From assembly GCF_014199525.1 (NCBI RefSeq), contig NZ_JACHNU010000001.1, positions 1,404,182 to 1,468,181 of the forward strand: a DNA stretch of 64,000 nucleotides. The letters are read 5' to 3'. The stretch is from Conexibacter arvalis (lineage in GTDB: Bacteria; Actinomycetota; Thermoleophilia; Solirubrobacterales; Solirubrobacteraceae). Positions within the stretch are counted from its first letter, which is position 1; each line of letters begins with the position of its first letter. The notes under the pieces are model-generated. The model ran no database searches. It was not told the origin of the DNA and saw only the letters and a program-made list of their open reading frames with translations. A program made the position numbers and the translations under genes. Below, piece by piece: positions 1-64,000 of the stretch.

Positions 1-1002
1 GAGAACCCCGACAGCCACCTCGAGATCGGCTACGGCAAGCAGCTGATGCTGTTCAGCGGCCGCGCGCACCAGCAGCTCGGCGCCGACATCGCCGGCAAGC
101 TCGGCGTCGAGCTCGGCGGCGTGACGCTGAAGACCTTCTCCAACGGCGAGGTCTACTGCCGCTACGACGAGTCGATCCGCGGCGCCGACGTCTTCCTCGT
201 CCAGCCGATCTGCGGCAACCCGCGCACCGGCCTCTCCGCCAACGACGCGCTGATGGAGCTGCTGATGATGGTCGACGCCGCCGTCGGCGGCTCGGCCCAC
301 CGCGTCGTCGCCGTCTGCCCCTGGTACGGCTACTCGCGCCAGGACAAGAAGTCGGCTCCGCGCGAGCCGATCTCGGCCCGGCTCGTCGCGCGGATGCTGG
401 AGACGGCGGGGATCGACCGCATCCTCACGATGGACCTCCACTCGGGCCAGATCCAGGGCTTCTTCCAGAAGCCGTGCGACCACATGACCGCGATGTGGAT
501 GCTGACCAGATACTTCGCCGACCAGAGCCTCGAGGACCTCGTCGTCGTCTCGCCGGACGCCGGCCGGGTGAAGCTGAACAAGAAGTTCGCGGCGACGATC
601 GGCGCCGAGCTGGCGATCCTCAACAAGGAGCGCCCGGCCCAGCAGGTCGCCGAGATCGGCTACGTGATCGGCGACGTGAAGGGCAAGACGGCCGTCATCG
701 TCGACGACATCATCGACACCGCCGGCACGCTGAAGGCGGCCGCCCAGACCGTCCGCGACGCCGGCGCCACGCGCGTGCTGGCCGCCGCGACCCACGGCGT
801 CTTCTCCGGCAACGCGTGGGAGAACCTCGCCGCCGCCGCCTTCGACGAGATCGTCGTGACCGACACGATCCCGCTCGGCGACGGCGCGCCGGACAACATC
901 ACGGTGCTGCCGTGCGCCGACCTGCTGACCAGCTCGATCCGCCAGATCTTCACGGACGGCTCGGTCTCCGAGGTCTTCCGCGGCGAGAACCAGCTGTTCT
1001 AG
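1..1002 (+). CDS. prs: Ribose-phosphate pyrophosphokinase (PRPP synthase), 5' end outside window
   Basis: Makes phosphoribosyl pyrophosphate from ribose-5-phosphate and ATP for nucleotide, histidine and tryptophan synthesis in the cytoplasm. The frame is open to base 1, and the residues before the first Met (position 46) fit the usual Prs N-terminus, so the true start lies upstream of the window. Seen: the LMLFSGRAH start region, the SRQDKK flexible loop, the MDLHSGQIQGFF segment and the PRPP-binding loop VIVDDIIDTAGT near nt 693-728. The C-terminus is complete. Family-length match apart from the missing first residues. Identification is firm; only the start is unknown. Confidence 0.97.
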   Translation, partial: ENPDSHLEIGYGKQLMLFSGRAHQQLGADIAGKLGVELGGVTLKTFSNGEVYCRYDESIRGADVFLVQPICGNPRTGLSANDALMELLMMVDAAVGGSAHRVVAVCPWYGYSRQDKKSAPREPISARLVARMLETAGIDRILTMDLHSGQIQGFFQKPCDHMTAMWMLTRYFADQSLEDLVVVSPDAGRVKLNKKFAATIGAELAILNKERPAQQVAEIGYVIGDVKGKTAVIVDDIIDTAGTLKAAAQTVRDAGATRVLAAATHGVFSGNAWENLAAAAFDEIVVTDTIPLGDGAPDNITVLPCADLLTSSIRQIFTDGSVSEVFRGENQLF

Positions 1003-1042
1003 GCCGCCTCCGACCGTCGCCAGGGCCGACCGCCAGCCGCGC

Positions 1043-1357
1043 ATGGCACGCGACGCCGCCCACCTGATGGAGCTGCTCGGCCTCTCCGAGGACGAGCTGT
1101 GCGCGCTGCTGGCCGTCGATCCGCTGACGCTGCTGTCGGGCCAGCTCGACCATCGGCCGGAGCTGCCGATCCTGCTCGACCTGCTGGCCGAGGCCGAGGA
1201 GCGCGCCGGGTCGCCGGTGCTGCGTCGCTGGGTGCGTGCGACGGGGCCGGCCGGTCGCCCGCTCGACGCGCTGCTGGCGCGCGACTTCGGCCGCTTCGAG
1301 GACCAGCTCGGCGAGCTGGCGCAGCACGGCTTCGTGCTGCGCGGCGGCGGCGCCTGA
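1043..1357 (+). CDS. Small Xre/ParS-like protein
   Basis: 104 residues, acidic, about 40 nt after prs and on the same strand. The N-terminal half (LGLSEDELCALLAVDPLTL) reads like a short helix-turn-helix of the Xre type. The C-terminal half (VLRRWVRATGPAGRPLDALLARDFGRFEDQLGELA) resembles the MbcA/ParS/Xre domain that carries a GRTPLELL-type motif. No partner toxin gene is adjacent. A DNA-binding or antitoxin-like role is an inference from this weak similarity; a lineage-specific protein without that role is equally possible. Confidence 0.6.
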   Translation: MARDAAHLMELLGLSEDELCALLAVDPLTLLSGQLDHRPELPILLDLLAEAEERAGSPVLRRWVRATGPAGRPLDALLARDFGRFEDQLGELAQHGFVLRGGGA

Positions 1358-1380
1358 CTCGCCCGCGCCGCCGCCGGCCG

Positions 1381-1412
1381 GGGTGCGTCGACCGGACCCG
1401 CTCGACGCACCC
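1381..1412. terminator. Hairpin after the Xre/ParS-like gene
   Basis: A perfect 11-bp inverted repeat, GGGTGCGTCGA and TCGACGCACCC, is separated by 10 nt. It lies 24 nt past the stop of the small upstream gene. There is no T-run, so it is a hairpin candidate rather than a classic intrinsic terminator. Confidence 0.5.
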
Positions 1413-1452
1413 CGTCGGCCGGGCGCCGGGCAAATGCTGGGGTGGCGCCCCG

Positions 1453-4020
1453 ATGCGGCAGGGGCCCACCGCCGCCAAGCTCGCCGGCATGTTCCGACCG
1501 ACTTCCAGAGCGCGGCGGCGCGGCCGGTCGGCCGCCGCGCTGATCGCCACCCTCGCCGCGCTGCTGCCCGCGCTCGCCGCCGTCTCCGCCGCGCCGGCCG
1601 CGGCCGCCGAGGCGCCGCTCGTCCCGCTCCTGACCGGCGGCCTGTTGACCTACCGCGGCGTCGCCGACGTCGACTACCGCTGGGAGTGGGAGACGCCCGG
1701 CTACGTGAAGGCGTTTCAAGGCGCGGAGGCGACGGCCGCCCGCACCGCCCACGTCGACTTCGAGACGGCGTGGCTGGTCGAGGGCCGCTACGCCGACGCG
1801 CCGGTCGTCAGACCGATCGAGGAGATCGCCCGGGCGTGGGAGCACCGCGCCGAGATCGGCAGCGGCACCGCCCGGCGCACCCAGCAGGTCTACGACAGAG
1901 GCAGGCTCGTCGCGACCGTCGACGCCTCCTGCGCGTGGGAGATCGCGCTCGACGCCGAGCCGCTCTCCGCGCCGCTCGACGAGACCGGCCGCGCGCTCCA
2001 GCTCGAGCCGATCCTCGAGCGCGAGGAGACCGAGCGCGGCGGCTGCGGCCCCGAGGAGGGGACCTTCGACCTCTTCACCTCCTTCGACGACCCGATCTCG
2101 CAGCTGTACGTGCTCCCGCCCGAGCCGGCGCGGGCGAGCAGAGCGACGACGCCCGTCGACCTCACGCGCGACAACCCGCGCTGCGACGTGCCCAACGCCG
2201 TCACGCTGCTGTGCCGCAACAGCATCTCCGGGGCCGGCGAGATCGAGCTGAGATGCGCGCTCTGCGTCGAGGAGATCAGATACGAGCACCACGTCCCGCG
2301 GGGCGGCGTCGAGGTCGTCGGAGCCGACGGCACGTGGGACGGCAACAGAGTCCGCATCACCGCGAAGGTGACCAACACGACGAGCAAGCCGATCGCCGCG
2401 CCGGTCAGGTTCCGCGACTTGACGCACAGAAGGGACCTGACCGGCGAGGGCCCGCGGGAGCCGATCGCGTTCGCCCCCGGCCAGACGGTCGAGGTCGTCT
2501 TCGAGTGGGACAGCGACGGCTACGCCTGGGAGCACGGCCCGGCCGAGGCGACGCTCGACCACGACATCGGCGTCGTCACGCCCTACGGCGGCGCGCAGAG
2601 ACAGATCAAGGTGATGCCCAAGCCGGTCGTGCTCGTCCACGGCTGGAACAGCGACGCCGCGACGTGGGCGCCCTATCCCGGCTTCCTGAGAGCGCAGAGC
2701 CCGCGCTGGCTGTCGCTGGCCGCCAGAACGCTCGACACCGATCCCTTCGGCACCCGTTCGGTCTTCGACAACGCCCAGGCGCTCGCGCACGAGGTTCGCG
2801 GCCTGCGCGAGCGGCTCGGCGCCGACCACGTCGACATCGTCGCCCATTCGATGGGCGGGCTGATCGCGCGCGCCTACGTCCATCGCCACGTCGGCAAGGG
2901 GGCTGACGGCCGGCCGTGGGTCAGACACCTCGTGATGCTCGGGACGCCGAACATGGGCTCGCCGTGCGGCACGCTGATCTACGCCGCCGCCTCCGGCCGC
3001 CCGACGCTGGAGCTGTCGCCGGCCTACGTGAATGGGCCGTTCAACCGCTCGGTCACCGATCGCAAGGGCGTGCGCTTCTCGATCCTCGCCGGCACGATCG
3101 TCAACTCGACCTGCGGGGTGCCCGGTCCGAGCGACCTCGTCGTCCAGCAGTCGAGCGCGTACTGGCAGATCGCCGACCGCGACTGGCGCGTGATCGAGCA
3201 CACGCACATGACCGGCTCGCGGCCGACCTTCGAGCGGTTCGTCAGACCGCGCCTGGCCGTCGGCCCGGGCGGCCTCGGCGGCCCGGGCGCGGGCGCGGCG
3301 CGCTCGGACGGGGCGCCCCGCGCGGCCGCGGGTGCTGCCGCCGCGGTTCGCGCGGGTCGGAAGCGGGCCGGGGCCGGCGCGAGCGGCCGCGCACGCGCCG
3401 CCGCCGGCGCGGCCGCGAAGGGGGCCGCCTCCGCCCAGCTGCTGGCGGCGCGGCGCGCGGCGCTCGCGGCCGGGCGCACGCTGCGCGTCCCGCTGTCGCC
3501 GGGGCGCGGGGCGGTCCTCCGCGCGACGCTGATCGCGCCCGCCGACGTGACCAGCGAGCTGGTCGCGCCCGGCGGCAAGGTGCTGGCGGCGGTCAGAGCC
3601 GGGTCGAGCGCCGCCGCCCAGCCGCTGCGCTCGCTCGCCGCCATGGCCGGCCGCGGCGGTCGGTTGACGCTGCGGCTGCGCGGCGGCAGACGGGCGGCGA
3701 CGGTTGCCTGGACGGCGGCGGTCAGCGGCTCGCGCCTGCGGCTGGCGGCGACCGCGCGGCAGGCGAGGGCCGGCGCGAAGGTGGCGATCTCGGCCCGCTT
3801 CACCGCCGCGGGACGGGCGGTGCGCGGCGGGCGGCTGGTCGCGACCGTGCGCGGCGCCGGTGGGCGCGCGGCGCGCGTGACGCTGCGGCGCGATCGGCGC
3901 GGCGGCTGGCGGGGGACGACCCGCCGCGGCGTGGCGGGCGCGGGCGCCGGCGTCGTCGTGCGCGCCTCTGCGCCCGGCGCCGGGGAGCGGATCGCCGCGC
4001 TCGTGGCGGCGCCCCGCTGA
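1453..4020 (+). CDS. Secreted lipase/esterase-like alpha/beta hydrolase with basic Ala/Gly/Arg-rich tail
   Basis: About 855 residues. A start at 1453 (or Met at 1489) places a twin-basic signal peptide (SRARRRGRSAAAL then a hydrophobic run ending in AAPAAAAEA) at the N-terminus. The middle holds a lipase core: oxyanion segment KPVVLVHGWNSDAATW near residue 390, nucleophile elbow VAHSMGGL with Ser at about residue 466, and LVMLGTPNMGSP typical of secreted triacylglycerol lipases. The region before the core resembles a Cys-containing beta domain. The last 270 residues are Ala/Gly/Arg-rich, perhaps a wall or polymer-binding stalk. Arg is often AGA. Substrate unknown; lipid ester or polyester hydrolysis outside the cell is inferred. 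Confidence 0.85.
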   Translation: MRQGPTAAKLAGMFRPTSRARRRGRSAAALIATLAALLPALAAVSAAPAAAAEAPLVPLLTGGLLTYRGVADVDYRWEWETPGYVKAFQGAEATAARTAHVDFETAWLVEGRYADAPVVRPIEEIARAWEHRAEIGSGTARRTQQVYDRGRLVATVDASCAWEIALDAEPLSAPLDETGRALQLEPILEREETERGGCGPEEGTFDLFTSFDDPISQLYVLPPEPARASRATTPVDLTRDNPRCDVPNAVTLLCRNSISGAGEIELRCALCVEEIRYEHHVPRGGVEVVGADGTWDGNRVRITAKVTNTTSKPIAAPVRFRDLTHRRDLTGEGPREPIAFAPGQTVEVVFEWDSDGYAWEHGPAEATLDHDIGVVTPYGGAQRQIKVMPKPVVLVHGWNSDAATWAPYPGFLRAQSPRWLSLAARTLDTDPFGTRSVFDNAQALAHEVRGLRERLGADHVDIVAHSMGGLIARAYVHRHVGKGADGRPWVRHLVMLGTPNMGSPCGTLIYAAASGRPTLELSPAYVNGPFNRSVTDRKGVRFSILAGTIVNSTCGVPGPSDLVVQQSSAYWQIADRDWRVIEHTHMTGSRPTFERFVRPRLAVGPGGLGGPGAGAARSDGAPRAAAGAAAAVRAGRKRAGAGASGRARAAAGAAAKGAASAQLLAARRAALAAGRTLRVPLSPGRGAVLRATLIAPADVTSELVAPGGKVLAAVRAGSSAAAQPLRSLAAMAGRGGRLTLRLRGGRRAATVAWTAAVSGSRLRLAATARQARAGAKVAISARFTAAGRAVRGGRLVATVRGAGGRAARVTLRRDRRGGWRGTTRRGVAGAGAGVVVRASAPGAGERIAALVAAPR

Positions 4021-4026
4021 GCGAGA

Positions 4027-4064
4027 CGCGGACGGGCGCGGCGACGTCGCCGCGCCCGTCCGCG
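4027..4064. terminator. Bidirectional terminator hairpin
   Basis: A 38-bp perfect palindrome lies between the convergent lipase gene (ends 4020) and the DUF4235 gene (ends 4066). It would fold as a long GC-rich hairpin on either strand. There is no flanking T-run. Confidence 0.6.
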
Positions 4065-4065
4065 C

Positions 4066-4341
4066 TCACTTGCGGTCCGGCCGCTTCTCGCCGGGCCAGA
4101 CTCCGAACAGGTGCTCGAAGCCTCTGGCGCCGGCGCGATCGACGACCGCCTTGGTGACCGCGAAGGTCAGGCCCTGGACACCGGCCGCGGTGACGACCTT
4201 CGTCCAGGTCGCCTCCTCGGTCGTCGGTCCCGGCGGCTCCTCGTCGTCGATCTTGCTCCAGATCGCGTCGAAGATCCGGCGTGCGAGCAGGCCGGCGATG
4301 ATGCCGACGACGATCCCGATCGGCTTGTAGGCGAGCTTCAT
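4066..4341 (-). CDS. DUF4235 family membrane protein
   Basis: 91 residues. Starts MKLAYKPIGIVVGIIAGLLARRIFDAIWSKID, a glycine-rich transmembrane helix followed by a conserved acidic segment, then a second hydrophobic stretch (VVTAAGVQGLTFAVTKAVVDRAGARGF) and a short charged tail. This order is that of the actinobacterial DUF4235 family, whose role is unknown. Convergent with the lipase and separated from it by a hairpin. Confidence 0.85.
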   Translation of the reverse strand: MKLAYKPIGIVVGIIAGLLARRIFDAIWSKIDDEEPPGPTTEEATWTKVVTAAGVQGLTFAVTKAVVDRAGARGFEHLFGVWPGEKRPDRK

Positions 4342-4430
4342 GCCGGCAATCTACCCATGCGCCGCCCGCTCGATCCCGCTCGACAGGCCCACTATGCTGA
4401 AACGAGGAACGTCGAGGGACAGGTGGTCGC

Positions 4431-5150
4431 ATGAGCGGCGAAGGGGCACGGCACGAGGACGGCGCGGAGGAGCTGCTCCGCCGGGCCCTGTTGGACGCCT
4501 CGGACGCCGCCGCCGTCTCGCTCGCGATCGGCGACCTCCCGCTCAGCGAGGTCGTGACCGTCATCTTCCACGGCCGCCGCGACCTCGGCACGATCCAGAC
4601 CTACGTCGCGCGCGGCCGCCACGGCGCCGGCACCACCGTCTCGGCGCGTGAGCTGATGCGCGTCCCGTGCGACCTCGACCTCGGCGACGCGGCCGACCGC
4701 GAGCAGGCGCAGGAGCTGTACCTGCAGCAGGCGACCGCGCTGCGCGAGGCGCTCGTCGGCGCCGACACGGTGCTCGACGTCTGGCGGGAGCCGCTCGGCG
4801 ACGTCGCCGGCGGCACGATCACGATCGAGCGCTCGGTCGAGCTGGACGTGCCGCTGCCGGCCCATCGCGTGCTGCCGGTCGCGCTCGTCGCGCCCGAGCG
4901 CCAGCTCGTGGTCGCGCCGGTCTGCGGCGCGCGGACGCTGGCGGAGGGGCGGCCGCCGCTCGGGATCGCCTGCGCCCAGCAGGACCTCGCGCGGATCTAC
5001 CCGCTCCCGGACGATCCGGTGCGCTGCCTGGAGGAGTTCCTCGACGCCGCGGCCGGCCACGCGCGCGAGCTGGCGGAGCGGCTCGCCCACCAGGAGGCGT
5101 CGGTCGCCCGCTTCCTCGAGCTGAGCGGCGAGGAGCCGCCGCTCCACTGA
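4431..5150 (+). CDS. Conserved hypothetical protein, 239 aa
   Basis: Not recognised. An acidic soluble protein without signal peptide or membrane segment. It begins with an Asp/Glu-rich helix, has a mixed alpha/beta middle (VVTVIFHGRRDLGTIQTYVARG) and ends in a helical segment that could form a coiled coil (FLDAAAGHARELAERLAHQEASVARFLEL). Two Cys pairs are not spaced like a metal site. ATG at 4431 follows AGGGACAGGTGG, a plausible ribosome site. Read on the same strand as the next gene with a 62-nt gap. Confidence 0.7.
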   Translation: MSGEGARHEDGAEELLRRALLDASDAAAVSLAIGDLPLSEVVTVIFHGRRDLGTIQTYVARGRHGAGTTVSARELMRVPCDLDLGDAADREQAQELYLQQATALREALVGADTVLDVWREPLGDVAGGTITIERSVELDVPLPAHRVLPVALVAPERQLVVAPVCGARTLAEGRPPLGIACAQQDLARIYPLPDDPVRCLEEFLDAAAGHARELAERLAHQEASVARFLELSGEEPPLH

Positions 5151-5212
5151 CCGGCGGCGGCGCCCGCTCCCACTGGCGTGCCCACCGGCCGATCGGCGAT
5201 GATGGCGCGGCG

Positions 5213-5662
5213 ATGAGCCGCTCCCGGAGGATCCTCGTCATCGCGGTCGCGGTGGTCGCGTTCCTGCTCGTCAGCGCCGCGCTCGCGCGCGTGCTGAGTG
5301 CCAACGGCGCCGAGCGCGCCGCGATCCGCGACGTGCTGGAGGCGCAGGCCAGCGGCGACGCCGCCGCGCTGGCCGAGCGGATCGACGGCTGCGCCGAGGA
5401 CCCGGCCTGCCGCGCCACGGCCGCCCGCAACGCCGCGCGGCTGAGATCGGAGGGCGAGCTGGAGGTCGTCCGCCTCGACCTCTCGACCGACTTCTCGCTC
5501 GGCGGCACCACCGGAACCGCGCGGGTCGTCTGGAAGACGCCGACCCGCCTGACGGTCGTCCAATGCGCCCGCGTCCGCCGCGGCGGCGACGTGATCGGCG
5601 GCCTCGACGTCCGCGTCCTCGCCCTCAGCCGCCCGATCGACCGCGAGAGCAGCTGCCCGTAG
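5213..5662 (+). CDS. Membrane-anchored small protein
   Basis: 149 residues. MSRSRRILVIAVAVVAFLLVSAALARVL is a basic start plus one transmembrane helix, so the rest would lie outside the membrane. The outer part (AIRDVLEAQASGDAAALAERIDGC, two Cys pairs, then VVWKTPTRLTVVQCARVRRGG) resembles the small NTF2/Mce-associated-like domains found in actinobacterial surface proteins, but I cannot name the family with certainty. Four Cys may form disulfides. Confidence 0.65.
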   Translation: MSRSRRILVIAVAVVAFLLVSAALARVLSANGAERAAIRDVLEAQASGDAAALAERIDGCAEDPACRATAARNAARLRSEGELEVVRLDLSTDFSLGGTTGTARVVWKTPTRLTVVQCARVRRGGDVIGGLDVRVLALSRPIDRESSCP

Positions 5663-5790
5663 CGCCGCCGGCAAGCGCCTGCCGATCGGCGTCGTCGGAA
5701 GCGGCGAGCGACGAGCGTCTGTCAGATTGCTGACGTCACTCTGGTCGCGCCGCAACTGTCGAGTGCCTCCCGTACTCTCCACCAGCGTCG

Positions 5791-7776
5791 ATGCGGATCC
5801 GCCAGTCGTTGCCTGCCATCCTGAGCGTCCTGCTGCTCGCCTTCGCGGCGGCGCTGCTGCCCGCATCCGCGGGTGCCGAGGAGACGCCTGACGGCGGCGG
5901 CCCCGGCGGCGCGATCACGCCGGTCGGGTCGACGGCGCCGCCCTCGACGCAGGTCACCGTCCCCGGCGGCAGACCGCTCTTCCTCGACGGCCAGGACGGC
6001 CGCCGCCTGATCGACGGTCCCTGGCTGTTCCGCTTCGACCCGACCGACGTCGGCGTCGCCCAGCGCTTCTTCGCCCAGACCTCCGTCAGCGGCTGGTTCG
6101 GCACGACGGCGCCGAACGTCTGGAACGTCGGCGGCACCTCGAAGGTCTCCTACGAGGGCGCGATCGGCTGGTACCGCAAGGACTTCCGCCTGCCAAGAGG
6201 CGCCAGAGCCGACGCCTGGATCGCCCGCTTCGAGGCGGTCAACTTCCGCGCCACGGTCTGGCTCAACGGCCGCAAGCTCGGCGAGCACGTCGGCGGCTAC
6301 ACGCCGTTCGAGGTCGTCCTCAGGGGGATCAGGAGAAACGGCGTCAACCGGCTCGTCGTCCGCGCCGACAACCGCCGCGCGATGCCGCCCGGCGTCGCCA
6401 GCCAGCCGATCCCGCCGACCGGCTGGTGGAACTACGGCGGCCTCCAGCGCGAGGTCTACCTGCGCGGCGTCGAGCGCGTCGATATCCAGGACGTCTTCGT
6501 CGACCCGAGATTGTCGCCGTCGCGCGCGACCGCCGTCGTCAACGCGACCGCGACCGTCCGCAACTTCACCCGCACCAGCCAGCTGGTGACCCTCACCGGC
6601 CGCTTCGGCAGACAGGCGATCGCGTTCGGCTCGCTCTCGGTGCCGGCCGGCCAGAGCGCGACCTTCGCCGGCAGAGTGACCGTCAGACGGCCGAAGCTGT
6701 GGTCGCCGGCGAAGCCCAACCTCTACCGCGTGCGGCTCGCCGCGAGCGCGATGGCGCCGAGAGAGAGAAGAGCGACGCCGGTCGCCGGCTACACGCTCGA
6801 GACGGGCATCCGCTCGCTCGTCGTCTCCAGATCCGGCCAGCTCCTGCTCAACGGCCAGATCGTCCGCTTCCGCGGCGTCGCGATCCACGAGGACACGATC
6901 GCGCGCGGCTCGGCGATGACGAACGCCGACCGCGCCAAGCTCGTCGACCTGGTGCGCGACTCCGGCTCGACGCTCCTGCGCGCGCACTACCCACTCCACC
7001 CGCACTTCCAGGAGCTGGCCAATCGCAGAGGCCTGCTGATCTGGTCGGAGATCCCCTCGACCTACCAGCTGATGGAGCCCGACCTCGGCCGCCCCGTCTT
7101 CAGACGGCTGGCGCTGCAGGAGCTGAGAGAGGACGTGCTCGCCAACCGCAACCACCCGTCGGTCGCGGTCTGGTCGGTCGGCAACGAGATGGCGAGCAAC
7201 GCGGGCCGCAACCAGACCTGGTACCTGAGAGCGGGCGCCGACCTGATCAAGCAGCTGAAGCCCGGCGCGCTCGTCGGCCTCGCCTTCGCCGGCCACCCCG
7301 AGACCGCCTGCCAGCCCGGCTACGCCCCGATCGACGTGATCGGCATGAACGACTACTTCGGCTGGTACACGGGCTACAACGGCAACATCGCCGACCGCGA
7401 GCTGCTCGAGCCCTACCTCGACTACCTGCGCAAGTGCTACCCGCGTCAGGCGCTCGCCGTGACCGAGTACGGCGCCGAGGCCAACCGCGACGGCCCGGCC
7501 GACGAGAAGGGCACGTACGAGTTCCAGAGAGAGTTCCTGCAGTACCACCTCGCGACGTTCGCCCGCAAGCCGTGGCTCAGCGGCAGCGTCTACTGGGCGC
7601 TGCAGGAGTTCCGCATCCGCAACGGCTGGGGCGGCGGCAACCCGTGGTCGTCCCCGCCGATCCACCAGAAGGGGCTCGTGCGGCTCGACTTCTCGCGCAA
7701 GCCCGCCTACGACGTGCTGCGGACCAGCTCCCGCTCGGCCCGCCAGTACGTGCCGCGCGGCCGCGCCGGCAAATAG
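5791..7776 (+). CDS. Secreted glycoside hydrolase family 2 (beta-galactosidase/glucuronidase type)
   Basis: 661 residues. Signal peptide MRIRQSLPAILSVLLLAFAAALLPASAGA. Domains in order: jelly-roll sugar-binding domain (about 55-215, including WYRKDFRLPRG and the NFRATVWLNGRKLGEHVGGY segment), immunoglobulin-like domain (about 225-330), then a TIM barrel. The acid/base Glu lies in WSVGNEM (about residue 466) and the nucleophile Glu in VTEYGAE (about residue 559), both in the family-2 arrangement. It should remove a beta-linked sugar outside the cell; the exact sugar cannot be read from the sequence. Many Arg codons are AGA. Confidence 0.92.
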   Translation: MRIRQSLPAILSVLLLAFAAALLPASAGAEETPDGGGPGGAITPVGSTAPPSTQVTVPGGRPLFLDGQDGRRLIDGPWLFRFDPTDVGVAQRFFAQTSVSGWFGTTAPNVWNVGGTSKVSYEGAIGWYRKDFRLPRGARADAWIARFEAVNFRATVWLNGRKLGEHVGGYTPFEVVLRGIRRNGVNRLVVRADNRRAMPPGVASQPIPPTGWWNYGGLQREVYLRGVERVDIQDVFVDPRLSPSRATAVVNATATVRNFTRTSQLVTLTGRFGRQAIAFGSLSVPAGQSATFAGRVTVRRPKLWSPAKPNLYRVRLAASAMAPRERRATPVAGYTLETGIRSLVVSRSGQLLLNGQIVRFRGVAIHEDTIARGSAMTNADRAKLVDLVRDSGSTLLRAHYPLHPHFQELANRRGLLIWSEIPSTYQLMEPDLGRPVFRRLALQELREDVLANRNHPSVAVWSVGNEMASNAGRNQTWYLRAGADLIKQLKPGALVGLAFAGHPETACQPGYAPIDVIGMNDYFGWYTGYNGNIADRELLEPYLDYLRKCYPRQALAVTEYGAEANRDGPADEKGTYEFQREFLQYHLATFARKPWLSGSVYWALQEFRIRNGWGGGNPWSSPPIHQKGLVRLDFSRKPAYDVLRTSSRSARQYVPRGRAGK

Positions 7777-7782
7777 CGGCCG

Positions 7783-7822
7783 GGCCGCTCGCCGGCAGCG
7801 CTCGCCGCCGCGGCGAGCGGCC
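7783..7822. terminator. Hairpin between convergent genes
   Basis: A 12-bp inverted repeat (GGCCGCTCGCCG and CGGCGAGCGGCC, 16-nt loop) separates the glycoside hydrolase gene from the convergent membrane protein gene. It could end transcription from both sides. Confidence 0.55.
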
Positions 7823-7824
7823 GG

Positions 7825-8160
7825 CTACGGCACCTGCTCGGGCGTCCGCTCCGGCGCCGGGACGTGCTCGCGCCGGCGGGCCGGCGGCGGCGTCAGGTCG
7901 CCGAGGCGGACGGTGCCGCGCAGGCGCACGCGCGCGGGAACCGCGTCGGGAAGCGGCAGGCCGCCCGGCGTCGGATCGCGCGGCGGCTCCGGCGTGACGC
8001 GGTCGTTGCCGCCGCCGCCGCTGTCGTCCTCCTCCGGCGGCGCCCAGGTGGAGACGACGCGCTCGTCGCGCAGCAGCGGGAGCAGCAGCAGCATCGCGAA
8101 GCCGATGCCCAGCAGATGCAGTCCTCCGAAGATGACGACGATCAGCGTCTCTTCGCCCAT
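7825..8160 (-). CDS. Single-pass membrane protein, hypothetical
   Basis: 111 residues. One N-terminal helix (LIVVIFGGLHLLGIGFAMLLLLPLL) followed by an acidic, glycine- and proline-rich tail without obvious fold. Family not recognised. Divergent from rplY with about 100 nt between them. The helix and codon pattern make a real gene likely, but there is no functional clue. Confidence 0.6.
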   Translation of the reverse strand: MGEETLIVVIFGGLHLLGIGFAMLLLLPLLRDERVVSTWAPPEEDDSGGGGNDRVTPEPPRDPTPGGLPLPDAVPARVRLRGTVRLGDLTPPPARRREHVPAPERTPEQVP

Positions 8161-8264
8161 GCATGCAGGGTACCGCCGTGGAGCGGCCCGCGGTGGCTTT
8201 TGGGACGCGGCGCATGAAGGGCGCGGCCCGCGATGTCCGAATGCTCTACCCTTGTTCGCCGCTC

Positions 8265-8921
8265 ATGGCTGCTGAAGAGACCACACTCACCGTCGCTCCC
8301 CGCGAGATCGAGGGCTCACGCGCTGTCCGCCGCCTCCGTCGCAGCGGGCTCGTGCCGGGCATCGTCTACGGCGGGGACGCTGACCCCGTCCCGTTCCAGG
8401 TCGACGCCCGCGAGCTGCGGAATGCCCTGGCTCACGGCGGCGCCGTCATCCAGCTGACGCTCGATGGCGCGAAGACCCCGGTCGTCCTCAAGGACCATCA
8501 CCGCCACCCGGTGTCGGGGAACATGCTGCACGTCGACCTGCTCCGCGTCGACCTCTCCCAGAGAATCACCGCGACCACGATCGTCGAGCTGATCAACGCC
8601 GAGGACGCGCCGGGCATCAAGACCGGCGGCGTGCTCGAGCAGGTCACGCGCGAGATCAACATAGAGGCGCTGCCGACCGAGATCCCCGAGGTCATCGAGC
8701 TGGACGTCTCGCATCTCGCGATCGGCGACAGCGTCTACCTGTCGGACCTGAAGCCGCCGGAGGGCGTCGCGCTGCTCGACGACCTCGACGAGACGGTGCT
8801 CGCCAGCGTCCTCGCGCCGCGGCTGTCGGTCGAGTCCGAGGACGAGATCGAGACGGAGACCGAGGTCGCGGGCGAAAAGCCGGCCGAGGCGGCCTCCGAG
8901 GGCGAGGGCTCCGAGGGGTAG
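8265..8921 (+). CDS. rplY: 50S ribosomal protein L25, long CTC form
   Basis: 218 residues. Binds 5S rRNA in the large subunit. The N-terminal L25 domain (EGSRAVRRLRRSGLVPGIVYGG, then VVLKDHHRHPVSGNMLHVDLLRVD) is followed by the TL5/CTC C-terminal beta domain (IEALPTEIPEVIELDVSHLAIGDSVYLSDL) and an acidic tail. ATG at 8265 gives the family's normal start (MAAEETTLTVAPREIEGSRAVRRLR); an upstream extension to 8163 has no L25 similarity. Six bases separate it from pth, the common gene pair. Confidence 0.96.
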   Translation: MAAEETTLTVAPREIEGSRAVRRLRRSGLVPGIVYGGDADPVPFQVDARELRNALAHGGAVIQLTLDGAKTPVVLKDHHRHPVSGNMLHVDLLRVDLSQRITATTIVELINAEDAPGIKTGGVLEQVTREINIEALPTEIPEVIELDVSHLAIGDSVYLSDLKPPEGVALLDDLDETVLASVLAPRLSVESEDEIETETEVAGEKPAEAASEGEGSEG

Positions 8922-8927
8922 CCGACG

Positions 8928-9527
8928 ATGCGCCTGGGGCGGTCCGCCGCGGGCGCGTCGCCGGTCGACTGGCTCGTCGTCGGGCTGGGCAACCCCGGCT
9001 CGCAGTACGCCGCGACGCGCCACAACATCGGCTTCGAGGTCGCGAACCTGCTCGCGCAGCGCTGGCAGCTGCCGCGCGCGAAGAGAAAGTTCGCCGGCCT
9101 CGTCACCGACGGCCGGATCGGGGCGGGCGGAGGCGTCTCGCCGCGCGTCGCCGTCATCCTGCCGCAGACCTACATGAACGAGTCGGGCCGCTCCGTCGGC
9201 CCGGCCCGCGGCGCCTACAAGGTGCCGCTGGAGAGAGTGCTCGTGCTGCACGACGAGATCGATCTGCCGTTCGGCGACATCCGCGCCCGCGTCGGCGGCG
9301 GCCTCGCCGGCCACAACGGCCTCAAGTCGCTCAAGCGCGAGCTGGGCAGCGCTGACTTCGGACGCGTCCGGATCGGCGTCGACCGGCCCGACAGCACCGA
9401 TCCCGACCGCGTCGCCGCCTACGTGCTCGGCAGATTCCGCGAGCCGAAGGCCGACGTCGAGTCGCTGATCGAACGCTCCGCCGACGTCGCCGAGCGGATC
9501 GTGCTCGGCGAGACCGAGCTGGGATAG
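8928..9527 (+). CDS. pth: Peptidyl-tRNA hydrolase
   Basis: 199 residues. Releases tRNA from peptidyl-tRNA that drops off ribosomes. Seen: WLVVGLGNPGSQYAATRHNIGF with catalytic His at about residue 32, PQTYMNESG, VLHDEIDLPFG with the supporting Asp, and GGLAGHNGLKS. Length is normal for the family. Follows rplY at 6 nt, so the two are probably cotranscribed and translated together. Confidence 0.97.
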   Translation: MRLGRSAAGASPVDWLVVGLGNPGSQYAATRHNIGFEVANLLAQRWQLPRAKRKFAGLVTDGRIGAGGGVSPRVAVILPQTYMNESGRSVGPARGAYKVPLERVLVLHDEIDLPFGDIRARVGGGLAGHNGLKSLKRELGSADFGRVRIGVDRPDSTDPDRVAAYVLGRFREPKADVESLIERSADVAERIVLGETELG

Positions 9528-9662
9528 CGGCGGCGCGCCCTCCGCAGGCCCCGCGCCGGCGGGGGCCGCGGTCCGGTTGCTTAGCCCCGGATGAGAATCA
9601 CGCCCTAGACTTAGCGCAAGGCGCCGGCCGCTCCTCGCGGTCGCTGCGCCTGTCCTCGTTCA

Positions 9663-12600
9663 ATGCTGAAGCCACTCCTCGCATACGCCGCCGACGACCC
9701 TGCGGCGACCGCGCTCGGGCGCGACGGCGGTCGCGCCTTCGTCTCGCAGTCGCTGCGCCCGTACGTCGTCGCGGCGCTCGCCGAGCAGGACGCCGCCCGC
9801 CCGCTGCTCGTCGTCGCGGGTGACGACCGCCAGGCGCGCGACCTCGCCGCCGACCTGCGCACGTGGCTCCATCCCCGCCCGGTCCGCATCTATCCCTCCC
9901 GCGGCGTCGCCTACGAGTCCCACCTCGCGCCGCCGCCGCACCTCGTCGGCCTCCGCGTCGCGGCGCTCGACGCGCTCGTCGGCGAGCGGCCGGCCGACGC
10001 GGCGGCGCCGGTCGTCGTCGTCTCCGCGGTCGCGCTGTCGGAGAAGGTCCCCGACCCGGCGCTGCGCCCGCACGGCTTCACGCTGACCGTCGGCGAGCTG
10101 CTCGACCTCGACGAGACCGCCGAGGATCTCGTCGCGGCCGGCTACGAGCGCGTCGACCAGGTCGAGGACCGCGGCCAGTTCGCGATCCGCGGCGGCCTGC
10201 TCGACCTCTACCCGGCGACCGAGGACCGCGCGGTCCGCGTCGACCTGTTCGGCGACGAGATCGAGTCGCTGCGGTGGTTCTCGACCTTCACGCAGCGCTC
10301 GCTCGGCGACGCCGAGACGGTCGAGGTCGCGCCGGCCGCCGAGCTCGCCGCCGAGCATCGCGAGCTGGCCGAGATCGCCGCGCTCGAGGACCCGGACGCC
10401 CGCCCCGACGTCGCCGAGCTGCTGCCGGTCAAGGACTTCCACGCGATGCTCGAGCTGGTCCCCGACGCGGCCGTGCTGATCGCCGCCGAGGAGGAGATCG
10501 CGCCGGCGCTGAAGGACCACTGGCAGGACGTCTGCACCGCCTTCCACGCCGACGACGCGCACGACCTCTACGTCGCGCCGGAGGCGGTCGAGGCGGCGCT
10601 CGGCGAGCGCGCGAGAATCCACCTCTCCTCGATCGACTCCGGCCAGTCGCTCGCGTTCCGCGGACAGACCGCCGACGTCGCCGCGCGCGGCGTCAAGGAG
10701 GCCGAGCCGGAGCTGGAGAAGCTCGTCCGCTCCGGCTACCGCACGGTCGTCGCGTTCGGCCGCAGAGGGGAGGGCGAGCGCGCCGCCTACAACCTCGGCC
10801 GCATGAAGGTCCGCTGGGTCGACGGCGATGCCCCGCGCGGCGCCGACCTCGCGTTCGTCGAGGCGCGGCTGCGCGACGGCTTCGTCGCCCCCGGCTTCAG
10901 ACTGGCGGTGCTGCCCGAGCACCGGCTGTTCCACCGCCGCCCGGCCCGCACCGCCGGCCGCGGCGCCGCCGGCACGCGCCGCGGCGCGCTGCGCTCCTTC
11001 ACCGACCTGCGCACCGGCGACATCGTCGTCCACGAGGACCACGGCCTCGCCCGCTTCGCCGGCTTCGACACCAAGACGGTCGCCGGCGTCACGCGCGACT
11101 ACCTCGAGCTCGAGTACGCCGGCAGCGACAAGGTCTTCATGCCGGTCGACCAGTTCGCGAAGATCTCGCGCTACGTCGGCGCCGGCGGCGACCACCCGCC
11201 GCTCTCGAAGCTCGGCGGCAGACGCTGGGACACGCTCAAGGCGCGGGCACGCAGGGCGGCGCAGGAGATGGCCGGCGAGCTGCTCAACCTCTACGCCGAG
11301 CGCAAGCGCCGCGAGGGCCACGCCTTCCCGCCCGACAGCGACTGGATGCGCGAGTTCGAGGACGCCTGGCCCTACCGCGAGACACCCGACCAGCGCGAGG
11401 CGATCGACCAGGTCAAGGCCGACATGGAGACGGCCCGCCCGATGGACCGCCTGATCTGCGGCGACGTCGGCTACGGCAAGACGGAGGTGGCGCTGCGGGC
11501 CGCCTTCAAGGCCGCCAACGACGGCAGACAGGTGATGGTCCTTGTCCCCACGACGATCCTCGCCCAACAGCACTACGGCACCTTCTCGGAGCGGTTGAAG
11601 GACTACCCGTTCACGATCGAGCACGTCTCGCGCTTCCGCCCGGTGGCGGAGCAGAGAGCGGCGATCAACGCCTTCGTCGAGGGCAGGGTCGACATCCTCG
11701 TCGGCACCCACCGGCTGCTGTCGCGCGACGTGCGCCCGAAGGACCTCGGCCTGCTGATCGTCGACGAGGAGCAGCGCTTCGGCGTCAAGCAGAAGGAGCT
11801 GCTGCGCCAGCTGAAGCTGAAGGTCGACGTGATAGCGATGTCGGCGACCCCGATCCCGCGCACGCTGCAGATGTCGATCGCCGGCATCCGCGACATCTCG
11901 GTGATCGAGACGCCGCCGGAGGGGCGGCGGCCGGTCAAGACCTACGTCGGCGAGTACGACGAGCAGCTCGTGAAGGCGGCGATCGAGCGCGAGCGAACGC
12001 GCGGCGGCCAGGCGTTCTTCCTCCACAATCGCGTCGAGTCGATCGACGAGACGGCCGAGCGTCTGCGCGGCCTCTGCCCGGAGGCGACCTTCGAGGTCGC
12101 CCACGGCCAGCTCGACGAGAGGGAGCTGGAGAAGCGGATGCTGCGCTTCCTGCGCGGCGAGGCCGACGTGCTCGTCGCCACCTCGATCATCGAGTCCGGG
12201 ATCGACATCCCGCAGGCGAACACGTTGATCGTCGAGCGCGCCGACATGTTCGGCCTCTCGCAGCTCTACCAGATCCGCGGCCGCGTCGGCCGCTCGCGCG
12301 AGCGCGCCTACGCCTACCTGCTCTACCCCTCCGCCGCCTCGCTGACCGCCGACGCGGCGCAGCGGCTGTCGGCGCTGTCGGACTACACCGAGCTCGGCGC
12401 CGGCTTCAAGGTCGCGATGCGCGACCTCGAGATCCGCGGCGCCGGCAACCTGCTCGGCGACGAGCAGTCCGGCCACGTCGCCGCGCTCGGCTTCGAGCTG
12501 TACATGCAGATGCTCGACGAGGCCGTCGCGGAGCTCGACGGCGACGGCCGCCGCGAGGAGGCGCCGGAGCCGGTCCGGCTCGACGTCAACGTCGACGCCT

Positions 12601-13010
12601 ACGTGCCGGCCGACTACATCCCCTACGAGCAGGCGAAGATCGACGTCCACCGCCGGATCGCGGGCGCGCGCGAGGTCGCCGAGCTGCACGAGCTCAAGTC
12701 CGAGCTGGCCGACCGCTTCGGCGAGCCGCCCGAGCCGCTGCACAACCTGCTGCTGCTGCAGCAGGCCCGCATCAAGCTCGGCGAGGCTGGCGCTCGCGCG
12801 GTGAGCTTCCGAGCCGGTAGGCTCGCCGTCACGCCGATCGAGCTCGACTCGCGCAGGGCGAAGCGGATGCGCGAGGAGATCCCGGAGGCGTTGTACGAAT
12901 CGGGGAAGTCGCAGTTGTCTGTGCGCGTGCCGGACGATCCGGCCGCGCGTTTTCCGGCGGTCGTGCGCGCTGCCGACGTGCTGCTCGCGGTCACTCGCGA
13001 GGCAGCCTGA
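9663..13010 (+). CDS. mfd: Transcription-repair coupling factor Mfd
   Basis: 1115 residues. Removes RNA polymerase stalled at DNA lesions and recruits UvrA. Domains in order: UvrB-like N-terminal module (1-330), RNA-polymerase-interacting CarD-like domain from about residue 445 (FTDLRTGDIVVHEDHGLARF), RecG-like helicase with Walker A GDVGYGKT near residue 600 and DEEQ near 700, TRG motif region, and the C-terminal UvrA-masking domain from about 970. The start has no strong ribosome site; ATG at 9663 fits family alignment. It follows pth by 135 nt. Helicase motifs are intact. Confidence 0.98.
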   Translation: MLKPLLAYAADDPAATALGRDGGRAFVSQSLRPYVVAALAEQDAARPLLVVAGDDRQARDLAADLRTWLHPRPVRIYPSRGVAYESHLAPPPHLVGLRVAALDALVGERPADAAAPVVVVSAVALSEKVPDPALRPHGFTLTVGELLDLDETAEDLVAAGYERVDQVEDRGQFAIRGGLLDLYPATEDRAVRVDLFGDEIESLRWFSTFTQRSLGDAETVEVAPAAELAAEHRELAEIAALEDPDARPDVAELLPVKDFHAMLELVPDAAVLIAAEEEIAPALKDHWQDVCTAFHADDAHDLYVAPEAVEAALGERARIHLSSIDSGQSLAFRGQTADVAARGVKEAEPELEKLVRSGYRTVVAFGRRGEGERAAYNLGRMKVRWVDGDAPRGADLAFVEARLRDGFVAPGFRLAVLPEHRLFHRRPARTAGRGAAGTRRGALRSFTDLRTGDIVVHEDHGLARFAGFDTKTVAGVTRDYLELEYAGSDKVFMPVDQFAKISRYVGAGGDHPPLSKLGGRRWDTLKARARRAAQEMAGELLNLYAERKRREGHAFPPDSDWMREFEDAWPYRETPDQREAIDQVKADMETARPMDRLICGDVGYGKTEVALRAAFKAANDGRQVMVLVPTTILAQQHYGTFSERLKDYPFTIEHVSRFRPVAEQRAAINAFVEGRVDILVGTHRLLSRDVRPKDLGLLIVDEEQRFGVKQKELLRQLKLKVDVIAMSATPIPRTLQMSIAGIRDISVIETPPEGRRPVKTYVGEYDEQLVKAAIERERTRGGQAFFLHNRVESIDETAERLRGLCPEATFEVAHGQLDERELEKRMLRFLRGEADVLVATSIIESGIDIPQANTLIVERADMFGLSQLYQIRGRVGRSRERAYAYLLYPSAASLTADAAQRLSALSDYTELGAGFKVAMRDLEIRGAGNLLGDEQSGHVAALGFELYMQMLDEAVAELDGDGRREEAPEPVRLDVNVDAYVPADYIPYEQAKIDVHRRIAGAREVAELHELKSELADRFGEPPEPLHNLLLLQQARIKLGEAGARAVSFRAGRLAVTPIELDSRRAKRMREEIPEALYESGKSQLSVRVPDDPAARFPAVVRAADVLLAVTREAA

Positions 13011-13090
13011 ATGGCACGTCAGCGGGCAATCACTAAAGATCGTCTAATAATCGGTTGAACTGACGCAACGAGCAAGGAGAGTCCTGTACA

Positions 13091-14254
13091 GTGCTCACGC
13101 CCGTGACCAAGACAGTGCGCATCTTCCTGGCGCTCAGCGCCTTTTTCATGCTCTCGTTCACCGTCGCCGCCTGCGGCGGTGACGACGACAGCAACGACAT
13201 TCCCAGCAACGCCGTCGCTTCAGTCGACGGCACGCCCGTCACCAAGGCTGAATACGAGCGCTGGGTCGGCATCATGGCCAGAAGCAACGGTGCGCCGGTC
13301 GTCCCGGATCCGCCCTCCTACGCGAGATGCGTCGCCGGCATCCAGGAGCAGGCGAGAAGAGTCAGAGGACAGAGAGTCCCGAGCGACTCGGCCGCCAGAG
13401 CGCAGTGCAGACAGCTCGACGAGCAGGTCAGAAACCAGGTCATGGCGACGCTGATCCAGGCGATCTGGTTCGAGGACGAGGCCGAGGAGCTCGGCATCAG
13501 AGTCACCGACGCCGAGGTTCAGAGAAGACTCGACGAGGCCAAGAGAGCGCAGTTCCCGAGAAGAGGGGACTACGAGAGATTCCTCAGAAGCAGCGGCATG
13601 ACGGAGGAGGACCTGCTGTTCCAGATGCGCCTCCAGGAGCTGCCGGCGAGAATCACCGAGAAGATCCAGAGAGAGGCCGGCGACGTCACGCAGGCCGACA
13701 TCACCGAGTACTACAACAGAAACAGAGAGCAGTTCGCCGTTCCGGAGCGCCGTGACCTCGAGATCGTCCTGACGAGAACCGAGGCGCAGGCCGAGGAGGC
13801 CAAGAGAGCGATCGAGGGCGGCATGAGATGGGCCGAGGCGGCGAGAAGATTCTCGACCGACGCGCTCTCCAGAGGCAACGGCGGCAGACTGCTCGGCGTC
13901 GCCAGAGGCCAGCAGGACAGAGCGCTCGACACGGCCGCCTTCAACGCCAGAGTCGACACGATCGTCGGTCCGGTGAGAGGTCAGTTCGGCTGGTACATCG
14001 TGCGCGTGACGAGAGTGACGCCCGCGAGACAGAACTCGCTGGAGGACTCCAGAGAGGCGATCAGAGCGCAGCTCGAGCAGACCAAGGGCCAGGCCGAGCT
14101 GACGAGATTCGGCAGAGAGTTCCAGGAGCGGTGGTCGGAGAAGACCAACTGCCGCACCGGCTACGTGATCCCGCAGATCTGCGGCAACGCTCCGAGACCG
14201 AGAACCACCTCGACGGCCGGCGGCGAAGTCGTCCCGTCGAGAGAAGACAGATAG
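13091..14254 (+). CDS. PpiC/SurA-like peptidyl-prolyl isomerase lipoprotein
   Basis: 387 residues. Lipoprotein signal with lipobox TVAAC (Cys at about residue 28), so it is anchored outside the membrane. A SurA-like helical chaperone region (about 40-190) precedes a parvulin-type PpiC domain (about 205-310, ending GPVRGQFGWYIVRV). It probably assists folding of exported proteins. The GTG start at 13091 lies 10 nt after AAGGAGA; a second GTG at 13103 is possible. By hand count about 42 of roughly 50 Arg codons are AGA, far from its neighbours mfd and mazG. Sits between mfd and mazG in an order I recall from related actinobacteria. Confidence 0.9.
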   Translation: MLTPVTKTVRIFLALSAFFMLSFTVAACGGDDDSNDIPSNAVASVDGTPVTKAEYERWVGIMARSNGAPVVPDPPSYARCVAGIQEQARRVRGQRVPSDSAARAQCRQLDEQVRNQVMATLIQAIWFEDEAEELGIRVTDAEVQRRLDEAKRAQFPRRGDYERFLRSSGMTEEDLLFQMRLQELPARITEKIQREAGDVTQADITEYYNRNREQFAVPERRDLEIVLTRTEAQAEEAKRAIEGGMRWAEAARRFSTDALSRGNGGRLLGVARGQQDRALDTAAFNARVDTIVGPVRGQFGWYIVRVTRVTPARQNSLEDSREAIRAQLEQTKGQAELTRFGREFQERWSEKTNCRTGYVIPQICGNAPRPRTTSTAGGEVVPSREDR

Positions 14255-14300
14255 CCCTCGCGGCGACGGCGCGGCAGGCCGCTGGGTAGTCTGCCGCGTC

Positions 14301-16426
<2,126 letters not shown>

Positions 16427-16442
16427 CCGAGCGCATCGCCGT

Positions 16443-16467
16443 GCGGCGGCGCATCGCGCGCCGCCGC
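16443..16467. terminator. Hairpin downstream of eno
   Basis: A 10-bp inverted repeat (GCGGCGGCGC and GCGCCGCCGC, 5-nt loop) begins 16 nt after the enolase stop. No T-run follows. It may only attenuate transcription into the FtsB-like gene. Confidence 0.45.
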
Positions 16468-16544
16468 GTCGGCGCTCGGACGGGCGGCCCGTTGCATCGT
16501 CCAGGCGCGGGAGGAGATCGCGGGAGGCGGGCGAAGGGTGGGGG

Positions 16545-16913
16545 ATGCCGCCCGCCGTGCCGCCCCGCCGAGACCGTCGCCGCGCCGAGCCGCGCCCGCC
16601 CGCCCAGACCGCGATCGGCGCCGCCGCGATGCGCGTCCGCTGGGACCGCGTCGGGCGGGTCGCGCTCCTGCTGTTGCTCGTGGCGGTGGTGGCGCTGTAC
16701 GTGCAGCCGGCGCGCTCGTACGTGTCGACCTGGCGCGACTCCAACGCCAAGCAGGCGGAGCTGGAGCGGCTCGAGCGCGAGCACGAGGCGCTCGTCGAGC
16801 GCACGCGCGAGCTGAAGGACCCCCGCACCGTCGAGACCGAGGCGCGGCGCCTCGGGATGGTGAGGCCGGGCGAGCGGCCGTACGTCGTCAGCGGCCTGCC
16901 CGACGACGAGTGA
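16545..16913 (+). CDS. FtsB/DivIC-like septum formation initiator
   Basis: 122 residues from ATG 16545; an alternative ATG at 16629 would give 94. One transmembrane helix (VGRVALLLLLVAVVALYV) is followed by a coiled coil (AKQAELERLEREHEALVERTRELKD) and the motif PRTVETEARRLGMVRPGERPYVV typical of the DivIC/FtsB family. Such proteins link FtsL and FtsQ in the divisome. Its place just after eno matches the usual actinobacterial order. The N-terminal 28 residues are basic and proline-rich and may be a cytoplasmic extension or a misread start. Confidence 0.88.
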   Translation: MPPAVPPRRDRRRAEPRPPAQTAIGAAAMRVRWDRVGRVALLLLLVAVVALYVQPARSYVSTWRDSNAKQAELERLEREHEALVERTRELKDPRTVETEARRLGMVRPGERPYVVSGLPDDE

Positions 16914-16979
16914 GCGTCCGGCGCGCCGGCGTCTGAGACCGCCGGTCGCCGACGCGGCGGCGCGGGTACCCTGGAGCCG

Positions 16980-17339
16980 ATGGAGACCGACACCGCTCTG
17001 CAGCTGTGGGACGAGGGCCAGCGCCGGCTGCGCGCGGCCGACCCCGCGGAGCGCGCGAAGCTCGAGCGGGTGACCGACGCGGTCGTCGACGAGCTGCGCC
17101 GGCGCCTCGGCGGGGCCTTCACGACCGACGAGCTGGCGGCGCTCTACAGCGCCGGCAGCGACTGGGTGCTCGACGTCGCGATGCGCACCGTCCCGCACGA
17201 CCCCGACGCGTGGGATGCGCAGACGGTCGGCGGAGCCGCCTTCTCGCGCTACGTGCGCGAGGCGGTCGACTGGTCCGGCGGCCGGCGCCGCACGCGCGAG
17301 GAGCTCGACGAGCAGGCTGAGCCGCTCGACCGTGGATGA
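16980..17339 (+). CDS. Conserved hypothetical protein near ftsB
   Basis: 119 residues, acidic and largely helical, no membrane segment. It opens METDTALQLWDEGQRRLRAADPAERAKLERVTDAVVDELRRRLGG and has a central FTTDELAALYSAGSDWVLDVA block. I do not recognise a named family. Codon pattern and spacing (66 nt after the FtsB-like gene) support a real gene, ended by a hairpin directly after its stop. Confidence 0.7.
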   Translation: METDTALQLWDEGQRRLRAADPAERAKLERVTDAVVDELRRRLGGAFTTDELAALYSAGSDWVLDVAMRTVPHDPDAWDAQTVGGAAFSRYVREAVDWSGGRRRTREELDEQAEPLDRG

Positions 17340-17345
17340 GGGTTG

Positions 17346-17367
17346 GCGGGGCTCCCCAGAGCCCCGC
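17346..17367. terminator. Hairpin between convergent genes
   Basis: A perfect 9-bp stem (GCGGGGCTC and GAGCCCCGC) with a CCCA loop begins 6 nt after the stop of the upstream gene and 11 nt before the end of the convergent one. Confidence 0.6.
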
Positions 17368-17377
17368 GCGCCCTGTG

Positions 17378-17962
17378 CTACTCGTCGTCGTCTTCGCCGA
17401 CGCGGCGGATCACGATCTGATCTTCCTCGATCGTGATCTCGATCGGGCGGTGACCCGCCCAGTGCTCGGCGTAGACCGGATCGTCCTGGACGGCGGGATC
17501 GAGCCACAGACCGTAGCCCTCCTCGCCGTGGTCGAACGTTCCCTCGAGCGGGCCCGTGTGCGCCTTGCGGCGCCCACGCCCGCCACGGCGACCGCGGCGA
17601 CGCGACGGCTTCTCGCCGTCCTCGTCGTCGGACGCCTGCTGCTTCCGGGCCTTGGCCTTTGCGGCCTCTTCCTTGGCCTTCGCCTCGGCGGCTTCCGCCT
17701 CGGCCTTGGCCTTGGCGGCCTGCGCGGCTTCGAGTTCAGCGGCGATCAGCGCGTCGTCCTCCGCGCGGAGATCGATCTCGTCGTCGAAATCGGCACCCGC
17801 TTCGGTGTCGACCTCGTCGGCGACGAGTTCGTTCTCCTTCTTGAAGGAGGCGATCTGCTGCGTCGTGACTTCGAGCTGGTGCGCGATCCACGCATCAGTG
17901 CGGCCCTGACGGACCCACTGGCGGATCTGATTGAGCTGGGGACGAAGTGAACGTCGTGCCAT
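17378..17962 (-). CDS. HTH-like protein with charged coiled coil and RGR-rich segment
   Basis: 194 residues. The first 45 (SLRPQLNQIRQWVRQGRTDAWIAHQLEVTTQQIASFKKEN) form a homeodomain-like helix-turn-helix. A long Ala/Lys/Glu coiled coil follows (about 70-110), then a basic RRRGRRGGRGRRK patch and a conserved C-terminal beta domain (GPLEGTFDHGEEGYGLWLDPAVQDDPVYAEHW...IEITIEEDQIVIRRV). Nucleic-acid binding is inferred from the basic patch and HTH; the family is not named to my knowledge. Divergent from csrA across about 190 nt. Confidence 0.75.
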   Translation of the reverse strand: MARRSLRPQLNQIRQWVRQGRTDAWIAHQLEVTTQQIASFKKENELVADEVDTEAGADFDDEIDLRAEDDALIAAELEAAQAAKAKAEAEAAEAKAKEEAAKAKARKQQASDDEDGEKPSRRRGRRGGRGRRKAHTGPLEGTFDHGEEGYGLWLDPAVQDDPVYAEHWAGHRPIEITIEEDQIVIRRVGEDDDE

Positions 17963-18148
17963 CGCGCGCGGACACTAGCGGAAAGTGCGTTGCGGACGAC
18001 CCGCCCCGAGGCAGAAGGAAAGCGGGAGGAAATGTCAAGAGCGCTGCATCTGCTCGTTATGCTTGGTTCCTGAGCGACCGGTTGTCACGTTTGACTCGCC
18101 CTCCCCGGTCGCGTCCGGCCACCATGCAGCAGGGAGGCAGAGAGCGCA

Positions 18149-18388
18149 ATGCTGGTCCTTACGCGCAAGTCCAACCAGAGCATCATGATCGGCGACGACA
18201 TAGAGGTGTCGGTGCTGGCGATCATGGGAGAGAAGGTCCGGATCGGAATCCAGGCGCCGCGTGACGTCCCGGTCTTCCGCAGGGAGGTCTACCTCGAGAT
18301 CCAGCAGGAGAACCTGGCGGCGGGCGAGGGCGCCAAGGCCGAGGTCGACGCTGCATTGAGGAAGCTGGGAGACGGCGACGACTCCTGA
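18149..18388 (+). CDS. csrA: Carbon storage regulator CsrA
   Basis: 79 residues. An RNA-binding dimer that blocks translation at GGA-containing leaders. Starts [37 protein letters not shown], the complete CsrA core, followed by [14 protein letters not shown]. The C-terminal tail is longer than in Escherichia coli. AGGGAGG lies 10-12 nt before ATG and itself contains GGA, so autorepression is possible. No flagellar genes are in the window, although csrA often sits beside them in other phyla. Confidence 0.95.
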
Positions 18389-18457
18389 GCTGCGGCACCG
18401 CGCGGGCGGGTCAGCACTGCCTGCGGTGACGGTGACGGGCGGGCGGCCGCGAAGCGG

Positions 18458-18697
18458 TCAGCCCATCACCAGGTACAGCGTCTCGAACATCGCGATCGTG
18501 ACGACGACGGCCGTCGCGATCAGCGTGAGCACGAGCAGCACGTAGCGGATCGAGCCGCGCTTGTGGATCTTCTCCAGTTCCCGCTGGCGGGTGCGGTGGG
18601 CGGCCTTGGAGGCGAGGCGCTCCCGGCGCGAGCGGTCGAGCGCCGCCTCCTCGTAGAAGGCCTGCTCGAACTGGGCGAGGCTTTGACGCACTTTCAT
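18458..18697 (-). CDS. Small tail-anchored membrane protein
   Basis: 79 residues. A charged N-terminal helix (SLAQFEQAFYEEAALDRSRRERLASKAAHRTRQRELEKIHKRG) is followed by one C-terminal transmembrane helix (YVLLVLTLIATAVVVTIAMFETLYLVMG). This layout suggests a small cytoplasmic domain held to the membrane. No family recognised; codon pattern supports expression. Confidence 0.7.
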   Translation of the reverse strand: MKVRQSLAQFEQAFYEEAALDRSRRERLASKAAHRTRQRELEKIHKRGSIRYVLLVLTLIATAVVVTIAMFETLYLVMG

Positions 18698-18844
18698 GAA
18701 GGGCAGAAGCCTAGCATTCGCTCTGACGCCGACGGCTCCGATCGGCAGGATCTCGGCGGCCCGCGTCGACGGTCCCGCATGATGCGCCGAAGGGGCTGCC
18801 GGCGCGCCCGCTTGCGAGCGCCGGCGTGCCGACTGCGGCGCCGC

Positions 18845-19372
18845 TCAGCAGGCGCCCCAGAGGCCGCGCCCGGCGGCGCGGGCGTCGGCCTGCAGCCGCG
18901 CGAGCTCCGTCGCGTGGCTCGTGTTCGGGCTGATCTTCAGCGTGCGCGCGGCGCCGGCCGCGACGAGCCGGGCGTTGACCGACTGCGCCTGCCCGTCGCG
19001 GTAGACGTAGGCGAGCAGCCGGCCGTACCGGTCGCGCAGCTCGCGATCGAAGCGCAGGACGACCTGCGAGGCGCCGGCGAGCAGACGGGCGTTGAGCTGG
19101 TGGGCGGCCTTGCCGAAGCACTCGACCGGCGCATTCGGCTTGACCGTCTCCGGCGTGTCGACGCCGATGTAGCGGACGCGCTCGTCGCGGCCGTCGAGAT
19201 CGACCGCGATCGTGTCGCCGTCGACGACGCGCGCGACCCGCGCGACGGCGCTGCCGCCCGGTCTGAGGTCGCTGTCGCCGCCGCCGAGCCAGCCGGGGAG
19301 CGCGACGTCGCCGAACACGAGCGCGGCGGCGAGCAGGAGGGCGATCCAGGGGAGGGCGCGGGGCCAGGTCAC
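18845..19372 (-). CDS. Staphylococcal-nuclease-fold thermonuclease, membrane-anchored or secreted
   Basis: 175 residues. N-terminal hydrophobic segment (ALPWIALLLAAALVFGDVALP) acts as signal or anchor. The SNase domain (about 45-175) has VVDGDTIAVDLDG, VRYIGVDTPET with the catalytic Arg, Asp and Glu, CFGKAA, and RDRYGRLLAYVY with the second catalytic Arg. It should cleave DNA or RNA outside the cell in a calcium-dependent way. Two Cys could pair. Good match in length and motifs. Confidence 0.92.
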   Translation of the reverse strand: MTWPRALPWIALLLAAALVFGDVALPGWLGGGDSDLRPGGSAVARVARVVDGDTIAVDLDGRDERVRYIGVDTPETVKPNAPVECFGKAAHQLNARLLAGASQVVLRFDRELRDRYGRLLAYVYRDGQAQSVNARLVAAGAARTLKISPNTSHATELARLQADARAAGRGLWGAC

Positions 19373-19507
19373 GGCGCCCGAGCCTAATGGGCGTCAGGCG
19401 GCCGGAGCGCGACGGCGGCGATCGCGTGCGCGGATCGCCGCGAAGTCGCGCGCAACCCGGCGCACGGCTCCGCGCTTGGGGAACCGGGCGCCGGGGAACG
19501 GCGGTAC

Positions 19508-20428
19508 CTAGTGGACTTCCTGCTGCTCGTAGACCTTGATGAAGCGGAGGTAGTTGTCGGCGATCTTCGACGCGGCGTCCTCGCGCGAGACCGAGCCGTC
19601 GAGGAAGCCTCTGAGGCTGTCCCACCAGATCGAGCGGCCGATCGCGAAGCCGACGAAGCCGTCGACCGGCGCCGCCTCGCGCAGCCAGTGGTCGACCTTC
19701 GCGTCGCTGGCGCCGCGGCCGAGCAGGACGCAGACGACGCCCTCGCGGCCCTCGCCCTTGCGCGTCTGCTCCGCGAGCGTGCGCGCGTCGGCCTGGGCGT
19801 CGACGCCCTCGATCTTCCAGATGTCGACCTCGATGCCGAACTCCTGGATCTCCTCGATCGCGCGGCGCATCAGCTCCGGGCGCAGCTCGGCGTCGTAGCG
19901 GTCGGTGTCGCCGCCGACGGCCGCCAACTGCGCCTCGGTCGCGGGGACCAGCAGCTCGAACAGGAACTTGCGGCCGTTGGCGTGGAGCCAGTCGGCGAGC
20001 GTCTTGAGACGGTCGAGCTGCCGCTTGTTCATCTCGACGTCGGGGTCCTCGGGGTTGTAGCGGACGAGGACCTTGGAGAAGTCGGGGTCGAACTTCTCGA
20101 TGTGCGCGCCGAACTCCTCGCCGTACTCGAAGTCGAACTCGTTCTGGCCGCTCTTCTCGACCGGCATCGCGAGCTTGAGGCCCTTCGCCTTCGCCTCGGC
20201 GGGGATGTCGCCGCCGAACTGCTCGTCGACGAGGACGCCGACCGCGGTGGCCTCGACGCCGCGCTCGGAGGCGAGCGCCATGCCCTCGTAGATCAGCTGC
20301 TTCGCGTCGGCGATCGTGGCGGTCTGCTCCGGCGTCGGATCACCCTCGATGCCGAACATCTTCTTCTGGAAGGAACCGCGGTGGTCGAACGCGAGGATGT
20401 AGAGCTTGCCGTCGTAGCCGAGAGCCAT
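19508..20428 (-). CDS. DUF2090 aldolase-like protein
   Basis: 306 residues. Starts GYDGKLYILAFDHRGSFQKKMFGI, as in the DUF2090 domain that forms the C-terminal half of some IolC proteins (2-deoxy-5-keto-gluconate-6-phosphate aldolase activity in that setting). Further blocks: GVLVDEQFGGDIPAEAKAKG, LVRYNPEDPDVEMNKRQ, FLFELLVP and VGFAIGRSIWWDSL, a TIM-barrel pattern with DHR and GRS phosphate-site elements. Here it stands alone, without inositol-catabolism genes, so the substrate is uncertain. Its start overlaps the divergent gene's first codon. Confidence 0.85.
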   Translation of the reverse strand: MALGYDGKLYILAFDHRGSFQKKMFGIEGDPTPEQTATIADAKQLIYEGMALASERGVEATAVGVLVDEQFGGDIPAEAKAKGLKLAMPVEKSGQNEFDFEYGEEFGAHIEKFDPDFSKVLVRYNPEDPDVEMNKRQLDRLKTLADWLHANGRKFLFELLVPATEAQLAAVGGDTDRYDAELRPELMRRAIEEIQEFGIEVDIWKIEGVDAQADARTLAEQTRKGEGREGVVCVLLGRGASDAKVDHWLREAAPVDGFVGFAIGRSIWWDSLRGFLDGSVSREDAASKIADNYLRFIKVYEQQEVH

Positions 20429-21632
20429 GAAACCGTCCTCAGTGTCGGTGGAGGAATTGCGCGAAGTGACAGTTGAGTCTAAAGCTCCTGACGGCTCCGA
20501 GCAGATCGGTCGCGTTTCGGCTCAGCCGGCCGTCGCGGCGCATTTCACCGGGCCCAACTACACGATCGGCATCGAGGAGGAGCTGATGATCCTCGACGCC
20601 GAGACGCTGGAGCTGGTGAACGCGATCGAGGGCCTGCTGGAGGACTCGGCGAGCGAGCAGGTCAAGCCCGAGCTGATGGAGTCGGTGCTGGAGATCGCGA
20701 CCTCGCCGCAGCCCGACGCGGCCGCCGCCGAGCGCGAGCTGCGGGCGCTGCGGCGCAGAGTGATCGACGCCGCCGCCGGCCGCGGGCTGGCGATCGGCTC
20801 GGCCGGCACGCACCCGTTCGCGATGTGGGAGGAGCAGCGGATCGTCGCGCGGACCCGCTACCGCGACCTGATCAGCGACCTCAAGTTCGTCGCGCGCCAG
20901 GAGATCATCTTCGGCCAGCACGTCCACGTCGGCCTCGACGACGCCGACAAGGCGATCCACGTCGCCAACGGGATGCGGATCCACCTGCCCGTGCTGCTGG
21001 CGCTGTCGGCCAACTCGCCGTTCTGGCGCGCCGACGCGACCGGGCTGGCCTCGACGCGCACGCCGATCTTCCGCGCCTTCCCGCGCAACGGGATCCCGCC
21101 GACCTACGACGACTGGGACGACTACGCGGCCAAGATCGCCTTCATGATGCGCTCCAGAGTCATCGAGGATTACACCTACCTCTGGTATGACGTGCGGCCG
21201 CATCCCAACCTCGGCACTGTCGAGGTCCGCGTGATGGACGCGCAGACGCGGGTCGAGCACACGATCGGCTTCGCGGCGCTGATCCAGGCGATGGTCAAGG
21301 AGCTGGCCGAGCACTTCGAGGCCGGCAAGCGGCTGTCGAAGTACCCGCACCAGATGATCGACGAGAACAAGTGGCTGGCGGCGCGCCACGGGCTCGACGG
21401 CGAGCTGGTCGACCTGCCGCGGACCGACCGCGTGCGCACGCGCGACCTCGCGCGCCGGCTGCTCGATCGCCTCCGCGAGCATGCGCAGGACCTCGGCTCG
21501 GCGCGGGAGCTGGAGGGCATCGAGGACCTGCTGGAGCGCGGCAACGGCGCCGCGCGCCAGCTGGTCGTGCACGAGGCCAACCAGGACCTGCGCGAGGTCG
21601 TCGGCGAGATCGTCGCCGCGACGGCCGTGTGA
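20427..21632 (+). CDS. Glutamate-cysteine ligase family 2 protein (YbdK-type carboxylate-amine ligase)
   Basis: 401 residues from ATG 20427. The GCS2 core begins at FTGPNYTIGIEEELMILD and includes VKPELMESVLEIATSP, GTHPFAMWEEQRI, FGQHVHVGLDD and VEVRVMDAQTRVEHT. It ligates an amine to a carboxylate such as glutamate; the natural substrate of this class is often unknown. The stated ATG overlaps the divergent gene's start by 2 nt, leaving no promoter space, so GTG at 20442, 20448 or 20466 is likelier. Family similarity starts well after all of these. Confidence 0.9.
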   Translation: MKPSSVSVEELREVTVESKAPDGSEQIGRVSAQPAVAAHFTGPNYTIGIEEELMILDAETLELVNAIEGLLEDSASEQVKPELMESVLEIATSPQPDAAAAERELRALRRRVIDAAAGRGLAIGSAGTHPFAMWEEQRIVARTRYRDLISDLKFVARQEIIFGQHVHVGLDDADKAIHVANGMRIHLPVLLALSANSPFWRADATGLASTRTPIFRAFPRNGIPPTYDDWDDYAAKIAFMMRSRVIEDYTYLWYDVRPHPNLGTVEVRVMDAQTRVEHTIGFAALIQAMVKELAEHFEAGKRLSKYPHQMIDENKWLAARHGLDGELVDLPRTDRVRTRDLARRLLDRLREHAQDLGSARELEGIEDLLERGNGAARQLVVHEANQDLREVVGEIVAATAV

Positions 21633-21696
21633 GCGTTCCGCCGCGAGCGGTCGAGTGAGCGCCCCGGAACCCCCTCCGGGGACTAGACTTGATCGC

Positions 21697-22476
21697 GTGA
21701 GCAGCGGCGGTCCTGACCTGTTCGTCATCTGCAAGAGCTGCGGGTCGGAGGTCAGCCCGTACATCACCGAATGCCCGTACTGCGGCAACCGGCTGCGCAA
21801 GCGCGCGCCGAAGCTCGACAGAGGCGGCCGCCCGAAGGAGAAGCCGAGAAAGGCGCGGCGCGCGCCGTCGCCGTCGCTCGGACCGCTGCGGCGGGGCGAG
21901 ATCCCCGGGATCCGCATCGACTCGCGGCCGTACGCGACCGCCGCGATCGTGCTCGCCAGCGCCGTCCTCTTCATCCTGCTGCGCTCCGACGTCATCTCGC
22001 CGCGTCACTTCGTCGTCGCCGGCGACGCCGTCATCGGCGGCCCGAGCGAGTGGTGGACCGTCCTCACCGCCGCGTTCTCCTACGAGAGCACCGGCTACGC
22101 CTTCGTCACGATCGCGGCGATCGCCGTCTTCGGCTGGCTGCTGGAGCGCCGCCACGGGCCGCTCGTCGTGCTCGCGCTGTTCCTGCTCGGCGCCGCCGGC
22201 GGCCTCGCCGTCGTGTGGGCGACCGACTCGTCGCTGATCGCGATGGGCGGCAACGGCGGCGCGCTCGCCCTCGTCGCGGCGTGGGCCGTGCCCGACATGC
22301 TCGACCTGCGGCGCGGCCGCGAGATCGAGGGCGACCTGCTCGGCGCCGCGACGATCGCCGTCGTGCTGCTGCTCCTCCCCGTCGTGGTGACGACCGCCGA
22401 CGCGCTCGCCGGGGCGACGGGGCTGCTCGTCGGCCTGCTGCTCGGCCTGCCGCTCTCGCGCCGCCGCGCCGGCTGA
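21697..22476 (+). CDS. Zinc-ribbon rhomboid-like membrane protein, apparently inactive
   Basis: 259 residues from GTG 21697. A zinc ribbon (CKSC at 12-15 and CPYC at 26-29) and a basic linker precede six hydrophobic helices with rhomboid layout (YATAAIVLASAVLFILL, PSEWWTVLTAAFSYES, FGWLLERRHGPLVVLALFLLGAAGG). The catalytic GxSG is replaced by GGNGG at 184-188 (Asn for Ser), and the last helix (TGLLVGLLLGLP) lacks the catalytic His. It is probably a pseudoprotease that binds or guides membrane clients. Family assignment is clear from topology; function is inferred. Confidence 0.82.
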   Translation: MSSGGPDLFVICKSCGSEVSPYITECPYCGNRLRKRAPKLDRGGRPKEKPRKARRAPSPSLGPLRRGEIPGIRIDSRPYATAAIVLASAVLFILLRSDVISPRHFVVAGDAVIGGPSEWWTVLTAAFSYESTGYAFVTIAAIAVFGWLLERRHGPLVVLALFLLGAAGGLAVVWATDSSLIAMGGNGGALALVAAWAVPDMLDLRRGREIEGDLLGAATIAVVLLLLPVVVTTADALAGATGLLVGLLLGLPLSRRRAG

Positions 22477-22527
22477 CGGCGCCGCCGCGCCGGACCGGAC
22501 GCGGCGCGAGGGCGCCGCGACGCTACG

Positions 22528-22872
22528 ATGCTCGCAATGGCCGACCGCGCCTACACCGATGCCGAGATCGACGCCGCGGTCGCATCGCTGACGGACGAGG
22601 AGCGCCTGCGCCACGCGCAGGAGCTGGTCACCCGCGCGGCGCCGCAGCTCCAGAGAGTGCTCAACGAGGCGCTGTCGCAGGGCGGCTGGTTCGGCGACGT
22701 CCACGACCAGGCGGTCGGCGCCGCGGCCGGCGAGCCCGACGTCGAGCAGCGCAAGGTCGCGATCAGCACGCTCGTGGCGGAGGAGACCCGCCTCGGGATG
22801 CTCGTCGGCGTCGCGGTGGGCTTCGAGCTGGCGCGCACGCTCGAAGCGAACGAGAACTCCGACGAAGGGTGA
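22528..22872 (+). CDS. Conserved hypothetical protein, 114 aa
   Basis: Start at ATG 22528 or 22537 (MADRAYTDAEIDAAVASL). Helical and acidic, no signal or membrane segment. Blocks LTDEERLRHAQELVTRAAPQLQRVLNEAL and VSTLVAEETRLGMLVGVAVGFELART look structured; the second resembles an amphipathic helix. Six bases before the UPF0173 gene, so probably one operon with it and the Lrp-like gene. No named family known to me. Confidence 0.7.
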   Translation: MLAMADRAYTDAEIDAAVASLTDEERLRHAQELVTRAAPQLQRVLNEALSQGGWFGDVHDQAVGAAAGEPDVEQRKVAISTLVAEETRLGMLVGVAVGFELARTLEANENSDEG

Positions 22873-22877
22873 GTGAG

Positions 22878-23552
22878 ATGGAGCTTCGATTCCTCGGCCA
22901 CGCCGCGATCTCGCTGCGGGAGGGCGACACGACCGTGCTCGTCGACCCGTTCCTGAGCGGAAACCCGAGAGCCGCCGTCAGCGCCGACGAGCTCGACGCG
23001 ACGGCGATCCTGCTGTCGCACGGCCACGGCGACCACCTCGGCGACGCCGTCGCGATCGCGCAGCGGACCGGGGCGACGGTCGTCGCGATCGTCGAGCTGG
23101 CCAACGAGATCGGCGGGCAGGGGGTCGACGTCCGCGACCCCAACCTCGGCGGGACGATCGCCTTCGACTGGGGCTCGGTCAAGCTCGTGCCGGCGTGGCA
23201 CACCGGCGTCAGCCCCAGCGGCACCGCCCACACGCCGGCCGGCCTCGTGATCGAGCTCGGCGGCAAGACGATCTACCACCTCGGCGACACCTGCCTCTTC
23301 TCCGACCTCGCGCTGGTCGGCCGCAACCGCGAGATCGACGTCGCGCTCGTGCCGATCGGCGGCCACTACACGATGGACCGCCACGACGCCGTCGAGGCCG
23401 TCAAGCTGGTCGGCGCCAAGACCGTGATCCCCGTCCACTACGACACCTTCCCGCCGATCGAGACCGACGTGCAGGCGTTCAAGGCCGACGCCGAGGCGGC
23501 CAGCTCCTCGCAGGTCGTCGTGCTCGCGCCCGGGGAGTCGTGGTCGGCATGA
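22878..23552 (+). CDS. UPF0173 metallo-beta-lactamase-fold hydrolase
   Basis: 224 residues. Starts MELRFLGHAAISL and contains the metal-binding SHGHGDHLGDA motif, VPAWHTGVSPSGTAHTPAG, TIYHLGDTCLFSDL and VIPVHYDTFPPIETD, the ordered signatures of UPF0173. A two-metal hydrolase fold is certain; the substrate is unknown for the family. ATG at 22878 is preceded by GTGAGTGAG. The stop overlaps the next start (ATGA). Confidence 0.93.
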   Translation: MELRFLGHAAISLREGDTTVLVDPFLSGNPRAAVSADELDATAILLSHGHGDHLGDAVAIAQRTGATVVAIVELANEIGGQGVDVRDPNLGGTIAFDWGSVKLVPAWHTGVSPSGTAHTPAGLVIELGGKTIYHLGDTCLFSDLALVGRNREIDVALVPIGGHYTMDRHDAVEAVKLVGAKTVIPVHYDTFPPIETDVQAFKADAEAASSSQVVVLAPGESWSA

Positions 23553-23824
23553 CGCACGCGATCGTCCTCGTCCAGGCCGAGCGCACCGCGCTCGCCGACC
23601 TCGGCGGCCAGCTCGCCGAGATCCCCGGCGTCGCGGAGGCGTACTCGGTGACCGGCGAGTGGGACTTCGCCGCGATCCTGCGCCTGCGCGAGCAGGACGA
23701 CCTCGCCCACGTCGTCACGGAGAGGCTGTCGCGCCTGCCGGGGATCGTGAAGACCCAGACGATGGTCGCCTTCGAGGTCTACTCCAGACACGACCTCGAG
23801 GCGCTCTTCTCGGTCGGGGAGTAG
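23549..23824 (+). CDS. Stand-alone Lrp/AsnC effector-binding (RAM) domain
   Basis: 91 residues. THAIVLVQAERTALADLGGQLAEIPGVAEAYSVTGEWDFAAILRLREQDDLAHVVTERLSRLPGIVKTQTMVAF is a complete RAM domain, with no helix-turn-helix in front. Solo RAM proteins form dimers or rings that bind amino acids and can regulate enzymes. It overlaps the UPF0173 gene by 4 nt, so both are translated together; a regulatory link with that hydrolase is inferred. Confidence 0.9.
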   Translation: MTHAIVLVQAERTALADLGGQLAEIPGVAEAYSVTGEWDFAAILRLREQDDLAHVVTERLSRLPGIVKTQTMVAFEVYSRHDLEALFSVGE

Positions 23825-23831
23825 CGCGGGG

Positions 23832-24989
23832 GTGTCGCGCCGGGAGCGCGTGCTCCTGCTGCACAACCGCTATCGCGCCGCCGGCGGCGAGGAGCGGGTC
23901 GTCGACGAGCTGGAGGCGCTGCTGCGCGACCGCGGGCACGCCGTCGCGCGCTGCGAGCGCGACAGCGCCGAGAGCGGGCGCGTGACGGCCGCGCGGGCGC
24001 TCCTGCGCGGGGGCGTCGGGGAGGAGCAGGTGCGCGCGGCGATCGCGGCGCACGGCGCCGACGTGCTCCACGCCCACAACATCCACCCGCTGTTCGGCTG
24101 GCGTGCGCTGGCGGCCGGGCGCGACGCCGGTGCGCGGGTCGTCCTGCACCTCCACAACTATCGCTTCACGTGCGCGATCGGGGTCGCCTACCGCGAGGGC
24201 CGGCCGTGCCATCGCTGCCACGGGCGCGACACTCGTCCCGGCCTGCGCCACAACTGCCGCGGCTCGCTGCCGGAGGCCGCCGTCTACGCGGCTGCGCTGT
24301 CGGCGCAGCAGCCGCGGCTGCTGGAGCTGGTCGACCGCTTCGTCGCCGTCGGCGCGGCGCAGGCCGAGATCCTCGCGGCGTTCGGCGTCCCGCGGTCGCG
24401 CGTCGACGTCGTCCCCAACGCCGTCGCCGCGGTCGCGGCTGCGTCGGGCGCGGCGGAGGGCCGCTACGCGCTGGCGTCGGGGCGGCTGGTCGAGGAGAAG
24501 GGCTTCGACATGGCGATCGCGGCCGCCCGCGCGGCCGGCGTCCCGCTGCGGATCGCCGGCGAGGGGCCCGACGAGCGGCGTCTGCGGGGACTCGCCGACG
24601 GGGCGGAGGTGACGTTCCTCGGCCGGATCGACGGCGAGCGGATGGCGGCCGAGCGACGCGGCGCGGCGGTCGTGCTCGTGCCGTCGCGCTGGGAGGAGGC
24701 CTGCCCGATGGCGGTCGTCGAGGCGCTCGCCGACGGCGTGCCGGTGCTCGCGAGCGACCTCGGCGGCCTGCCGGAGCTGGTCGGCCCCGGGGCGGCGCTG
24801 CCGGCGCGCGACGAGGCGGCGTGGGCGCGGGCGCTGCGGGCGCTGTGGGACGACCCCGCCGAGCGGGCGAGGCGCGGCGAGGAGGCGCTGGCGCGGGCGC
24901 GCGCGCGGCACACGCCGGAGGCGCAGTACGCCGCGCTGGTCGACGCGTACGCCGCGGCGGAACGGGCGGCGCGGGAGCGCGGGCGATGA
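23832..24989 (+). CDS. GT4-type glycosyltransferase
   Basis: 385 residues, start GTG 23832. GT-B fold: N-terminal domain begins RVLLLHNRYRAAGGEERVVDEL and has DVLHAHNIHPLFGWRAL; the C-terminal domain carries the donor site (VEEKGFDMAIAAARAAGVPLRIAGEGPDE and VPSRWEEACPMAVVEALADGVPVLAS). A Cys-rich stretch near residues 115-150 (CAIGVAYREGRPCHRCHGRDTRPGLRHNCRG) is a feature of a known subgroup. Nucleotide-sugar dependent transfer, perhaps in surface polysaccharide synthesis. Its stop overlaps the next start (ATGA). Confidence 0.92.
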   Translation: MSRRERVLLLHNRYRAAGGEERVVDELEALLRDRGHAVARCERDSAESGRVTAARALLRGGVGEEQVRAAIAAHGADVLHAHNIHPLFGWRALAAGRDAGARVVLHLHNYRFTCAIGVAYREGRPCHRCHGRDTRPGLRHNCRGSLPEAAVYAAALSAQQPRLLELVDRFVAVGAAQAEILAAFGVPRSRVDVVPNAVAAVAAASGAAEGRYALASGRLVEEKGFDMAIAAARAAGVPLRIAGEGPDERRLRGLADGAEVTFLGRIDGERMAAERRGAAVVLVPSRWEEACPMAVVEALADGVPVLASDLGGLPELVGPGAALPARDEAAWARALRALWDDPAERARRGEEALARARARHTPEAQYAALVDAYAAAERAARERGR

Positions 24990-26185
24990 CCCGCGTCGCG
25001 GTCGTGCCGCCGGTGCCGATGCCGTACCGGGAGCCGCTGTTCGCGGCGCTGTCGCGCGTCGACGGGATCGATCTGCGGGTCGTCTACCAGGCCCGCCGCC
25101 AGCCGGGCTGGGACGCGCCGGGGGAGTGGTTCCCCGAGCGCCACGTCTATCCGGCCGAGCACCTGCGCTCGTGGCAGCGGGCGCGGCCCGGCCGCACGCC
25201 GGTCGTCTGGCCGCGCGGACTGGAGCGGGCTCTGTCGCGCTTCGGCGCCGACGCGGTCGTCGCGTGGGAGTACGGGCCGACCTCGCTGCGGACGCTCGCC
25301 TGGTGTCGGCTGCGCCGCCGCGGCTACGCGATCTTCTCGGAGCTGACCCCGGAGGCGGAGCGGTCGCTCTCGGACAAGCACCGGCGGCTGCAGCGGCTCG
25401 TCGCCGGGCGCGCCGACGTCTGCATCGCCGCCAGCAGCCGCGCCCGCGACCGCTTCCTCGCCCTCGGCGTGCCGCCCGAGCGGGTCTTCGTCAGCGTCCA
25501 GAGCGCCGACAGCGCGCCCCTGCGCGCGATCGAGCGACCGCGCGGGGACGCCGGGACGGGGGACGGCGGCGGGGCGGCGGAGGGAGCCGGCGCGGCGGGT
25601 GGCGGAGCGGCGCGAAGCGGCCCCGGCGGCGGTGCGGCGCCGGTTCGCTTCGTCGCGGTCGGGCGGCTGGTGCCCGACAAGAACTACGAGCGGCTGATCG
25701 ACGCCTTCGCCGTGGCGGGGCTGGGACCCGAGCGGGCGCTGCTGGAGGTCCACGGGACGGGGCCGCTGCGCGCCGAGCTGGAGGCGCGCGCGATCCGCGC
25801 GGGGGTCGACGTCCGCTTCGCCGGCCACACCGACGCGGCGGCGCTGCCGGCCGCCTACGCCCGCGCCGACGCCTTCGTGCTCGCGAGCAGCTACGAGCCG
25901 TTCGGCGTCGTCGTCCGCGAGGCGGCCGCTGCCGCGCTGCCGATCGTCTGCAGCCGCGTCGCCGGCGCGGCCGGCGACGTCGCGCTCGACGGCGAGAACG
26001 CGCTGCTCGTCGACCCGCTCGACGTCGACGCGATCGCCGCCGCGCTGCGCCGCCTCGCCGACGACGCGCCCCTGCGCGCCCGCCTCGGCGCCCGCGGCCG
26101 CGAGCTCGAGGCGCGGGTCGCGCGCGACGGCGTCGCCGCCTTCGCCGCCGCCGCCCGCCTCGCCGCCGAGCGCGCCGCGAGATGA
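24986..26185 (+). CDS. GT4-type glycosyltransferase with low-complexity linker
   Basis: 399 residues. N-terminal domain starts MTRVAVVPPVPMPYREPLFAALSRVDGIDLRVVYQ; the C-terminal donor domain has VRFVAVGRLVPDKNYERLIDAF, VHGTGPLRAEL and LASSYEPFGVVVREAAAAALPIVCS with the usual E-x7-E. Between them (about 185-225) is a Gly/Ala-rich linker unusual for the family, perhaps a recent expansion. Overlaps the preceding transferase by 4 nt, so both likely act on one glycan. Confidence 0.9.
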   Translation: MTRVAVVPPVPMPYREPLFAALSRVDGIDLRVVYQARRQPGWDAPGEWFPERHVYPAEHLRSWQRARPGRTPVVWPRGLERALSRFGADAVVAWEYGPTSLRTLAWCRLRRRGYAIFSELTPEAERSLSDKHRRLQRLVAGRADVCIAASSRARDRFLALGVPPERVFVSVQSADSAPLRAIERPRGDAGTGDGGGAAEGAGAAGGGAARSGPGGGAAPVRFVAVGRLVPDKNYERLIDAFAVAGLGPERALLEVHGTGPLRAELEARAIRAGVDVRFAGHTDAAALPAAYARADAFVLASSYEPFGVVVREAAAAALPIVCSRVAGAAGDVALDGENALLVDPLDVDAIAAALRRLADDAPLRARLGARGRELEARVARDGVAAFAAAARLAAERAAR

Positions 26186-26291
26186 CCGACCGCCGCGGAT
26201 CGCCCGCCGCCGCCGATCCCCGCGCGATGGCATCGGCGCCGGCCGGGCGGCCAGCTGGCGGAGCAGGCGCAGACGGACGTCGGCGACTGAG

Positions 26292-27338
26292 CTAGCCGAG
26301 CAGGCGCGGGAGGACGTCGGCGGCGAGGCGGGCGACGACGCGGTCGGGGGCGTAGTCGCGCAGCGCCGCGGCGGCGCGGACGCGCAGCCCGGCGGCGGCC
26401 GGCTCGGGCAGCGAGAAGGCATGGCGCAGCGCCGCTGCCAGCGAGGCCGGCGCGAGGTCGGCGGCGACGAGCGCGGGGTCGAGCGCACGCGCCAGCGGCA
26501 GCGCCTCGTACGCGCCGCCGGCGGGGGAGAGGACCGGCAGCGTCCCGTCGGCCATCGCCTCCAGCGCCGCCTGCCCGTAGTCCTCCCAGCGCGCGGCGCT
26601 GACGAACGCCGCGGCCGAGCGCAGCGCCGCGCGGAACTCGCCGGCGGGCACCATGCCGCGCCAGCGCAGCGACCGCGGGGCCGTGACGCCGCGCCGCGCG
26701 AGGAACTCCCGCGCGCTCTCCGGCGGGATCCCGTAGACGTCGAGACGCGCGTCGGGGAGGGCGGCCTCGGCCCAGGCGGCGCAGAGCAGGTCGAGGCCCT
26801 TCGCGCGCGGGTCCGGGGCGTAGGCGACGGCGACCCGCTCGCGCGGCGCGGCCGGCTCGTCGCTCGTCGCGCGCACGGGGATCGGCACGACGACCGTCTC
26901 GGTCGCGACCGTCAGCGGCGCGGCGGCCGCGGTGCTCGCCGGCAGCAGCATCGCGGCCCGCTCCATCGCGCGACGCTCCAGCGGGTGGAGGAGCGCGTTG
27001 CGCGCCCCGGTGCGGTTGAGGACCGCCGGCGAGTCGAAGCGGATCGCGAACGGCACGCCGAGCGACGGGGCGAGCAGCGCGGCGGTCGTCGTCGAGATCA
27101 CGGCCGCGCGCGGCCGCTCGCGCGCGACGGCGCTCGCGATCGCGCGGCGGGCCGCGAGCGCCTCGACGAGGTCGTTGACCGGATAGCCGCGCCGCAGCCC
27201 GTCGGTCAGGCCGATTCCCGTCGCGGCGAGCGCCACGGTCGCGCCAGCCTCCCGCAGCTGCTCCGCGAGCCCCTCGTCGGCGACGCGCAGCCCCTTCGTC
27301 GTCCCGAGCGAGACGATCAGGACGTCGGGCGCGCTCAC
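26292..27338 (-). CDS. GT4-type glycosyltransferase
   Basis: 348 residues from GTG 27338. N-terminal half (APDVLIVSLGTTKGLRVADEGLAEQL) and donor half (VAVAYAPDPRAKGLDLLCAAW, LDVYGIPPESAREFL, FVSAARWEDYGQAALEAMADGTLPVLSPAGGAYE). The E-x7-E region is reduced to DYGQAALEAM. Codes toward the first transferase pair and follows another transferase through a 21-codon spacer frame. Likely part of the same surface-glycan cluster. Confidence 0.85.
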   Translation of the reverse strand: MSAPDVLIVSLGTTKGLRVADEGLAEQLREAGATVALAATGIGLTDGLRRGYPVNDLVEALAARRAIASAVARERPRAAVISTTTAALLAPSLGVPFAIRFDSPAVLNRTGARNALLHPLERRAMERAAMLLPASTAAAAPLTVATETVVVPIPVRATSDEPAAPRERVAVAYAPDPRAKGLDLLCAAWAEAALPDARLDVYGIPPESAREFLARRGVTAPRSLRWRGMVPAGEFRAALRSAAAFVSAARWEDYGQAALEAMADGTLPVLSPAGGAYEALPLARALDPALVAADLAPASLAAALRHAFSLPEPAAAGLRVRAAAALRDYAPDRVVARLAADVLPRLLG

Positions 27339-27400
27339 GCCGCCGCCTCCGCTCCGGGGCGGGCGGCGTCGCGGGCGAGGTGGTCGGGGGCGGCGCTCAT
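27335..27400 (-). CDS. 21-codon spacer frame coupling two glycosyltransferase genes
   Basis: ATG (27400) overlaps the upstream transferase stop as ATGA, and its own TGA overlaps the downstream GTG start as GTGA. The peptide (MSAAPDHLARDAARPGAEAA plus a last Ala) has no recognisable fold. It may only keep ribosomes moving between the two genes, or be chance. Confidence 0.3.
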   Translation of the reverse strand: MSAAPDHLARDAARPGAEAAA

Positions 27401-28656
27401 GCCGCCGCTCCCGCGGCGCGGGCGGCCGCCTCGCGGTAGAGGTCGACGGTCGCGGCGCCGCACCGCTCCCACGTGAAGCACCGCTCGACCGTGGTGCGGG
27501 CGGCGGCGCCGAGGCGGGCGGCCGCCGCGCGGTCGGCGGCCAGCGCCGCGAGGCGCTCGGCGAGCGCGTCGACCGCCGCCTCGCCGTCGCGCGGGACGAG
27601 CTCCAGCCCCGGGCCGGCGGCGGCGATGTCCTCGGGACCGCCCTCGCCGGCGGTGCCGATCGCCGGCAGGCCGGCGGCCATCGCCTCGACGAAGGCGACG
27701 CCGAACGGCTCCTCGACGCCGGGCATCGCGAACAGGTCGCAGGCGGCGAGCGCGGCGAGCGCGTCGGGGTGGTCGAGCTGGCCGCGGAAGCGGACGCGGT
27801 CGGCGATCCCCAGCTCGGCCGCGAGCGCCTCCAGCGGTGCTCTGCACGGCCCCTCGCCGATCACCTCGTACGCCCACGGCCGCTCGCGCGGCAGCCGCGC
27901 CAGCGCCCGCAGCACGAGCGCGTGGCGCTTGCGCTCGACGAGGTGGGCGACGGTCGCGACGGTGAACGGCTCGCCGGAGCGCGCCTCGGGCTGGCGCGCC
28001 GGCGGCAGGTCGGCGCCGAGGTGGAGCACGCGCGCCGGCAACGGGCCGCGCGCGATCTGCTCGCAGCGGTTGGCGGCCCAGGCGCTGTTGGCGGCGACGA
28101 CGTCGGCGGCGCGCAGGGCGCGCTCGGCGTCGCGCCGCGCCCAGCGGCTGCGCCGGTAGACGTGGATCATGTCCGGGCCGTGCGCGGAGACGACCAGCGC
28201 GGGGCGCCCGGGCGCCCCGCGGCGCCGCTCCAGCCAGCGGGCGGCCGCGTAGCCGGGCGGCGTGACGCAGTGGGCGTGGAGGAGGTCGAAGGGCCAGCGC
28301 GCGTGCAGCGCGTCGAGCGCGCGCGCGAGCGGCGGCGCCATCCAGCGGCCCCAGACGCCGTAGCTGAGCGGCCGCGGCGGCGCCGCCCACGCGACCGGCT
28401 CGATCGGGACGCCGTCGAGCTCCCACGGCCGCAGGCTCGAGCCGACGCCGGCGGCCCACTCCCGCAGCGGCCCGAGCCGCGGCGGCAGCGACAGCGCGGC
28501 CCGCGCCGCGGCCAGCGGCGGAAGCGGCCGGCGCATCGCGAGCACGCGCACGTCGGCGCCGGCCGCGCGTGCCGCCTGCGCCTGCCGATGCGCCCAGATG
28601 CCGAGCACCGGGTCCGCGGGCGACGGGTACCACTCGGCGACGACGGCGACGCGCAT
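27397..28656 (-). CDS. GT4-type glycosyltransferase
   Basis: 419 residues. Begins MRVAVVAEWYPSPADPVLGIWAHRQAQAARAAGADVRVLA; acceptor domain has FDLLHAHCVTPPGYAAARWL and VVSAHGPDMIHV; donor domain has VATVAHLVERKRHALVLRAL, YEVIGEGPCRAPLEALA and FAMPGVEEPFGVAFVEAMAAGLPAIG with the E-x7-E pattern. This is a canonical Glycos_transf_4/Glycos_transf_1 pair. Divergent from the lipoprotein gene at 28720 by 63 nt. Confidence 0.92.
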   Translation of the reverse strand: MRVAVVAEWYPSPADPVLGIWAHRQAQAARAAGADVRVLAMRRPLPPLAAARAALSLPPRLGPLREWAAGVGSSLRPWELDGVPIEPVAWAAPPRPLSYGVWGRWMAPPLARALDALHARWPFDLLHAHCVTPPGYAAARWLERRRGAPGRPALVVSAHGPDMIHVYRRSRWARRDAERALRAADVVAANSAWAANRCEQIARGPLPARVLHLGADLPPARQPEARSGEPFTVATVAHLVERKRHALVLRALARLPRERPWAYEVIGEGPCRAPLEALAAELGIADRVRFRGQLDHPDALAALAACDLFAMPGVEEPFGVAFVEAMAAGLPAIGTAGEGGPEDIAAAGPGLELVPRDGEAAVDALAERLAALAADRAAAARLGAAARTTVERCFTWERCGAATVDLYREAAARAAGAAA

Positions 28657-28719
28657 CGCGGTGAGGCTAGCGGGCGCGACCGGCCGACGACGCCCGGCGC
28701 GATCACTAGGCTCAGGTCG

Positions 28720-29286
28720 ATGCGCCGCCCCCTCACTCCTATCCTCCCGCTGGCTGCCGCCGCGCTCCTGTGGAGCGGCTGCGGCGACGACGCGTCGACG
28801 ACGAGCACGACGGCCGCGGAGCCGGCGCCCGCCGTCACCGGCGAGGGCCCGGTCGCGAGCACCCCGGCCGCCACGACCCCGCCGCCCGACGCGACGGCGC
28901 CGCTGCCGCCGGAGACGACGCCGACGGCCCCGCCCGGCGACGGCTCGGGGCGGCCCGGCGGTGACGACCGCGGCGGGGACCGAGGCGCCGAGAAGCCGCA
29001 GGAGGAGCCGGTCCGCGTCCCCGCCACCTTCACGATCGCGGACGGTCGCCTCGAGCCGCCCACGATCACCGTCCCGCCCTTCCTCGCGATCGAGGTCTCG
29101 GTCGCCAACCCCGACGCCTCGGCCCGCGAGGTCGTCGTCCAGGCGCCGAGAGCGCAGCGGCTGATCGTGCCGGCCGGCGGACGCAGAGCGATCCGCCTCC
29201 CGGGCCTGAGAGCCGGGACCTACGCGGTCACGCTCGACGGCAGACGGGTCGGGCAGCTCGTCGTCGGCGGCGAAGCGGGGCCGTAG
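28720..29286 (+). CDS. Lipoprotein with cupredoxin-like C-terminal domain
   Basis: 188 residues. Signal peptide ends at LLWSGC, an acceptable lipobox. A Thr/Pro/Gly-rich stalk (about 25-95) leads to a small beta domain (VPATFTIADGRLEPPTITVPPFLAIEVSVANPD...GLRAGTYAVTLDGRRVGQLVVGG), the pattern of cupredoxin-like domains such as in EfeO/cytochrome-oxidase-related proteins. Copper ligands are absent, so it is probably structural. Several Arg are AGA. Confidence 0.75.
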   Translation: MRRPLTPILPLAAAALLWSGCGDDASTTSTTAAEPAPAVTGEGPVASTPAATTPPPDATAPLPPETTPTAPPGDGSGRPGGDDRGGDRGAEKPQEEPVRVPATFTIADGRLEPPTITVPPFLAIEVSVANPDASAREVVVQAPRAQRLIVPAGGRRAIRLPGLRAGTYAVTLDGRRVGQLVVGGEAGP

Positions 29287-29394
29287 CCGGCCCCACGCGG
29301 CGCGCGCGCTGACGGCGCGGGCCGGACGCCGCTCGGCGCGACGGAGCTGCGGTGCGGCTCGATCGCGTCGGGACGGATGCCAGCTGACGTCCCG

Positions 29395-31029
29395 TTACGG
29401 CGCGGGCGTCGGCGCGCTGGGCGTCGTCTCGCCGGCGGGCGGCGGGGCCGGCGTCGTCGACGCCGGCGGCTCCGTCGGGGTGGTCGTCGCCGGCGGCTCG
29501 GCCGGGGTGGTGACGGCCGGCGGCGGCTCGACCGGAGTGGTCGTCGCGGGCGGCGGCGTGATCGCGGTCGTCGGCGGCGGAGCGGGGGCGGTCGTCGTCG
29601 GCGGCTGGGCGCTGACGACGGTCTGCGGCGGCTGGTCGGCCGGCAGCTCGGCCGGGAGCGCGGTCGTCCCCGACTCGACCTGCGTCTGGCCGGGCGGCGG
29701 CGCCGGCGTCGTCGCTGCCGGAGCGGTCGGGGTCGTCGTCGCCGGAGCGGTCGTCGTCGGCGCCGGCGTCGTCGTGGTGGTCGTCGCGGCCGGCTCCGTC
29801 TCGGTCGCTCTCGCCGCGGCCGCGGACTCCCCGCTCGGCGCTCTTCTCGCCTCGCCGGTCGCGCCGCTCGCGGGCGCTCTTCTGACCGGTGCGTCGAGCG
29901 CGCGCTGGACGTGGCTCGGGGCGGCGTGGACGGTCGGCTCGGCGGTCACGCCGGCCGGAGCCTGCGCGTAGACCGGCGCCGGCGGCGAGCTGTCGCCGCG
30001 CGGGACGCGATGCTCGATCTCGACGGCGCCGGCGGTGACGAGCGCAGCGGCGGCGAGGCCGGCGGCGGCCTTCGTCGCGACGGTGCTCATGCCGGCGGAG
30101 ATCAGGCCGCCGGTCGCGGTGCCGGCGACGGCCGATCCGGCCGCGGCGCCGGCGGCGCCGGTCGCGCTCGCGCCGCCGCCCGCGCCGGCCGAGATGCCGA
30201 GGTTGGCGAGGACGACCTTTCTCAGCGCCAGCACGAAGCCGACCGGCATGACGGCGGCGAGCGCCTTGTTGGTCGACTTGAGCTGCTGGCGGAAGCCGGC
30301 GCAGCCCGCGCACGTGCGCAGATGGCGGCGGACGGGCGGGCTCGTGCGCCGCTTGAGGCCCTCGGCGATCTCGCCGAGCTCGAGCCGCACCTCGTCGCAG
30401 GAGAGCTGACGCGCCTCGGCCGCCTCGGCGAGCGAGACGCGGGCGCGCACCAGCAGCGACTTGACGCTCGGGATCGTCGTCTCCATCGCCTCGGCGATCT
30501 GCTCGTAGGAGAGCGCGTCGATCTCGCGCAGCAGCAGCGCGGTCCGCTGCGTCTCGGGCAGGTCCTGCACGTCCGCGATCAGCTCGCGGAACTCCTCGCG
30601 CTTGTGGACCTTGTCCGCCGTCGTCGTGCCGTGCTCGGCGAGGTGGACGTCCATCGAGTCGACGCCGATCGGCTGCTGGCGGCGGAGATGGTTGAGGCTG
30701 CGGTTGCGCGCGATCCGGTACAGCCACGGACGGGCGTTGATCGGCCGGTCGTCGGCCAGGATCGCGTTGAAGGCCGCGGCGAAGACCTCCTGCAGGACGT
30801 CCTCGGCGTCCTCCCTGGAGCCGAGCATGTGGCGGCAGAACGAGAGCAGCCGCGACTGATACCGGCCCACCAGCGTCTCGAAGGCGCCGTGGTTGCCACG
30901 GCGCACGAGCGCGATCAGGCGCTCGTCCGACTGGAGACGGAGCAAGGGCGAGCGGCCGTGGATGCCGGCGACGCCGGCGTGCTTGAGGGCAGAGACTTCC
31001 ACAGGGCGAATCCTCGACAGTTGGGACAC
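29395..31029 (-). CDS. ECF sigma factor fused to ZAS-type zinc domain, membrane segment and Pro/Thr-rich outer tail
   Basis: 544 residues. Sigma-70 region 2 (about 35-105, DAEDVLQEVFAAAFNAILADDRPINARPWLYRIARNRSLNHL) and region 4 (about 150-205, LPETQRTALLLREIDALSYEQIAEAMETTIPSVKSLLVRAR) are intact. Then a zinc-binding anti-sigma-like motif (CDEVRLELGEIAEGL...RRHLRTCAGC), hydrophobic helices (about 262-345, with ATKAAAGLAAAALVTAGAV) and about 190 residues rich in Pro, Thr and Ala. A sigma factor held to the membrane by its own anti-sigma domain is the likely design. Gap of 54 nt to the upstream membrane gene. Confidence 0.88.
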   Translation of the reverse strand: MSQLSRIRPVEVSALKHAGVAGIHGRSPLLRLQSDERLIALVRRGNHGAFETLVGRYQSRLLSFCRHMLGSREDAEDVLQEVFAAAFNAILADDRPINARPWLYRIARNRSLNHLRRQQPIGVDSMDVHLAEHGTTTADKVHKREEFRELIADVQDLPETQRTALLLREIDALSYEQIAEAMETTIPSVKSLLVRARVSLAEAAEARQLSCDEVRLELGEIAEGLKRRTSPPVRRHLRTCAGCAGFRQQLKSTNKALAAVMPVGFVLALRKVVLANLGISAGAGGGASATGAAGAAAGSAVAGTATGGLISAGMSTVATKAAAGLAAAALVTAGAVEIEHRVPRGDSSPPAPVYAQAPAGVTAEPTVHAAPSHVQRALDAPVRRAPASGATGEARRAPSGESAAAARATETEPAATTTTTTPAPTTTAPATTTPTAPAATTPAPPPGQTQVESGTTALPAELPADQPPQTVVSAQPPTTTAPAPPPTTAITPPPATTTPVEPPPAVTTPAEPPATTTPTEPPASTTPAPPPAGETTPSAPTPAP

Positions 31030-31083
31030 CGTAGCAGCGCCCGAGTTGCGGATTTCCCCTTGAAACCCGCCTCGCGCGGGCCC

Positions 31084-31878
31084 TTACTGGCGCGTTCGCG
31101 CGCGTCTGCGGCGGCTCGCCGCCTCGGTCGCGAGCAGCGCCAGCGCGACCGGAACGGTCGCCGGGAGCGTGTCGAGCCAGATGAAGAGCACGTCGAAGCA
31201 GAGCGCGAAGGCGAGCGTCATCAGCGCGATCCGTCCCTGGCGCCGCCCCTCCGCGGCGACGAGCGCGCCGAAGACGCCGGCGATGAAGTAGTCGCCGTAG
31301 CCGATCACCGCGTGGCCGAAGTGGGCCCGCTGCAGCTGCGGCAGCTCGGCCGGCGGCGCGGCGGCGTTCAGGACGGTGCTCGCCGGCTGCAGGGTCTCGG
31401 CGCCGATCAGGATCGCGTCGGCGACCGCCATCAGCACGATCCCGACCTTCAGCCAGCCGTGGGGCGCGACGGAGACCAGCAGCACGCCGAGCGTGACGCA
31501 CGAGAGCATCACCAGCAGCGACGCGGCCGCCTCGCCCGGGAGCTCCTCGCGCGCCTGCCAGGCGAGCGCGAACAGCGGGATCGCGAGCAGCGCCAGCGAC
31601 GGTCGGCCGCCGTGCATCGTCCAGCCGAGCGCCGCTGCCGCCAGCGGCGGGATCGCGATCAGCGCCAGCCACGTGAGCGCGTCGGCGGTCTGCCCCTCGG
31701 CGTTGACGGCCCACACGACGAGCGCGATCGAGGCGAGCGGGACGAGCGCCCACCACGGGCTGCGGAGCCGCGCGGCGAGACGCTCGAGCGCCGGCAGCGA
31801 GTGGCCGCGCGGAAGCGCGACGGCGGCGGCCTGGAGGCCGAGCAGGCAGATGTTCGAGGCCCAGAACTCGCGCGTCAT
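31084..31878 (-). CDS. Polytopic membrane protein with GxGD motif (presenilin/SPP-like candidate)
   Basis: 264 residues with about eight hydrophobic helices. One helix holds an Asp in VADAILIGAE (Asp154); 42 residues later HAVIGYGDYFIAGVFGAL holds GYGD (Asp196), and the last helix has TLPATVPVALALL. That order (Asp, GxGD, Pro-Ala-Leu) is that of family A22 intramembrane aspartyl proteases, although the Asp154 motif and PAL are imperfect. It lies upstream of the membrane-tailed sigma factor on the same strand, so cleavage of that tail is a testable idea. Certain: integral membrane protein; uncertain: protease. Confidence 0.7.
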   Translation of the reverse strand: MTREFWASNICLLGLQAAAVALPRGHSLPALERLAARLRSPWWALVPLASIALVVWAVNAEGQTADALTWLALIAIPPLAAAALGWTMHGGRPSLALLAIPLFALAWQAREELPGEAAASLLVMLSCVTLGVLLVSVAPHGWLKVGIVLMAVADAILIGAETLQPASTVLNAAAPPAELPQLQRAHFGHAVIGYGDYFIAGVFGALVAAEGRRQGRIALMTLAFALCFDVLFIWLDTLPATVPVALALLATEAASRRRRARTRQ

Positions 31879-32079
31879 CGGCCTCGAATGATCGCTCAGC
31901 GGGCGCGCGGGCGAAGGGTGAGCGCGCGCTTATCAGATTCTCGCGAGAGACGCCGCCGGTTCCGGCTGGCGGAGGGGGATTTCCACCGGCACACGAACGC
32001 CTCAAGACGACCCCCCCGAACGGAGGGAGCTGCCTATCCTGGCCTTTGAAATGCCCGTCGCTACCCTCAAGGTGCGCCC

Positions 32080-33204
32080 ATGTCCTCCTCCGTATCCAGC
32101 TCCGTAGCCAAGCCCCGAGCCACACCTCGCCGCGATCGGCGACGAGGCGGGGGAGGGGCGCCGGAGACCGGGCACGGACTCGACCTGTACGAGCAGATGG
32201 TGCTGATCCGCCTGTTCGAGGAGGAGGTCGAGCGGCAGTACAAGCGGGCGAGAATCGGCGGCTACTGCCACCTCGCCTCGGGCCAGGAGGGCGCCACCGT
32301 CGGCGCGGTCCACTCGATGAGAGACGAGGACCTCCTCTTCTCCTCCTACCGCACCCACGGCCTCGCGCTCGCCAAGGGCGTCGACCCCGACGAGGTGATG
32401 GGCGAGCTGTTCGGCCGCGAGGGCGGCTCCGCGCACGGCCGCGGCGGCTCGATGCACCTGCTCGACTACTCGAAGGGCTACCTCGGCGGCTGGGGCATCG
32501 TCGCCGGCCAGCTGCCGCTCGCCGCGGGCGCCGCGCTCGAGATCTCCTACAAGGACAAGAGAGCGGCCGTGATGTGCGAGATGGGCGACGCGGCGACCAA
32601 CATGGGCGCCTGGCACGAGGCGCTCAACCTCGCTGCGATCTGGGACCTGCCGCTCGTCACCGTCGTCTTCAACAACAAGTACGGCATGGGCACCTCCGTC
32701 GAGAAGGCCTCCGGAGAGCCCGACCTCTACAAGCGCGCTGCCGCCTTCCGCATGCACGGCGAGCGCGTCGACGGGCAGGACGTCGAGGCCGTGCTCGAGG
32801 CCTCCGAGCGGCTGCTGGAGATGGCCCGCGAGGAGCGCAAGCCCTCCGTGCTGGAGATCATCACCTACCGCTACCGCGGCCACTCCGTCGCGGACGCCGG
32901 CACGGCGTACCGCACGCAGGAGGAGATGGAGGAGTGGAAGAAGCGCGACCCGATCGTCCTCTTCCGCGAGCGCCTCGTCGAGGAGGGGCGCGCGACCGCG
33001 GCCGACCTCGACGCGATCGACAAGCGCGTCGAGGAGCGCGTCGTGCAGTCGGTCGAGGCGGCCGAGGCGAGCCCCGAGCCGCCGGTCTCCTCGCTCGCAC
33101 AACACCTCTACGGCGACCCGGAGAGCGCTGAGCAGTTCTCGCGCATGGGTCCCGGCAGCCCGTTCGGCGAGCGCGAGCTCGTCCTGGAAGGACTCGGCAG
33201 ATGA
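32080..33204 (+). CDS. pdhA: Pyruvate dehydrogenase-type E1 component, alpha subunit
   Basis: 374 residues. ThDP-dependent decarboxylation of pyruvate (or a branched-chain oxoacid) in a 2-oxoacid dehydrogenase complex. Seen: LYEQMVLIRLFEEEVERQY, GGYCHLASGQEGATVGAV, YRTHGLALAKGVDPDEVM, GGSMHL and the ThDP/Mg motif GDAATNMGAWHEALN ending VVFNN. The second residue pair of that motif is GDA rather than GDG. A basic, Ser-rich 35-residue N-terminus is extra. ATGA overlap with the beta subunit. No E2 or E3 gene follows; a tRNA does. Confidence 0.93.
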   Translation: MSSSVSSSVAKPRATPRRDRRRGGGGAPETGHGLDLYEQMVLIRLFEEEVERQYKRARIGGYCHLASGQEGATVGAVHSMRDEDLLFSSYRTHGLALAKGVDPDEVMGELFGREGGSAHGRGGSMHLLDYSKGYLGGWGIVAGQLPLAAGAALEISYKDKRAAVMCEMGDAATNMGAWHEALNLAAIWDLPLVTVVFNNKYGMGTSVEKASGEPDLYKRAAAFRMHGERVDGQDVEAVLEASERLLEMAREERKPSVLEIITYRYRGHSVADAGTAYRTQEEMEEWKKRDPIVLFRERLVEEGRATAADLDAIDKRVEERVVQSVEAAEASPEPPVSSLAQHLYGDPESAEQFSRMGPGSPFGERELVLEGLGR

Positions 33205-34232
33205 GCGCCACCGCACCCGCACCGTCCACGACCACGATGACCTACCGCGAGGCGGTCCGCCTCGCGCTGCGCGAGGAGCTGCTGCGCGACGAGGACGTCT
33301 TCCTGATGGGCGAGGAGATCGGCGTCTTCGAGGGCTCCTACAAGGTCACCGCCGGCCTCTTCAGAGAGTTCGGGCCGATCCGCGTGCGCGAGACGCCGAT
33401 CTCCGAGGAGGGCTTCGTCGGCGCCGGGATCGGCGCGGCGATGATGGGCCTGCGCCCGGTCGTCGAGATCATGACGCTCAACTTCATCCTCGTCGCGATG
33501 GACCAGGTCGTGAACCACGCGGCGAAGATCCGCTACATGTTCGGCGGCGAGGTCGGCTGCCCGCTCGTGATCCGCACGCCCAACGGCGGCGGCTCGCAGC
33601 TGACGGCCCAGCACTCGCAGAGCTTCGAGGTCTTCTTCGCCCACACCCCCGGCATGAAGGTCGTCGCGCCGAGCACCCCGGCCGACGCCCACGGCCTGAT
33701 GAAGGCCGCGATCCGCGACGACGACCCGATCCTCGTCGTCGAGAACCTGCAGAGCTACAAGGTCAGAGGCGAGGTCCCCGACGATCCCGACCGCGTCGTC
33801 GAGATCGGCAGGGCCGCCGTCACGCGCGAGGGCTCCGACATCACGCTCGTTGCCCACTCGTTCGCGGCCACGCGCGCGCTGAGAGTCGCCGAGCGGCTGA
33901 AGCGCGACCACGGCGTCGACGCCGAGGTGGTCGACCTCCGCTCGCTGCGCCCGCTCGACACCGAGACGGTCGCGAAGTCGATCCAGAAGACCAACCGCGC
34001 GCTCTGCGTCGACGAGGGCTGGGCGACCTACGGCGTCAGCGCCGAGATCGCCAGCCGCATCCAGCGCGCCTGCTTCGACGACCTCGACGCGCCGATCGAG
34101 CGCGTCGGCCTCGCCGAGGTCCCGATGCCGTACGCCAAGCAGCTCGAGAGAGCGGCGATCGTCAACGACGACAAGATCATGGCGGCGGCGCTGAGCGTCC
34201 TGGACCTCGGGCCGGACGTCTTCTCCTACTGA
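33201..34232 (+). CDS. pdhB: Pyruvate dehydrogenase-type E1 component, beta subunit
   Basis: 343 residues. MTYREAVRLALREELLRDEDVFLMGEEIGVFEGSYKVTAGL is the family N-terminus with the ThDP-activating Glu; further blocks RVRETPISEEGFVGAGIGAAMMGLRPVVEIM, HSQSFEVFFAHTPGMKVV and the transketolase C-terminal domain (VVDLRSLRPLDTETV). An 11-residue Ala/Pro/Thr extension precedes Met-Thr-Tyr. Translated together with the alpha subunit. The partner E2/E3 must be encoded elsewhere. Confidence 0.94.
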   Translation: MSATAPAPSTTTMTYREAVRLALREELLRDEDVFLMGEEIGVFEGSYKVTAGLFREFGPIRVRETPISEEGFVGAGIGAAMMGLRPVVEIMTLNFILVAMDQVVNHAAKIRYMFGGEVGCPLVIRTPNGGGSQLTAQHSQSFEVFFAHTPGMKVVAPSTPADAHGLMKAAIRDDDPILVVENLQSYKVRGEVPDDPDRVVEIGRAAVTREGSDITLVAHSFAATRALRVAERLKRDHGVDAEVVDLRSLRPLDTETVAKSIQKTNRALCVDEGWATYGVSAEIASRIQRACFDDLDAPIERVGLAEVPMPYAKQLERAAIVNDDKIMAAALSVLDLGPDVFSY

Positions 34233-34303
34233 ATCGAGTCCGCGGGTTCCCGCACGGCGGCGAGCGTCGGCTCGCCGTCGCGGGGCTCGCGACGCGAAGC
34301 GCA

Positions 34304-34387
<84 letters not shown>

Positions 34388-34429
34388 GGGCACGCCGACC
34401 ATCCTACGCGCGGCCGGTACGGTGGGGCG

Positions 34430-34696
34430 ATGGGTGAGCTGACAGTCAGAGTCCAGCCACGCGCGAAGCGGAGCGAGATCGCCGGGGTCCGCGACGGCGC
34501 GCTGGTCGTCCGCGTCAACGCGCCGCCGGTCGACGGCAAGGCCAACGCCGCCCTCTGCAAGCTGCTGGCGAAGCGGCTCGGCGTCCCTCCGAGCACGGTC
34601 TCCGTCATCCGCGGATCGTCCGCGCGCCAGAAGGTCGTCAGCGTCGCCGGCATCGAGACATCGGAGCTGATGCACCGGCTTGTTGACGCGCCGTGA
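34430..34696 (+). CDS. DUF167 (YggU-family) protein
   Basis: 88 residues. LTVRVQPRAKRSEIAGVRDGALVVRVNAPPVDGKANAALCKLLAKRLGVPPSTVSVIRGSSARQKVVSVAG is a complete DUF167 domain with the invariant PP-x-DGKAN and G-x-x-S-R-x-K elements. Cytoplasmic; function unknown in the family. Forty-two bases from the divergent tRNA-Leu. Confidence 0.93.
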   Translation: MGELTVRVQPRAKRSEIAGVRDGALVVRVNAPPVDGKANAALCKLLAKRLGVPPSTVSVIRGSSARQKVVSVAGIETSELMHRLVDAP

Positions 34697-34822
34697 ACGT
34701 CTGAGTCCGGACCGGGCTTGACGTGGGGGCGTAGCGTAGGACGGGTGAGGTGCAGCGACGAGCTGAGTTCCTGCGGGGGAACGAGTCGTTCCCTTCGCGA
34801 AACGGGAGGCGCGGCGGCGCGC

Positions 34823-34850
34823 CGCGCAGCCGGTTCGATCCGGCTGCGCG
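34823..34850. terminator. Terminator-like hairpin
   Basis: Perfect 11-bp stem CGCGCAGCCGG/CCGGCTGCGCG with a TTCGAT loop, 24 nt beyond the end of the HxlR gene (minus strand) and about 125 nt after the DUF167 gene. A smaller hairpin (GGGAACGA/TCGTTCCC) sits at 34777-34793. They could end both convergent transcripts. Confidence 0.6.
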
Positions 34851-34873
34851 GGCGGCCTCTCGCTGCGGGCGCC

Positions 34874-35563
34874 TCAGGCGGCCGCCACGGCGCGCGTGAC
34901 GGTCGGCGTGAGCCCGTCGAGGACGGCGTCGGTGATCTTCGCGTCGCCCGAAATCTCGAGGCCCTTGCGGGTCCCCTCGGGCACGAGCGCGTCGATCCAC
35001 GCGCGCTCGGTCCCGCTGATCTGGGCGCTGGCATCGGCCTCCTCGCGCTCCTCGAGCGTCACCTCGCCTCTCTTGATGGTGATGAGGTAGTGCCTGTCCT
35101 CGCCGTCCTTGGAGCGCTGCAGGACGGTGAGGGCGAGCGTGCCCTTGAGCGACTTCGGGACGGTCAGGAGGCCCGGCGCCAGCCGGAAGACCGCTCCGAT
35201 GTCGATCGCCTCGCCGCGGCGCGGCTCGGTCCAGGACCACTCGTAGCCCCAGCGCGCCAGCGCGGCGAGCACGGGGATCAGGTCACGGGCGCGCTCGGTC
35301 AGCTCGTAGTCGACGCGCGGCGGGACCTCGCGGTACCGCTGCCGCGTGAGCAGGCCGTCGGCGACCATCCGGTTGAGCCGCGAGCGCAGCTGCTCGGTCG
35401 AGATGCCCGGAAGCGTCCGCTGCAGCTCGACGAAGCGGCGCGGGCCGCTGACGAGGTCGCGGACGATGAGGAGCGTCCACTTGTCGCCGACGAGGTCGAG
35501 CGCCCGGGCGTCGGGCGACCACTGGTCGTAGGGATGCCGTTTGGGCGGGGGAGCGGGTGAAAT
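34874..35563 (-). CDS. HxlR-family transcription regulator, probable ATT start, with SCP2-like C-terminal domain
   Basis: About 229 residues. The winged helix (LVGDKWTLLIVRDLVSGPRRFVELQRTLPGISTEQLRSRLNRMVADGLL) is a full HxlR domain. The C-terminal part (VFRLAPGLLTVPKSLKGTLALTVLQRSKDGEDRHYLITIKRGEV...LVPEGTRKGLEISGDAKITDAVLDGL) resembles an SCP2/sterol-carrier-like ligand pocket. No ATG, GTG or TTG lies upstream in frame before the TAG at 35597-35599; the first ATG (35368) would delete the helix-turn-helix. ATT at 35563 follows GGAGG by 6 nt. Divergent from the isomerase-like gene, its probable target. Confidence 0.85.
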   Translation of the reverse strand: MSPAPPPKRHPYDQWSPDARALDLVGDKWTLLIVRDLVSGPRRFVELQRTLPGISTEQLRSRLNRMVADGLLTRQRYREVPPRVDYELTERARDLIPVLAALARWGYEWSWTEPRRGEAIDIGAVFRLAPGLLTVPKSLKGTLALTVLQRSKDGEDRHYLITIKRGEVTLEEREEADASAQISGTERAWIDALVPEGTRKGLEISGDAKITDAVLDGLTPTVTRAVAAA

Positions 35564-35569
35564 GGGGAA

Positions 35570-35574
35570 CCTCC
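35570..35574 (-). promoter_or_regulatory. Ribosome binding site deciding the ATT start
   Basis: GGAGG on the minus strand, 6 nt (TTCCCC) before ATT 35563. It is the only strong Shine-Dalgarno sequence in reach of the HxlR frame and supports ATT as initiator. Confidence 0.55.
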
Positions 35575-35790
35575 GATGGGACGAGAGCGGGGCGACCTAC
35601 CTACCGTGATGCAGATTAACCGACTGACGGGTAGCCGAGGAGCCTTGATGCGCAAATTGCGCCTCGAACGCGCCAGGTTTCGCCTTCCTGTCGAATGCAC
35701 CGGTGAAAAGAGCGACGGACTGTCCAGTGCTGCCGCGCCGCCAGAGCGCGTCGGCGCGCACGATGCAGGTTCGAAGGGAGGTCTGGCTCG

Positions 35791-36432
35791 ATGGGAGATC
35801 TGATCCAGCTCGCGACTCGTCGGACGGTCGCGGTCGAGCGGGCGACGGCGCCGCCGCGGGTGACCTTCTTCTTCGACCTCGCGTCGCCGTACACGTACCT
35901 GGCGGCAGAGCGGATCGACCGCCGCTTCGCCGGCGCGCAGTGGCGGCCGGCGATCGGCCGTCGCCTCGACGCCGGCCCGCTCGCGCGCGGGATGGTCGAC
36001 ACGCGCGAGCTCGACGCGGCCGAGCGCCGCGCGCGCGAGCTGCACATGCCGCTGGTGTGGCCGGAGCGCTTCCCCGGCGCCGTGCCGTTCGCGATGCGGG
36101 CGGCGGCCTACGCCGCGAGCCGCGGTCGCGGCCCGGCCTTCGCGATCGCGGTCGGGCGGCTCGCCTTCTGCGGCGGCTTCGACGTCGAGGACCCGCGCAT
36201 GCTCGCGGAGGCGGCGGCCGCGGCCGGGCTCGACGTCGACGAGACGCTCGACGCGGCCGAGGATCCCCGGCGCGATCGCGAGCTGGAGGCAGCCGGCCGT
36301 GCGCTGTGGGTCGGCGGCGGCGGGGTGCTGCCGGCGGTCCGTCACGGGAACGGGCTCTTCAGCGGCGAGCAGGGCGTCACGGCCGCCATGTTCGCGCTGC
36401 CGGCGGTCGTATCAGCTCAGCGCGGGCGCTGA
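35791..36432 (+). CDS. DsbA-family protein of the 2-hydroxychromene-2-carboxylate isomerase type
   Basis: 213 residues. Thioredoxin-fold start VTFFFDLASPYTYLAAERIDRRF, with Ser-Pro-Tyr instead of a CxxC, as in glutathione-dependent HCCA isomerases. C-terminal region GVLPAVRHGNGLFSGEQGV also fits. Members isomerise aromatic catabolites or serve as oxidoreductase-like helpers; substrate here unknown. ATG 35791 is preceded by GAAGGGAGG. Divergent from the HxlR regulator, which commonly controls an adjacent gene. Confidence 0.85.
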   Translation: MGDLIQLATRRTVAVERATAPPRVTFFFDLASPYTYLAAERIDRRFAGAQWRPAIGRRLDAGPLARGMVDTRELDAAERRARELHMPLVWPERFPGAVPFAMRAAAYAASRGRGPAFAIAVGRLAFCGGFDVEDPRMLAEAAAAAGLDVDETLDAAEDPRRDRELEAAGRALWVGGGGVLPAVRHGNGLFSGEQGVTAAMFALPAVVSAQRGR

Positions 36433-36509
36433 GCCGGTCGGCGCGTGAGCGCTTCCTCATCCGCGCCGACCTCAAAACGGGTGCCGGCGCTGTCACAATC
36501 CAGGGAGGG

Positions 36510-38192
36510 ATGGACCGAGTACTGCGATATGCGTATCGCCGGCTCGGCCGGCGCTATCCGCTGACCGTCGTCGTCCTCCAGTTCCAGATCGCGCACCTGC
36601 TCGCGCTCGGCGGGATCGTGCTCCTCCGGCTCTACCAGCCGATGAGCAACGAGACCTTCGTGCTCCTGCTGGTCGTGGCCGAGGTGCTGGTGGCGCTCGA
36701 CAACGTGAGCTCGACCCTGCTCGCGCGGCGGCTGCTGCGTCCGGTCAGAGCTTGGCTGGACGGGGCGCGCGACCGCTCCGCGACGACCGCTGCCTGGCGG
36801 GCGCTGACCAGCCTGCCCAGCGACTACACCCGCCGCGTGCCGACCGTTCCGATCGCGCTCGTGATCATCCCCTTCGCCGTCTTCGCGACGCTGAAGCTCG
36901 ACCTGCCGCCCTGGTCGGCGCTGGCGATCCTGCTCGGGATGCTGCTGACGCTCTCCTACGGCGCCCTGCTGCGCTTCTTCTTCCTCGAGTCGCTGCTGCG
37001 TCCGGTGCTGGAGGACGTCGCGCTGCAGATGCCCGAGAGCTTCGAGCCCGGCCGCGCCGGCGTCTCGCTGCGGCGGCGGCTGCTGATCGGCCTGCCGGCG
37101 ATCAACATCCTCACCGGCGTGATCGTCGCCGGGATCGAGATGAACCGGCACGGGGCGAAGCTCGACGACCTCGGGCCGGCGGTCGTGATCGCGGTCGCGA
37201 CCGCGTTCGTGATCTCGCTGGAGCTGACGATCCTGCTGTCGCGCTCGATCTTCGACCCGATCGATCAGCTGCGCTCGGCGACCGAGCGGGTCGGCCGCGG
37301 CGACCTCAGCACGCGCGTGCCGGTCGTCTCCAACGACGAGACCGGCCGCCTCGCGCAGTCGTTCAACGACATGGTCGCCGGCCTGGAGGAGCGCGAGCGG
37401 CTGCACGAGGCCTTCGACGCGTACGTCGGCCCTGACGTGACCGAGATGGTGCTGCGCGACGGCACCCACCTGCACGGCGAGGAGCACGAGGTCTCGGTGC
37501 TCGTGCTCGACATCCGCGACTTCACGGCGATGGCCGAGCAGGCCTCGGCCGGGCGCATCGTCGACTTCCTGAACGAGTTCTACGGGCTCGTCGTGCCGAT
37601 CATCGAGCGGCGCGGCGGACGGGCCGACAAGTACGTCGGCGACGGCCTGCTGGCGATCTTCGGGGCTCCGGAGCCGCTCGCGGACCACGCCGACCGGGCG
37701 GTCGCCGCGGCGCTCGAGATCGCCGTCGCGATCCGCGACCGCTACGACGACGTCCACGTCGGCATCGGCGTCAACTCCGGCCCGGTCGTCGCCGGCACCG
37801 TCGGCGGCGGCGGCCATGTCGAGTACACGGTCATCGGCGACGCCGTCAACACGGCCGACCGCGTCGAGCAGGTGACCCGCCAGACCGGCGACACCGTGCT
37901 CGTGACGGAGGCGACGCGCGCGCTGCTGCGCGAGGAGCACGGGCGCTTCGAGAACCGGCCCGCGGTCAAGCTGAAGGGCAAGAGCGAGCGCGTGCAGCTG
38001 TGGGCGCCGAAGGCGGTCAGCGCCACCGCCGCCGGCTCGCCGGACGGGACCGAGCCGAGGACCGGGGAGCACGCGCGCCAGGAGCAGTCCCGTCCGGGGA
38101 CCGAGCCGAGGACCGGCGAGCATGCTCCGGTCGAGCCGGCGACGGGCGAGCATCCGACCGATCCCCGCGGCGAGGCCGTCCCCGCGTCGTAG
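36510..38192 (+). CDS. Membrane class III adenylate/guanylate cyclase with HAMP domain
   Basis: 560 residues. Six hydrophobic helices in two groups (about 20-150 and 185-245), HAMP (about 245-300, FDPIDQLRSATERVGRGDLSTRVPV), then a cyclase domain (about 325-495): VSVLVLDIRDFTAMAEQ, GGRADKYVGDGLLAIFGAP with metal-binding Asp, VGIGVNSGPVVAGTVG, VIGDAVNTADRVE. It makes cAMP or cGMP inside the cell in response to an unknown membrane signal. The last 55 residues contain a repeated GTEPRTGEHA motif. ATG 36510 has GGGAGGG very close before it; an upstream extension is only GC-rich noise. Confidence 0.93.
   Translation: MDRVLRYAYRRLGRRYPLTVVVLQFQIAHLLALGGIVLLRLYQPMSNETFVLLLVVAEVLVALDNVSSTLLARRLLRPVRAWLDGARDRSATTAAWRALTSLPSDYTRRVPTVPIALVIIPFAVFATLKLDLPPWSALAILLGMLLTLSYGALLRFFFLESLLRPVLEDVALQMPESFEPGRAGVSLRRRLLIGLPAINILTGVIVAGIEMNRHGAKLDDLGPAVVIAVATAFVISLELTILLSRSIFDPIDQLRSATERVGRGDLSTRVPVVSNDETGRLAQSFNDMVAGLEERERLHEAFDAYVGPDVTEMVLRDGTHLHGEEHEVSVLVLDIRDFTAMAEQASAGRIVDFLNEFYGLVVPIIERRGGRADKYVGDGLLAIFGAPEPLADHADRAVAAALEIAVAIRDRYDDVHVGIGVNSGPVVAGTVGGGGHVEYTVIGDAVNTADRVEQVTRQTGDTVLVTEATRALLREEHGRFENRPAVKLKGKSERVQLWAPKAVSATAAGSPDGTEPRTGEHARQEQSRPGTEPRTGEHAPVEPATGEHPTDPRGEAVPAS
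38046..38130 (+). repeat. Tandem coding repeat in cyclase tail
   Basis: Two near-identical copies of DNA coding GTEPRTGEHA, followed by a shorter PATGEH copy, lie at the end of the cyclase gene. They may have grown by slippage or unequal exchange. A flexible acidic/basic tail is all that can be inferred. Confidence 0.6.
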
Positions 38193-38197
38193 CATGA

Positions 38198-38228
38198 GAA
38201 GAGGCCCGGATTCCTTCCGGGCCTCTTC
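38198..38228 (+). terminator. Intrinsic terminator of the cyclase gene
   Basis: Perfect 13-bp stem (GAAGAGGCCCGGA/TCCGGGCCTCTTC), 5-nt loop, followed by CTTGTC. Starts 6 nt past the cyclase stop. Confidence 0.8.
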
Positions 38229-38526
38229 CTTGTCGACGGCTCCTATGGGGACGGGCGAGGTCGGGGGTCCATGCCCGCCCGGAGCGATGCGTCGCGGACC
38301 GGGTGTTGGGAGGCGCCGAGGTCGGTCGGCTCACCCGGTCATCTGTCGGGATCGAAGGAGGTCGTGCCATCTCCTCGCCCCAGCCGCACTATGCGCGCTC
38401 CCAGCGCCGTGCGCAACCCCCCGGTCCGCCGTCATACGAAGCTCATACAGGCTCATCAAGTTGTACGAAAGGTCGCGCATCCTCGTACCAGCTCATCGGC
38501 GCTGCCGCGCGGTTTAGCATCGGCCC
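38229..38526. other. Intergenic region before the ThDP enzyme gene
   Basis: About 300 nt without a convincing gene. The stretch 38430-38515 is less GC-rich and holds short direct repeats of the type TCATAC/GCTCAT, so a promoter for the downstream gene probably lies there; I cannot fix the boxes. Confidence 0.4.
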
Positions 38527-40176
38527 ATGTCAACGGACACGCAGCAGGAGACGCGGTTGCACGGCGGTCGACTGATCGCGCGCCGCATCAAGGCCCACGG
38601 CGTCACGAAGCTCTTCACGCTCTCCGGCGGTCACATCTTCCCGATCTACGACGGCTGCCGCGAGGAGGGCATCGACATCGTCGACGTCCGCCACGAGCAG
38701 ACGGCGGCGTTCGCCGCGGAGGGGTGGGCGAAGGTCACGCGGACCCCCGGGGTAGCCGCGGTCACGGCGGGTCCTGGCGTGACGAACGCGCTCAGCGCGC
38801 TCGCGTCCGCGCAGTCGAACAACTCGCCGATGCTGATGCTCGGCGGTCGTGCGCCCGCGCTCCGATGGGGCCGCGGCTCGCTGCAGGAGATCGACCATAT
38901 CCCGTTCGTGCGGCCGCTCGCGAAGCTGGCGACGACCCCCGACGGGACCGAGGAGATCCCCGGCCTCGTCGACGACGCCCTGCGCGCGGCGATGACGCCC
39001 CACTCGGGGCCGACCTTCCTCGACTTCTCGATGGATCACGTCTTCAGCGAGGCGGCCGAGCCAGAGAGCGACGCGAGACTGCTGCAGCCCCATCTCGGCC
39101 CCGGCGCCGACGGCGACGCGATCGAGCGCGCCGGGCGGCTGCTCCAGCAGGCCGAGCGGCCGGTCGTGATGGCGGGCACGAACCTCTACTGGGGCCACGG
39201 CGAGCAGGCGCTCAGAGCGCTCGCCGAGGAGCTGGGGATCCCGGTCTTCCTCAACGGGCTCGCGCGCGGCTGCCTCTCGGCCGACCACGAGCTGTTCTTC
39301 TCGCGGTCGCGCGGCGCCGCGCTGAAGGGCGCCGACGTCGCGCTGGTGATCGGCGTCCCGATGGACTTCCGGCTCGGCTTCGGCGAGTCGTTCGGCGCCG
39401 ACACAGAGCTGATCGCGATCGACGTCGCGGAGCCGGTCCGCGAGCACCCGCGCGCGGTCGCCGCGGAGCTGTACGGCGCGCTGCCGGCGACGCTCGACGC
39501 GCTGCGCGTCGCGGCCGCCGGCGGTCCCGACCGCTCGCGCTGGCACGAGCAGCTGCGCGCCGTCGAGGAGGAGAAGCATGCGGCGGAGGCGGCCGAGCTG
39601 AACGACGAGCGCGCGCCGCTGCACCCGATGCGGCTCTACAAGGGGCTCGCCGAGGTGATCGACCGCAACGCGATCGTCGTCTGCGACGGCGGCGACTTCG
39701 TCTCCTACGCGGGCCGCGTCGTCGACTCCTACGAGCCGGGCTGCTGGCTCGACCCGGGTCCGTTCGGCTGCCTCGGCAGCGGACCGGGCTACGCGCTCGC
39801 GGCGAAGATGGCGAGACCGGAGCGGCAGGTCGTGCTGCTCTACGGCGACGGCGCCTTCGGCTTCGCCGGGATGGAGTACGACACGCTCGCGCGCCACGGC
39901 GTCGACGTCGTCGGCGTGATGGGCAACAACGGCATCTGGGCACTGGAGAAGCACCCGATGGAGTTCCTCTACGGCTACTCGGTCGCCGCCGAGCTGCGCC
40001 CCGCGACCCGCTACGACGAGGTCGTCAGATCGCTCGGCGGACACGGCGAGCTGGTCGAGCGTCCGCAGGACCTGCGCGGCGCGCTCGACCGCGCCTTCTC
40101 GGCCGGGGTGCCGGCGCTGGTCAACGTGCTCACGGACCCGACGGTCGTCTACCCGCGCAAGTCGAACCTGGCCTAG
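38527..40176 (+). CDS. ThDP-dependent enzyme of the acetolactate synthase family (IlvG-like)
   Basis: 549 residues. Three-domain ThDP fold: N-terminal Pyr domain with the activating Glu in [32 protein letters not shown], central domain ([34 protein letters not shown]), C-terminal PP domain with [15 protein letters not shown] ending VMGNN. Candidates are a catabolic acetolactate synthase, an oxalyl-CoA or 2-hydroxyacyl-CoA lyase relative. No small regulatory subunit or ilv genes are nearby, so a role in isoleucine-valine synthesis is not supported by context. ATG 38527. Confidence 0.9.
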
Positions 40177-40254
40177 CGATCGTGGCCCGGCGCGCGTCGC
40201 GCCGGCGCGGGCGCGACGCGGTCCCACGCGACGAGACGACTCCGTACCCAAAAA

Positions 40255-40289
40255 GAGGAAACCGCCCGCATCATGCGGACGGTTTCCTC
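40255..40289. terminator. Bidirectional intrinsic terminator
   Basis: Stem GAGGAAACCG/CGGTTTCCTC extended by CCGCA/TGCGG (one mismatch, TCA loop). On the minus strand it is followed by TTTTTGGG, so it ends the ppx-side transcript well; it also follows the ThDP gene by about 80 nt on the plus strand. Confidence 0.8.
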
Positions 40290-40533
40290 AAAGCGGCCCA
40301 ATCAGGACGGGCAGGGGTACGTGCCTTGAAAGGGCCTATCAATGGTCCGGACGGCGGGAGGCGCCGTGTTCATGCGGCTTCGCCCGGACCTATGGGTCGG
40401 GCAGCCGACTCGCTTGCACGAACCCGATGCCCGACAGGCCGAGTTTGCCCGAGTGGTTCGAGCGCAAACAATCGAACATCCGTCCAGGTCGGTTTGGCAC
40501 CTGAACCGCATCGGGTAGGGGTGGTGGTTTGCG
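40290..40533. other. Gene-free stretch between terminator and ppx
   Basis: About 240 nt. Frames here have no family similarity and irregular codon use. It may be the 3' untranslated part of the ppx transcript. Nothing else seen. Confidence 0.4.
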
Positions 40534-41469
40534 CTACGGCCTGGCGCGCGCACGTTCCAGCAGCACTCCGTGGAGGATGTCATGTTCAGACACCTCGGTG
40601 CGCCGGAAACCGAAGGCTCGAAGGACCTCGATGAGGATCACGAGGCCGGCGACGATCACCGGCGCGCGATCGGGATGGAGGCCGCGGATCTGCTGGCGTG
40701 CGGTGAGCGGGAGCTGCGCCAGGCGGGCGAGTTGGAGCTCGGCCGTCCCGAGCTCCGCGACGTAGCCGTGGACGCGGGCGGGGTCGTAGGGCTCCAGCTC
40801 CTGGTCGATCGCGGCCAGCGAGGTCGCCGTGCCGGCGACGCCGATCGCCGCCTGCGCCCGCGAGCGCACCTCCTGCGGGACGAGCGCGTCGAGGATGCGG
40901 CGGATCTCGGCGGCGAGCGACTGCAGCTCGTGCGGGCGCGGCGGGTCGTGGCGGATGTGGCGCTCGGTCTGGCGCACGACCCCGGCCTGGGTCGTGACGT
41001 GGAAGTCGACGTCGCCGGCGTGCCCGACGACCAGCTCGGTCGAGCCGCCGCCGATGTCGTAGACGAGCAGCGGCGTCGCGTCGTCCGGGTCGCGGTCGTG
41101 CGTGGCGCCGAGGAACGTCAGCTGCGCCTCGCGCTCGCCCGCGATCGTCTGCGCGTCGAGGCCGTAGCGGTCGCGCACCTGGGTGGCGAAGTCGGCGCCG
41201 TTGGCGGCGTCGCGGACGGCGCTGGTGAGGACGGCGAGGCGCGCGTCGGCCGGGACCTCGGCGGCGTCGAGCGCGTCGCGGTAGGCGTCGAGCGTCGCGA
41301 AGACGCGGCCGACGGCGGCGTCGTCGAGGCGGCCGCTGAGGTCGACCCTGTCGCCGAGGCGCGTGACCTGCGAGCGGCGGTCGAGCTCGACGATGCGGCC
41401 GTCGGGCGCGACGTCCGCGATCAGCAGGCGGGTCGAGTTGGTGCCGATGTCGACGGCTCCGATGCGCAT
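40534..41469 (-). CDS. ppx: Ppx/GppA exopolyphosphatase-type phosphatase
   Basis: 311 residues. ASKHA-fold enzyme that removes phosphate from polyphosphate or pppGpp. Starts MRIGAVDIGTNSTRLLIADV (phosphate 1 site); then VLTSAVRDAANGADF, ERE in TIAGEREAQLTFLG, LLVYDIGGGSTELVVG (phosphate 2 site) and GVAGTATSLAAIDQEL. It is the short form without the HD-like C-terminal domain. Next gene upstream on the same strand is the dehydrogenase, about 30 nt away. Confidence 0.94.
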   Translation of the reverse strand: MRIGAVDIGTNSTRLLIADVAPDGRIVELDRRSQVTRLGDRVDLSGRLDDAAVGRVFATLDAYRDALDAAEVPADARLAVLTSAVRDAANGADFATQVRDRYGLDAQTIAGEREAQLTFLGATHDRDPDDATPLLVYDIGGGSTELVVGHAGDVDFHVTTQAGVVRQTERHIRHDPPRPHELQSLAAEIRRILDALVPQEVRSRAQAAIGVAGTATSLAAIDQELEPYDPARVHGYVAELGTAELQLARLAQLPLTARQQIRGLHPDRAPVIVAGLVILIEVLRAFGFRRTEVSEHDILHGVLLERARARP

Positions 41470-41499
41470 CCGGGCTGATCCTACGAGCTGGCGGTGCGG

Positions 41500-42438
41500 C
41501 TACGCGCGGGGTGCCGGGACGGCGTGGGGCAGCGGCTCGCCGGCGAGGCCGGCGAGGACGTTGCCGACGGCCAGCTCCGTCATGCGCCCGCGGGTACGGG
41601 TCGTGGCGGATCCGACGTGCGGCAGCACGAGCACGTTCGGCGCCGCCAGCAGCGGATGGTCGGCCGGCAGCGGCTCGGGGTCGGTGACGTCGAGCGCCGC
41701 GCCGCCGATCGCGCCGGCGTGGAGCGCGGCGATCAGCGCGTCGGTGTCGACGATCGGGCCGCGCGCCGTGTTGACGAGGATCGCGGTCGGCTTCATCCGC
41801 TCCAGCGCCGCCGCGTCGATCAGGTGGCGGGTCGCGGGCGTCAGCGGGACGTGCAGCGAGACGAAGTCGGAGCGCTCGAGCAGCTCGGGCAGCGGCGTGC
41901 CGCCCCGGCTGGTGCCCTCCAGGACCTCCATGTCGAAGCCCGCGGCCCGGCGCGCGACCGCCGCGCCGATGCGACCGGCGCCGACGATCCCGAGCGTCGC
42001 GCCCGCGAGGTCGCGGCCGAGGTGGCCGTCTGGCTTGAAGGCACCCCAGCGGCCCTCGGTGACGATGGCCATCGACTCGGGCAGGCGGCGCGCGGCGGCG
42101 AGCAGCAGCGCGAACGCGAGGTCGGCGGTCGCGTCGGTCAGCACGTCGGGCGTGTTGCCGACCGCGACGCCGCGCGCATGGGCGGCGGCGACGTCGACGT
42201 TGTCGTAGCCGACGCCGTAGTTCGCGACCGTTCTGATGCGCGGGCAGGCGTCGAGCAGCTCGCCGTCGACCGTGTCGGTCAGCGTGCAGAGCAGCGCGTC
42301 GGCCTCGCGCGCCCGCTCGAGCAGCGTCGCGCGGTCGATCGGCTGGTCCTCCTCCCACACGTCCATCGTGTGTCCGGCGGCGGGAATGCGAGCGAGCGCG
42401 CCGCCGGGATAGCGGCGCGTGACGAAGACGGTGGCCAT
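41500..42438 (-). CDS. D-2-hydroxyacid dehydrogenase (glyoxylate/hydroxypyruvate reductase type)
   Basis: 312 residues from ATG 42438. NAD(P)-dependent reduction of a 2-oxoacid. Seen: TVANYGVGYDNVDVAAAHARGVAVGNTPDVLTDATADLA, Rossmann motif LGIVGAGRIGAAVARRA, catalytic Arg in VNTARGPIVD, Glu in VTDPEPLP and His in VLPHVGSAT. In the same frame the reading is open upstream through the antisense of tRNA-fMet into the integrated recombinase; the conserved start and the dehydrogenase family length argue that 42438 is the true start. Confidence 0.93.
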   Translation of the reverse strand: MATVFVTRRYPGGALARIPAAGHTMDVWEEDQPIDRATLLERAREADALLCTLTDTVDGELLDACPRIRTVANYGVGYDNVDVAAAHARGVAVGNTPDVLTDATADLAFALLLAAARRLPESMAIVTEGRWGAFKPDGHLGRDLAGATLGIVGAGRIGAAVARRAAGFDMEVLEGTSRGGTPLPELLERSDFVSLHVPLTPATRHLIDAAALERMKPTAILVNTARGPIVDTDALIAALHAGAIGGAALDVTDPEPLPADHPLLAAPNVLVLPHVGSATTRTRGRMTELAVGNVLAGLAGEPLPHAVPAPRA

Positions 42439-42522
42439 CCCCGGATCGTAGGCCCGCGACCCCGTTCGCGCCGGTTTGGCACGCCGCCACGACCCCGCCC
42501 GCCACATCTCGAGCGAGTGCGC

Positions 42523-42528
42523 TAGAAT
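42523..42528 (+). promoter_or_regulatory. Probable -10 box of tRNA-fMet
   Basis: TAGAAT, 12 nt before the tRNA 5' end, in an otherwise GC-rich stretch. A matching -35 box is not clear. Confidence 0.4.
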
Positions 42529-42539
42529 CATTCGTCCGC

Positions 42540-44395
<1,856 letters not shown>

Positions 44396-44400
44396 CTAGA

Positions 44401-44607
44401 TCAAGGTCGCCGTGGTCGTCGCAAGATCGCAGCCTGACCTGGCTGCTCCCGCGCCGCACGCCGAAGCAGGCGCAGGATCACCCGAACCTGCCGACCGCGC
44501 TGATGGGCGTCGGCCGCCTTCAAAGGGCCGATCTCGACGCGCAGCTCAGGGCAACCGACGGCGGCCCGCTCTCCGTCGGCGGACGGCACATCTCGCTCGG
44601 CCGTCAC
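44401..44607 (-). CDS. Small coupled ORF before the recombinase
   Basis: 68 codons from GTG 44607, which overlaps the upstream stop as GTGA and ends 5 nt before the recombinase ATG. Ends in a basic helix (RQVRVILRLLRRAAREQPGQAAILRRPRRP). Could be an excision factor or a helper of the recombinase; family not recognised. Confidence 0.5.
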   Translation of the reverse strand: MTAERDVPSADGERAAVGCPELRVEIGPLKAADAHQRGRQVRVILRLLRRAAREQPGQAAILRRPRRP

Positions 44608-45089
44608 GTCGGCAGCTCCCAGCGGCATCTGTAGCCGAGCGGGTGGGTGTCGGCGGCTCTGCGTCCGCCGCTGCTCCATCTGCCGCCGCCGGCTCTGTCG
44701 GTGACGAGCTTGAAGCCTGCCGCACGCAGCGAAGCGCCGCCCTCCTCTCTGAGCGTGTAGGTGATGACGTTGCGGTACCCGAGCGCCTTCGCGGCTCGCC
44801 ACGCGGCGCGCAGGAGCATGGAGCAGGCGTTGGGCGTGCCGTCGGTGCAGACGCGCCGGACCTCGGCGGTGAAGCCGTCCTCGAGCTTGCGCGCGACGGG
44901 ACGGCCGAGGATCGCGACGCCGCACAAGCGGTCATCGGCCTTGACGGCGACGACGCAGACGCCGGCGGCCACCGGGCGGTTGTGACGATGGTGCTCGGCG
45001 ACGAAGGCGTTCGCCTCTCTGAGCGAGGTCGGAACGATCGCGAGGCGCGGTCGATCGTCGTGCGAGCGAGCGGATCGATCTTTCGTCAA
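44604..45089 (-). CDS. XF1762-family (GNAT-like) protein
   Basis: 161 residues. SLREANAFVAEHHRHNRPVAAGVCVVAVKADDRLCGVAILGRPVARKLEDGFTAEVRRVCTDGTPNACSMLLRAAWRAAKALGYRNVITYTLREEGGASLRAAGF is the pattern of the XF1762 family carried by phages and islands, with an acetyltransferase-like fold (the R-V-C-T-D-G-T-x-N-A-C-S block). Function unknown; perhaps DNA or protein modification. Coupled to the small ORF after it. Confidence 0.8.
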   Translation of the reverse strand: MTKDRSARSHDDRPRLAIVPTSLREANAFVAEHHRHNRPVAAGVCVVAVKADDRLCGVAILGRPVARKLEDGFTAEVRRVCTDGTPNACSMLLRAAWRAAKALGYRNVITYTLREEGGASLRAAGFKLVTDRAGGGRWSSGGRRAADTHPLGYRCRWELPT

Positions 45090-45179
45090 TGGGTGGTTGG
45101 CCGGCGAAGGCGCATCCCATCGACGAAACGTCTATGGCTCGGTGATGGCGGTACAGCGGCGCCGGGCGCCGCTTTGGTT

Positions 45180-46529
45180 TCAACCTGGCCAGAGTCTTCG
45201 CGCAGCGGCAAGCTCCTTTTCGGAGAAACCGAAGTCTCCGGAGACAGCCACGACAGTGGTGTCCCAAGGGCGTCTGAACCGTACGCTCGGAGTCAGCAGG
45301 AGGCCGACGGTCATCAGCCCATCGACATCTCTAGTTGCGGCAAGAACGTCGTGGTGCCGGAGTTGCACCCAGGTGCGGAAGCCGGCCTGGATGTTCTCGT
45401 CGTGAGGGTGCGAGCAAGCGCCAAAGCCGAGATGGGCGTGACCAGCTGCACCACGGATGCTTCTCAGCCGCCACAGTATGCCGCCGCGATCGTCGGTGCT
45501 GACTTCCTGGAACGCTCTCAGGACGAAGCGACCGAAACCGGTCCGTTCGCCTACGGGCAGTCGGTCGAGTTCGGCGAGGACTCTCAACCGGTCCTCGATG
45601 CTCATTCTCTCGGCGAGCGTCGTCGCGAAATCCTCGAAGAGGGTGCGAACGATTCCGTGGGCGTTGCGGTCATCCGATGCGGCAGGAAGAAGCGGCAGCA
45701 CCGGGGAGTGAATCGGTGTTCCGTTCCCGACAAGTTGCGGGTCGAGTCTCGTCGGGAGCGCGTCATGGTCCGCGAGCGCGAGTTCGTGATAGCGCACCGG
45801 TTCGGACCCGAGTACCGCCGGTTCATCCGCGACTCGTTCCAGGTAGCGCACGACTGCGTTCGTCGACTTGAGCTGATCGAACAGAAAGTCCCAGTCACGC
45901 CGCAGCAGAACGACAGCGGGGTGCTTCGAGCCGGTCAGCGTCGGCGTGACGTCGTCTGGCGGGTCGGCGTGATCGAGCACGACCACGACGAGCCAGCGGT
46001 ACTCCTTGCCGTCGACCCGCATGGACGCCCCGCGCAGGTTCGTCAGCTCCGTCGGTTGCAGACACAGGCGGCGGATACTGCCGTTGCCCTGCCCCAAGCC
46101 TTCGATGGCCTTCTTTTCGAGCCAGCGGCGCTCTTTTTCAGGGTCCGAGGAGGGCGTCTCGCGGCTCTTCACCTGAACCGCCACGCCGAGGTCGCCAACC
46201 AACAGCGTGCCATCGCCGAGTTCACGAGTGCCCGAGCCCACGGAAGTAAGTTGGGGCTGAAACACGAAGTCGGGAAGACCCCATACTGACGCTGCGTCGT
46301 GCGTCGCAATCTCGGCGGCAAGTCCCTGTCTGACATCTCCACGCAGCGGTGACGCGCTTGGGATGTGTCGTACGAGCGGGCCGCGAGGCGTCTCTACCAC
46401 CAGAGTGAGTTCGCCTTGATCAGACGAAGCCGTGGCCGGCGCCTCATCTTGGTCCAAGCAGCACCGCTTGTATTTTTGGCCGCTCCCGCAGGGGCAGCGG
46501 TCATTGCGTCCAGCACGCCTCTTCGTCAC
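45180..46529 (-). CDS. SEC-C zinc motif plus nuclease-like domain protein
   Basis: 449 residues. Residues 7-24 (GRNDRCPCGSGQKYKRCC) are a perfect SEC-C zinc motif. Around 106-125, GDGTLLVGDLGVAVQVKSRE has the Asp...Gln-x-Lys pattern of PD-(D/E)xK nucleases of the Mrr kind. The remaining 300 residues (LVVVVLDHADPPDD, FLFDQLKSTNAVVRYLERV) match no family I know. The gene ends 30 nt after the HEPN gene upstream on the same strand, so the two probably form one defence operon. Nuclease activity is inferred. Confidence 0.72.
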   Translation of the reverse strand: MTKRRAGRNDRCPCGSGQKYKRCCLDQDEAPATASSDQGELTLVVETPRGPLVRHIPSASPLRGDVRQGLAAEIATHDAASVWGLPDFVFQPQLTSVGSGTRELGDGTLLVGDLGVAVQVKSRETPSSDPEKERRWLEKKAIEGLGQGNGSIRRLCLQPTELTNLRGASMRVDGKEYRWLVVVVLDHADPPDDVTPTLTGSKHPAVVLLRRDWDFLFDQLKSTNAVVRYLERVADEPAVLGSEPVRYHELALADHDALPTRLDPQLVGNGTPIHSPVLPLLPAASDDRNAHGIVRTLFEDFATTLAERMSIEDRLRVLAELDRLPVGERTGFGRFVLRAFQEVSTDDRGGILWRLRSIRGAAGHAHLGFGACSHPHDENIQAGFRTWVQLRHHDVLAATRDVDGLMTVGLLLTPSVRFRRPWDTTVVAVSGDFGFSEKELAAARRLWPG

Positions 46530-46558
46530 CGGGCCATGATCCCAAGCGGCTCGGAGGG

Positions 46559-48163
46559 TCAGATTTCCTCGGCCGCGCTGGGCTCGGGGGCGGCGGCTGC
46601 GGCGGGCAATGCTGGCAGGTCCCCGAGAAGAAGTCGGGTGCCGCGCCTCTGGTCACTCAGCAGTTCGGGGAAATCGGAGTAGAGCCGTCGAAGAGCAGCC
46701 ACGGCGGTTTCGGTGGCGATGCGTCGCATCTTCGCCAACGAGGTGTTGGCTGGGAGCTGCGCGCCGTGCACAACCTTTGAACGGCAGTTGTAGACGGCTC
46801 TGAAGGTTCTGAGGGCGACTGCGCGTCTCGCCGGGTCCGTTTCGAGGAGTAACGCGAGTGCGGCAGTCACCCGGAAGGTGGTCTCGTTCTCGGCCCCGAC
46901 GAGGTTCTCCCACACCATCACGGCGTCGATAAGGCCGTCTTCGGCGTCGTCGCGGGCGAGCGAGCTGAGGAGACGACGTACCGAGATCGCGACTGACTCG
47001 TGGTGGTGCTGGCGGAGACGGCTGGCGAATCTCTCGATGGCGACGATCTCCTCGTCGGTGAGGACGTTCGAGCGCCAGCCGGTCCCGCGTTGGAGCGCGC
47101 TAGGAAACCCGTTGCGCAAACCGAGCGGGTAGAGCGTGATGGGGTAGAGGACCGTTGCCGAGCAGGGCACTTCTCGCTCGGGCGCGACGACGCAAGCGAA
47201 CGCGGCAAGTTCGGCTGCCTGAACGTCCGGATGCTCGTTCCAATGCTCGGGGTTGAACTTCATGCCGCTGCCCGGGGGTTGCACGACGACGAGCCCAACC
47301 TGTCGGGTGCGTTGGAGCATCACGGTCGACCGACCGGCGGTCATGTCGTTGGGGACGGTTGCCTTTTCTCGTGCGTGCGGCGGTCGAAGGATTCCGTACG
47401 TGTTCAGGTCGGCACGCTGATCTTCAGCGAGCCCAACGCCACGAATGACAACGACGACGGGGATGTTTCGCCGTCTCCCCGCAGCGAGATCGCGAAGCTC
47501 GTCGATGTCGTGCGCGACCTGCTCGTAGAGCTCTCCTGGCGTGAGCGTTCCGCCTCTCGCGATGACGCGCTTGGTTGATGTCTCCAGGACCCGTAACGGG
47601 AGTCTCCAGGCGTCGAGCTGTTCCCCGACTCCGTCTAAGGTTTCGACATTCGCGCGGCGACCTGCGTCATCGGTGGGGCGGTCGTCGGAGGGGATGAATC
47701 TCAACTCGTATGCGAGCAGGCTTACCGCGTTCGAGAATGCTGGCGCTGACTCGGCGGCTGTCGCCAGCGCTTCTCTGTGAACCTCGACGTAGAGGCCGGG
47801 CCAGCGCGCGAGAAGGCCCGGATAGAGGTCACGCGCAAGCTCGAACAGCGCCCGCACCAGTTCGTCATCGGTGTCAGGGCACTCATGTGCGAGGCCGGTG
47901 AACCGCTCTCGGGCCGCGACGGCTCGGACGTCCCCGTTGTCATCTCGCGCCACCGCCTGGGCGATGAGATCTCGATGACTGTCGAGAGCAACGTCGCCCG
48001 TCAGCTCGAAGGCATCATGAAGCGCACGTCCTTCATCGTCGCCCAGGGCGAAGGGCTCGTAGGCCAGGACCGAGACAAGAGCAGAGCGTTCGATGCCGAG
48101 CACCCAGGCTGGCAGTTCCCACCCGACACGGCTCCCCAGGACATTGAACACGCGCTCGTCCAT
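46559..48163 (-). CDS. Large protein with C-terminal Apea-type HEPN domain
   Basis: 534 residues, soluble. The N-terminal 400 residues are not recognised. The C-terminal 140 (AIERFASRLRQHHHESVAISVRRLLSSL...LIDAVMVWENLVGAENETTFRVTAALALLLE...RAVYNCRSKVVHGAQL) form an Apea-like HEPN domain with the RSKVVHG catalytic-type R-x4-H motif. HEPN proteins often cleave RNA in abortive infection or toxin systems. Pairs with the SEC-C protein 29 nt downstream. Confidence 0.78.
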   Translation of the reverse strand: MDERVFNVLGSRVGWELPAWVLGIERSALVSVLAYEPFALGDDEGRALHDAFELTGDVALDSHRDLIAQAVARDDNGDVRAVAARERFTGLAHECPDTDDELVRALFELARDLYPGLLARWPGLYVEVHREALATAAESAPAFSNAVSLLAYELRFIPSDDRPTDDAGRRANVETLDGVGEQLDAWRLPLRVLETSTKRVIARGGTLTPGELYEQVAHDIDELRDLAAGRRRNIPVVVVIRGVGLAEDQRADLNTYGILRPPHAREKATVPNDMTAGRSTVMLQRTRQVGLVVVQPPGSGMKFNPEHWNEHPDVQAAELAAFACVVAPEREVPCSATVLYPITLYPLGLRNGFPSALQRGTGWRSNVLTDEEIVAIERFASRLRQHHHESVAISVRRLLSSLARDDAEDGLIDAVMVWENLVGAENETTFRVTAALALLLETDPARRAVALRTFRAVYNCRSKVVHGAQLPANTSLAKMRRIATETAVAALRRLYSDFPELLSDQRRGTRLLLGDLPALPAAAAAPEPSAAEEI

Positions 48164-48733
48164 CGGGGGAGGACCGTAGCGGCATCAGTTTCGCTGGGCG
48201 CCAGCAAAGCGGTATCCCGCGTCAGCGCAGGGAGTCGGCGACGCCGCGCGGACTAAGCCAAGCAGAGGCGTCTGCCGATTCGGCGACCATATGACGACGC
48301 GAAGCCGAGCCGTTCTCGGACCGGTGAGAGCGCCTGCGATCCCCTCCGCCCGTCGTTCGCCCGGTGCAGCGAACAGCACCTGCGGGTCGGCGTCGGCCAG
48401 CTCTGACCGTGCGATCGCCTTACCGTCGGCGCAGGAACAAGATTCCGACTGTTCAGTCAGGAGTTGCGTCGTGTGACTGATGAGGGCTCTCGCCCCTCGC
48501 GGATCTCCTGTGTCATGGTCGTGACGATCCCTGCTGCCAACGATCGCACGCGGTAGCTCGCGTGACCGGCTCGCGCACTGTCATCGAACGCCGCCGCGAG
48601 TGAAAGCGATGGAAGAATTGGCCGGTTGACGGCCGAGACGCGAGGCAACCGGAAGCCCGCAGAGCGGAGGTGATGCGGCGTCGTTTGCAGCAGTTCGTTT
48701 GCTCGCCTGAGAACGACCACGCAGTTCAACAAC
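48164..48733. other. 570-nt region without a recognisable gene
   Basis: Frames on both strands are short and lack family features. It sits just upstream of a methyltransferase C-terminal stub, so it may be where the rest of that methyltransferase gene was deleted. It must also hold the promoter of the HEPN/SEC-C pair (minus strand) and whatever drives the Vsr gene. Confidence 0.4.
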
Positions 48734-49423
48734 GTGACGACGGGCTGTTTCACACACCCCTATTACGACCGGGCGCTCACCGCGCGAGAAGCCGCCCGAC
48801 TTCAGACTTTTCCTGACTGGTACGACTTCGTCGGAAACGCTTCGTCGGTTTGTCGCCAGATCGGCAATGCGGTTCCTCCACTCCTGGCGCATGCCTTGGC
48901 GTCTGCCATCGCCCGCGCAGTACTCGGCGAGTCGGATGCAGAGCGGCTGCACCCGAAACCAAGACCCATTAGGCCCGCGTCAAGGCTTCCGGCCCCGCCC
49001 GCGTTGGACAGCGCGACACAGTTGCGCATGAAGCGGCAAGCAAGACGCGATACGAAGCCCGAGATCCTGTTGCGCCAAGCGCTCACACGTCGAGGGCTGC
49101 GATATCGGATCGATCATTCGCCAGTCCCGGAGGTTCGGTCCAAGGCGGACGTCGTCTTCCAGCGCGCGAGAATCGCCGTGTTCGTCCACGGCTGTTTCTG
49201 GCACGGATGCCCTGAACATTCGCGACCCACGAAGTCGAATACGAAGTGGTGGGCCGACAAAATCGCGGCAAACCGCAGACGCGATGCCGAGACGACTGCG
49301 GCGCTCACAGCCGCGGGGTGGACGGTTGTGCAGGTTTGGGAGCACGAGCAGCCAGAGGACGCCGCGGCACGCCTCGCGGCACTGGTGCAACAAGCTGACG
49401 AAGCTGTCAGCTGCGCGTCGTAG
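48734..49423 (+). CDS. Vsr-type very-short-patch repair endonuclease fused to a C5-methyltransferase stub
   Basis: 229 residues from GTG 48734. Residues 1-65 ([58 protein letters not shown]) are motifs IX-X of a DNA cytosine-5 methyltransferase; the frame is closed by a stop at 48671, so the catalytic part is gone. Residues 98-225 are Vsr: [90 protein letters not shown]. Vsr nicks at T-G mismatches from deaminated 5-methylcytosine. The fused stub is probably a deletion joint. Confidence 0.85.
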
Positions 49424-49644
49424 CTCGTTCGCGCCCGTAGATCGGCTGGGGCGGTCAGCGTCGGCGGGCACGTTGGAGGCTCGGTGTCTCCGGACCACAA
49501 GGATTGCTAGCGTCGGGACGCCGGAACCTCGTTGAGCCGTTGGCACTCACGAACCGAGCCCGTGGCGAGCCCCCCACGCTGCTCACCCTCGAATCTCGAT
49601 GTGGTGGTGCCGAACGTGGGTTTGACCCCCGTCGCTCCCGCGAC
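49424..49644. other. Gene-free stretch before scar A
   Basis: About 220 nt between the Vsr gene and the first recombinase-tail scar, rich in short stop-interrupted frames. No gene, RNA or repeat is seen with confidence. Confidence 0.4.
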
Positions 49645-49710
49645 CTACGGCAACTCGCGGACCTCGACGAACCGGTAGCCACGGTCAGGGATATCCGTCA
49701 AGAACCCGCC
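49645..49710 (-). repeat. Recombinase-tail scar A
   Basis: Minus-strand reading GGFLTDIPDRGYRFVEVREL, then Pro and a TAG stop, nearly the same as the tail at the right island end (scar C). It ends at the partial core CCCGCC. To its right follow a decayed recombinase end, as expected where one element inserted beside an older one. Confidence 0.75.
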
Positions 49711-49742
49711 TCGTAGATGGATCTGCGACCGCACAGCGTCAG

Positions 49743-49875
49743 CTAAGCGCTCTCATCCTGGCCCTGGGCGGACGTGCGGCGAGCGCGCAGCGTCTCGATC
49801 ATCGTCAGGTCGGACTTGTCGTAGTCGACGTTCACGTCGAAGGCTCTCCAAGATCTCGGCAAGCGTCTCGGACTG
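49743..49875 (-). pseudogene. Decayed recombinase 3' end (second element)
   Basis: Minus-strand frames give ETLAEILE, a one-base shift, then AFDVNVDYDKSDLTMIETLRA, matching AEIFEAFDVNVAYDKPNRTLTL of the intact recombinase. DNA similarity to 42690-42776 is obvious. The rest of that gene is absent; the frame ends at TAG 49743-49745. It marks the left end of an older insertion. Confidence 0.75.
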
Positions 49876-49915
49876 GCGGCGCGTCCGTCTCCCGTCTGCA
49901 GATAGCGTCCCTTGG

Positions 49916-51298
49916 GTGGTCAACACCCATGAATATCGGGGGCGTTGGTGGGTGCCTAGCGACGAAGCCAACCAGGTGGCTGGGACGCTCACGATTGCCA
50001 AGGGTGAGGCATCTCTGGAGCTGATCGGGCATTTCGGTCACCAGCTGCTTTCCGAGACCGAACAGCAGAAGGTCTACTCGTTCGACTTGGCCGAGCACCC
50101 ACGCCTCGTGGGACTGACCACGAGTGGGAAGCCGGTCACGCTTGAGGGCCATCAGGCTGCTGCCTACACAGAGAGCTGGCCGGGGGTCCCGACCGCCACC
50201 TACAGATGGAAAGTCGCGCTCATTGGCAAGAAGTTCGTCGATGCGGAAGAGATCGGCTTTGACGAGATCGCTCTCCAGGTCAGCGATCTCAATAGCTGGA
50301 CTCAGATGTCGGGCTTCAAGACTCAGCTCGGTATGGAGAAGCACGAGAAGGGCTACACAGTCCCCGCCAGCGTCGAGGTCCGCTACGAAGTGCCCGACGA
50401 CATCGAGATCCCGTTGGCTCGCGGAGAGAGAGCTTTCATACGGTTCAGGGCGACAAGTCAGGGCCTCGGCGCACGAACGGACGCTATCGCGCTCACGCAG
50501 CAAGCATCGCTCCACCTTCGGTTTCGTCGGCGCGCGAGCCTGAGAGAGGTCTTCACCCGCGTCGCCGAGTTGCGCAACTTCTTCACGTTTGCCGCCGGTC
50601 GTCCTAGCACCATCCTTGCCGTCACGGGGTTCCAAGACGACTTCGTACGCGCCCAGGCAGACGAGCCAATCCCTATCGAGATCTTGTGGGGCATCCCGCA
50701 CAATCCCGATCCTCCCTCCAAGCGTCGCGATCCATCGGAGATGCTCTTTCCGCTCGCCGAGGCGACCCCGGACATCTCGACCGTGATGAGAAAGTGGTTC
50801 GCACGACAGGCCCGCCTCGAGCCGGTCTTCAACCTCTTCTTCGGGACCCTTCACCACCCCGATCTCTACTTGGAAGTGCGCTTCTTGTCCTACGCACAAG
50901 CGGTTGAGACATACGACTTCCGGCGTCGACGCCAGCCTGGGAACAAGACGCTGGCTGAACGCGTGCGCGACGTTCTCGATCAGTGCCGGACGGTCTCAGC
51001 GCAGATCGTCGGCTCGACATCCGCTGACCAAAAGGCGTTCATCGCCGCCTTCAAGGACGCTCGGAACTACTACACCCACTACAACCCCAAGCTCGAAAGG
51101 CGAGCAGCCCGCGGCGCTGCGCTTGTTCTGCTCACGATCCAACTCCAGGCCATCATCGAGATGTCGCTGCTCCGGCAGCTTGGCTTCCGCGCCCGATCGA
51201 TCGACGCCATCCTTGCGCGCGTGCGCCGGTACGAGAAGATCGAACAGTTCAGACAGATCCTCGCCGAGGCGCAGGCGCCCCAGCGTCGCTCGATCTAG
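49916..51298 (+). CDS. ApeA-like HEPN anti-phage protein
   Basis: 460 residues from GTG 49916. N-terminal domain starts VNTHEYRGRWWVPSDEANQVAGTLTIAKGEASLELIGHF, the pattern of the ApeA N-terminal domain. C-terminal HEPN region holds FKDARNYYTHYNPK with the R-x4-H motif (about residues 383-388) and a final helix pair (LQAIIEMSLLRQLGFRA). ApeA is a single-gene abortive-infection type defence protein in published defence screens; activity here is inferred from layout. Base composition is less GC-rich than host genes. Directly follows the decayed recombinase end. Confidence 0.82.
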   Translation: MVNTHEYRGRWWVPSDEANQVAGTLTIAKGEASLELIGHFGHQLLSETEQQKVYSFDLAEHPRLVGLTTSGKPVTLEGHQAAAYTESWPGVPTATYRWKVALIGKKFVDAEEIGFDEIALQVSDLNSWTQMSGFKTQLGMEKHEKGYTVPASVEVRYEVPDDIEIPLARGERAFIRFRATSQGLGARTDAIALTQQASLHLRFRRRASLREVFTRVAELRNFFTFAAGRPSTILAVTGFQDDFVRAQADEPIPIEILWGIPHNPDPPSKRRDPSEMLFPLAEATPDISTVMRKWFARQARLEPVFNLFFGTLHHPDLYLEVRFLSYAQAVETYDFRRRRQPGNKTLAERVRDVLDQCRTVSAQIVGSTSADQKAFIAAFKDARNYYTHYNPKLERRAARGAALVLLTIQLQAIIEMSLLRQLGFRARSIDAILARVRRYEKIEQFRQILAEAQAPQRRSI

Positions 51299-51310
51299 GT
51301 CACGCTGCCG

Positions 51311-52771
51311 TCAGGATGTGGTGACCTCCTCCTCGAAGTGCTCAAGGAGTTCGGTCGCCAAGGCGAGGACGAGTGGGTCATCGGCGTGTCGGGGGATACC
51401 TTGCAAGATCGCCTTGGAGAGGTCTCGGAGAGGGTCTCGCTGCCATGAGGCCAGCCACGGATCGCCCGCAGGCTGGAGGCGTTCGAGGCCGTTGGGTCTT
51501 GGCAGGCGATCGAGCCGTTCTTCAGTCTGGACTGCAACGCGCTCGACCTGCTCGGCCGTCCACGGCTTGATCTGGGCCTGGATGATCCGTGGGCTGAGGA
51601 GCGCGACGCGCTTGTACTGGTCTGCGGACGTGATCCCGATCTCCCCATCGCGGCGCAGCCATTCCTCGACTTCAAGCGCTCGGACGAGTTCGGCAGCTTG
51701 GGCGTCGAGTTGGGGCTTGGCGATCGCCGCAAAGCGCCATCCGAACTGCCCCAAGGCTCGCTGAAGGCGATAGGAGGCTGCGAGCAACCGGTCGTCCACG
51801 AACGCAGTGGCGTGATGATGAGCCGCTCGTCGCGCCTCAGCTATGCAGTGTTCAGCGCATCCGTCGGTCTGGGAAAGCAGAACGGCGGCTCCCATGCGCA
51901 CGGCGCGCAGACCGAACCACATGCGTGTCTCGTTCTCGCCAGTCGGCGTAGTAGCTCGCTCGATCTGGTCGAACTCGCGCACGCGCACAATCGGCGCCGT
52001 GCGGCGGACGATCTCTGCGGTGTCCTCGATGTTGCGCCAACTGGCGACTGGAGCTGGCCCGTCGAGATGCTGTGCCTGGCGCCACATACCGGCCTTCTCT
52101 GTCGCGGCACGCCCTGCGTTGTGAATACGCTCGCGGGCCTCGTTTCGAATTTGGCGCCGGCGCTCGACTACGGCCGGTCGGACCTCCTCGACCATCGACT
52201 TGACCTCGGCGACCGTCTGATTCAGCGCTTCGAGGTCAACCTGCGCCTCAAGCGCATTGCGCAGGTGACCGAGATGCAACTGCCGGCCGCGCTCGGCAAC
52301 GCGTGGTGCGCCCAGCCAAGAGAAGACCTCGTCAAAGCGCTCAGCAAGTTGCGACTTTTGCACGTCGAGCACCGGCGTCGTCCACTCGGGGGTCGTCACA
52401 TCGAACATGCCGAGTCGCGTGCCGTCACACAAGACGATGAGCGGGACTGCGATCCGCGGGTCGGTCGCGTAAGACCATGCTTGGCCGAGATGTTCGTCCG
52501 CGAACAGATTTTCTTGCGGCCGTTTGGCCTCGATGATCCACAGTCGTCGGTTGAAGACCGTCGGGACGAAGTCGATTCTGTGCCGCGAGGAGCCGAGCAT
52601 TCGGACCGGTGGGTCCAAGATCAGCTGGGTCTCGCGCAGAATGCGATGGCGAGTTCCGAGCCCGTAGCCGAGAAGACGCAGCAGCGGCTCGATCCAATCG
52701 CCTCGAATCTCTTCCTCGTTGCGGCCTGAAAAGTTGTAATCGGCGAGGAGCTGTAGATCAGAAGGAGCCAC
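51311..52771 (-). CDS. Stand-alone HsdR_N/PD-(D/E)xK nuclease-like protein
   Basis: 486 residues. Residues 1-165 resemble the type I restriction HsdR N-terminal nuclease domain: YNFSGRNEEEIRGDWIEPLLRLLGYG, HRIDFVPTVFNRRLWIIEAKRP with Asp67, Glu81 and Lys83, and GQAWSYATDPRIAVPLIVLCDG. No helicase follows. Residues 175-260 form a coiled coil; the rest is helical and unrecognised. Convergent with the ApeA-like gene, 12 nt apart. A defence or DNA-processing role is inferred. Confidence 0.78.
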   Translation of the reverse strand: MAPSDLQLLADYNFSGRNEEEIRGDWIEPLLRLLGYGLGTRHRILRETQLILDPPVRMLGSSRHRIDFVPTVFNRRLWIIEAKRPQENLFADEHLGQAWSYATDPRIAVPLIVLCDGTRLGMFDVTTPEWTTPVLDVQKSQLAERFDEVFSWLGAPRVAERGRQLHLGHLRNALEAQVDLEALNQTVAEVKSMVEEVRPAVVERRRQIRNEARERIHNAGRAATEKAGMWRQAQHLDGPAPVASWRNIEDTAEIVRRTAPIVRVREFDQIERATTPTGENETRMWFGLRAVRMGAAVLLSQTDGCAEHCIAEARRAAHHHATAFVDDRLLAASYRLQRALGQFGWRFAAIAKPQLDAQAAELVRALEVEEWLRRDGEIGITSADQYKRVALLSPRIIQAQIKPWTAEQVERVAVQTEERLDRLPRPNGLERLQPAGDPWLASWQRDPLRDLSKAILQGIPRHADDPLVLALATELLEHFEEEVTTS

Positions 52772-53080
52772 GGCGGGATGGTACGTCAGGCGGACGACCA
52801 GACTCCAGGGAGCCGCACCGGTCGTGATCGGTCCGCGGCCATAGGGCGCTTGAATCTCGGTCCGAGGTGGAAAGTGGAGTCTTGGAGTCCTGCTCCGTTC
52901 GCGAGCTCAGGGCAGTTCGATTGCTTCCACGAACCGGTAGCCGGTCGCGGGATGGTGTTCAGAACCCGCCCTGTAGATGCGCCTGCGACGTCAGACGACT
53001 CGTGGTAGTTGGCGTGGAGAGAGGCCGGCACAGTGGTCTGTCCGCGAGCCGGCGCGCCTGACTGCGCCGGACGGCAACCT
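52772..53080. other. Intergenic region holding scar B
   Basis: About 310 nt between divergent genes. It contains the second recombinase-tail scar. The sequence right of scar B (GTAGATG...CTGCGAC) resembles that right of scar A, so the two junctions share a common ancestor. Confidence 0.5.
52907..52970 (-). repeat. Recombinase-tail scar B
   Basis: Minus strand reads RAGSEHHPATGYRFVEAIEL, then Pro and a TGA stop. It aligns with scars A and C across the block ACCGGTTCGT and the CCCGCC core, but is two bases shorter in the middle, so it comes from a related, not identical, element. Confidence 0.6.
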
Positions 53081-53967
53081 ATGGACATGATTGATCCACA
53101 TGCGGAGGACGATGCCACGCGGACGTTGGGCGAGCAGCAACTCCGCAACGCCCGAAGCGATGCTCGTCTCGGCCATGGACGCGAGGCGATCGTCGCCGAC
53201 TGGTGGGGAGCGGTCGAGGCCGCCGAGCGAACCCGAACGACCGCGATCAACAGCATCTACGAGATGGCGCAGACTTCTTTGGACAGACCCGATGACTCAC
53301 CGGGTTCCGAGTCTTATGCCAGGTGGGAGCGTGCCGAGCTCGCGCGGTTCGATTTGGCGGCCGACAACGTCGAGTTGAATGCCATGACCCTGATCGCCCT
53401 GCTGAGCGCGCTCGATGCACTCGTGGAGGCGATCGTTCCCAGCGCACGCGAGGCTATTGTGCGCATGCATTTCGCTGAGCGCGTCAGAGTCGTAAAGAGG
53501 AGCAGCCGGAGCTGTTCACTCGCGTCAACGACGAGATGCACCAGGCGATGGCCGACGCATTCGTGAAGGTGATGATCGAGCAACTGCCCAAGAAGGCCCG
53601 GCAACCGCGCCCTGCCGGGGCTGGCTCTCAGCGGTGGGAAGAGGCGCTTCGGCACATCCGTCTTCATGCTCCCGACGCCCGTCCGATCCCCGATGATCTC
53701 GATGAGGCGCTGTGCGAGGCCGTGATGATCCGGAACGCTCTGGTGCATCGCGCGGGGCGAATCAGCGAAGACGACCTGACGACGGCGCCAAGCCTGCGCG
53801 TTCGCTACGAGGATGGGCAACTGATCCGTGTTACGCGACTGGACTTCAGAGCCTATTCCGCGGCCATCGTGGCCTACGGATCCGAGGTGATCTACCGCCT
53901 GATGGGGTCGCTCGCCACGCCCGTAGACCTGTCGGCCTGGAGAGGCTACGCCGCCCTCAACACCTGA
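53081..53967 (+). pseudogene. HEPN-domain protein, frameshifted
   Basis: Frame 1 runs from ATG 53081 (MDMIDPHAEDDATRTLGEQQ) to about 53490; the continuation lies in the -1 frame (RKEEQPELFTRVNDEMHQAMADAFVKVM...). The second part holds AVMIRNALVHRAGRISEDDL, an R-x4-H HEPN motif, and ends at 53967. Joined length about 295 residues. One indel near 53485-53495 explains the break; a sequencing error is possible. The protein would be another defence-type HEPN member. Confidence 0.65.
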
Positions 53968-54048
53968 GCGAGAGAGCCTCAAACAGAGCCTCCACGTAAT
54001 GGGAAATCCGACCGTCCGGGCAAGCGATCCCAGTGTCGATTGCCCGAT

Positions 54049-55281
54049 CTACCATCCACGTCCGTCGCGTTCATCTTGGAGTCCGACGACGAGGGACGTC
54101 TGCTGAGTTGGGTCGGAGCGTAGGGCGCGATCCTCGAGCCAGTCGCACCAAGCCTCGATTCGGGTGCGCTCGGCGGACTCCAGGTCGGGGATCCTCCTAC
54201 GGAGGGCAGCGGCGTATTTGACCAGTTCCTGAGATTGGCGCCAGGCAGCGATTTCCGCCGTCGCCCGAGCGAGGCGTGCCTCCTCAATACGGGCCATACG
54301 TGCGCGTTCCACGCGAATCCGTTCCTGTCGCTCCCATTCCTCGCGCTGTCGGCGCGCATGCTCGGCTGCGAGGTCATCGGCGATGACGCGTTGTTCCAAT
54401 ACCTGGAAGATCTGATCCAACGCGTCGTTGAGCGAGCGGGGGCTATCTGTCCACATCGCTCGGCCGCCGCCATAGCCGGTTGGCAGCACGAGGCGAAGTC
54501 TGCCCGTGGCCTTCTTGCGCTTGTGCTGGACTGGGGGCATCTCGTGGGCGCGACGCTCCCTGTCCCACGTGTACTCGTTGCGCCAAGCGTCGATTTCCTG
54601 CTGCGTGAAGGGAAGGGTTTCGGTCTCTTCGTGGACTTCGATGGGGTACCGGTGCTCACCGACCACGATGGCGATGCCCGGGTGCGACCCGTGCCCCTCC
54701 TTTGTGTAGGGCTGGACGTTCCAGCCACGTCGAACGGCGCCTGCGGTAAGGCTATGCGCGAGCAACAGCGCTCGTTGAAGCCGATCGCGAGTGACGAACA
54801 TCCGGACGAGGCCGGAACCGTTGATGGCGAGCCGGCCGTCTGGACCGGGCCGCCGGCCGCGCGCTGCTTCTCTGGTGGCACGGATTAGACGGTGCGCCCC
54901 ACGGAGGTCGGCAGCAATCGGGTCGGTGCGAGCCGGCGCATCAGCAAGCGTGCCCTCAGTCTCGTCTGCCTCGACTGGAGGCTGCGCGTGAGAGGGCTGG
55001 GGCGGGTGGTTGGCGGCTCTCGTGGTCGGGAGTTCTGCTGGCCCGGTCGGAGCCGCTTCCGGTGCGCTGTGCTGACACGGCGGAGATCCGAGGATTGCGC
55101 GCCCGGCAGGCGTGATGGTGGCGCGCCACGTACGTCCCCGGCCCGAGATTCGGACGAAGCCGCGGCTTCGGAGTGCGGCGGCCGAGATGCGATGCGTCGA
55201 CCCCTGCATGTGCCCTTCTGGACAGCCGTCGGCCACCCATCTAAGGACCTCGAGTTGGGCTGCGTTCAGCGACTGGTCCAT
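54049..55281 (-). CDS. Hypothetical protein with winged-helix start and coiled-coil tail
   Basis: 410 residues. The first 65 (SLNAAQLEVLRWVADGCPEGHMQGSTHRISAAALRSRGFVRISGRGRTWRATITPAGRAIL) look like a winged helix. A Pro/Ala linker follows, then a conserved central domain (GSGLVRMFVTRDRLQRALLLAHSLTAGAVRRGWNVQPY...IAIVVGEHRYPIEVHEETETLPFT) and a charged coiled coil (about 300-370). I have no family name. Its C-terminal arrangement fits island-borne proteins of actinobacteria. Ends 82 nt from the convergent HEPN remnant. Confidence 0.7.
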   Translation of the reverse strand: MDQSLNAAQLEVLRWVADGCPEGHMQGSTHRISAAALRSRGFVRISGRGRTWRATITPAGRAILGSPPCQHSAPEAAPTGPAELPTTRAANHPPQPSHAQPPVEADETEGTLADAPARTDPIAADLRGAHRLIRATREAARGRRPGPDGRLAINGSGLVRMFVTRDRLQRALLLAHSLTAGAVRRGWNVQPYTKEGHGSHPGIAIVVGEHRYPIEVHEETETLPFTQQEIDAWRNEYTWDRERRAHEMPPVQHKRKKATGRLRLVLPTGYGGGRAMWTDSPRSLNDALDQIFQVLEQRVIADDLAAEHARRQREEWERQERIRVERARMARIEEARLARATAEIAAWRQSQELVKYAAALRRRIPDLESAERTRIEAWCDWLEDRALRSDPTQQTSLVVGLQDERDGRGW

Positions 55282-55309
55282 CCGAACGCGTGCGCAGCGC
55301 GATGCGCGG

Positions 55310-55543
55310 TCAGGCGCTGCGCAACAGCGAGCTGATGACCTCGGCGGGGCGCTGTCTGCGGCGCGCGGCGAGCTGTTGCAGGCGCTCCGCGTCTTCGCCC
55401 TCGACGCCCACGACGATGGTCAGCTTGGCGTCGGGGTCGCCAGGGTGTGCTTCGACGTAGCGCGGATCGATCGCGTCGAGGTCGGCGTCGAAGTCGCCGG
55501 GCTGCGGGTCGGGGTCTGTCCAGGGATCGCGCGCCATGTTCAC
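55310..55543 (-). CDS. Antitoxin-like protein
   Basis: 77 residues, acidic N-terminus (DPWTDPDPQPGDFDADLDAIDPRYVEAHPGDPDAK) and a C-terminal ribbon-helix-helix-like stretch (TIVVGVEGEDAERLQQLAARRRQRPAEVISSLLRSA). Overlaps the preceding small gene by 4 nt (ATGA), the usual layout of a toxin-antitoxin pair. Function inferred from size and arrangement. Confidence 0.65.
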   Translation of the reverse strand: MNMARDPWTDPDPQPGDFDADLDAIDPRYVEAHPGDPDAKLTIVVGVEGEDAERLQQLAARRRQRPAEVISSLLRSA

Positions 55544-55824
55544 CTCGGAATGAGTCTACGCTCGCGCGGAGAGGATTCCCAGCCGGTCACGATCAGCCAG
55601 GTGGTCGGGTCGATCGTGCGCTCGACGACGAGCGTCAAAGCGCGCCCGCCGTTCGTTCGGCCGACGACGATCCGTCGCTTGCCGGGCGGCTCCTCGCGAG
55701 GATTGCGGACGATCGTGTGGGCGTTGCGCGGGAGCTGACGCGCTTCGTCGGTCGTGATGTCGCGGGCACCGAGCTTGGAGATCGCGGCTTCGGTCGCGAG
55801 CAGTTCGACGATCGCGTCGGGCAT
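55540..55824 (-). CDS. Toxin-like small protein
   Basis: 94 residues. ATEAAISKLGARDITTDEARQLPRNAHTIVRNPR...RRIVVGRTNGGRALTLVVERTIDPTTWLIVTGWESSPRERRLI has the beta-sheet pattern of BrnT/RelE-like RNase toxins (TDEA, ...GRTNGGRALTLV..., ...TGWESSPRER). Transcribed before the antitoxin-like gene and overlapping it by 4 nt. A toxin role is inferred. Confidence 0.65.
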   Translation of the reverse strand: MPDAIVELLATEAAISKLGARDITTDEARQLPRNAHTIVRNPREEPPGKRRIVVGRTNGGRALTLVVERTIDPTTWLIVTGWESSPRERRLIPR

Positions 55825-55870
55825 TGCACAGGTCTAGCGAAGACAGGAGCGGCGGTGCGCCACTCGGCGA

Positions 55871-55944
55871 TCACGCCAGTTCCCGCACCTCGACGAACCG
55901 GTAGCTGCGGTCGGGGATATGCGTCAAGAACCCGCCCCCGCTAT
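55871..55944 (-). repeat. Recombinase-tail scar C with attR
   Basis: Bases 55931-55944 repeat CCCGCCCCCGCTAT of the tRNA 3' end (attR). Reading the minus strand from this core gives SGGG, FLTHIPDRSYRFVEVRELA and a TGA stop (55873-55871). This is in frame with the recombinase end at attL, so circularising the island would restore a complete recombinase 3' end. Confidence 0.8.
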
Positions 55945-55948
55945 GAAT

Positions 55949-55976
55949 CGAAGGCCCTGCGAGAGCGGGGCCTTCG
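55949..55976 (+). terminator. Displaced terminator of tRNA-fMet
   Basis: Perfect 9-bp stem CGAAGGCCC/GGGCCTTCG with a 10-nt loop, 5 nt after attR. In the empty chromosome it would stand directly after the tRNA. Confidence 0.6.
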
Positions 55977-56238
55977 GCGTTGTAGGAGTGGTTGAGGCGG
56001 CGCGCTCAGCTTTTCGATGTGTCGGGTCGCGAGGCGATCGCGCACGCCCAGCGCCGCTGCCATTCCCCTGCCCGGTTCCTCGGCGCGCAGCTCGGCGAGG
56101 AGGTCGGCGTCTACGTCGATCCGCGTGGTGCAGCTGACCGCACATGGGATCACGTAACGCTCGTCGCGGCGATGTCGCGGCATTCTGCGCGCACCAACCG
56201 GATCCGACCCCAGCACCCGCGCTACTTCGAGTGATGCG
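55977..56238. other. Region right of attR, possible antitoxin relic
   Basis: Mostly unassigned. A minus-strand frame (about 56000-56150) reads SCTTRIDVDADLLAELRAEEPGRGMAA, which vaguely recalls VapB-like antitoxins but has no clean start. I treat it as relic or noise. Confidence 0.3.
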
Positions 56239-56535
56239 TCAGCGGGCGCTGGTGGCTGCTGACGAGCTGCGCCCGTCATGTGCGGCGACGATGTAGACGG
56301 CGTCGTCTGTCTCGTCGTGGAGGTAGATGAGGATCAGCCAGGGCCAAGGGCCGATGATGAAGCGCGTGCCTTTCCAGGCGCCGGTCAGCGCGCGGCCGGC
56401 GAGCCGGAAAGGCTGGAGGGTGCGCACGGAGGTCTGGATGCGTCGGAGTGCGTTGGCGGGCAGGCCGAGCGTCTCGATCAGCTCGCCGAGATCGGCGACG
56501 GCGTGCGGCGTGACGATGACGCGGACCTCGGCTAC
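56239..56535 (-). CDS. ParE/RelE-like toxin, start codon unclear
   Basis: About 98 residues: VRVIVTPHAVADLGELIETLG...LQPFRLAGRALTGAWKGTRFIIGPWPWLILIYLHDETDDAVYIVAAHDGRS is a RelE/ParE fold. The frame overlaps the antitoxin stop, yet contains no ATG, GTG or TTG until GTG 56427, which would remove the first third. GTA 56535 or GTC 56526 would have to serve, or the gene has lost its start. Likely decaying. Confidence 0.6.
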   Translation of the reverse strand, partial: VAEVRVIVTPHAVADLGELIETLGLPANALRRIQTSVRTLQPFRLAGRALTGAWKGTRFIIGPWPWLILIYLHDETDDAVYIVAAHDGRSSSAATSAR

Positions 56536-56783
56536 GCGAGGTCGTCGAGCGAGGTGCCCTCGCCGCGCCGGGCCTGCGCGATGCCCTCTTGCGTGCGCTC
56601 GTACGCGCCGGGGGTGCCGTCGAGCAGTTGGACGATGTGCGCGGCGTCGGGATCGGCGCCGTCGAGGGCGGTCGACAGCAGGGACTTGGCGAGCGTGCCC
56701 TTTTGAACGTGCATCCGTTCTGCGAGTCGGGAGAGCTTCTCCGAATACTCGGGATCGAGCGAGACGTTGATCCGGCTGGCCAT
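56532..56783 (-). CDS. Antitoxin-like ribbon-helix-helix protein
   Basis: 83 residues from ATG 56783. ASRINVSLDPEYSEKLSRLAERMHVQKGTLAKSLLSTALDG is a CopG/RHH-type DNA-binding N-terminus; the acidic C-terminus (QARRGEGTSLDDLA) would bind the toxin. Transcribed just before the ParE-like gene with overlapping frames. Confidence 0.75.
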   Translation of the reverse strand: MASRINVSLDPEYSEKLSRLAERMHVQKGTLAKSLLSTALDGADPDAAHIVQLLDGTPGAYERTQEGIAQARRGEGTSLDDLA

Positions 56784-56827
56784 GAGGATCACGCTAACGG
56801 AAGCCGCTCCCGTCGTGACCGTTGTCC

Positions 56828-57217
56828 TCACCCGGGGCCGGCGCGCAGCCCGAGCCGCCGAGGCACTTCCGAGGGGCAGGGTCTACAAGGTGCGCGCAAG
56901 CGGCTCGCGAAGGCGTCGGCGAGCTCGTCGAGCATCGTCCGGGCGGCCGCGTCGGCGGGAGAGGTGATCGTCAGCACGATTGCGTCGGTCTCGTCGTGGA
57001 GGTCGAACGAGAGGAAGCCGCAGCAGCGGGACTCGGCGGCGACGATCGCGGCCAGCTTGTCGCGGGTGTCCTGGGAGGCGCGGAAGCGCAGCGCGGCGGT
57101 CGTGTCGGTGCGGTCGGCGGTCAGGAGCGCGGCGGCTCCGATCGCTCGCATCTCGGCGAGCCGCTTGGGCATCTCGGCCGCTGACAGCGAGCAGGCGATG
57201 GGGGCGTGAGTGGTCAT
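56828..57217 (-). CDS. Small Cys-containing protein divergent from MerR
   Basis: 129 residues. Has IACSLSAAEMPKRLAEMRAIGAAALL...ALRFRASQDTRDKLAAIVAAESRCCGFLSFDLHDETDAIVLTITSPADA. The E-S-R-C-C-G-F-L pattern followed by beta strands recurs in small proteins next to MerR-type metal regulators. Function unknown; perhaps a metal or organomercurial-related helper. About 40 nt from the MerR gene, with which it may share an operator. Confidence 0.65.
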   Translation of the reverse strand: MTTHAPIACSLSAAEMPKRLAEMRAIGAAALLTADRTDTTAALRFRASQDTRDKLAAIVAAESRCCGFLSFDLHDETDAIVLTITSPADAAARTMLDELADAFASRLRAPCRPCPSEVPRRLGLRAGPG

Positions 57218-57232
57218 GCGGCTACTGTGGGG

Positions 57233-57252
57233 GTTGAAGTCGTGTTGAAGTC
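57233..57252. promoter_or_regulatory. Direct repeat between divergent genes, possible MerR operator
   Basis: GTTGAAGTC occurs twice, 11 bp apart, in the 41-nt gap between the divergent genes. On the minus strand it includes TTGAC. The position suits a MerR-type overlapping promoter, though it is a direct rather than an inverted repeat. Confidence 0.45.
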
Positions 57253-57258
57253 AAGGCG

Positions 57259-57690
57259 GTGATCTCGGAGATGGATGACGCGCTCACGATCGGCGACGTC
57301 GCCAGGCAGGCCGGCGTCAAGACCTCGGCGATCCGCTACTACGAACGCGTCGGCGTGCTGCCCGAGCCCGACCGGATCGCCGGCCAGCGCCGCTACAGCG
57401 CCGAGACCGTCCGCCGCCTTCACGTGATCGACGTGGCCAAGCGCGCCGGGTTCTCGCTCGACGAAGTGCGCGAGCTGCTGGATAGCGACCGCGCCTCGGA
57501 CGCGCTGCGCGAGCTGGCGCGGCGCAAGCTGCCCGACGTGCGGGCGCTGATCGAGCGCGCGACCGCGATGCAGGCGTGGCTGGCGACGGCCAGCAGCTGC
57601 GGCTGCCCGACGCTCGAGGTGTGCGAGCTCTTCGGCCCGAACGCCGCCGGACGCCCTGCAGCGGCCGACCGCGCGGCGCTCTTCCGCTGA
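57259..57690 (+). CDS. MerR-family regulator with C-terminal Cys cluster
   Basis: 143 residues from GTG 57259 (ATG 57271 also possible). MerR HTH (LTIGDVARQAGVKTSAIRYYERVGVLPEPDRIAGQRRYSAETVRRLHVIDVAKRAGFSLDEVRELL), dimer helix, and a C-terminal SSCGCPTLEVCELFG loop with three Cys. This resembles SoxR- or metal-sensing MerR proteins. Probably controls itself and the divergent Cys protein. The inducer cannot be read from the sequence. Confidence 0.88.
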   Translation: MISEMDDALTIGDVARQAGVKTSAIRYYERVGVLPEPDRIAGQRRYSAETVRRLHVIDVAKRAGFSLDEVRELLDSDRASDALRELARRKLPDVRALIERATAMQAWLATASSCGCPTLEVCELFGPNAAGRPAAADRAALFR

Positions 57691-57865
57691 CCCGCGTCGG
57701 CGGATGGCGAACGCACGCCACGCTGGGTGCCGCGACCGCGCTGGGAGGCGGCTGGCTCGCGCGCGAAGCCGCCGCCCGTCGCGACCGGCGGCGACTTCGA
57801 GCGCCGGTGCGATGAGCCGACCATGCCGCGGTCGCTCCCATGTGAAGGCGCGACCGTCTACCCAC

Positions 57866-57889
57866 ACATACAAAGGTTTGTTTGTATGT
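57866..57889. promoter_or_regulatory. ArsR/SmtB-type operator
   Basis: Perfect 9-bp inverted repeat ACATACAAA-N6-TTTGTATGT, 13 nt before ATG 57903, AT-rich in GC-rich surroundings. Position and sequence fit an operator bound by the ArsR-family product of the following gene. Confidence 0.75.
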
Positions 57890-57902
57890 ATCATCGACGT
57901 CG

Positions 57903-58268
57903 ATGGCCGCGGAGCCTGACACCTGCGACCTGCTGTGCCTCGACGTGCCGAAGGCCGAGCGCGTGCGCGCGTCGATGCCGTCGGTCGAGGAGCTGGAGCG
58001 TCGCGCCGCCGCTGCGAAGGCGCTGGGCGACCCGACGCGGTTGGGGCTTGCCGTCGCCCTCGGCGAAGCCGGCACGGCATGCGTCTGCGACCTCGCGTGG
58101 ATCGCGGGGCGCAGCGAGCGGCTGGTCTCCCACCACGCCCGTCAGTTGAAGGCGGCCGGCGTCGCGCGCTCGCGGCGTGAGGGGAAGATGGTCATGTACG
58201 AGCTGACCGAGCATGGCGCGGCGCTGCTCGCGACCGTGCTCGGACATCGGGACGAAGCGGTCCGGTGA
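57903..58268 (+). CDS. CadC/SmtB-like ArsR-family metal sensor
   Basis: 121 residues from ATG 57903. Winged helix AAAAKALGDPTRLGLAVALGEAGTACVCDLAWIAGRSERLVSHHARQLKAAGVARSRREGKMVMYELTEHG. Four Cys match the CadC metal site: TCDLLCLD at the N-terminus and CVC in the recognition-helix region, so Cd(II), Pb(II) or Zn(II) is the likely inducer. A TTG at 57882 lies inside the operator and is rejected. Leads a three-gene overlapping operon with no visible metal pump. Confidence 0.9.
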   Translation: MAAEPDTCDLLCLDVPKAERVRASMPSVEELERRAAAAKALGDPTRLGLAVALGEAGTACVCDLAWIAGRSERLVSHHARQLKAAGVARSRREGKMVMYELTEHGAALLATVLGHRDEAVR

Positions 58269-58408
58269 GCGGTCCGATCGAGCTGCCGATGGCGCCGTTC
58301 GCGCTCGTCACGCGTGGGCTCGCCGTCTCCGCCGACCTGGGCATGTCGCGGCCCGTCACGCTCAACGGCGTGCGGCTGCTGCGCCGCAGCCGCGACCGGG
58401 AGGCGTGA
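58265..58408 (+). CDS. 47-residue ORF between ArsR and methyltransferase-like genes
   Basis: GTG 58265 overlaps the ArsR stop (GTGA); TGA 58406-58408 is 3 nt before the next GTG start. Peptide SGPIELPMAPFALVTRGLAVSADLGMSRP and a basic end. It may be the relic of a longer gene or a coupling peptide. No family seen. Confidence 0.45.
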   Translation: MSGPIELPMAPFALVTRGLAVSADLGMSRPVTLNGVRLLRRSRDREA

Positions 58409-58411
58409 GCG

Positions 58412-59020
58412 GTGGCCGCACTCGCGCTGATCCTCTACGTCGCCTATCTCGCGCTCGCGTTCGGGCTGCGGACCGTGATCCAGCTGCGTCGCACCGGCGC
58501 GACCGGCTTCCATGGCATCGGCGGGCGCCCCGGCTCGCCCGAGTGGATCGCAGGCGTCTGCTTCGCGCTCGCGCTCCTGCTCGGCATCGCCGCGCCGATC
58601 CTCGCGCTCGCCGGCGCGGTCGAGCCGATCGCAGCGCTCGACACCACGGCGCTGCACGCGGCCGGCGCCGTGCTCGCCGTCGCCGGGATCGTCGCGACGC
58701 TGCTGGCGCAGTTCGCGATGGGCACGAGCTGGCGGATCGGCGTCGACCCCGCCGAGCGCACCGCGCTTGTCACAACCGGCCCGTTCGCGCTCGTGCGCAA
58801 CCCCATCTTCGCCGCGATGCTCCCGACCGCACTCGGCCTGACCCTGCTGGTCCCCAGCGTCATCGCGCTGATCGGCCTCGCCGGCCTCGCGGTCGCGCTC
58901 GAGTTGCAAGTCCGAGTCGTCGAGGAGCCGTACCTGCGCAGCGTCCACGGCGACGCGTACACCGCCTACGCAGCCCGCGTCGGCCGCTTCGCGCCGCGCC
59001 TGGGCCGGCTCGATCGCTGA
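58412..59020 (+). CDS. Isoprenylcysteine carboxyl methyltransferase-like membrane protein
   Basis: 202 residues from GTG 58412. Four to five helices and the C-terminal ICMT/PEMT signature: TTGPFALVRNPIFAAMLPTALGLTLLVPS and LELQVRVVEEPYLRSVHGDAYTAYAARVGRFAP. These enzymes methylate lipids, thiols or other small compounds with S-adenosylmethionine; similar genes are common beside metal-responsive ArsR genes. Probably induced with the ArsR operon. Confidence 0.88.
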   Translation: MAALALILYVAYLALAFGLRTVIQLRRTGATGFHGIGGRPGSPEWIAGVCFALALLLGIAAPILALAGAVEPIAALDTTALHAAGAVLAVAGIVATLLAQFAMGTSWRIGVDPAERTALVTTGPFALVRNPIFAAMLPTALGLTLLVPSVIALIGLAGLAVALELQVRVVEEPYLRSVHGDAYTAYAARVGRFAPRLGRLDR

Positions 59021-59040
59021 GCGCCGGCCAATCCCCGCAC

Positions 59041-59087
59041 GCCACGAACCGGTTCCCGGTCGCGGGTCGGTGTTCAGAACCAGCCCC
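59041..59087 (-). repeat. Recombinase-tail-like scar D
   Basis: Minus strand reads GAGSEHRPATGNRFV, the same as scar B apart from a few bases, but the stop and core are lost. It lies 3.1 kb beyond attR, so an older insertion probably once ended here. Confidence 0.5.
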
Positions 59088-59171
59088 TCGCCGAGTCGAA
59101 GTCCGACGGCGCGCGGCGTGATGACGCTCCTGAAACGCCCACCGTCGTCGGCATCTCAGGCGGTCCGACGG

Positions 59172-59261
59172 TCAGCTCTGCGCCGCCGCGAAGACGAGGC
59201 ACGCGACGAGGATCAGCGCGGCGATCAGCCAGACCAGTCGGACGATCAGGGTGTGTCGCAT
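59172..59261 (-). CDS. 29-residue membrane peptide
   Basis: Frame MRHTLIVRLVWLIAALILVA followed by CLVFAAAQS is a single transmembrane helix. It begins 13 nt after the stop of the flavoprotein gene on the same strand, so it could be a small partner subunit. No clear ribosome site; kept at low confidence. Confidence 0.4.
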   Translation of the reverse strand: MRHTLIVRLVWLIAALILVACLVFAAAQS

Positions 59262-59274
59262 GGGGATCGCTCGC

Positions 59275-60582
59275 TCATGCCATGTCGAAGCGTTCGGTGT
59301 GGACTCGCTCGGCGGGCACGCCCAGCTCGGCGAGCGCCGCCTCGGCGGCGTCCATCATCGCGCCGGGGCCGCAGATGAAGTACTGGAACCGCTCGAAGGA
59401 GCGTGGGAGGTGGCGGCCGAGGACGTCGGCGGTGATGTAGCCGGTCTCGCCGTGCCACTCGGCCGGCGGTCGCTCGAGCACGTGGACGAGCGTGAGGTCG
59501 AGCCGGTCGCGCAGCCGGTCGAGCTCGTCGCGGAAGGCGACCTCGTCCCACGCGCGGTTGCCGTAGAAGAGCAGCACCGGGCGCACGTCGTCGCGGTCGG
59601 CCAGCGTCCGCAGCATGCTGATCAGCCCGGAGATGCCGACGCCGCCTGCGATCAGCACGAAGCCCGGCCCCTCGTCCTGGTCGATCGAGAAGACGCCGTG
59701 GGGGCCGTCGACGTAGGCCGTCGTCCCGGGCTCGAGATGCTTGACGGTCGAGGTGAAGTCGCCGAGCGCCTTGATCGCCACCTCGACCTCGCCGGTCTCG
59801 GCGCTGGAGGAGAACGAGAACGGGTGCTGCGTCAGCGAGAACGGCGAGCGGTCGAACGTGAACCACGCGAACTGGCCCGGTTGGAAGCGGAAGTCGACGC
59901 CGTCAGGCGGCGACAGGCCGACGACCGTCGTGTCGCCGCGCTCGGCGCGCACCCCCGCCACCCGCCACGGTCTCGCCGCCGCGCGGCTCGGCTTCACCAG
60001 CCGCACCCAGATCAGCAGGCACAGGAACGCTGCCGCCATCGCGCCCCACAGGAGCTGCTTCCACAGCGCGCTGACGTACTCGTCGACGAAGTAGATGTGC
60101 CCGACCGCGCCGACGATCAGGACCGTCGCGAGCACCGCATGGGCGACGTGCCACGCCTCGTAGGAGAGCCGCAGCTGTCTGCGCCAGGTCGACGAGGCGA
60201 CGAGCAGCACGAGCGCGAACAGCGCCGCCATCCCGAACCAGACGAGCAGCGGCGCGCGCAGGGCGTTGTGCAGCGTCAGCGCGTCCCAGCGCGCCGACAG
60301 CGCGAAGTGGGTGAGCACGAACGCGAGGCCGACGTAGCCGATCTGGCGGTGGAACTGCAGAAGCCCGTCCTGGCCGAACGCCGATGCCACGGTCTGGAAC
60401 CGCGCGACGAGCGCGAACTCGAGCCCCAGCATCGCCAGCCCGGTGAAGCCGAGCGCGACGGAGAAGTCGGTCCAGAAGTCGTGGTCGGGCTGGCTGGCGC
60501 CGATCGCGGCGAACACCAGCGGCGCCAGCACGACGCCGAGGTAGACGAACGTCCAGGCGATCGCGCGGGCTGCGAGCGTCAC
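59275..60582 (-). CDS. Ferric-reductase-type membrane flavoprotein
   Basis: 435 residues from GTG 60582. Six helices in the first 200 residues carry heme-type His (LQFHRQIGYVGLAFVLTHFALS, YEAWHVAHAVLATVLIVGAVGHIYFVDEY). Then the FAD-binding domain (FRFQPGQFAWFTFDRSPFSLTQHPFSFSSS) and NAD(P)-binding domain (VLIAGGVGISGLISMLRTL, YFICGPGAMMDAAEAAL). It should move electrons from NAD(P)H through FAD and heme across the membrane, to ferric iron or oxygen. The terminal FDMA lacks a ferredoxin domain. Confidence 0.92.
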   Translation of the reverse strand: MTLAARAIAWTFVYLGVVLAPLVFAAIGASQPDHDFWTDFSVALGFTGLAMLGLEFALVARFQTVASAFGQDGLLQFHRQIGYVGLAFVLTHFALSARWDALTLHNALRAPLLVWFGMAALFALVLLVASSTWRRQLRLSYEAWHVAHAVLATVLIVGAVGHIYFVDEYVSALWKQLLWGAMAAAFLCLLIWVRLVKPSRAAARPWRVAGVRAERGDTTVVGLSPPDGVDFRFQPGQFAWFTFDRSPFSLTQHPFSFSSSAETGEVEVAIKALGDFTSTVKHLEPGTTAYVDGPHGVFSIDQDEGPGFVLIAGGVGISGLISMLRTLADRDDVRPVLLFYGNRAWDEVAFRDELDRLRDRLDLTLVHVLERPPAEWHGETGYITADVLGRHLPRSFERFQYFICGPGAMMDAAEAALAELGVPAERVHTERFDMA

Positions 60583-60752
60583 GTGCGCCTGCCGATGCGC
60601 CTAGCCGACCGGAACCGGGCGGTGAAACGAGTCAATCACGCCCCGCGAGTATCGCACAGCGAGGGCTGATGCATCGGTTTTCTGTCGTTCGGCGCAGATC
60701 GCGCACGCCAACCCCCCTGCGGCCCCCGCCACATCCAAAGTATCGCCGGTAG

Positions 60753-60773
60753 GGGGGCTTGATTCAAGCCCCC
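60753..60773. promoter_or_regulatory. Rifamycin-associated element (RAE)-like palindrome
   Basis: Perfect inverted repeat GGGGGCTTG-N3-CAAGCCCCC about 50 nt before the rph start. It agrees with the published rifamycin-associated element (palindrome of GGGGCTTG and CAAG-CCCC halves) found upstream of rifamycin-inactivating genes in actinobacteria. CATACT at 60784-60789 may be the -10 box. Confidence 0.8.
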
Positions 60774-60821
60774 GGGTGTGCTCCATACTCGCTCGCCGCA
60801 CAGCGACGAAGGAGCGACGGA

Positions 60822-63482
60822 ATGGGCACGAGCGAGCATGCGGCGATGGTGACTGGAGGCGGTTCGGAGACGGCGGACTCGCCTCGCGCCGACGCCTACG
60901 TGTTGGACTTCCACGAGATCGACGCGACGCAGGCGGCGGTCGTCGGCGGCAAGGGCGCGCACCTCGGCGAGCTCTCGCGGATCGACGGCATCGACGTGCC
61001 GCCTGGCTTCTGCGTGACGACGGCCGCCTTCCGGCGGATCCTGGCCGAGGCTCCGTCGATCGGCGATCGCCTCGACCGGCTGTCGCGGCTGGACCCGGAC
61101 GACCGCGAGGCGATCCAGACGCTCAGCGCGGAGGTTCGCCGCACCGTCGAGGAGACCGCGGTCCCCGACGACGTGACGGCGGCGATCGCCCTCGCGCTCG
61201 CCCGGCTCGACGAGCATGCCGCCTACGCCGTCCGCTCGAGCGCGACGGCGGAGGACCTGCCGTCGGCCTCGTTCGCCGGCCAGCAGGACACGTACCTGAA
61301 CGTCGTGGGAGCGGCGGCGATCGTCCGGCACGTCAGCCGCTGCTGGGCCTCGCTGTTCACCGAGCGGGCCGTGACCTATCGCCTGCGCAACGGCTTCGAC
61401 CACAGCAAGGTCGAGATGGCGGTCGTCGTCCAGCGGATGGTCTTCGCCGACGCGGCCGGCATCCTCTTCACCGCCGACCCCGGCACCTCCAACCGCAAGG
61501 TCGCCTGCGTCGAGGCGAGCTTCGGCCTCGGCGAGGCGCTCGTCTCAGGCCGCGTCAACGCCGACAGCTACCAGGTGCGCGACGGCGCGGTCGTCGCCAA
61601 GGCGGTCGGCGACAAGCAGCTCGCCGTCCGCGCCCTGCCGACCGGCGGGACGGAGGAGCGGCCGATCGACCCGGCGCAGCGGGAGCGGCCGGCGCTGACG
61701 GATGCGCAGGTCGTGCGGCTCGCGCAGCTGGGCCGGCGGATCGAAGCGCGCTTCGGCCGCCCCCAGGACATCGAATGGTGCCTCGTCGACGACGGCTTCC
61801 AGATCGTCCAGAGCCGACCGATCACCACGCTGTTCCCGATCCCCGACGTCGGCGACGGGAAGAAACACGTCTACGTCTCCGTCGGTCACCAGCAGATGAT
61901 GACCGACGCGATGAAGCCCCTTGGGCTCTCCCTCTGGCAGCTGACGGCCATGCCGCGGATGTACGAGGCCGGCGGGCGGCTGTTCGTCGACGTCATCCAG
62001 CACCTGGCCTCGCCGGCGATGGGCGACGCCGTCGTCGAGGCGCTGGCGACCTCCGACCCGCTGATCGGGGACGCGCTGCGGACGCTCGTCGAGCGCGGCG
62101 ACTTCGTGCCGTCGCTGCCAGACGAGGATCCCGTGAACGTCCCGCCGCGCGAGGCGCCGGCCCCGGTCCCGACCGATCCGGCGATCGTCACCGAGCTGAT
62201 CGAGCACGGCGAGGCGTCCAACGCCGCCTTGGCACGCGAGATCCGGTCGAAGTCCGGATCGGCGCTGCTCGACTTCATCGTCGAGGACGTCCACGAGCTG
62301 AAGCGGATCCTCTTCGATCCGCGCAGCTACCAGGTGTATGCGGGAGCGATGGATGCCGCGAGCTGGCTCAACGACCAGCTGCGCGAGTGGTTGGGCGAGA
62401 AGAACGTCGCCGACACGCTCACGCAGTCGGTCCCGCACAACGTCACGTCGGAGATGGGGCTGGCGCTCCTGGACGTCGCCGACGCGGTCCGCCCGCATCC
62501 CGAGGTGGTGGCCTTCCTGGAGGAAACCGAGGACGACGGCTTCCTCGACGAGTTGCCCGGCCTCGCGGGCGGGGTGGAAGCGCGGGCGGCGATCGTCGCC
62601 TTCCTCGATCGGTACGGCATGCGCTGCGTCGGCGAGATCGACATCACGCGGCCCCGCTGGAGCGAGCGCCCCAGCACGCTCCTGCCGATGATCCTCGGCA
62701 ACGTCAGGAACTTCGAGCCGGGCGAGGCCGAGCGGCGCTTCGAGCGGGGGCGGCGGGAGGCGCTGCAGAAGGAGCAGGAGCTCCTCGAGCGCTTGCGGGC
62801 ACTGCCGGACGGGGAGCGGAAGGCCGAGGAGACCAAGCGCAAGATCGACCGCGTGCGGACCTTCATCGGCTACCGGGAGTATCCGAAGTACTTCATGGTC
62901 AGCCGCTACTTCATCTACAAGCAGGCTCTGCTCGAAGAGGCCGAGCGGCTCCTGCGCGCCCGGGTGCTGCGCGAGCGCGACGACATCTTCCACCTCTCCT
63001 TCCAGGAGCTCGACGAGGCCGTCCGCGGCGGCAACGTCGACGACGAGCTGATCGCGCGGCGCAAGGAGGCGTTCAGGTCGTACCAGGCGCTCATGCCGCC
63101 GCGGGTGATCACCTCCGACGGCGAGGTCGTCGTCGGCGAGTACCGGCGCGACGACGCGCCGCCCGGCGCGTTGCTCGGTCTGGCCGTCTCCGGCGGGACC
63201 GTCGAGGGGCGGGCCCGCGTCATCCTCGACCCGGCGAAGGCCGAGCTCGAACCGGGCGACATCCTCGTCACCGCCTGCACCGATCCGAGCTGGTCCCCGC
63301 TGTTCCTCGCGATTGGCGGCCTCGTGACGGAGGCGGGCGGCCTGATGACCCACGGCGCCGTGATCGCGCGGGAGTACGGCCTGCCGGCCGTCGTGGGGGT
63401 GGAGCGCGCGACCACGCTGATCCGCGACGGCCAGCGGATCCGCGTGCACGGGACCGACGGGTACGTCGAGATCCTCTCCTAG
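60822..63482 (+). CDS. rph: Rifampin phosphotransferase
   Basis: 886 residues from ATG 60822, with GAAGGAG 8 nt upstream. Inactivates rifamycins by ATP-dependent phosphorylation. PEP-synthase-like ATP domain (VVGGKGAHLGELSRI, AYAVRSSATAEDLPSASFAGQQDTYLNVVG, about 20-340), rifamycin-binding middle domain (HVYVSVGHQQMMTDAMKPLGLSLWQLTAMP to about 780) and the swivelling His domain with catalytic His in GGLMTHGAVIAREYGLPAVVGV (about residue 844). Length and the inserted middle domain separate it from PEP synthase. Preceded by an RAE-like palindrome. Confidence 0.94.
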   Translation: MGTSEHAAMVTGGGSETADSPRADAYVLDFHEIDATQAAVVGGKGAHLGELSRIDGIDVPPGFCVTTAAFRRILAEAPSIGDRLDRLSRLDPDDREAIQTLSAEVRRTVEETAVPDDVTAAIALALARLDEHAAYAVRSSATAEDLPSASFAGQQDTYLNVVGAAAIVRHVSRCWASLFTERAVTYRLRNGFDHSKVEMAVVVQRMVFADAAGILFTADPGTSNRKVACVEASFGLGEALVSGRVNADSYQVRDGAVVAKAVGDKQLAVRALPTGGTEERPIDPAQRERPALTDAQVVRLAQLGRRIEARFGRPQDIEWCLVDDGFQIVQSRPITTLFPIPDVGDGKKHVYVSVGHQQMMTDAMKPLGLSLWQLTAMPRMYEAGGRLFVDVIQHLASPAMGDAVVEALATSDPLIGDALRTLVERGDFVPSLPDEDPVNVPPREAPAPVPTDPAIVTELIEHGEASNAALAREIRSKSGSALLDFIVEDVHELKRILFDPRSYQVYAGAMDAASWLNDQLREWLGEKNVADTLTQSVPHNVTSEMGLALLDVADAVRPHPEVVAFLEETEDDGFLDELPGLAGGVEARAAIVAFLDRYGMRCVGEIDITRPRWSERPSTLLPMILGNVRNFEPGEAERRFERGRREALQKEQELLERLRALPDGERKAEETKRKIDRVRTFIGYREYPKYFMVSRYFIYKQALLEEAERLLRARVLRERDDIFHLSFQELDEAVRGGNVDDELIARRKEAFRSYQALMPPRVITSDGEVVVGEYRRDDAPPGALLGLAVSGGTVEGRARVILDPAKAELEPGDILVTACTDPSWSPLFLAIGGLVTEAGGLMTHGAVIAREYGLPAVVGVERATTLIRDGQRIRVHGTDGYVEILS

Positions 63483-64000
63483 CGCTCGCGCCGGCGACGA
63501 CCCGGGAGCAGCGGCGCGCTCAGCACGCCCAGCGCGGCGACGACGCCGACGGCGGCGAACGCCGTGCCGTGACGAGGTGCGGCGTTCGCGTCGTCGCCCA
63601 GCAGGACGGTGGCGACCGCGATGCCGACGGCGCCGCCGATCTGGGAGCTCATGAACGTGACGGCGCTCGCGCGCGCCGCGCTCCGCGGCGGCACCGTCCC
63701 GTAGACGGCGCCGAGCACGGAGCCGCCCGACACGCCGAAGCCGAGGCCGGCGACCGCGAGTGCGATGGAGAGCGGGACGTGCGCCGTCGTCGCGTCCGCG
63801 AGCGCGAACGGGACGAGCGCGACCGCGTACACGGACAGCCCGATCGCGACCAGGCGACGCACCCCGTGCGCGGCGACGAGCCGGCCGCCGAGGTTGAAGC
63901 CGGCGGCCGCCCCGAGCGCCTCCGGGACGAGCAGCGCGCCCGCCTCCAGAGGCCCCGTGCCGTGCGCCTGCTGGAAGAACAGCGGCACGAGGAACAGGAG
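63479..64000 (-). CDS. MFS transporter (drug exporter type), 5' part outside window
   Basis: At least 173 residues, the C-terminal half of a 14-helix DHA2-type exporter. Frame is open to the window end (LLFLVPLFFQQAHGTGPLEAGALLVPEALGAAAGFNLGGRLVAAHGVRRLVAIGLSVYAVALVPFALA). The stop overlaps the rph end by 4 nt on the opposite strand. A role in antibiotic export beside rph is plausible but not shown. Confidence 0.88.
   Translation of the reverse strand, partial: LLFLVPLFFQQAHGTGPLEAGALLVPEALGAAAGFNLGGRLVAAHGVRRLVAIGLSVYAVALVPFALADATTAHVPLSIALAVAGLGFGVSGGSVLGAVYGTVPPRSAARASAVTFMSSQIGGAVGIAVATVLLGDDANAAPRHGTAFAAVGVVAALGVLSAPLLPGRRRRER

What the first reader, a model, noticed from the sequence alone, without database searches (positions are those of the whole stretch)
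31084..31878. Bacterial presenilin-like GxGD membrane protein beside a membrane-tailed sigma factor
VADAI (Asp154), then GYGD (Asp196) and a terminal Pro-Ala/PVAL helix match the order of A22-type intramembrane proteases. It sits 54 nt upstream of a sigma factor whose own C-terminus crosses the membrane. A regulated cleavage freeing the sigma part would be a compact signalling unit.
Basis: inference. Interest (0 to 1): 0.55.

Follow-up and report, generated by a model that had tools for sequence, protein, structure and literature searches.

The report
Bacterial presenilin/SPP-like membrane protease family
A soil bacterium carries an unannotated membrane protein that looks, in predicted shape and active-site residues, like the human presenilin and signal-peptide-peptidase enzymes; it belongs to a family spread through one class of bacteria, and its neighbouring sigma-factor gene is probably there by accident.

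Summary
The 264-aa ORF at 31084-31878(-) is a real gene: relatives occur in 96 of 146 genomes of its family and, with a relative as query, 57 of 249 of its class. D154, G193-x-G195-D196 and P239-A240-T241-x-P243 are invariant in 42 of 42 aligned proteins. In 23 further relatives D154 is kept in 23 and D196 in 22, although the letters around D196 change. Pfam and NCBIfam give no significant match and PDB sequences none, but two predicted models (pLDDT 95 and 92) match presenilin, SPPL2a and PSH structures at Z up to 17.5 and 18.1, against at most 4.7 for unrelated chains listed. Charge distribution gives N-out/C-in, the SPP orientation, in 42 of 42. The sigma-factor 'unit' does not: sigma matches occur in 43 of the 50 family genomes without the protease gene, adjacency is confined to this genus in the loci seen, and the gap holds a conserved promoter-like element of the sigma gene's own. 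Best reading: SPP-like intramembrane aspartyl protease, new to the family libraries searched, substrate unknown.

The parts
31084..31878 (-). Presenilin/SPP-like membrane protein, 264 aa; predicted nine TM helices (3-21, 41-60, 63-87, 93-108, 113-137, 140-159, 194-209, 214-231, 241-263), a short helix 163-172 and two strands 184-187/190-193 before the GYGD
   Evidence: ORF; family alignment A1; AlphaFold2 model pLDDT 95, pTM 0.92; VIA-align Z 17.5 to SPPL2a
31417..31419 (-). Codon of Asp154, proposed first catalytic aspartate, TM6
   Evidence: Invariant in 42 of 42 and in 33 of 33 of the second alignment; coordinate from the ORF frame
31291..31302 (-). Codons of G193-Y194-G195-D196 (GxGD), Asp196 proposed second catalytic aspartate, start of TM7
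   Evidence: G193, G195, D196 invariant in 42 of 42; D196 in 32 of 33 of the second alignment
31150..31164 (-). Codons of P239-A240-T241-V242-P243, the PAL-like element just before TM9
   Evidence: P239, A240, T241, P243 invariant in 42 of 42
31025..31049 (-). Conserved promoter-like element GCAACT-N4-CGCTGCTACGGTGTC upstream of the sigma gene, in the protease-sigma gap; points to separate transcription
   Evidence: Single match in the 64-kb window and in the 5.2-Mb genome at up to 3 mismatches; in 13 of 30 sigma loci fetched, six of them from other genera (genera). The standard sigma-70 consensus scan did not flag it
29395..31002 (-). Neighbouring ECF-type sigma factor with ZAS-like motif, weak TM candidate and Pro/Thr/Ser-rich tail; judged NOT functionally tied to the protease gene (listed ORF starts at 31029, homology starts at 31002)
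   Evidence: Pfam Sigma70_r2 and r4_2; matches in relatives; ZAS and hydrophobic stretches; start

Best explanation
The protein is a divergent bacterial intramembrane aspartyl protease of the presenilin/SPP fold. Asp154 (TM6) and Asp196 (TM7, GYGD) would activate water inside the membrane, and the conserved PATVP turn before TM9 would hold the unwound substrate strand, as the PAL motif does in gamma-secretase. Its N-out/C-in orientation is that of SPP/SPPL, so it should cut segments with the N-terminus in the cytoplasm: spent signal peptides, signal anchors or type II proteins after a first cut outside. Shown: the gene family, the conservation, the predicted fold, the charge pattern. Inferred: catalysis, substrate orientation and role. 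It looks like a stand-alone membrane enzyme, with neighbours that differ between genera; the neighbouring sigma gene is probably a separate transcription unit that became adjacent in this genus.
For: Invariant D, GxGD and P-A-T-x-P in 42 aligned proteins. In 23 further relatives the aspartates stay (D154 23, D196 22) while neighbouring motif letters change. Model pLDDT 95: the 19 best rows are all SPPL2a, presenilin or PSH entries (Z 17.5 to 9.9; next, unrelated, 4.7). A second model from a GWLD member: the 21 best rows are all of that superfamily (Z 18.1 to 9.5; next 4.2). Foldseek's first ten rows are all gamma-secretase or PSH. Two strands directly before GYGD, as the enzyme's beta1/beta2 that form a hybrid sheet with substrate in gamma-secretase (start of abstract of PMC10290658 in the search listing). 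K+R on the L12/L34/L56/L78/C side exceed the other side in 42 of 42. SPP/SPPL have N-out topology and cut type II substrates, and PAL contacts substrate in gamma-secretase (passages of PMC7768045). No neighbour shared across genera was seen in the loci compared, though some genera share one.
Against: No significant Pfam or NCBIfam match and no PDB sequence match; PF06550 finds nothing in this genome or in 296 genomes of the phylum. Foldseek E-values are modest (best 0.03, none at 0.001) with TM-scores 0.40-0.57 (by query length) and rmsd 5.0-7.7 for those ten rows, and Z 12.5 for PSH is below the tool's own caution level of about 13 for helical bundles. Profile comparison with SPP is weak (hhalign probability 2.4%, score 21.7; best of 40 block-shuffled controls 16.9) and with presenilin 1 no better than controls (13.6). 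The Tyr of the YD motif is absent and PAL reads PAT. One relative has GWGE and nine have Leu or Met at the second glycine, odd for an obligate GxGD enzyme. Aspartate distance was not measured. No activity data.
Confidence: 0.72

Rival explanations
1. One reading: the protease specifically cleaves the membrane-anchored neighbouring sigma factor and frees it to act on RNA polymerase.
For: Adjacent and co-oriented in 6 of 7 genus genomes, counting G000 and the contig-end case G026. The sigma factor would be N-in/C-out, the orientation an SPP-like enzyme cuts. Fused sigma/anti-sigma proteins activated by proteolysis are known: IutY (cut by Prc and RseP), and ECF48/52/53 are expected to be (passages of PMC8999054). 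The consensus scan found neither a promoter nor a terminator between the genes, so read-through is possible.
Against: Sigma matches in 43 of 50 family genomes without the protease gene. Not within the fetched flanks of any of 33 other-genus protease loci. Conserved promoter-like element of its own in the gap. Usual neighbour elsewhere is tRNA-Leu(taa). In G031 the two genes are 4 kb apart. The genome has site-2 protease (PF02163) matches that could do the same job. TM of the sigma factor is weak.
Confidence: 0.08
2. A presenilin-fold protein that is no longer, or never was, a protease: for instance a binding, scaffold or transport protein that keeps the aspartates for another reason such as ion or proton handling.
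For: Second glycine of GxGD replaced by Leu/Met in 9 of 23 further relatives and D196 by Glu in one; PAL reads PAT; fold alone shows no function (notes).
Against: Both aspartates and P-A-T-x-P are strictly kept in 42 of 42 of the closer group, the pattern of an enzyme active site.
Confidence: 0.15
3. A prepilin-peptidase-like (A24) GxGD enzyme that processes pilins.
For: A24 enzymes also carry a GxGD motif (recalled; the GxGD-type enzyme FlaK appears in the search listing as PMC4985597).
Against: PF01478 is not among the 15 families reported for the 42 members. Structural matches standing out are all of the presenilin/SPP fold; absence of A24 chains from those lists proves nothing. The PAT element after GxGD has no A24 counterpart (recalled). 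No pilin genes were recognised among the few neighbours scanned with Pfam.
Confidence: 0.03

Closest known systems
Signal peptide peptidase-like 2A (SPPL2a; PDB 9k92, 9k93) and SPP/SPPL, MEROPS A22B (MEROPS label recalled)
   Same: Predicted fold over 241 residues (Z 17.5, rmsd 3.9), order Asp - GxGD - P-A, N-out/C-in orientation by charge
   Different: 13% identity; no Tyr before Asp154; PAT instead of PAL; no N-terminal PA domain as in SPPL2 proteases (abstract start of PMC12043953 in listing); bacterial; no A22 Pfam match
Presenilin 1 (catalytic subunit of gamma-secretase), A22A (label recalled)
   Same: Fold over 250 residues (Z 16.8, rmsd 4.1), strands before GxGD
   Different: 10% identity; opposite membrane orientation; no long TM6-TM7 loop (presenilin loop recalled)
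Archaeal presenilin homologue PSH/MCMJR1 (PDB 4hyg, 4y6k); PF06550 assignment recalled
   Same: Fold over 217 residues (Z 12.5, rmsd 3.9); prokaryotic
   Different: 12% identity; PF06550 finds nothing in this genome or in 296 genomes of the phylum
ECF48/52/53-type sigma factors with fused ZAS domain and TM (the neighbour, not the finding)
   Same: Sigma domains, H-x3-C-x2-C, Pro/Thr/Ser-rich tail (passages of PMC8999054)
   Different: Group assignment not tested; TM weak; no carbohydrate-binding domain reported by Pfam

Membership tests
A22 presenilin/SPP proteases (PF01080, PF04258, PF06550) | Match to a curated family model | tested here: not met
   No A22 Pfam family reported for any of 42 members at E up to 10; PF06550 none in G000 at E 1 and none in 296 phylum genomes at E 0.01
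A22 presenilin/SPP proteases (PF01080, PF04258, PF06550) | Presenilin fold with nine TM helices | tested here: met
   Predicted models only:
A22 presenilin/SPP proteases (PF01080, PF04258, PF06550) | Aspartate in TM6 | tested here: met
   D154, 42 of 42, 33 of 33, in helix 140-159
A22 presenilin/SPP proteases (PF01080, PF04258, PF06550) | Tyr before the first Asp (YD motif) | tested here: not met
   Position 153 is A 26, I 8, V 2, S 2, T 2 of 42; the other two are not printed, and rows with L (L062) and C (L004) are seen
A22 presenilin/SPP proteases (PF01080, PF04258, PF06550) | GxGD at the start of TM7 | tested here: met
   42 of 42; in 11 of 23 further relatives
A22 presenilin/SPP proteases (PF01080, PF04258, PF06550) | PAL motif before or in TM9 | tested here: not met
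   P-A conserved in 42 of 42 in the right place, but third residue is Thr (PAT)
A22 presenilin/SPP proteases (PF01080, PF04258, PF06550) | The two aspartates face each other | not testable with these tools
   Coordinates of the model were not returned; only inferred from fold and positions near the same membrane face
A22 presenilin/SPP proteases (PF01080, PF04258, PF06550) | Aspartate-dependent intramembrane cleavage | not testable with these tools
   Needs an assay
SPP/SPPL subgroup | N-out, C-in orientation | tested here: met
   K+R bias in 42 of 42, a prediction
A24 prepilin peptidases (PF01478) | Match to PF01478 | tested here: not met
   Not among the 15 families reported for 42 members
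A24 prepilin peptidases (PF01478) | A24 fold | tested here: inconclusive
   No chain recognised as A24 among the 50 rows listed in each, which does not exclude it

The most novel reading that the evidence does not exclude
Thermoleophilia carry a class-wide, so far unrecognised bacterial branch of the presenilin/SPP superfamily: active, cofactor-free, SPP-oriented intramembrane aspartyl proteases, some of which have given up the second glycine of GxGD (GWLD/GWMD) while keeping both aspartates. That would show that the glycine equivalent to presenilin-1 G384 is not essential to the catalytic fold.
Probability: 0.5. Interest if true: 0.75.

Novelty: new variant of a known kind. Interest (0 to 1): 0.6.

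Why it matters
Presenilin and SPP enzymes are studied for Alzheimer's disease and immunity, and the prokaryotic model in use is archaeal PSH. A compact 264-aa bacterial family with SPP orientation would give a new model, a natural experiment on the GxGD glycine, and a test of what these enzymes do in cells without the eukaryotic substrates. It also suggests that family models miss this superfamily in bacteria.

Tried and rejected
Protease-sigma operon: rejected as a conserved unit. Sequence-level proof of A22 membership: tried with Pfam, NCBIfam, PDB phmmer and profile hmmsearch and hhalign; only a weak local alignment of GYGD with GLGD. Promoter or terminator between the two genes by consensus scan: none of either found in 30900-32150; the promoter-like element rests on conservation alone. 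Relatives outside the class: six phylum genomes outside the class gave E 7e-4 to 0.01; one (L140) was read and holds no such protein in the frame translated, the other five were not examined. Plasmid records: no tblastn match. The phage, viral and metagenome collections were not searched. A24 chains were not recognised among the structural matches listed, which excludes nothing. Conserved gene partner elsewhere: neighbours differ between genera, though some genera share a set (for example clusters c1, c2 and c3 in 10-11 loci). In that script 37 of 41 loci kept the protease ORF after a codon-composition filter; L043, L053, L054 and L066 lost it. Literature: searches listed no paper whose title or shown abstract describes a presenilin/SPP-type protease in Thermoleophilia; passages of three papers were read, the rest were seen as listings only, so this is not proof of absence from print. 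One search (sigma-factor terms) found no paper.

Full report
What is there. The window lies in a 5.2-Mb genome; the two named relatives found are Conexibacter species. The ORF at 31084-31878(-) encodes 264 residues with Asp154, GYGD/Asp196 and LPATVPVAL in the stated order. A paralogue of 40% identity lies 219 kb away in the same contig.

Family. With the window protein as query, 96 of 146 genomes of the family match at E 0.001 and 59 of 151 of the order; with a relative (L029) as query, 57 of 249 of the class. In the phylum sample 14 of 396 match at E 0.01: eight within the class, the window's own genome included, and six outside with E 7e-4 to 0.01; one of those six was read and is spurious. 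Within 42 aligned proteins, D154, G193, G195, D196, P239, A240, T241 and P243 are invariant. A second alignment of 33 holds ten of these and 23 further class members, mostly more divergent: D154 is kept in all, D196 in all but one (L152, GWGE). In the 23, GxGD is intact in 11, GWLD or GWMD in nine, and DYGD, EYAD and GWGE in one each. The L140 hit was dropped before that alignment as not a member.

Sequence comparison with known families is nearly silent. Pfam gives nothing and NCBIfam only a sub-threshold hit for the window protein; no A22 model is reported for 42 members; the PDB sequence searches give nothing. PF06550 is absent from this genome and from 296 genomes of the phylum, while it finds Haloferax and Methanosarcina among its controls. 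In hhalign the family profile aligns GYGD with the GLGD of SPP at score 21.7, above the best of 40 block-shuffled controls (16.9), and with GLGD through PA of presenilin 1 at 13.6, no better than controls. Taken alone this would prove nothing.

Structure decides the fold. AlphaFold2 on the 42-row alignment gives pLDDT 95.0, pTM 0.92: nine helices of TM length, a short helix after TM6 and two strands directly before GYGD. Foldseek ranks gamma-secretase and PSH chains in the first ten places, with modest E-values (0.03 to 0.74) and TM-scores (0.40 to 0.57 by query length). VIA-align gives SPPL2a Z 17.5 (rmsd 3.9, 241 residues), PSEN1 16.8 (4.1, 250), PSH 12.5 (3.9, 217); the first unrelated chain has 4.7. 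The tool warns that Z below about 13 can be a common arrangement in helical bundles; the gap to unrelated chains argues against that here. A second model, made from a divergent GWLD member with a 24-row alignment, has pLDDT 91.8 and gives SPPL2a Z 18.1, with the first unrelated chain at 4.2. The two alignments share four rows, the window protein among them, so the models are not fully independent.

Orientation. Counting K+R in loops and tails, the side with L12, L34, L56, L78 and the C-terminus exceeds the other in 42 of 42, so N-out/C-in. That is the SPP/SPPL orientation, and those enzymes cut type II proteins, whereas presenilins have the opposite orientation (passages of PMC7768045). Asp154 lies near the outer end of TM6 and Asp196 at the outer start of TM7, so both are near the same face; their distance was not measured.

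The sigma factor. The ORF downstream has sigma-70 regions 2 and 4, a ZAS-type motif in 30 of 30 orthologues and an Ala-rich hydrophobic stretch whose mean hydropathy is 1.48 in the window protein and above 1.5 in 17 of 30 (two rows, L087 and L105, too short to score, and several others cut by contig ends). A second, more hydrophobic stretch lies at about residue 257. Its homology starts at 31002. Matches at E 1e-50 occur in 134 of 146 family genomes; in six of them (G007, G009, G067, G084, G104, G131) the best E is only 4.6e-52 to 2.8e-69, which may be a paralogue, leaving 128 (where at most 15 candidates per genome were scored). Combining the lists by hand: both genes in 91, protease only in 5, sigma only in 43, neither in 7; with the stricter sigma count 86, 10, 42 and 8. 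The sigma gene is within the fetched flanks of none of 33 other-genus protease loci nor of the three paralogous genus loci; flanks are about 4 kb at most and shorter at contig ends. In the seven other-genus genomes with the protease gene and the best sigma match on one contig (G005, G006, G022, G078, G079, G114, G123) the closest pair is 217 kb apart. Within the genus it is adjacent in six of seven genomes and 4 kb away in the seventh.

Separate transcription. The 81-nt gap holds GCAACT-N4-CGCTGCTACGGTGTC at 31025-31049(-), unique in the window and in the genome at up to three mismatches. The same element (one with a 5-nt spacer) is in 13 of 30 sigma loci fetched, seven from the genus and six from other genera; the other 17 lack it. 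It is in none of 35 further protease loci examined (two of those 35, L069 and L073, are paralogous copies in genus members). It resembles an extended -10 promoter by eye, an inference; the sigma-70 consensus scan flagged no promoter and no terminator there. Outside the genus the sigma gene lies beside tRNA-Leu(taa) in 15 of 16 loci given to ARAGORN, of 23 held. In the window tRNA-Leu(taa) is at 34304-34387(-), with two genes on the + strand (E1 dehydrogenase by Pfam, and a downstream ORF that I call pdhB from memory) and the protease gene between it and sigma; in G027 no PdhA or PdhB match was found and the protease gene begins just after the tRNA. The simplest history is that the protease gene entered between tRNA-Leu and sigma in this genus.

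Mechanism. Shown: family, conservation, predicted fold, charge pattern. Inferred: a catalytic aspartate pair that cuts N-in/C-out membrane segments. The sigma factor could be such a substrate by topology, as IutY is for RseP (passages of PMC8999054), but the genome also has site-2 protease matches and sigma persists where the protease gene is missing.

Known or new. The fold and motif order are those of presenilin/SPP. Because no curated A22 model matches, YD lacks its Tyr and PAL reads PAT, I do not file it as an A22 member; I call it an A22-like family. Archaeal homologues are in print (passages of PMC2947513). My searches listed no paper on such a protein in this class, judged from titles and abstract starts.

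Noticed in passing
31025-31049 (-): A 25-nt promoter-like element that is single-copy in the genome yet conserved at one sigma-factor gene in 13 of 30 loci, across three genera; possibly an autoregulated or dedicated promoter.
   Followed up: partly
29395-31002 (-): Sigma factor with built-in ZAS-like motif and Pro/Thr/Ser-rich tail, with strong matches (E 3e-84 or better) in 128 of 146 family genomes; group and signal unknown.
   Followed up: partly
L144, L147, L148, L153, L156-L160: Relatives with GWLD or GWMD in place of GxGD, both aspartates kept; L147 modelled and still presenilin-fold.
   Followed up: partly
L152:1435-2259 (-): One relative has GWGE, i.e. Glu in place of the second catalytic Asp; may be inactive or a sequencing error.
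   Followed up: no
L002:1474-2355 (+): Second copy (40% identity) in the same genome with all motifs; second copies also in other genus genomes.
   Followed up: partly
34304-34387 (-): tRNA-Leu(taa), the usual neighbour of the sigma gene in other genera, separated from it here by two genes on the + strand and the protease gene.
   Followed up: yes
L034:4870-8882: In G031 about 4 kb lies between protease and sigma genes, with a 1285-aa open frame.
   Followed up: no
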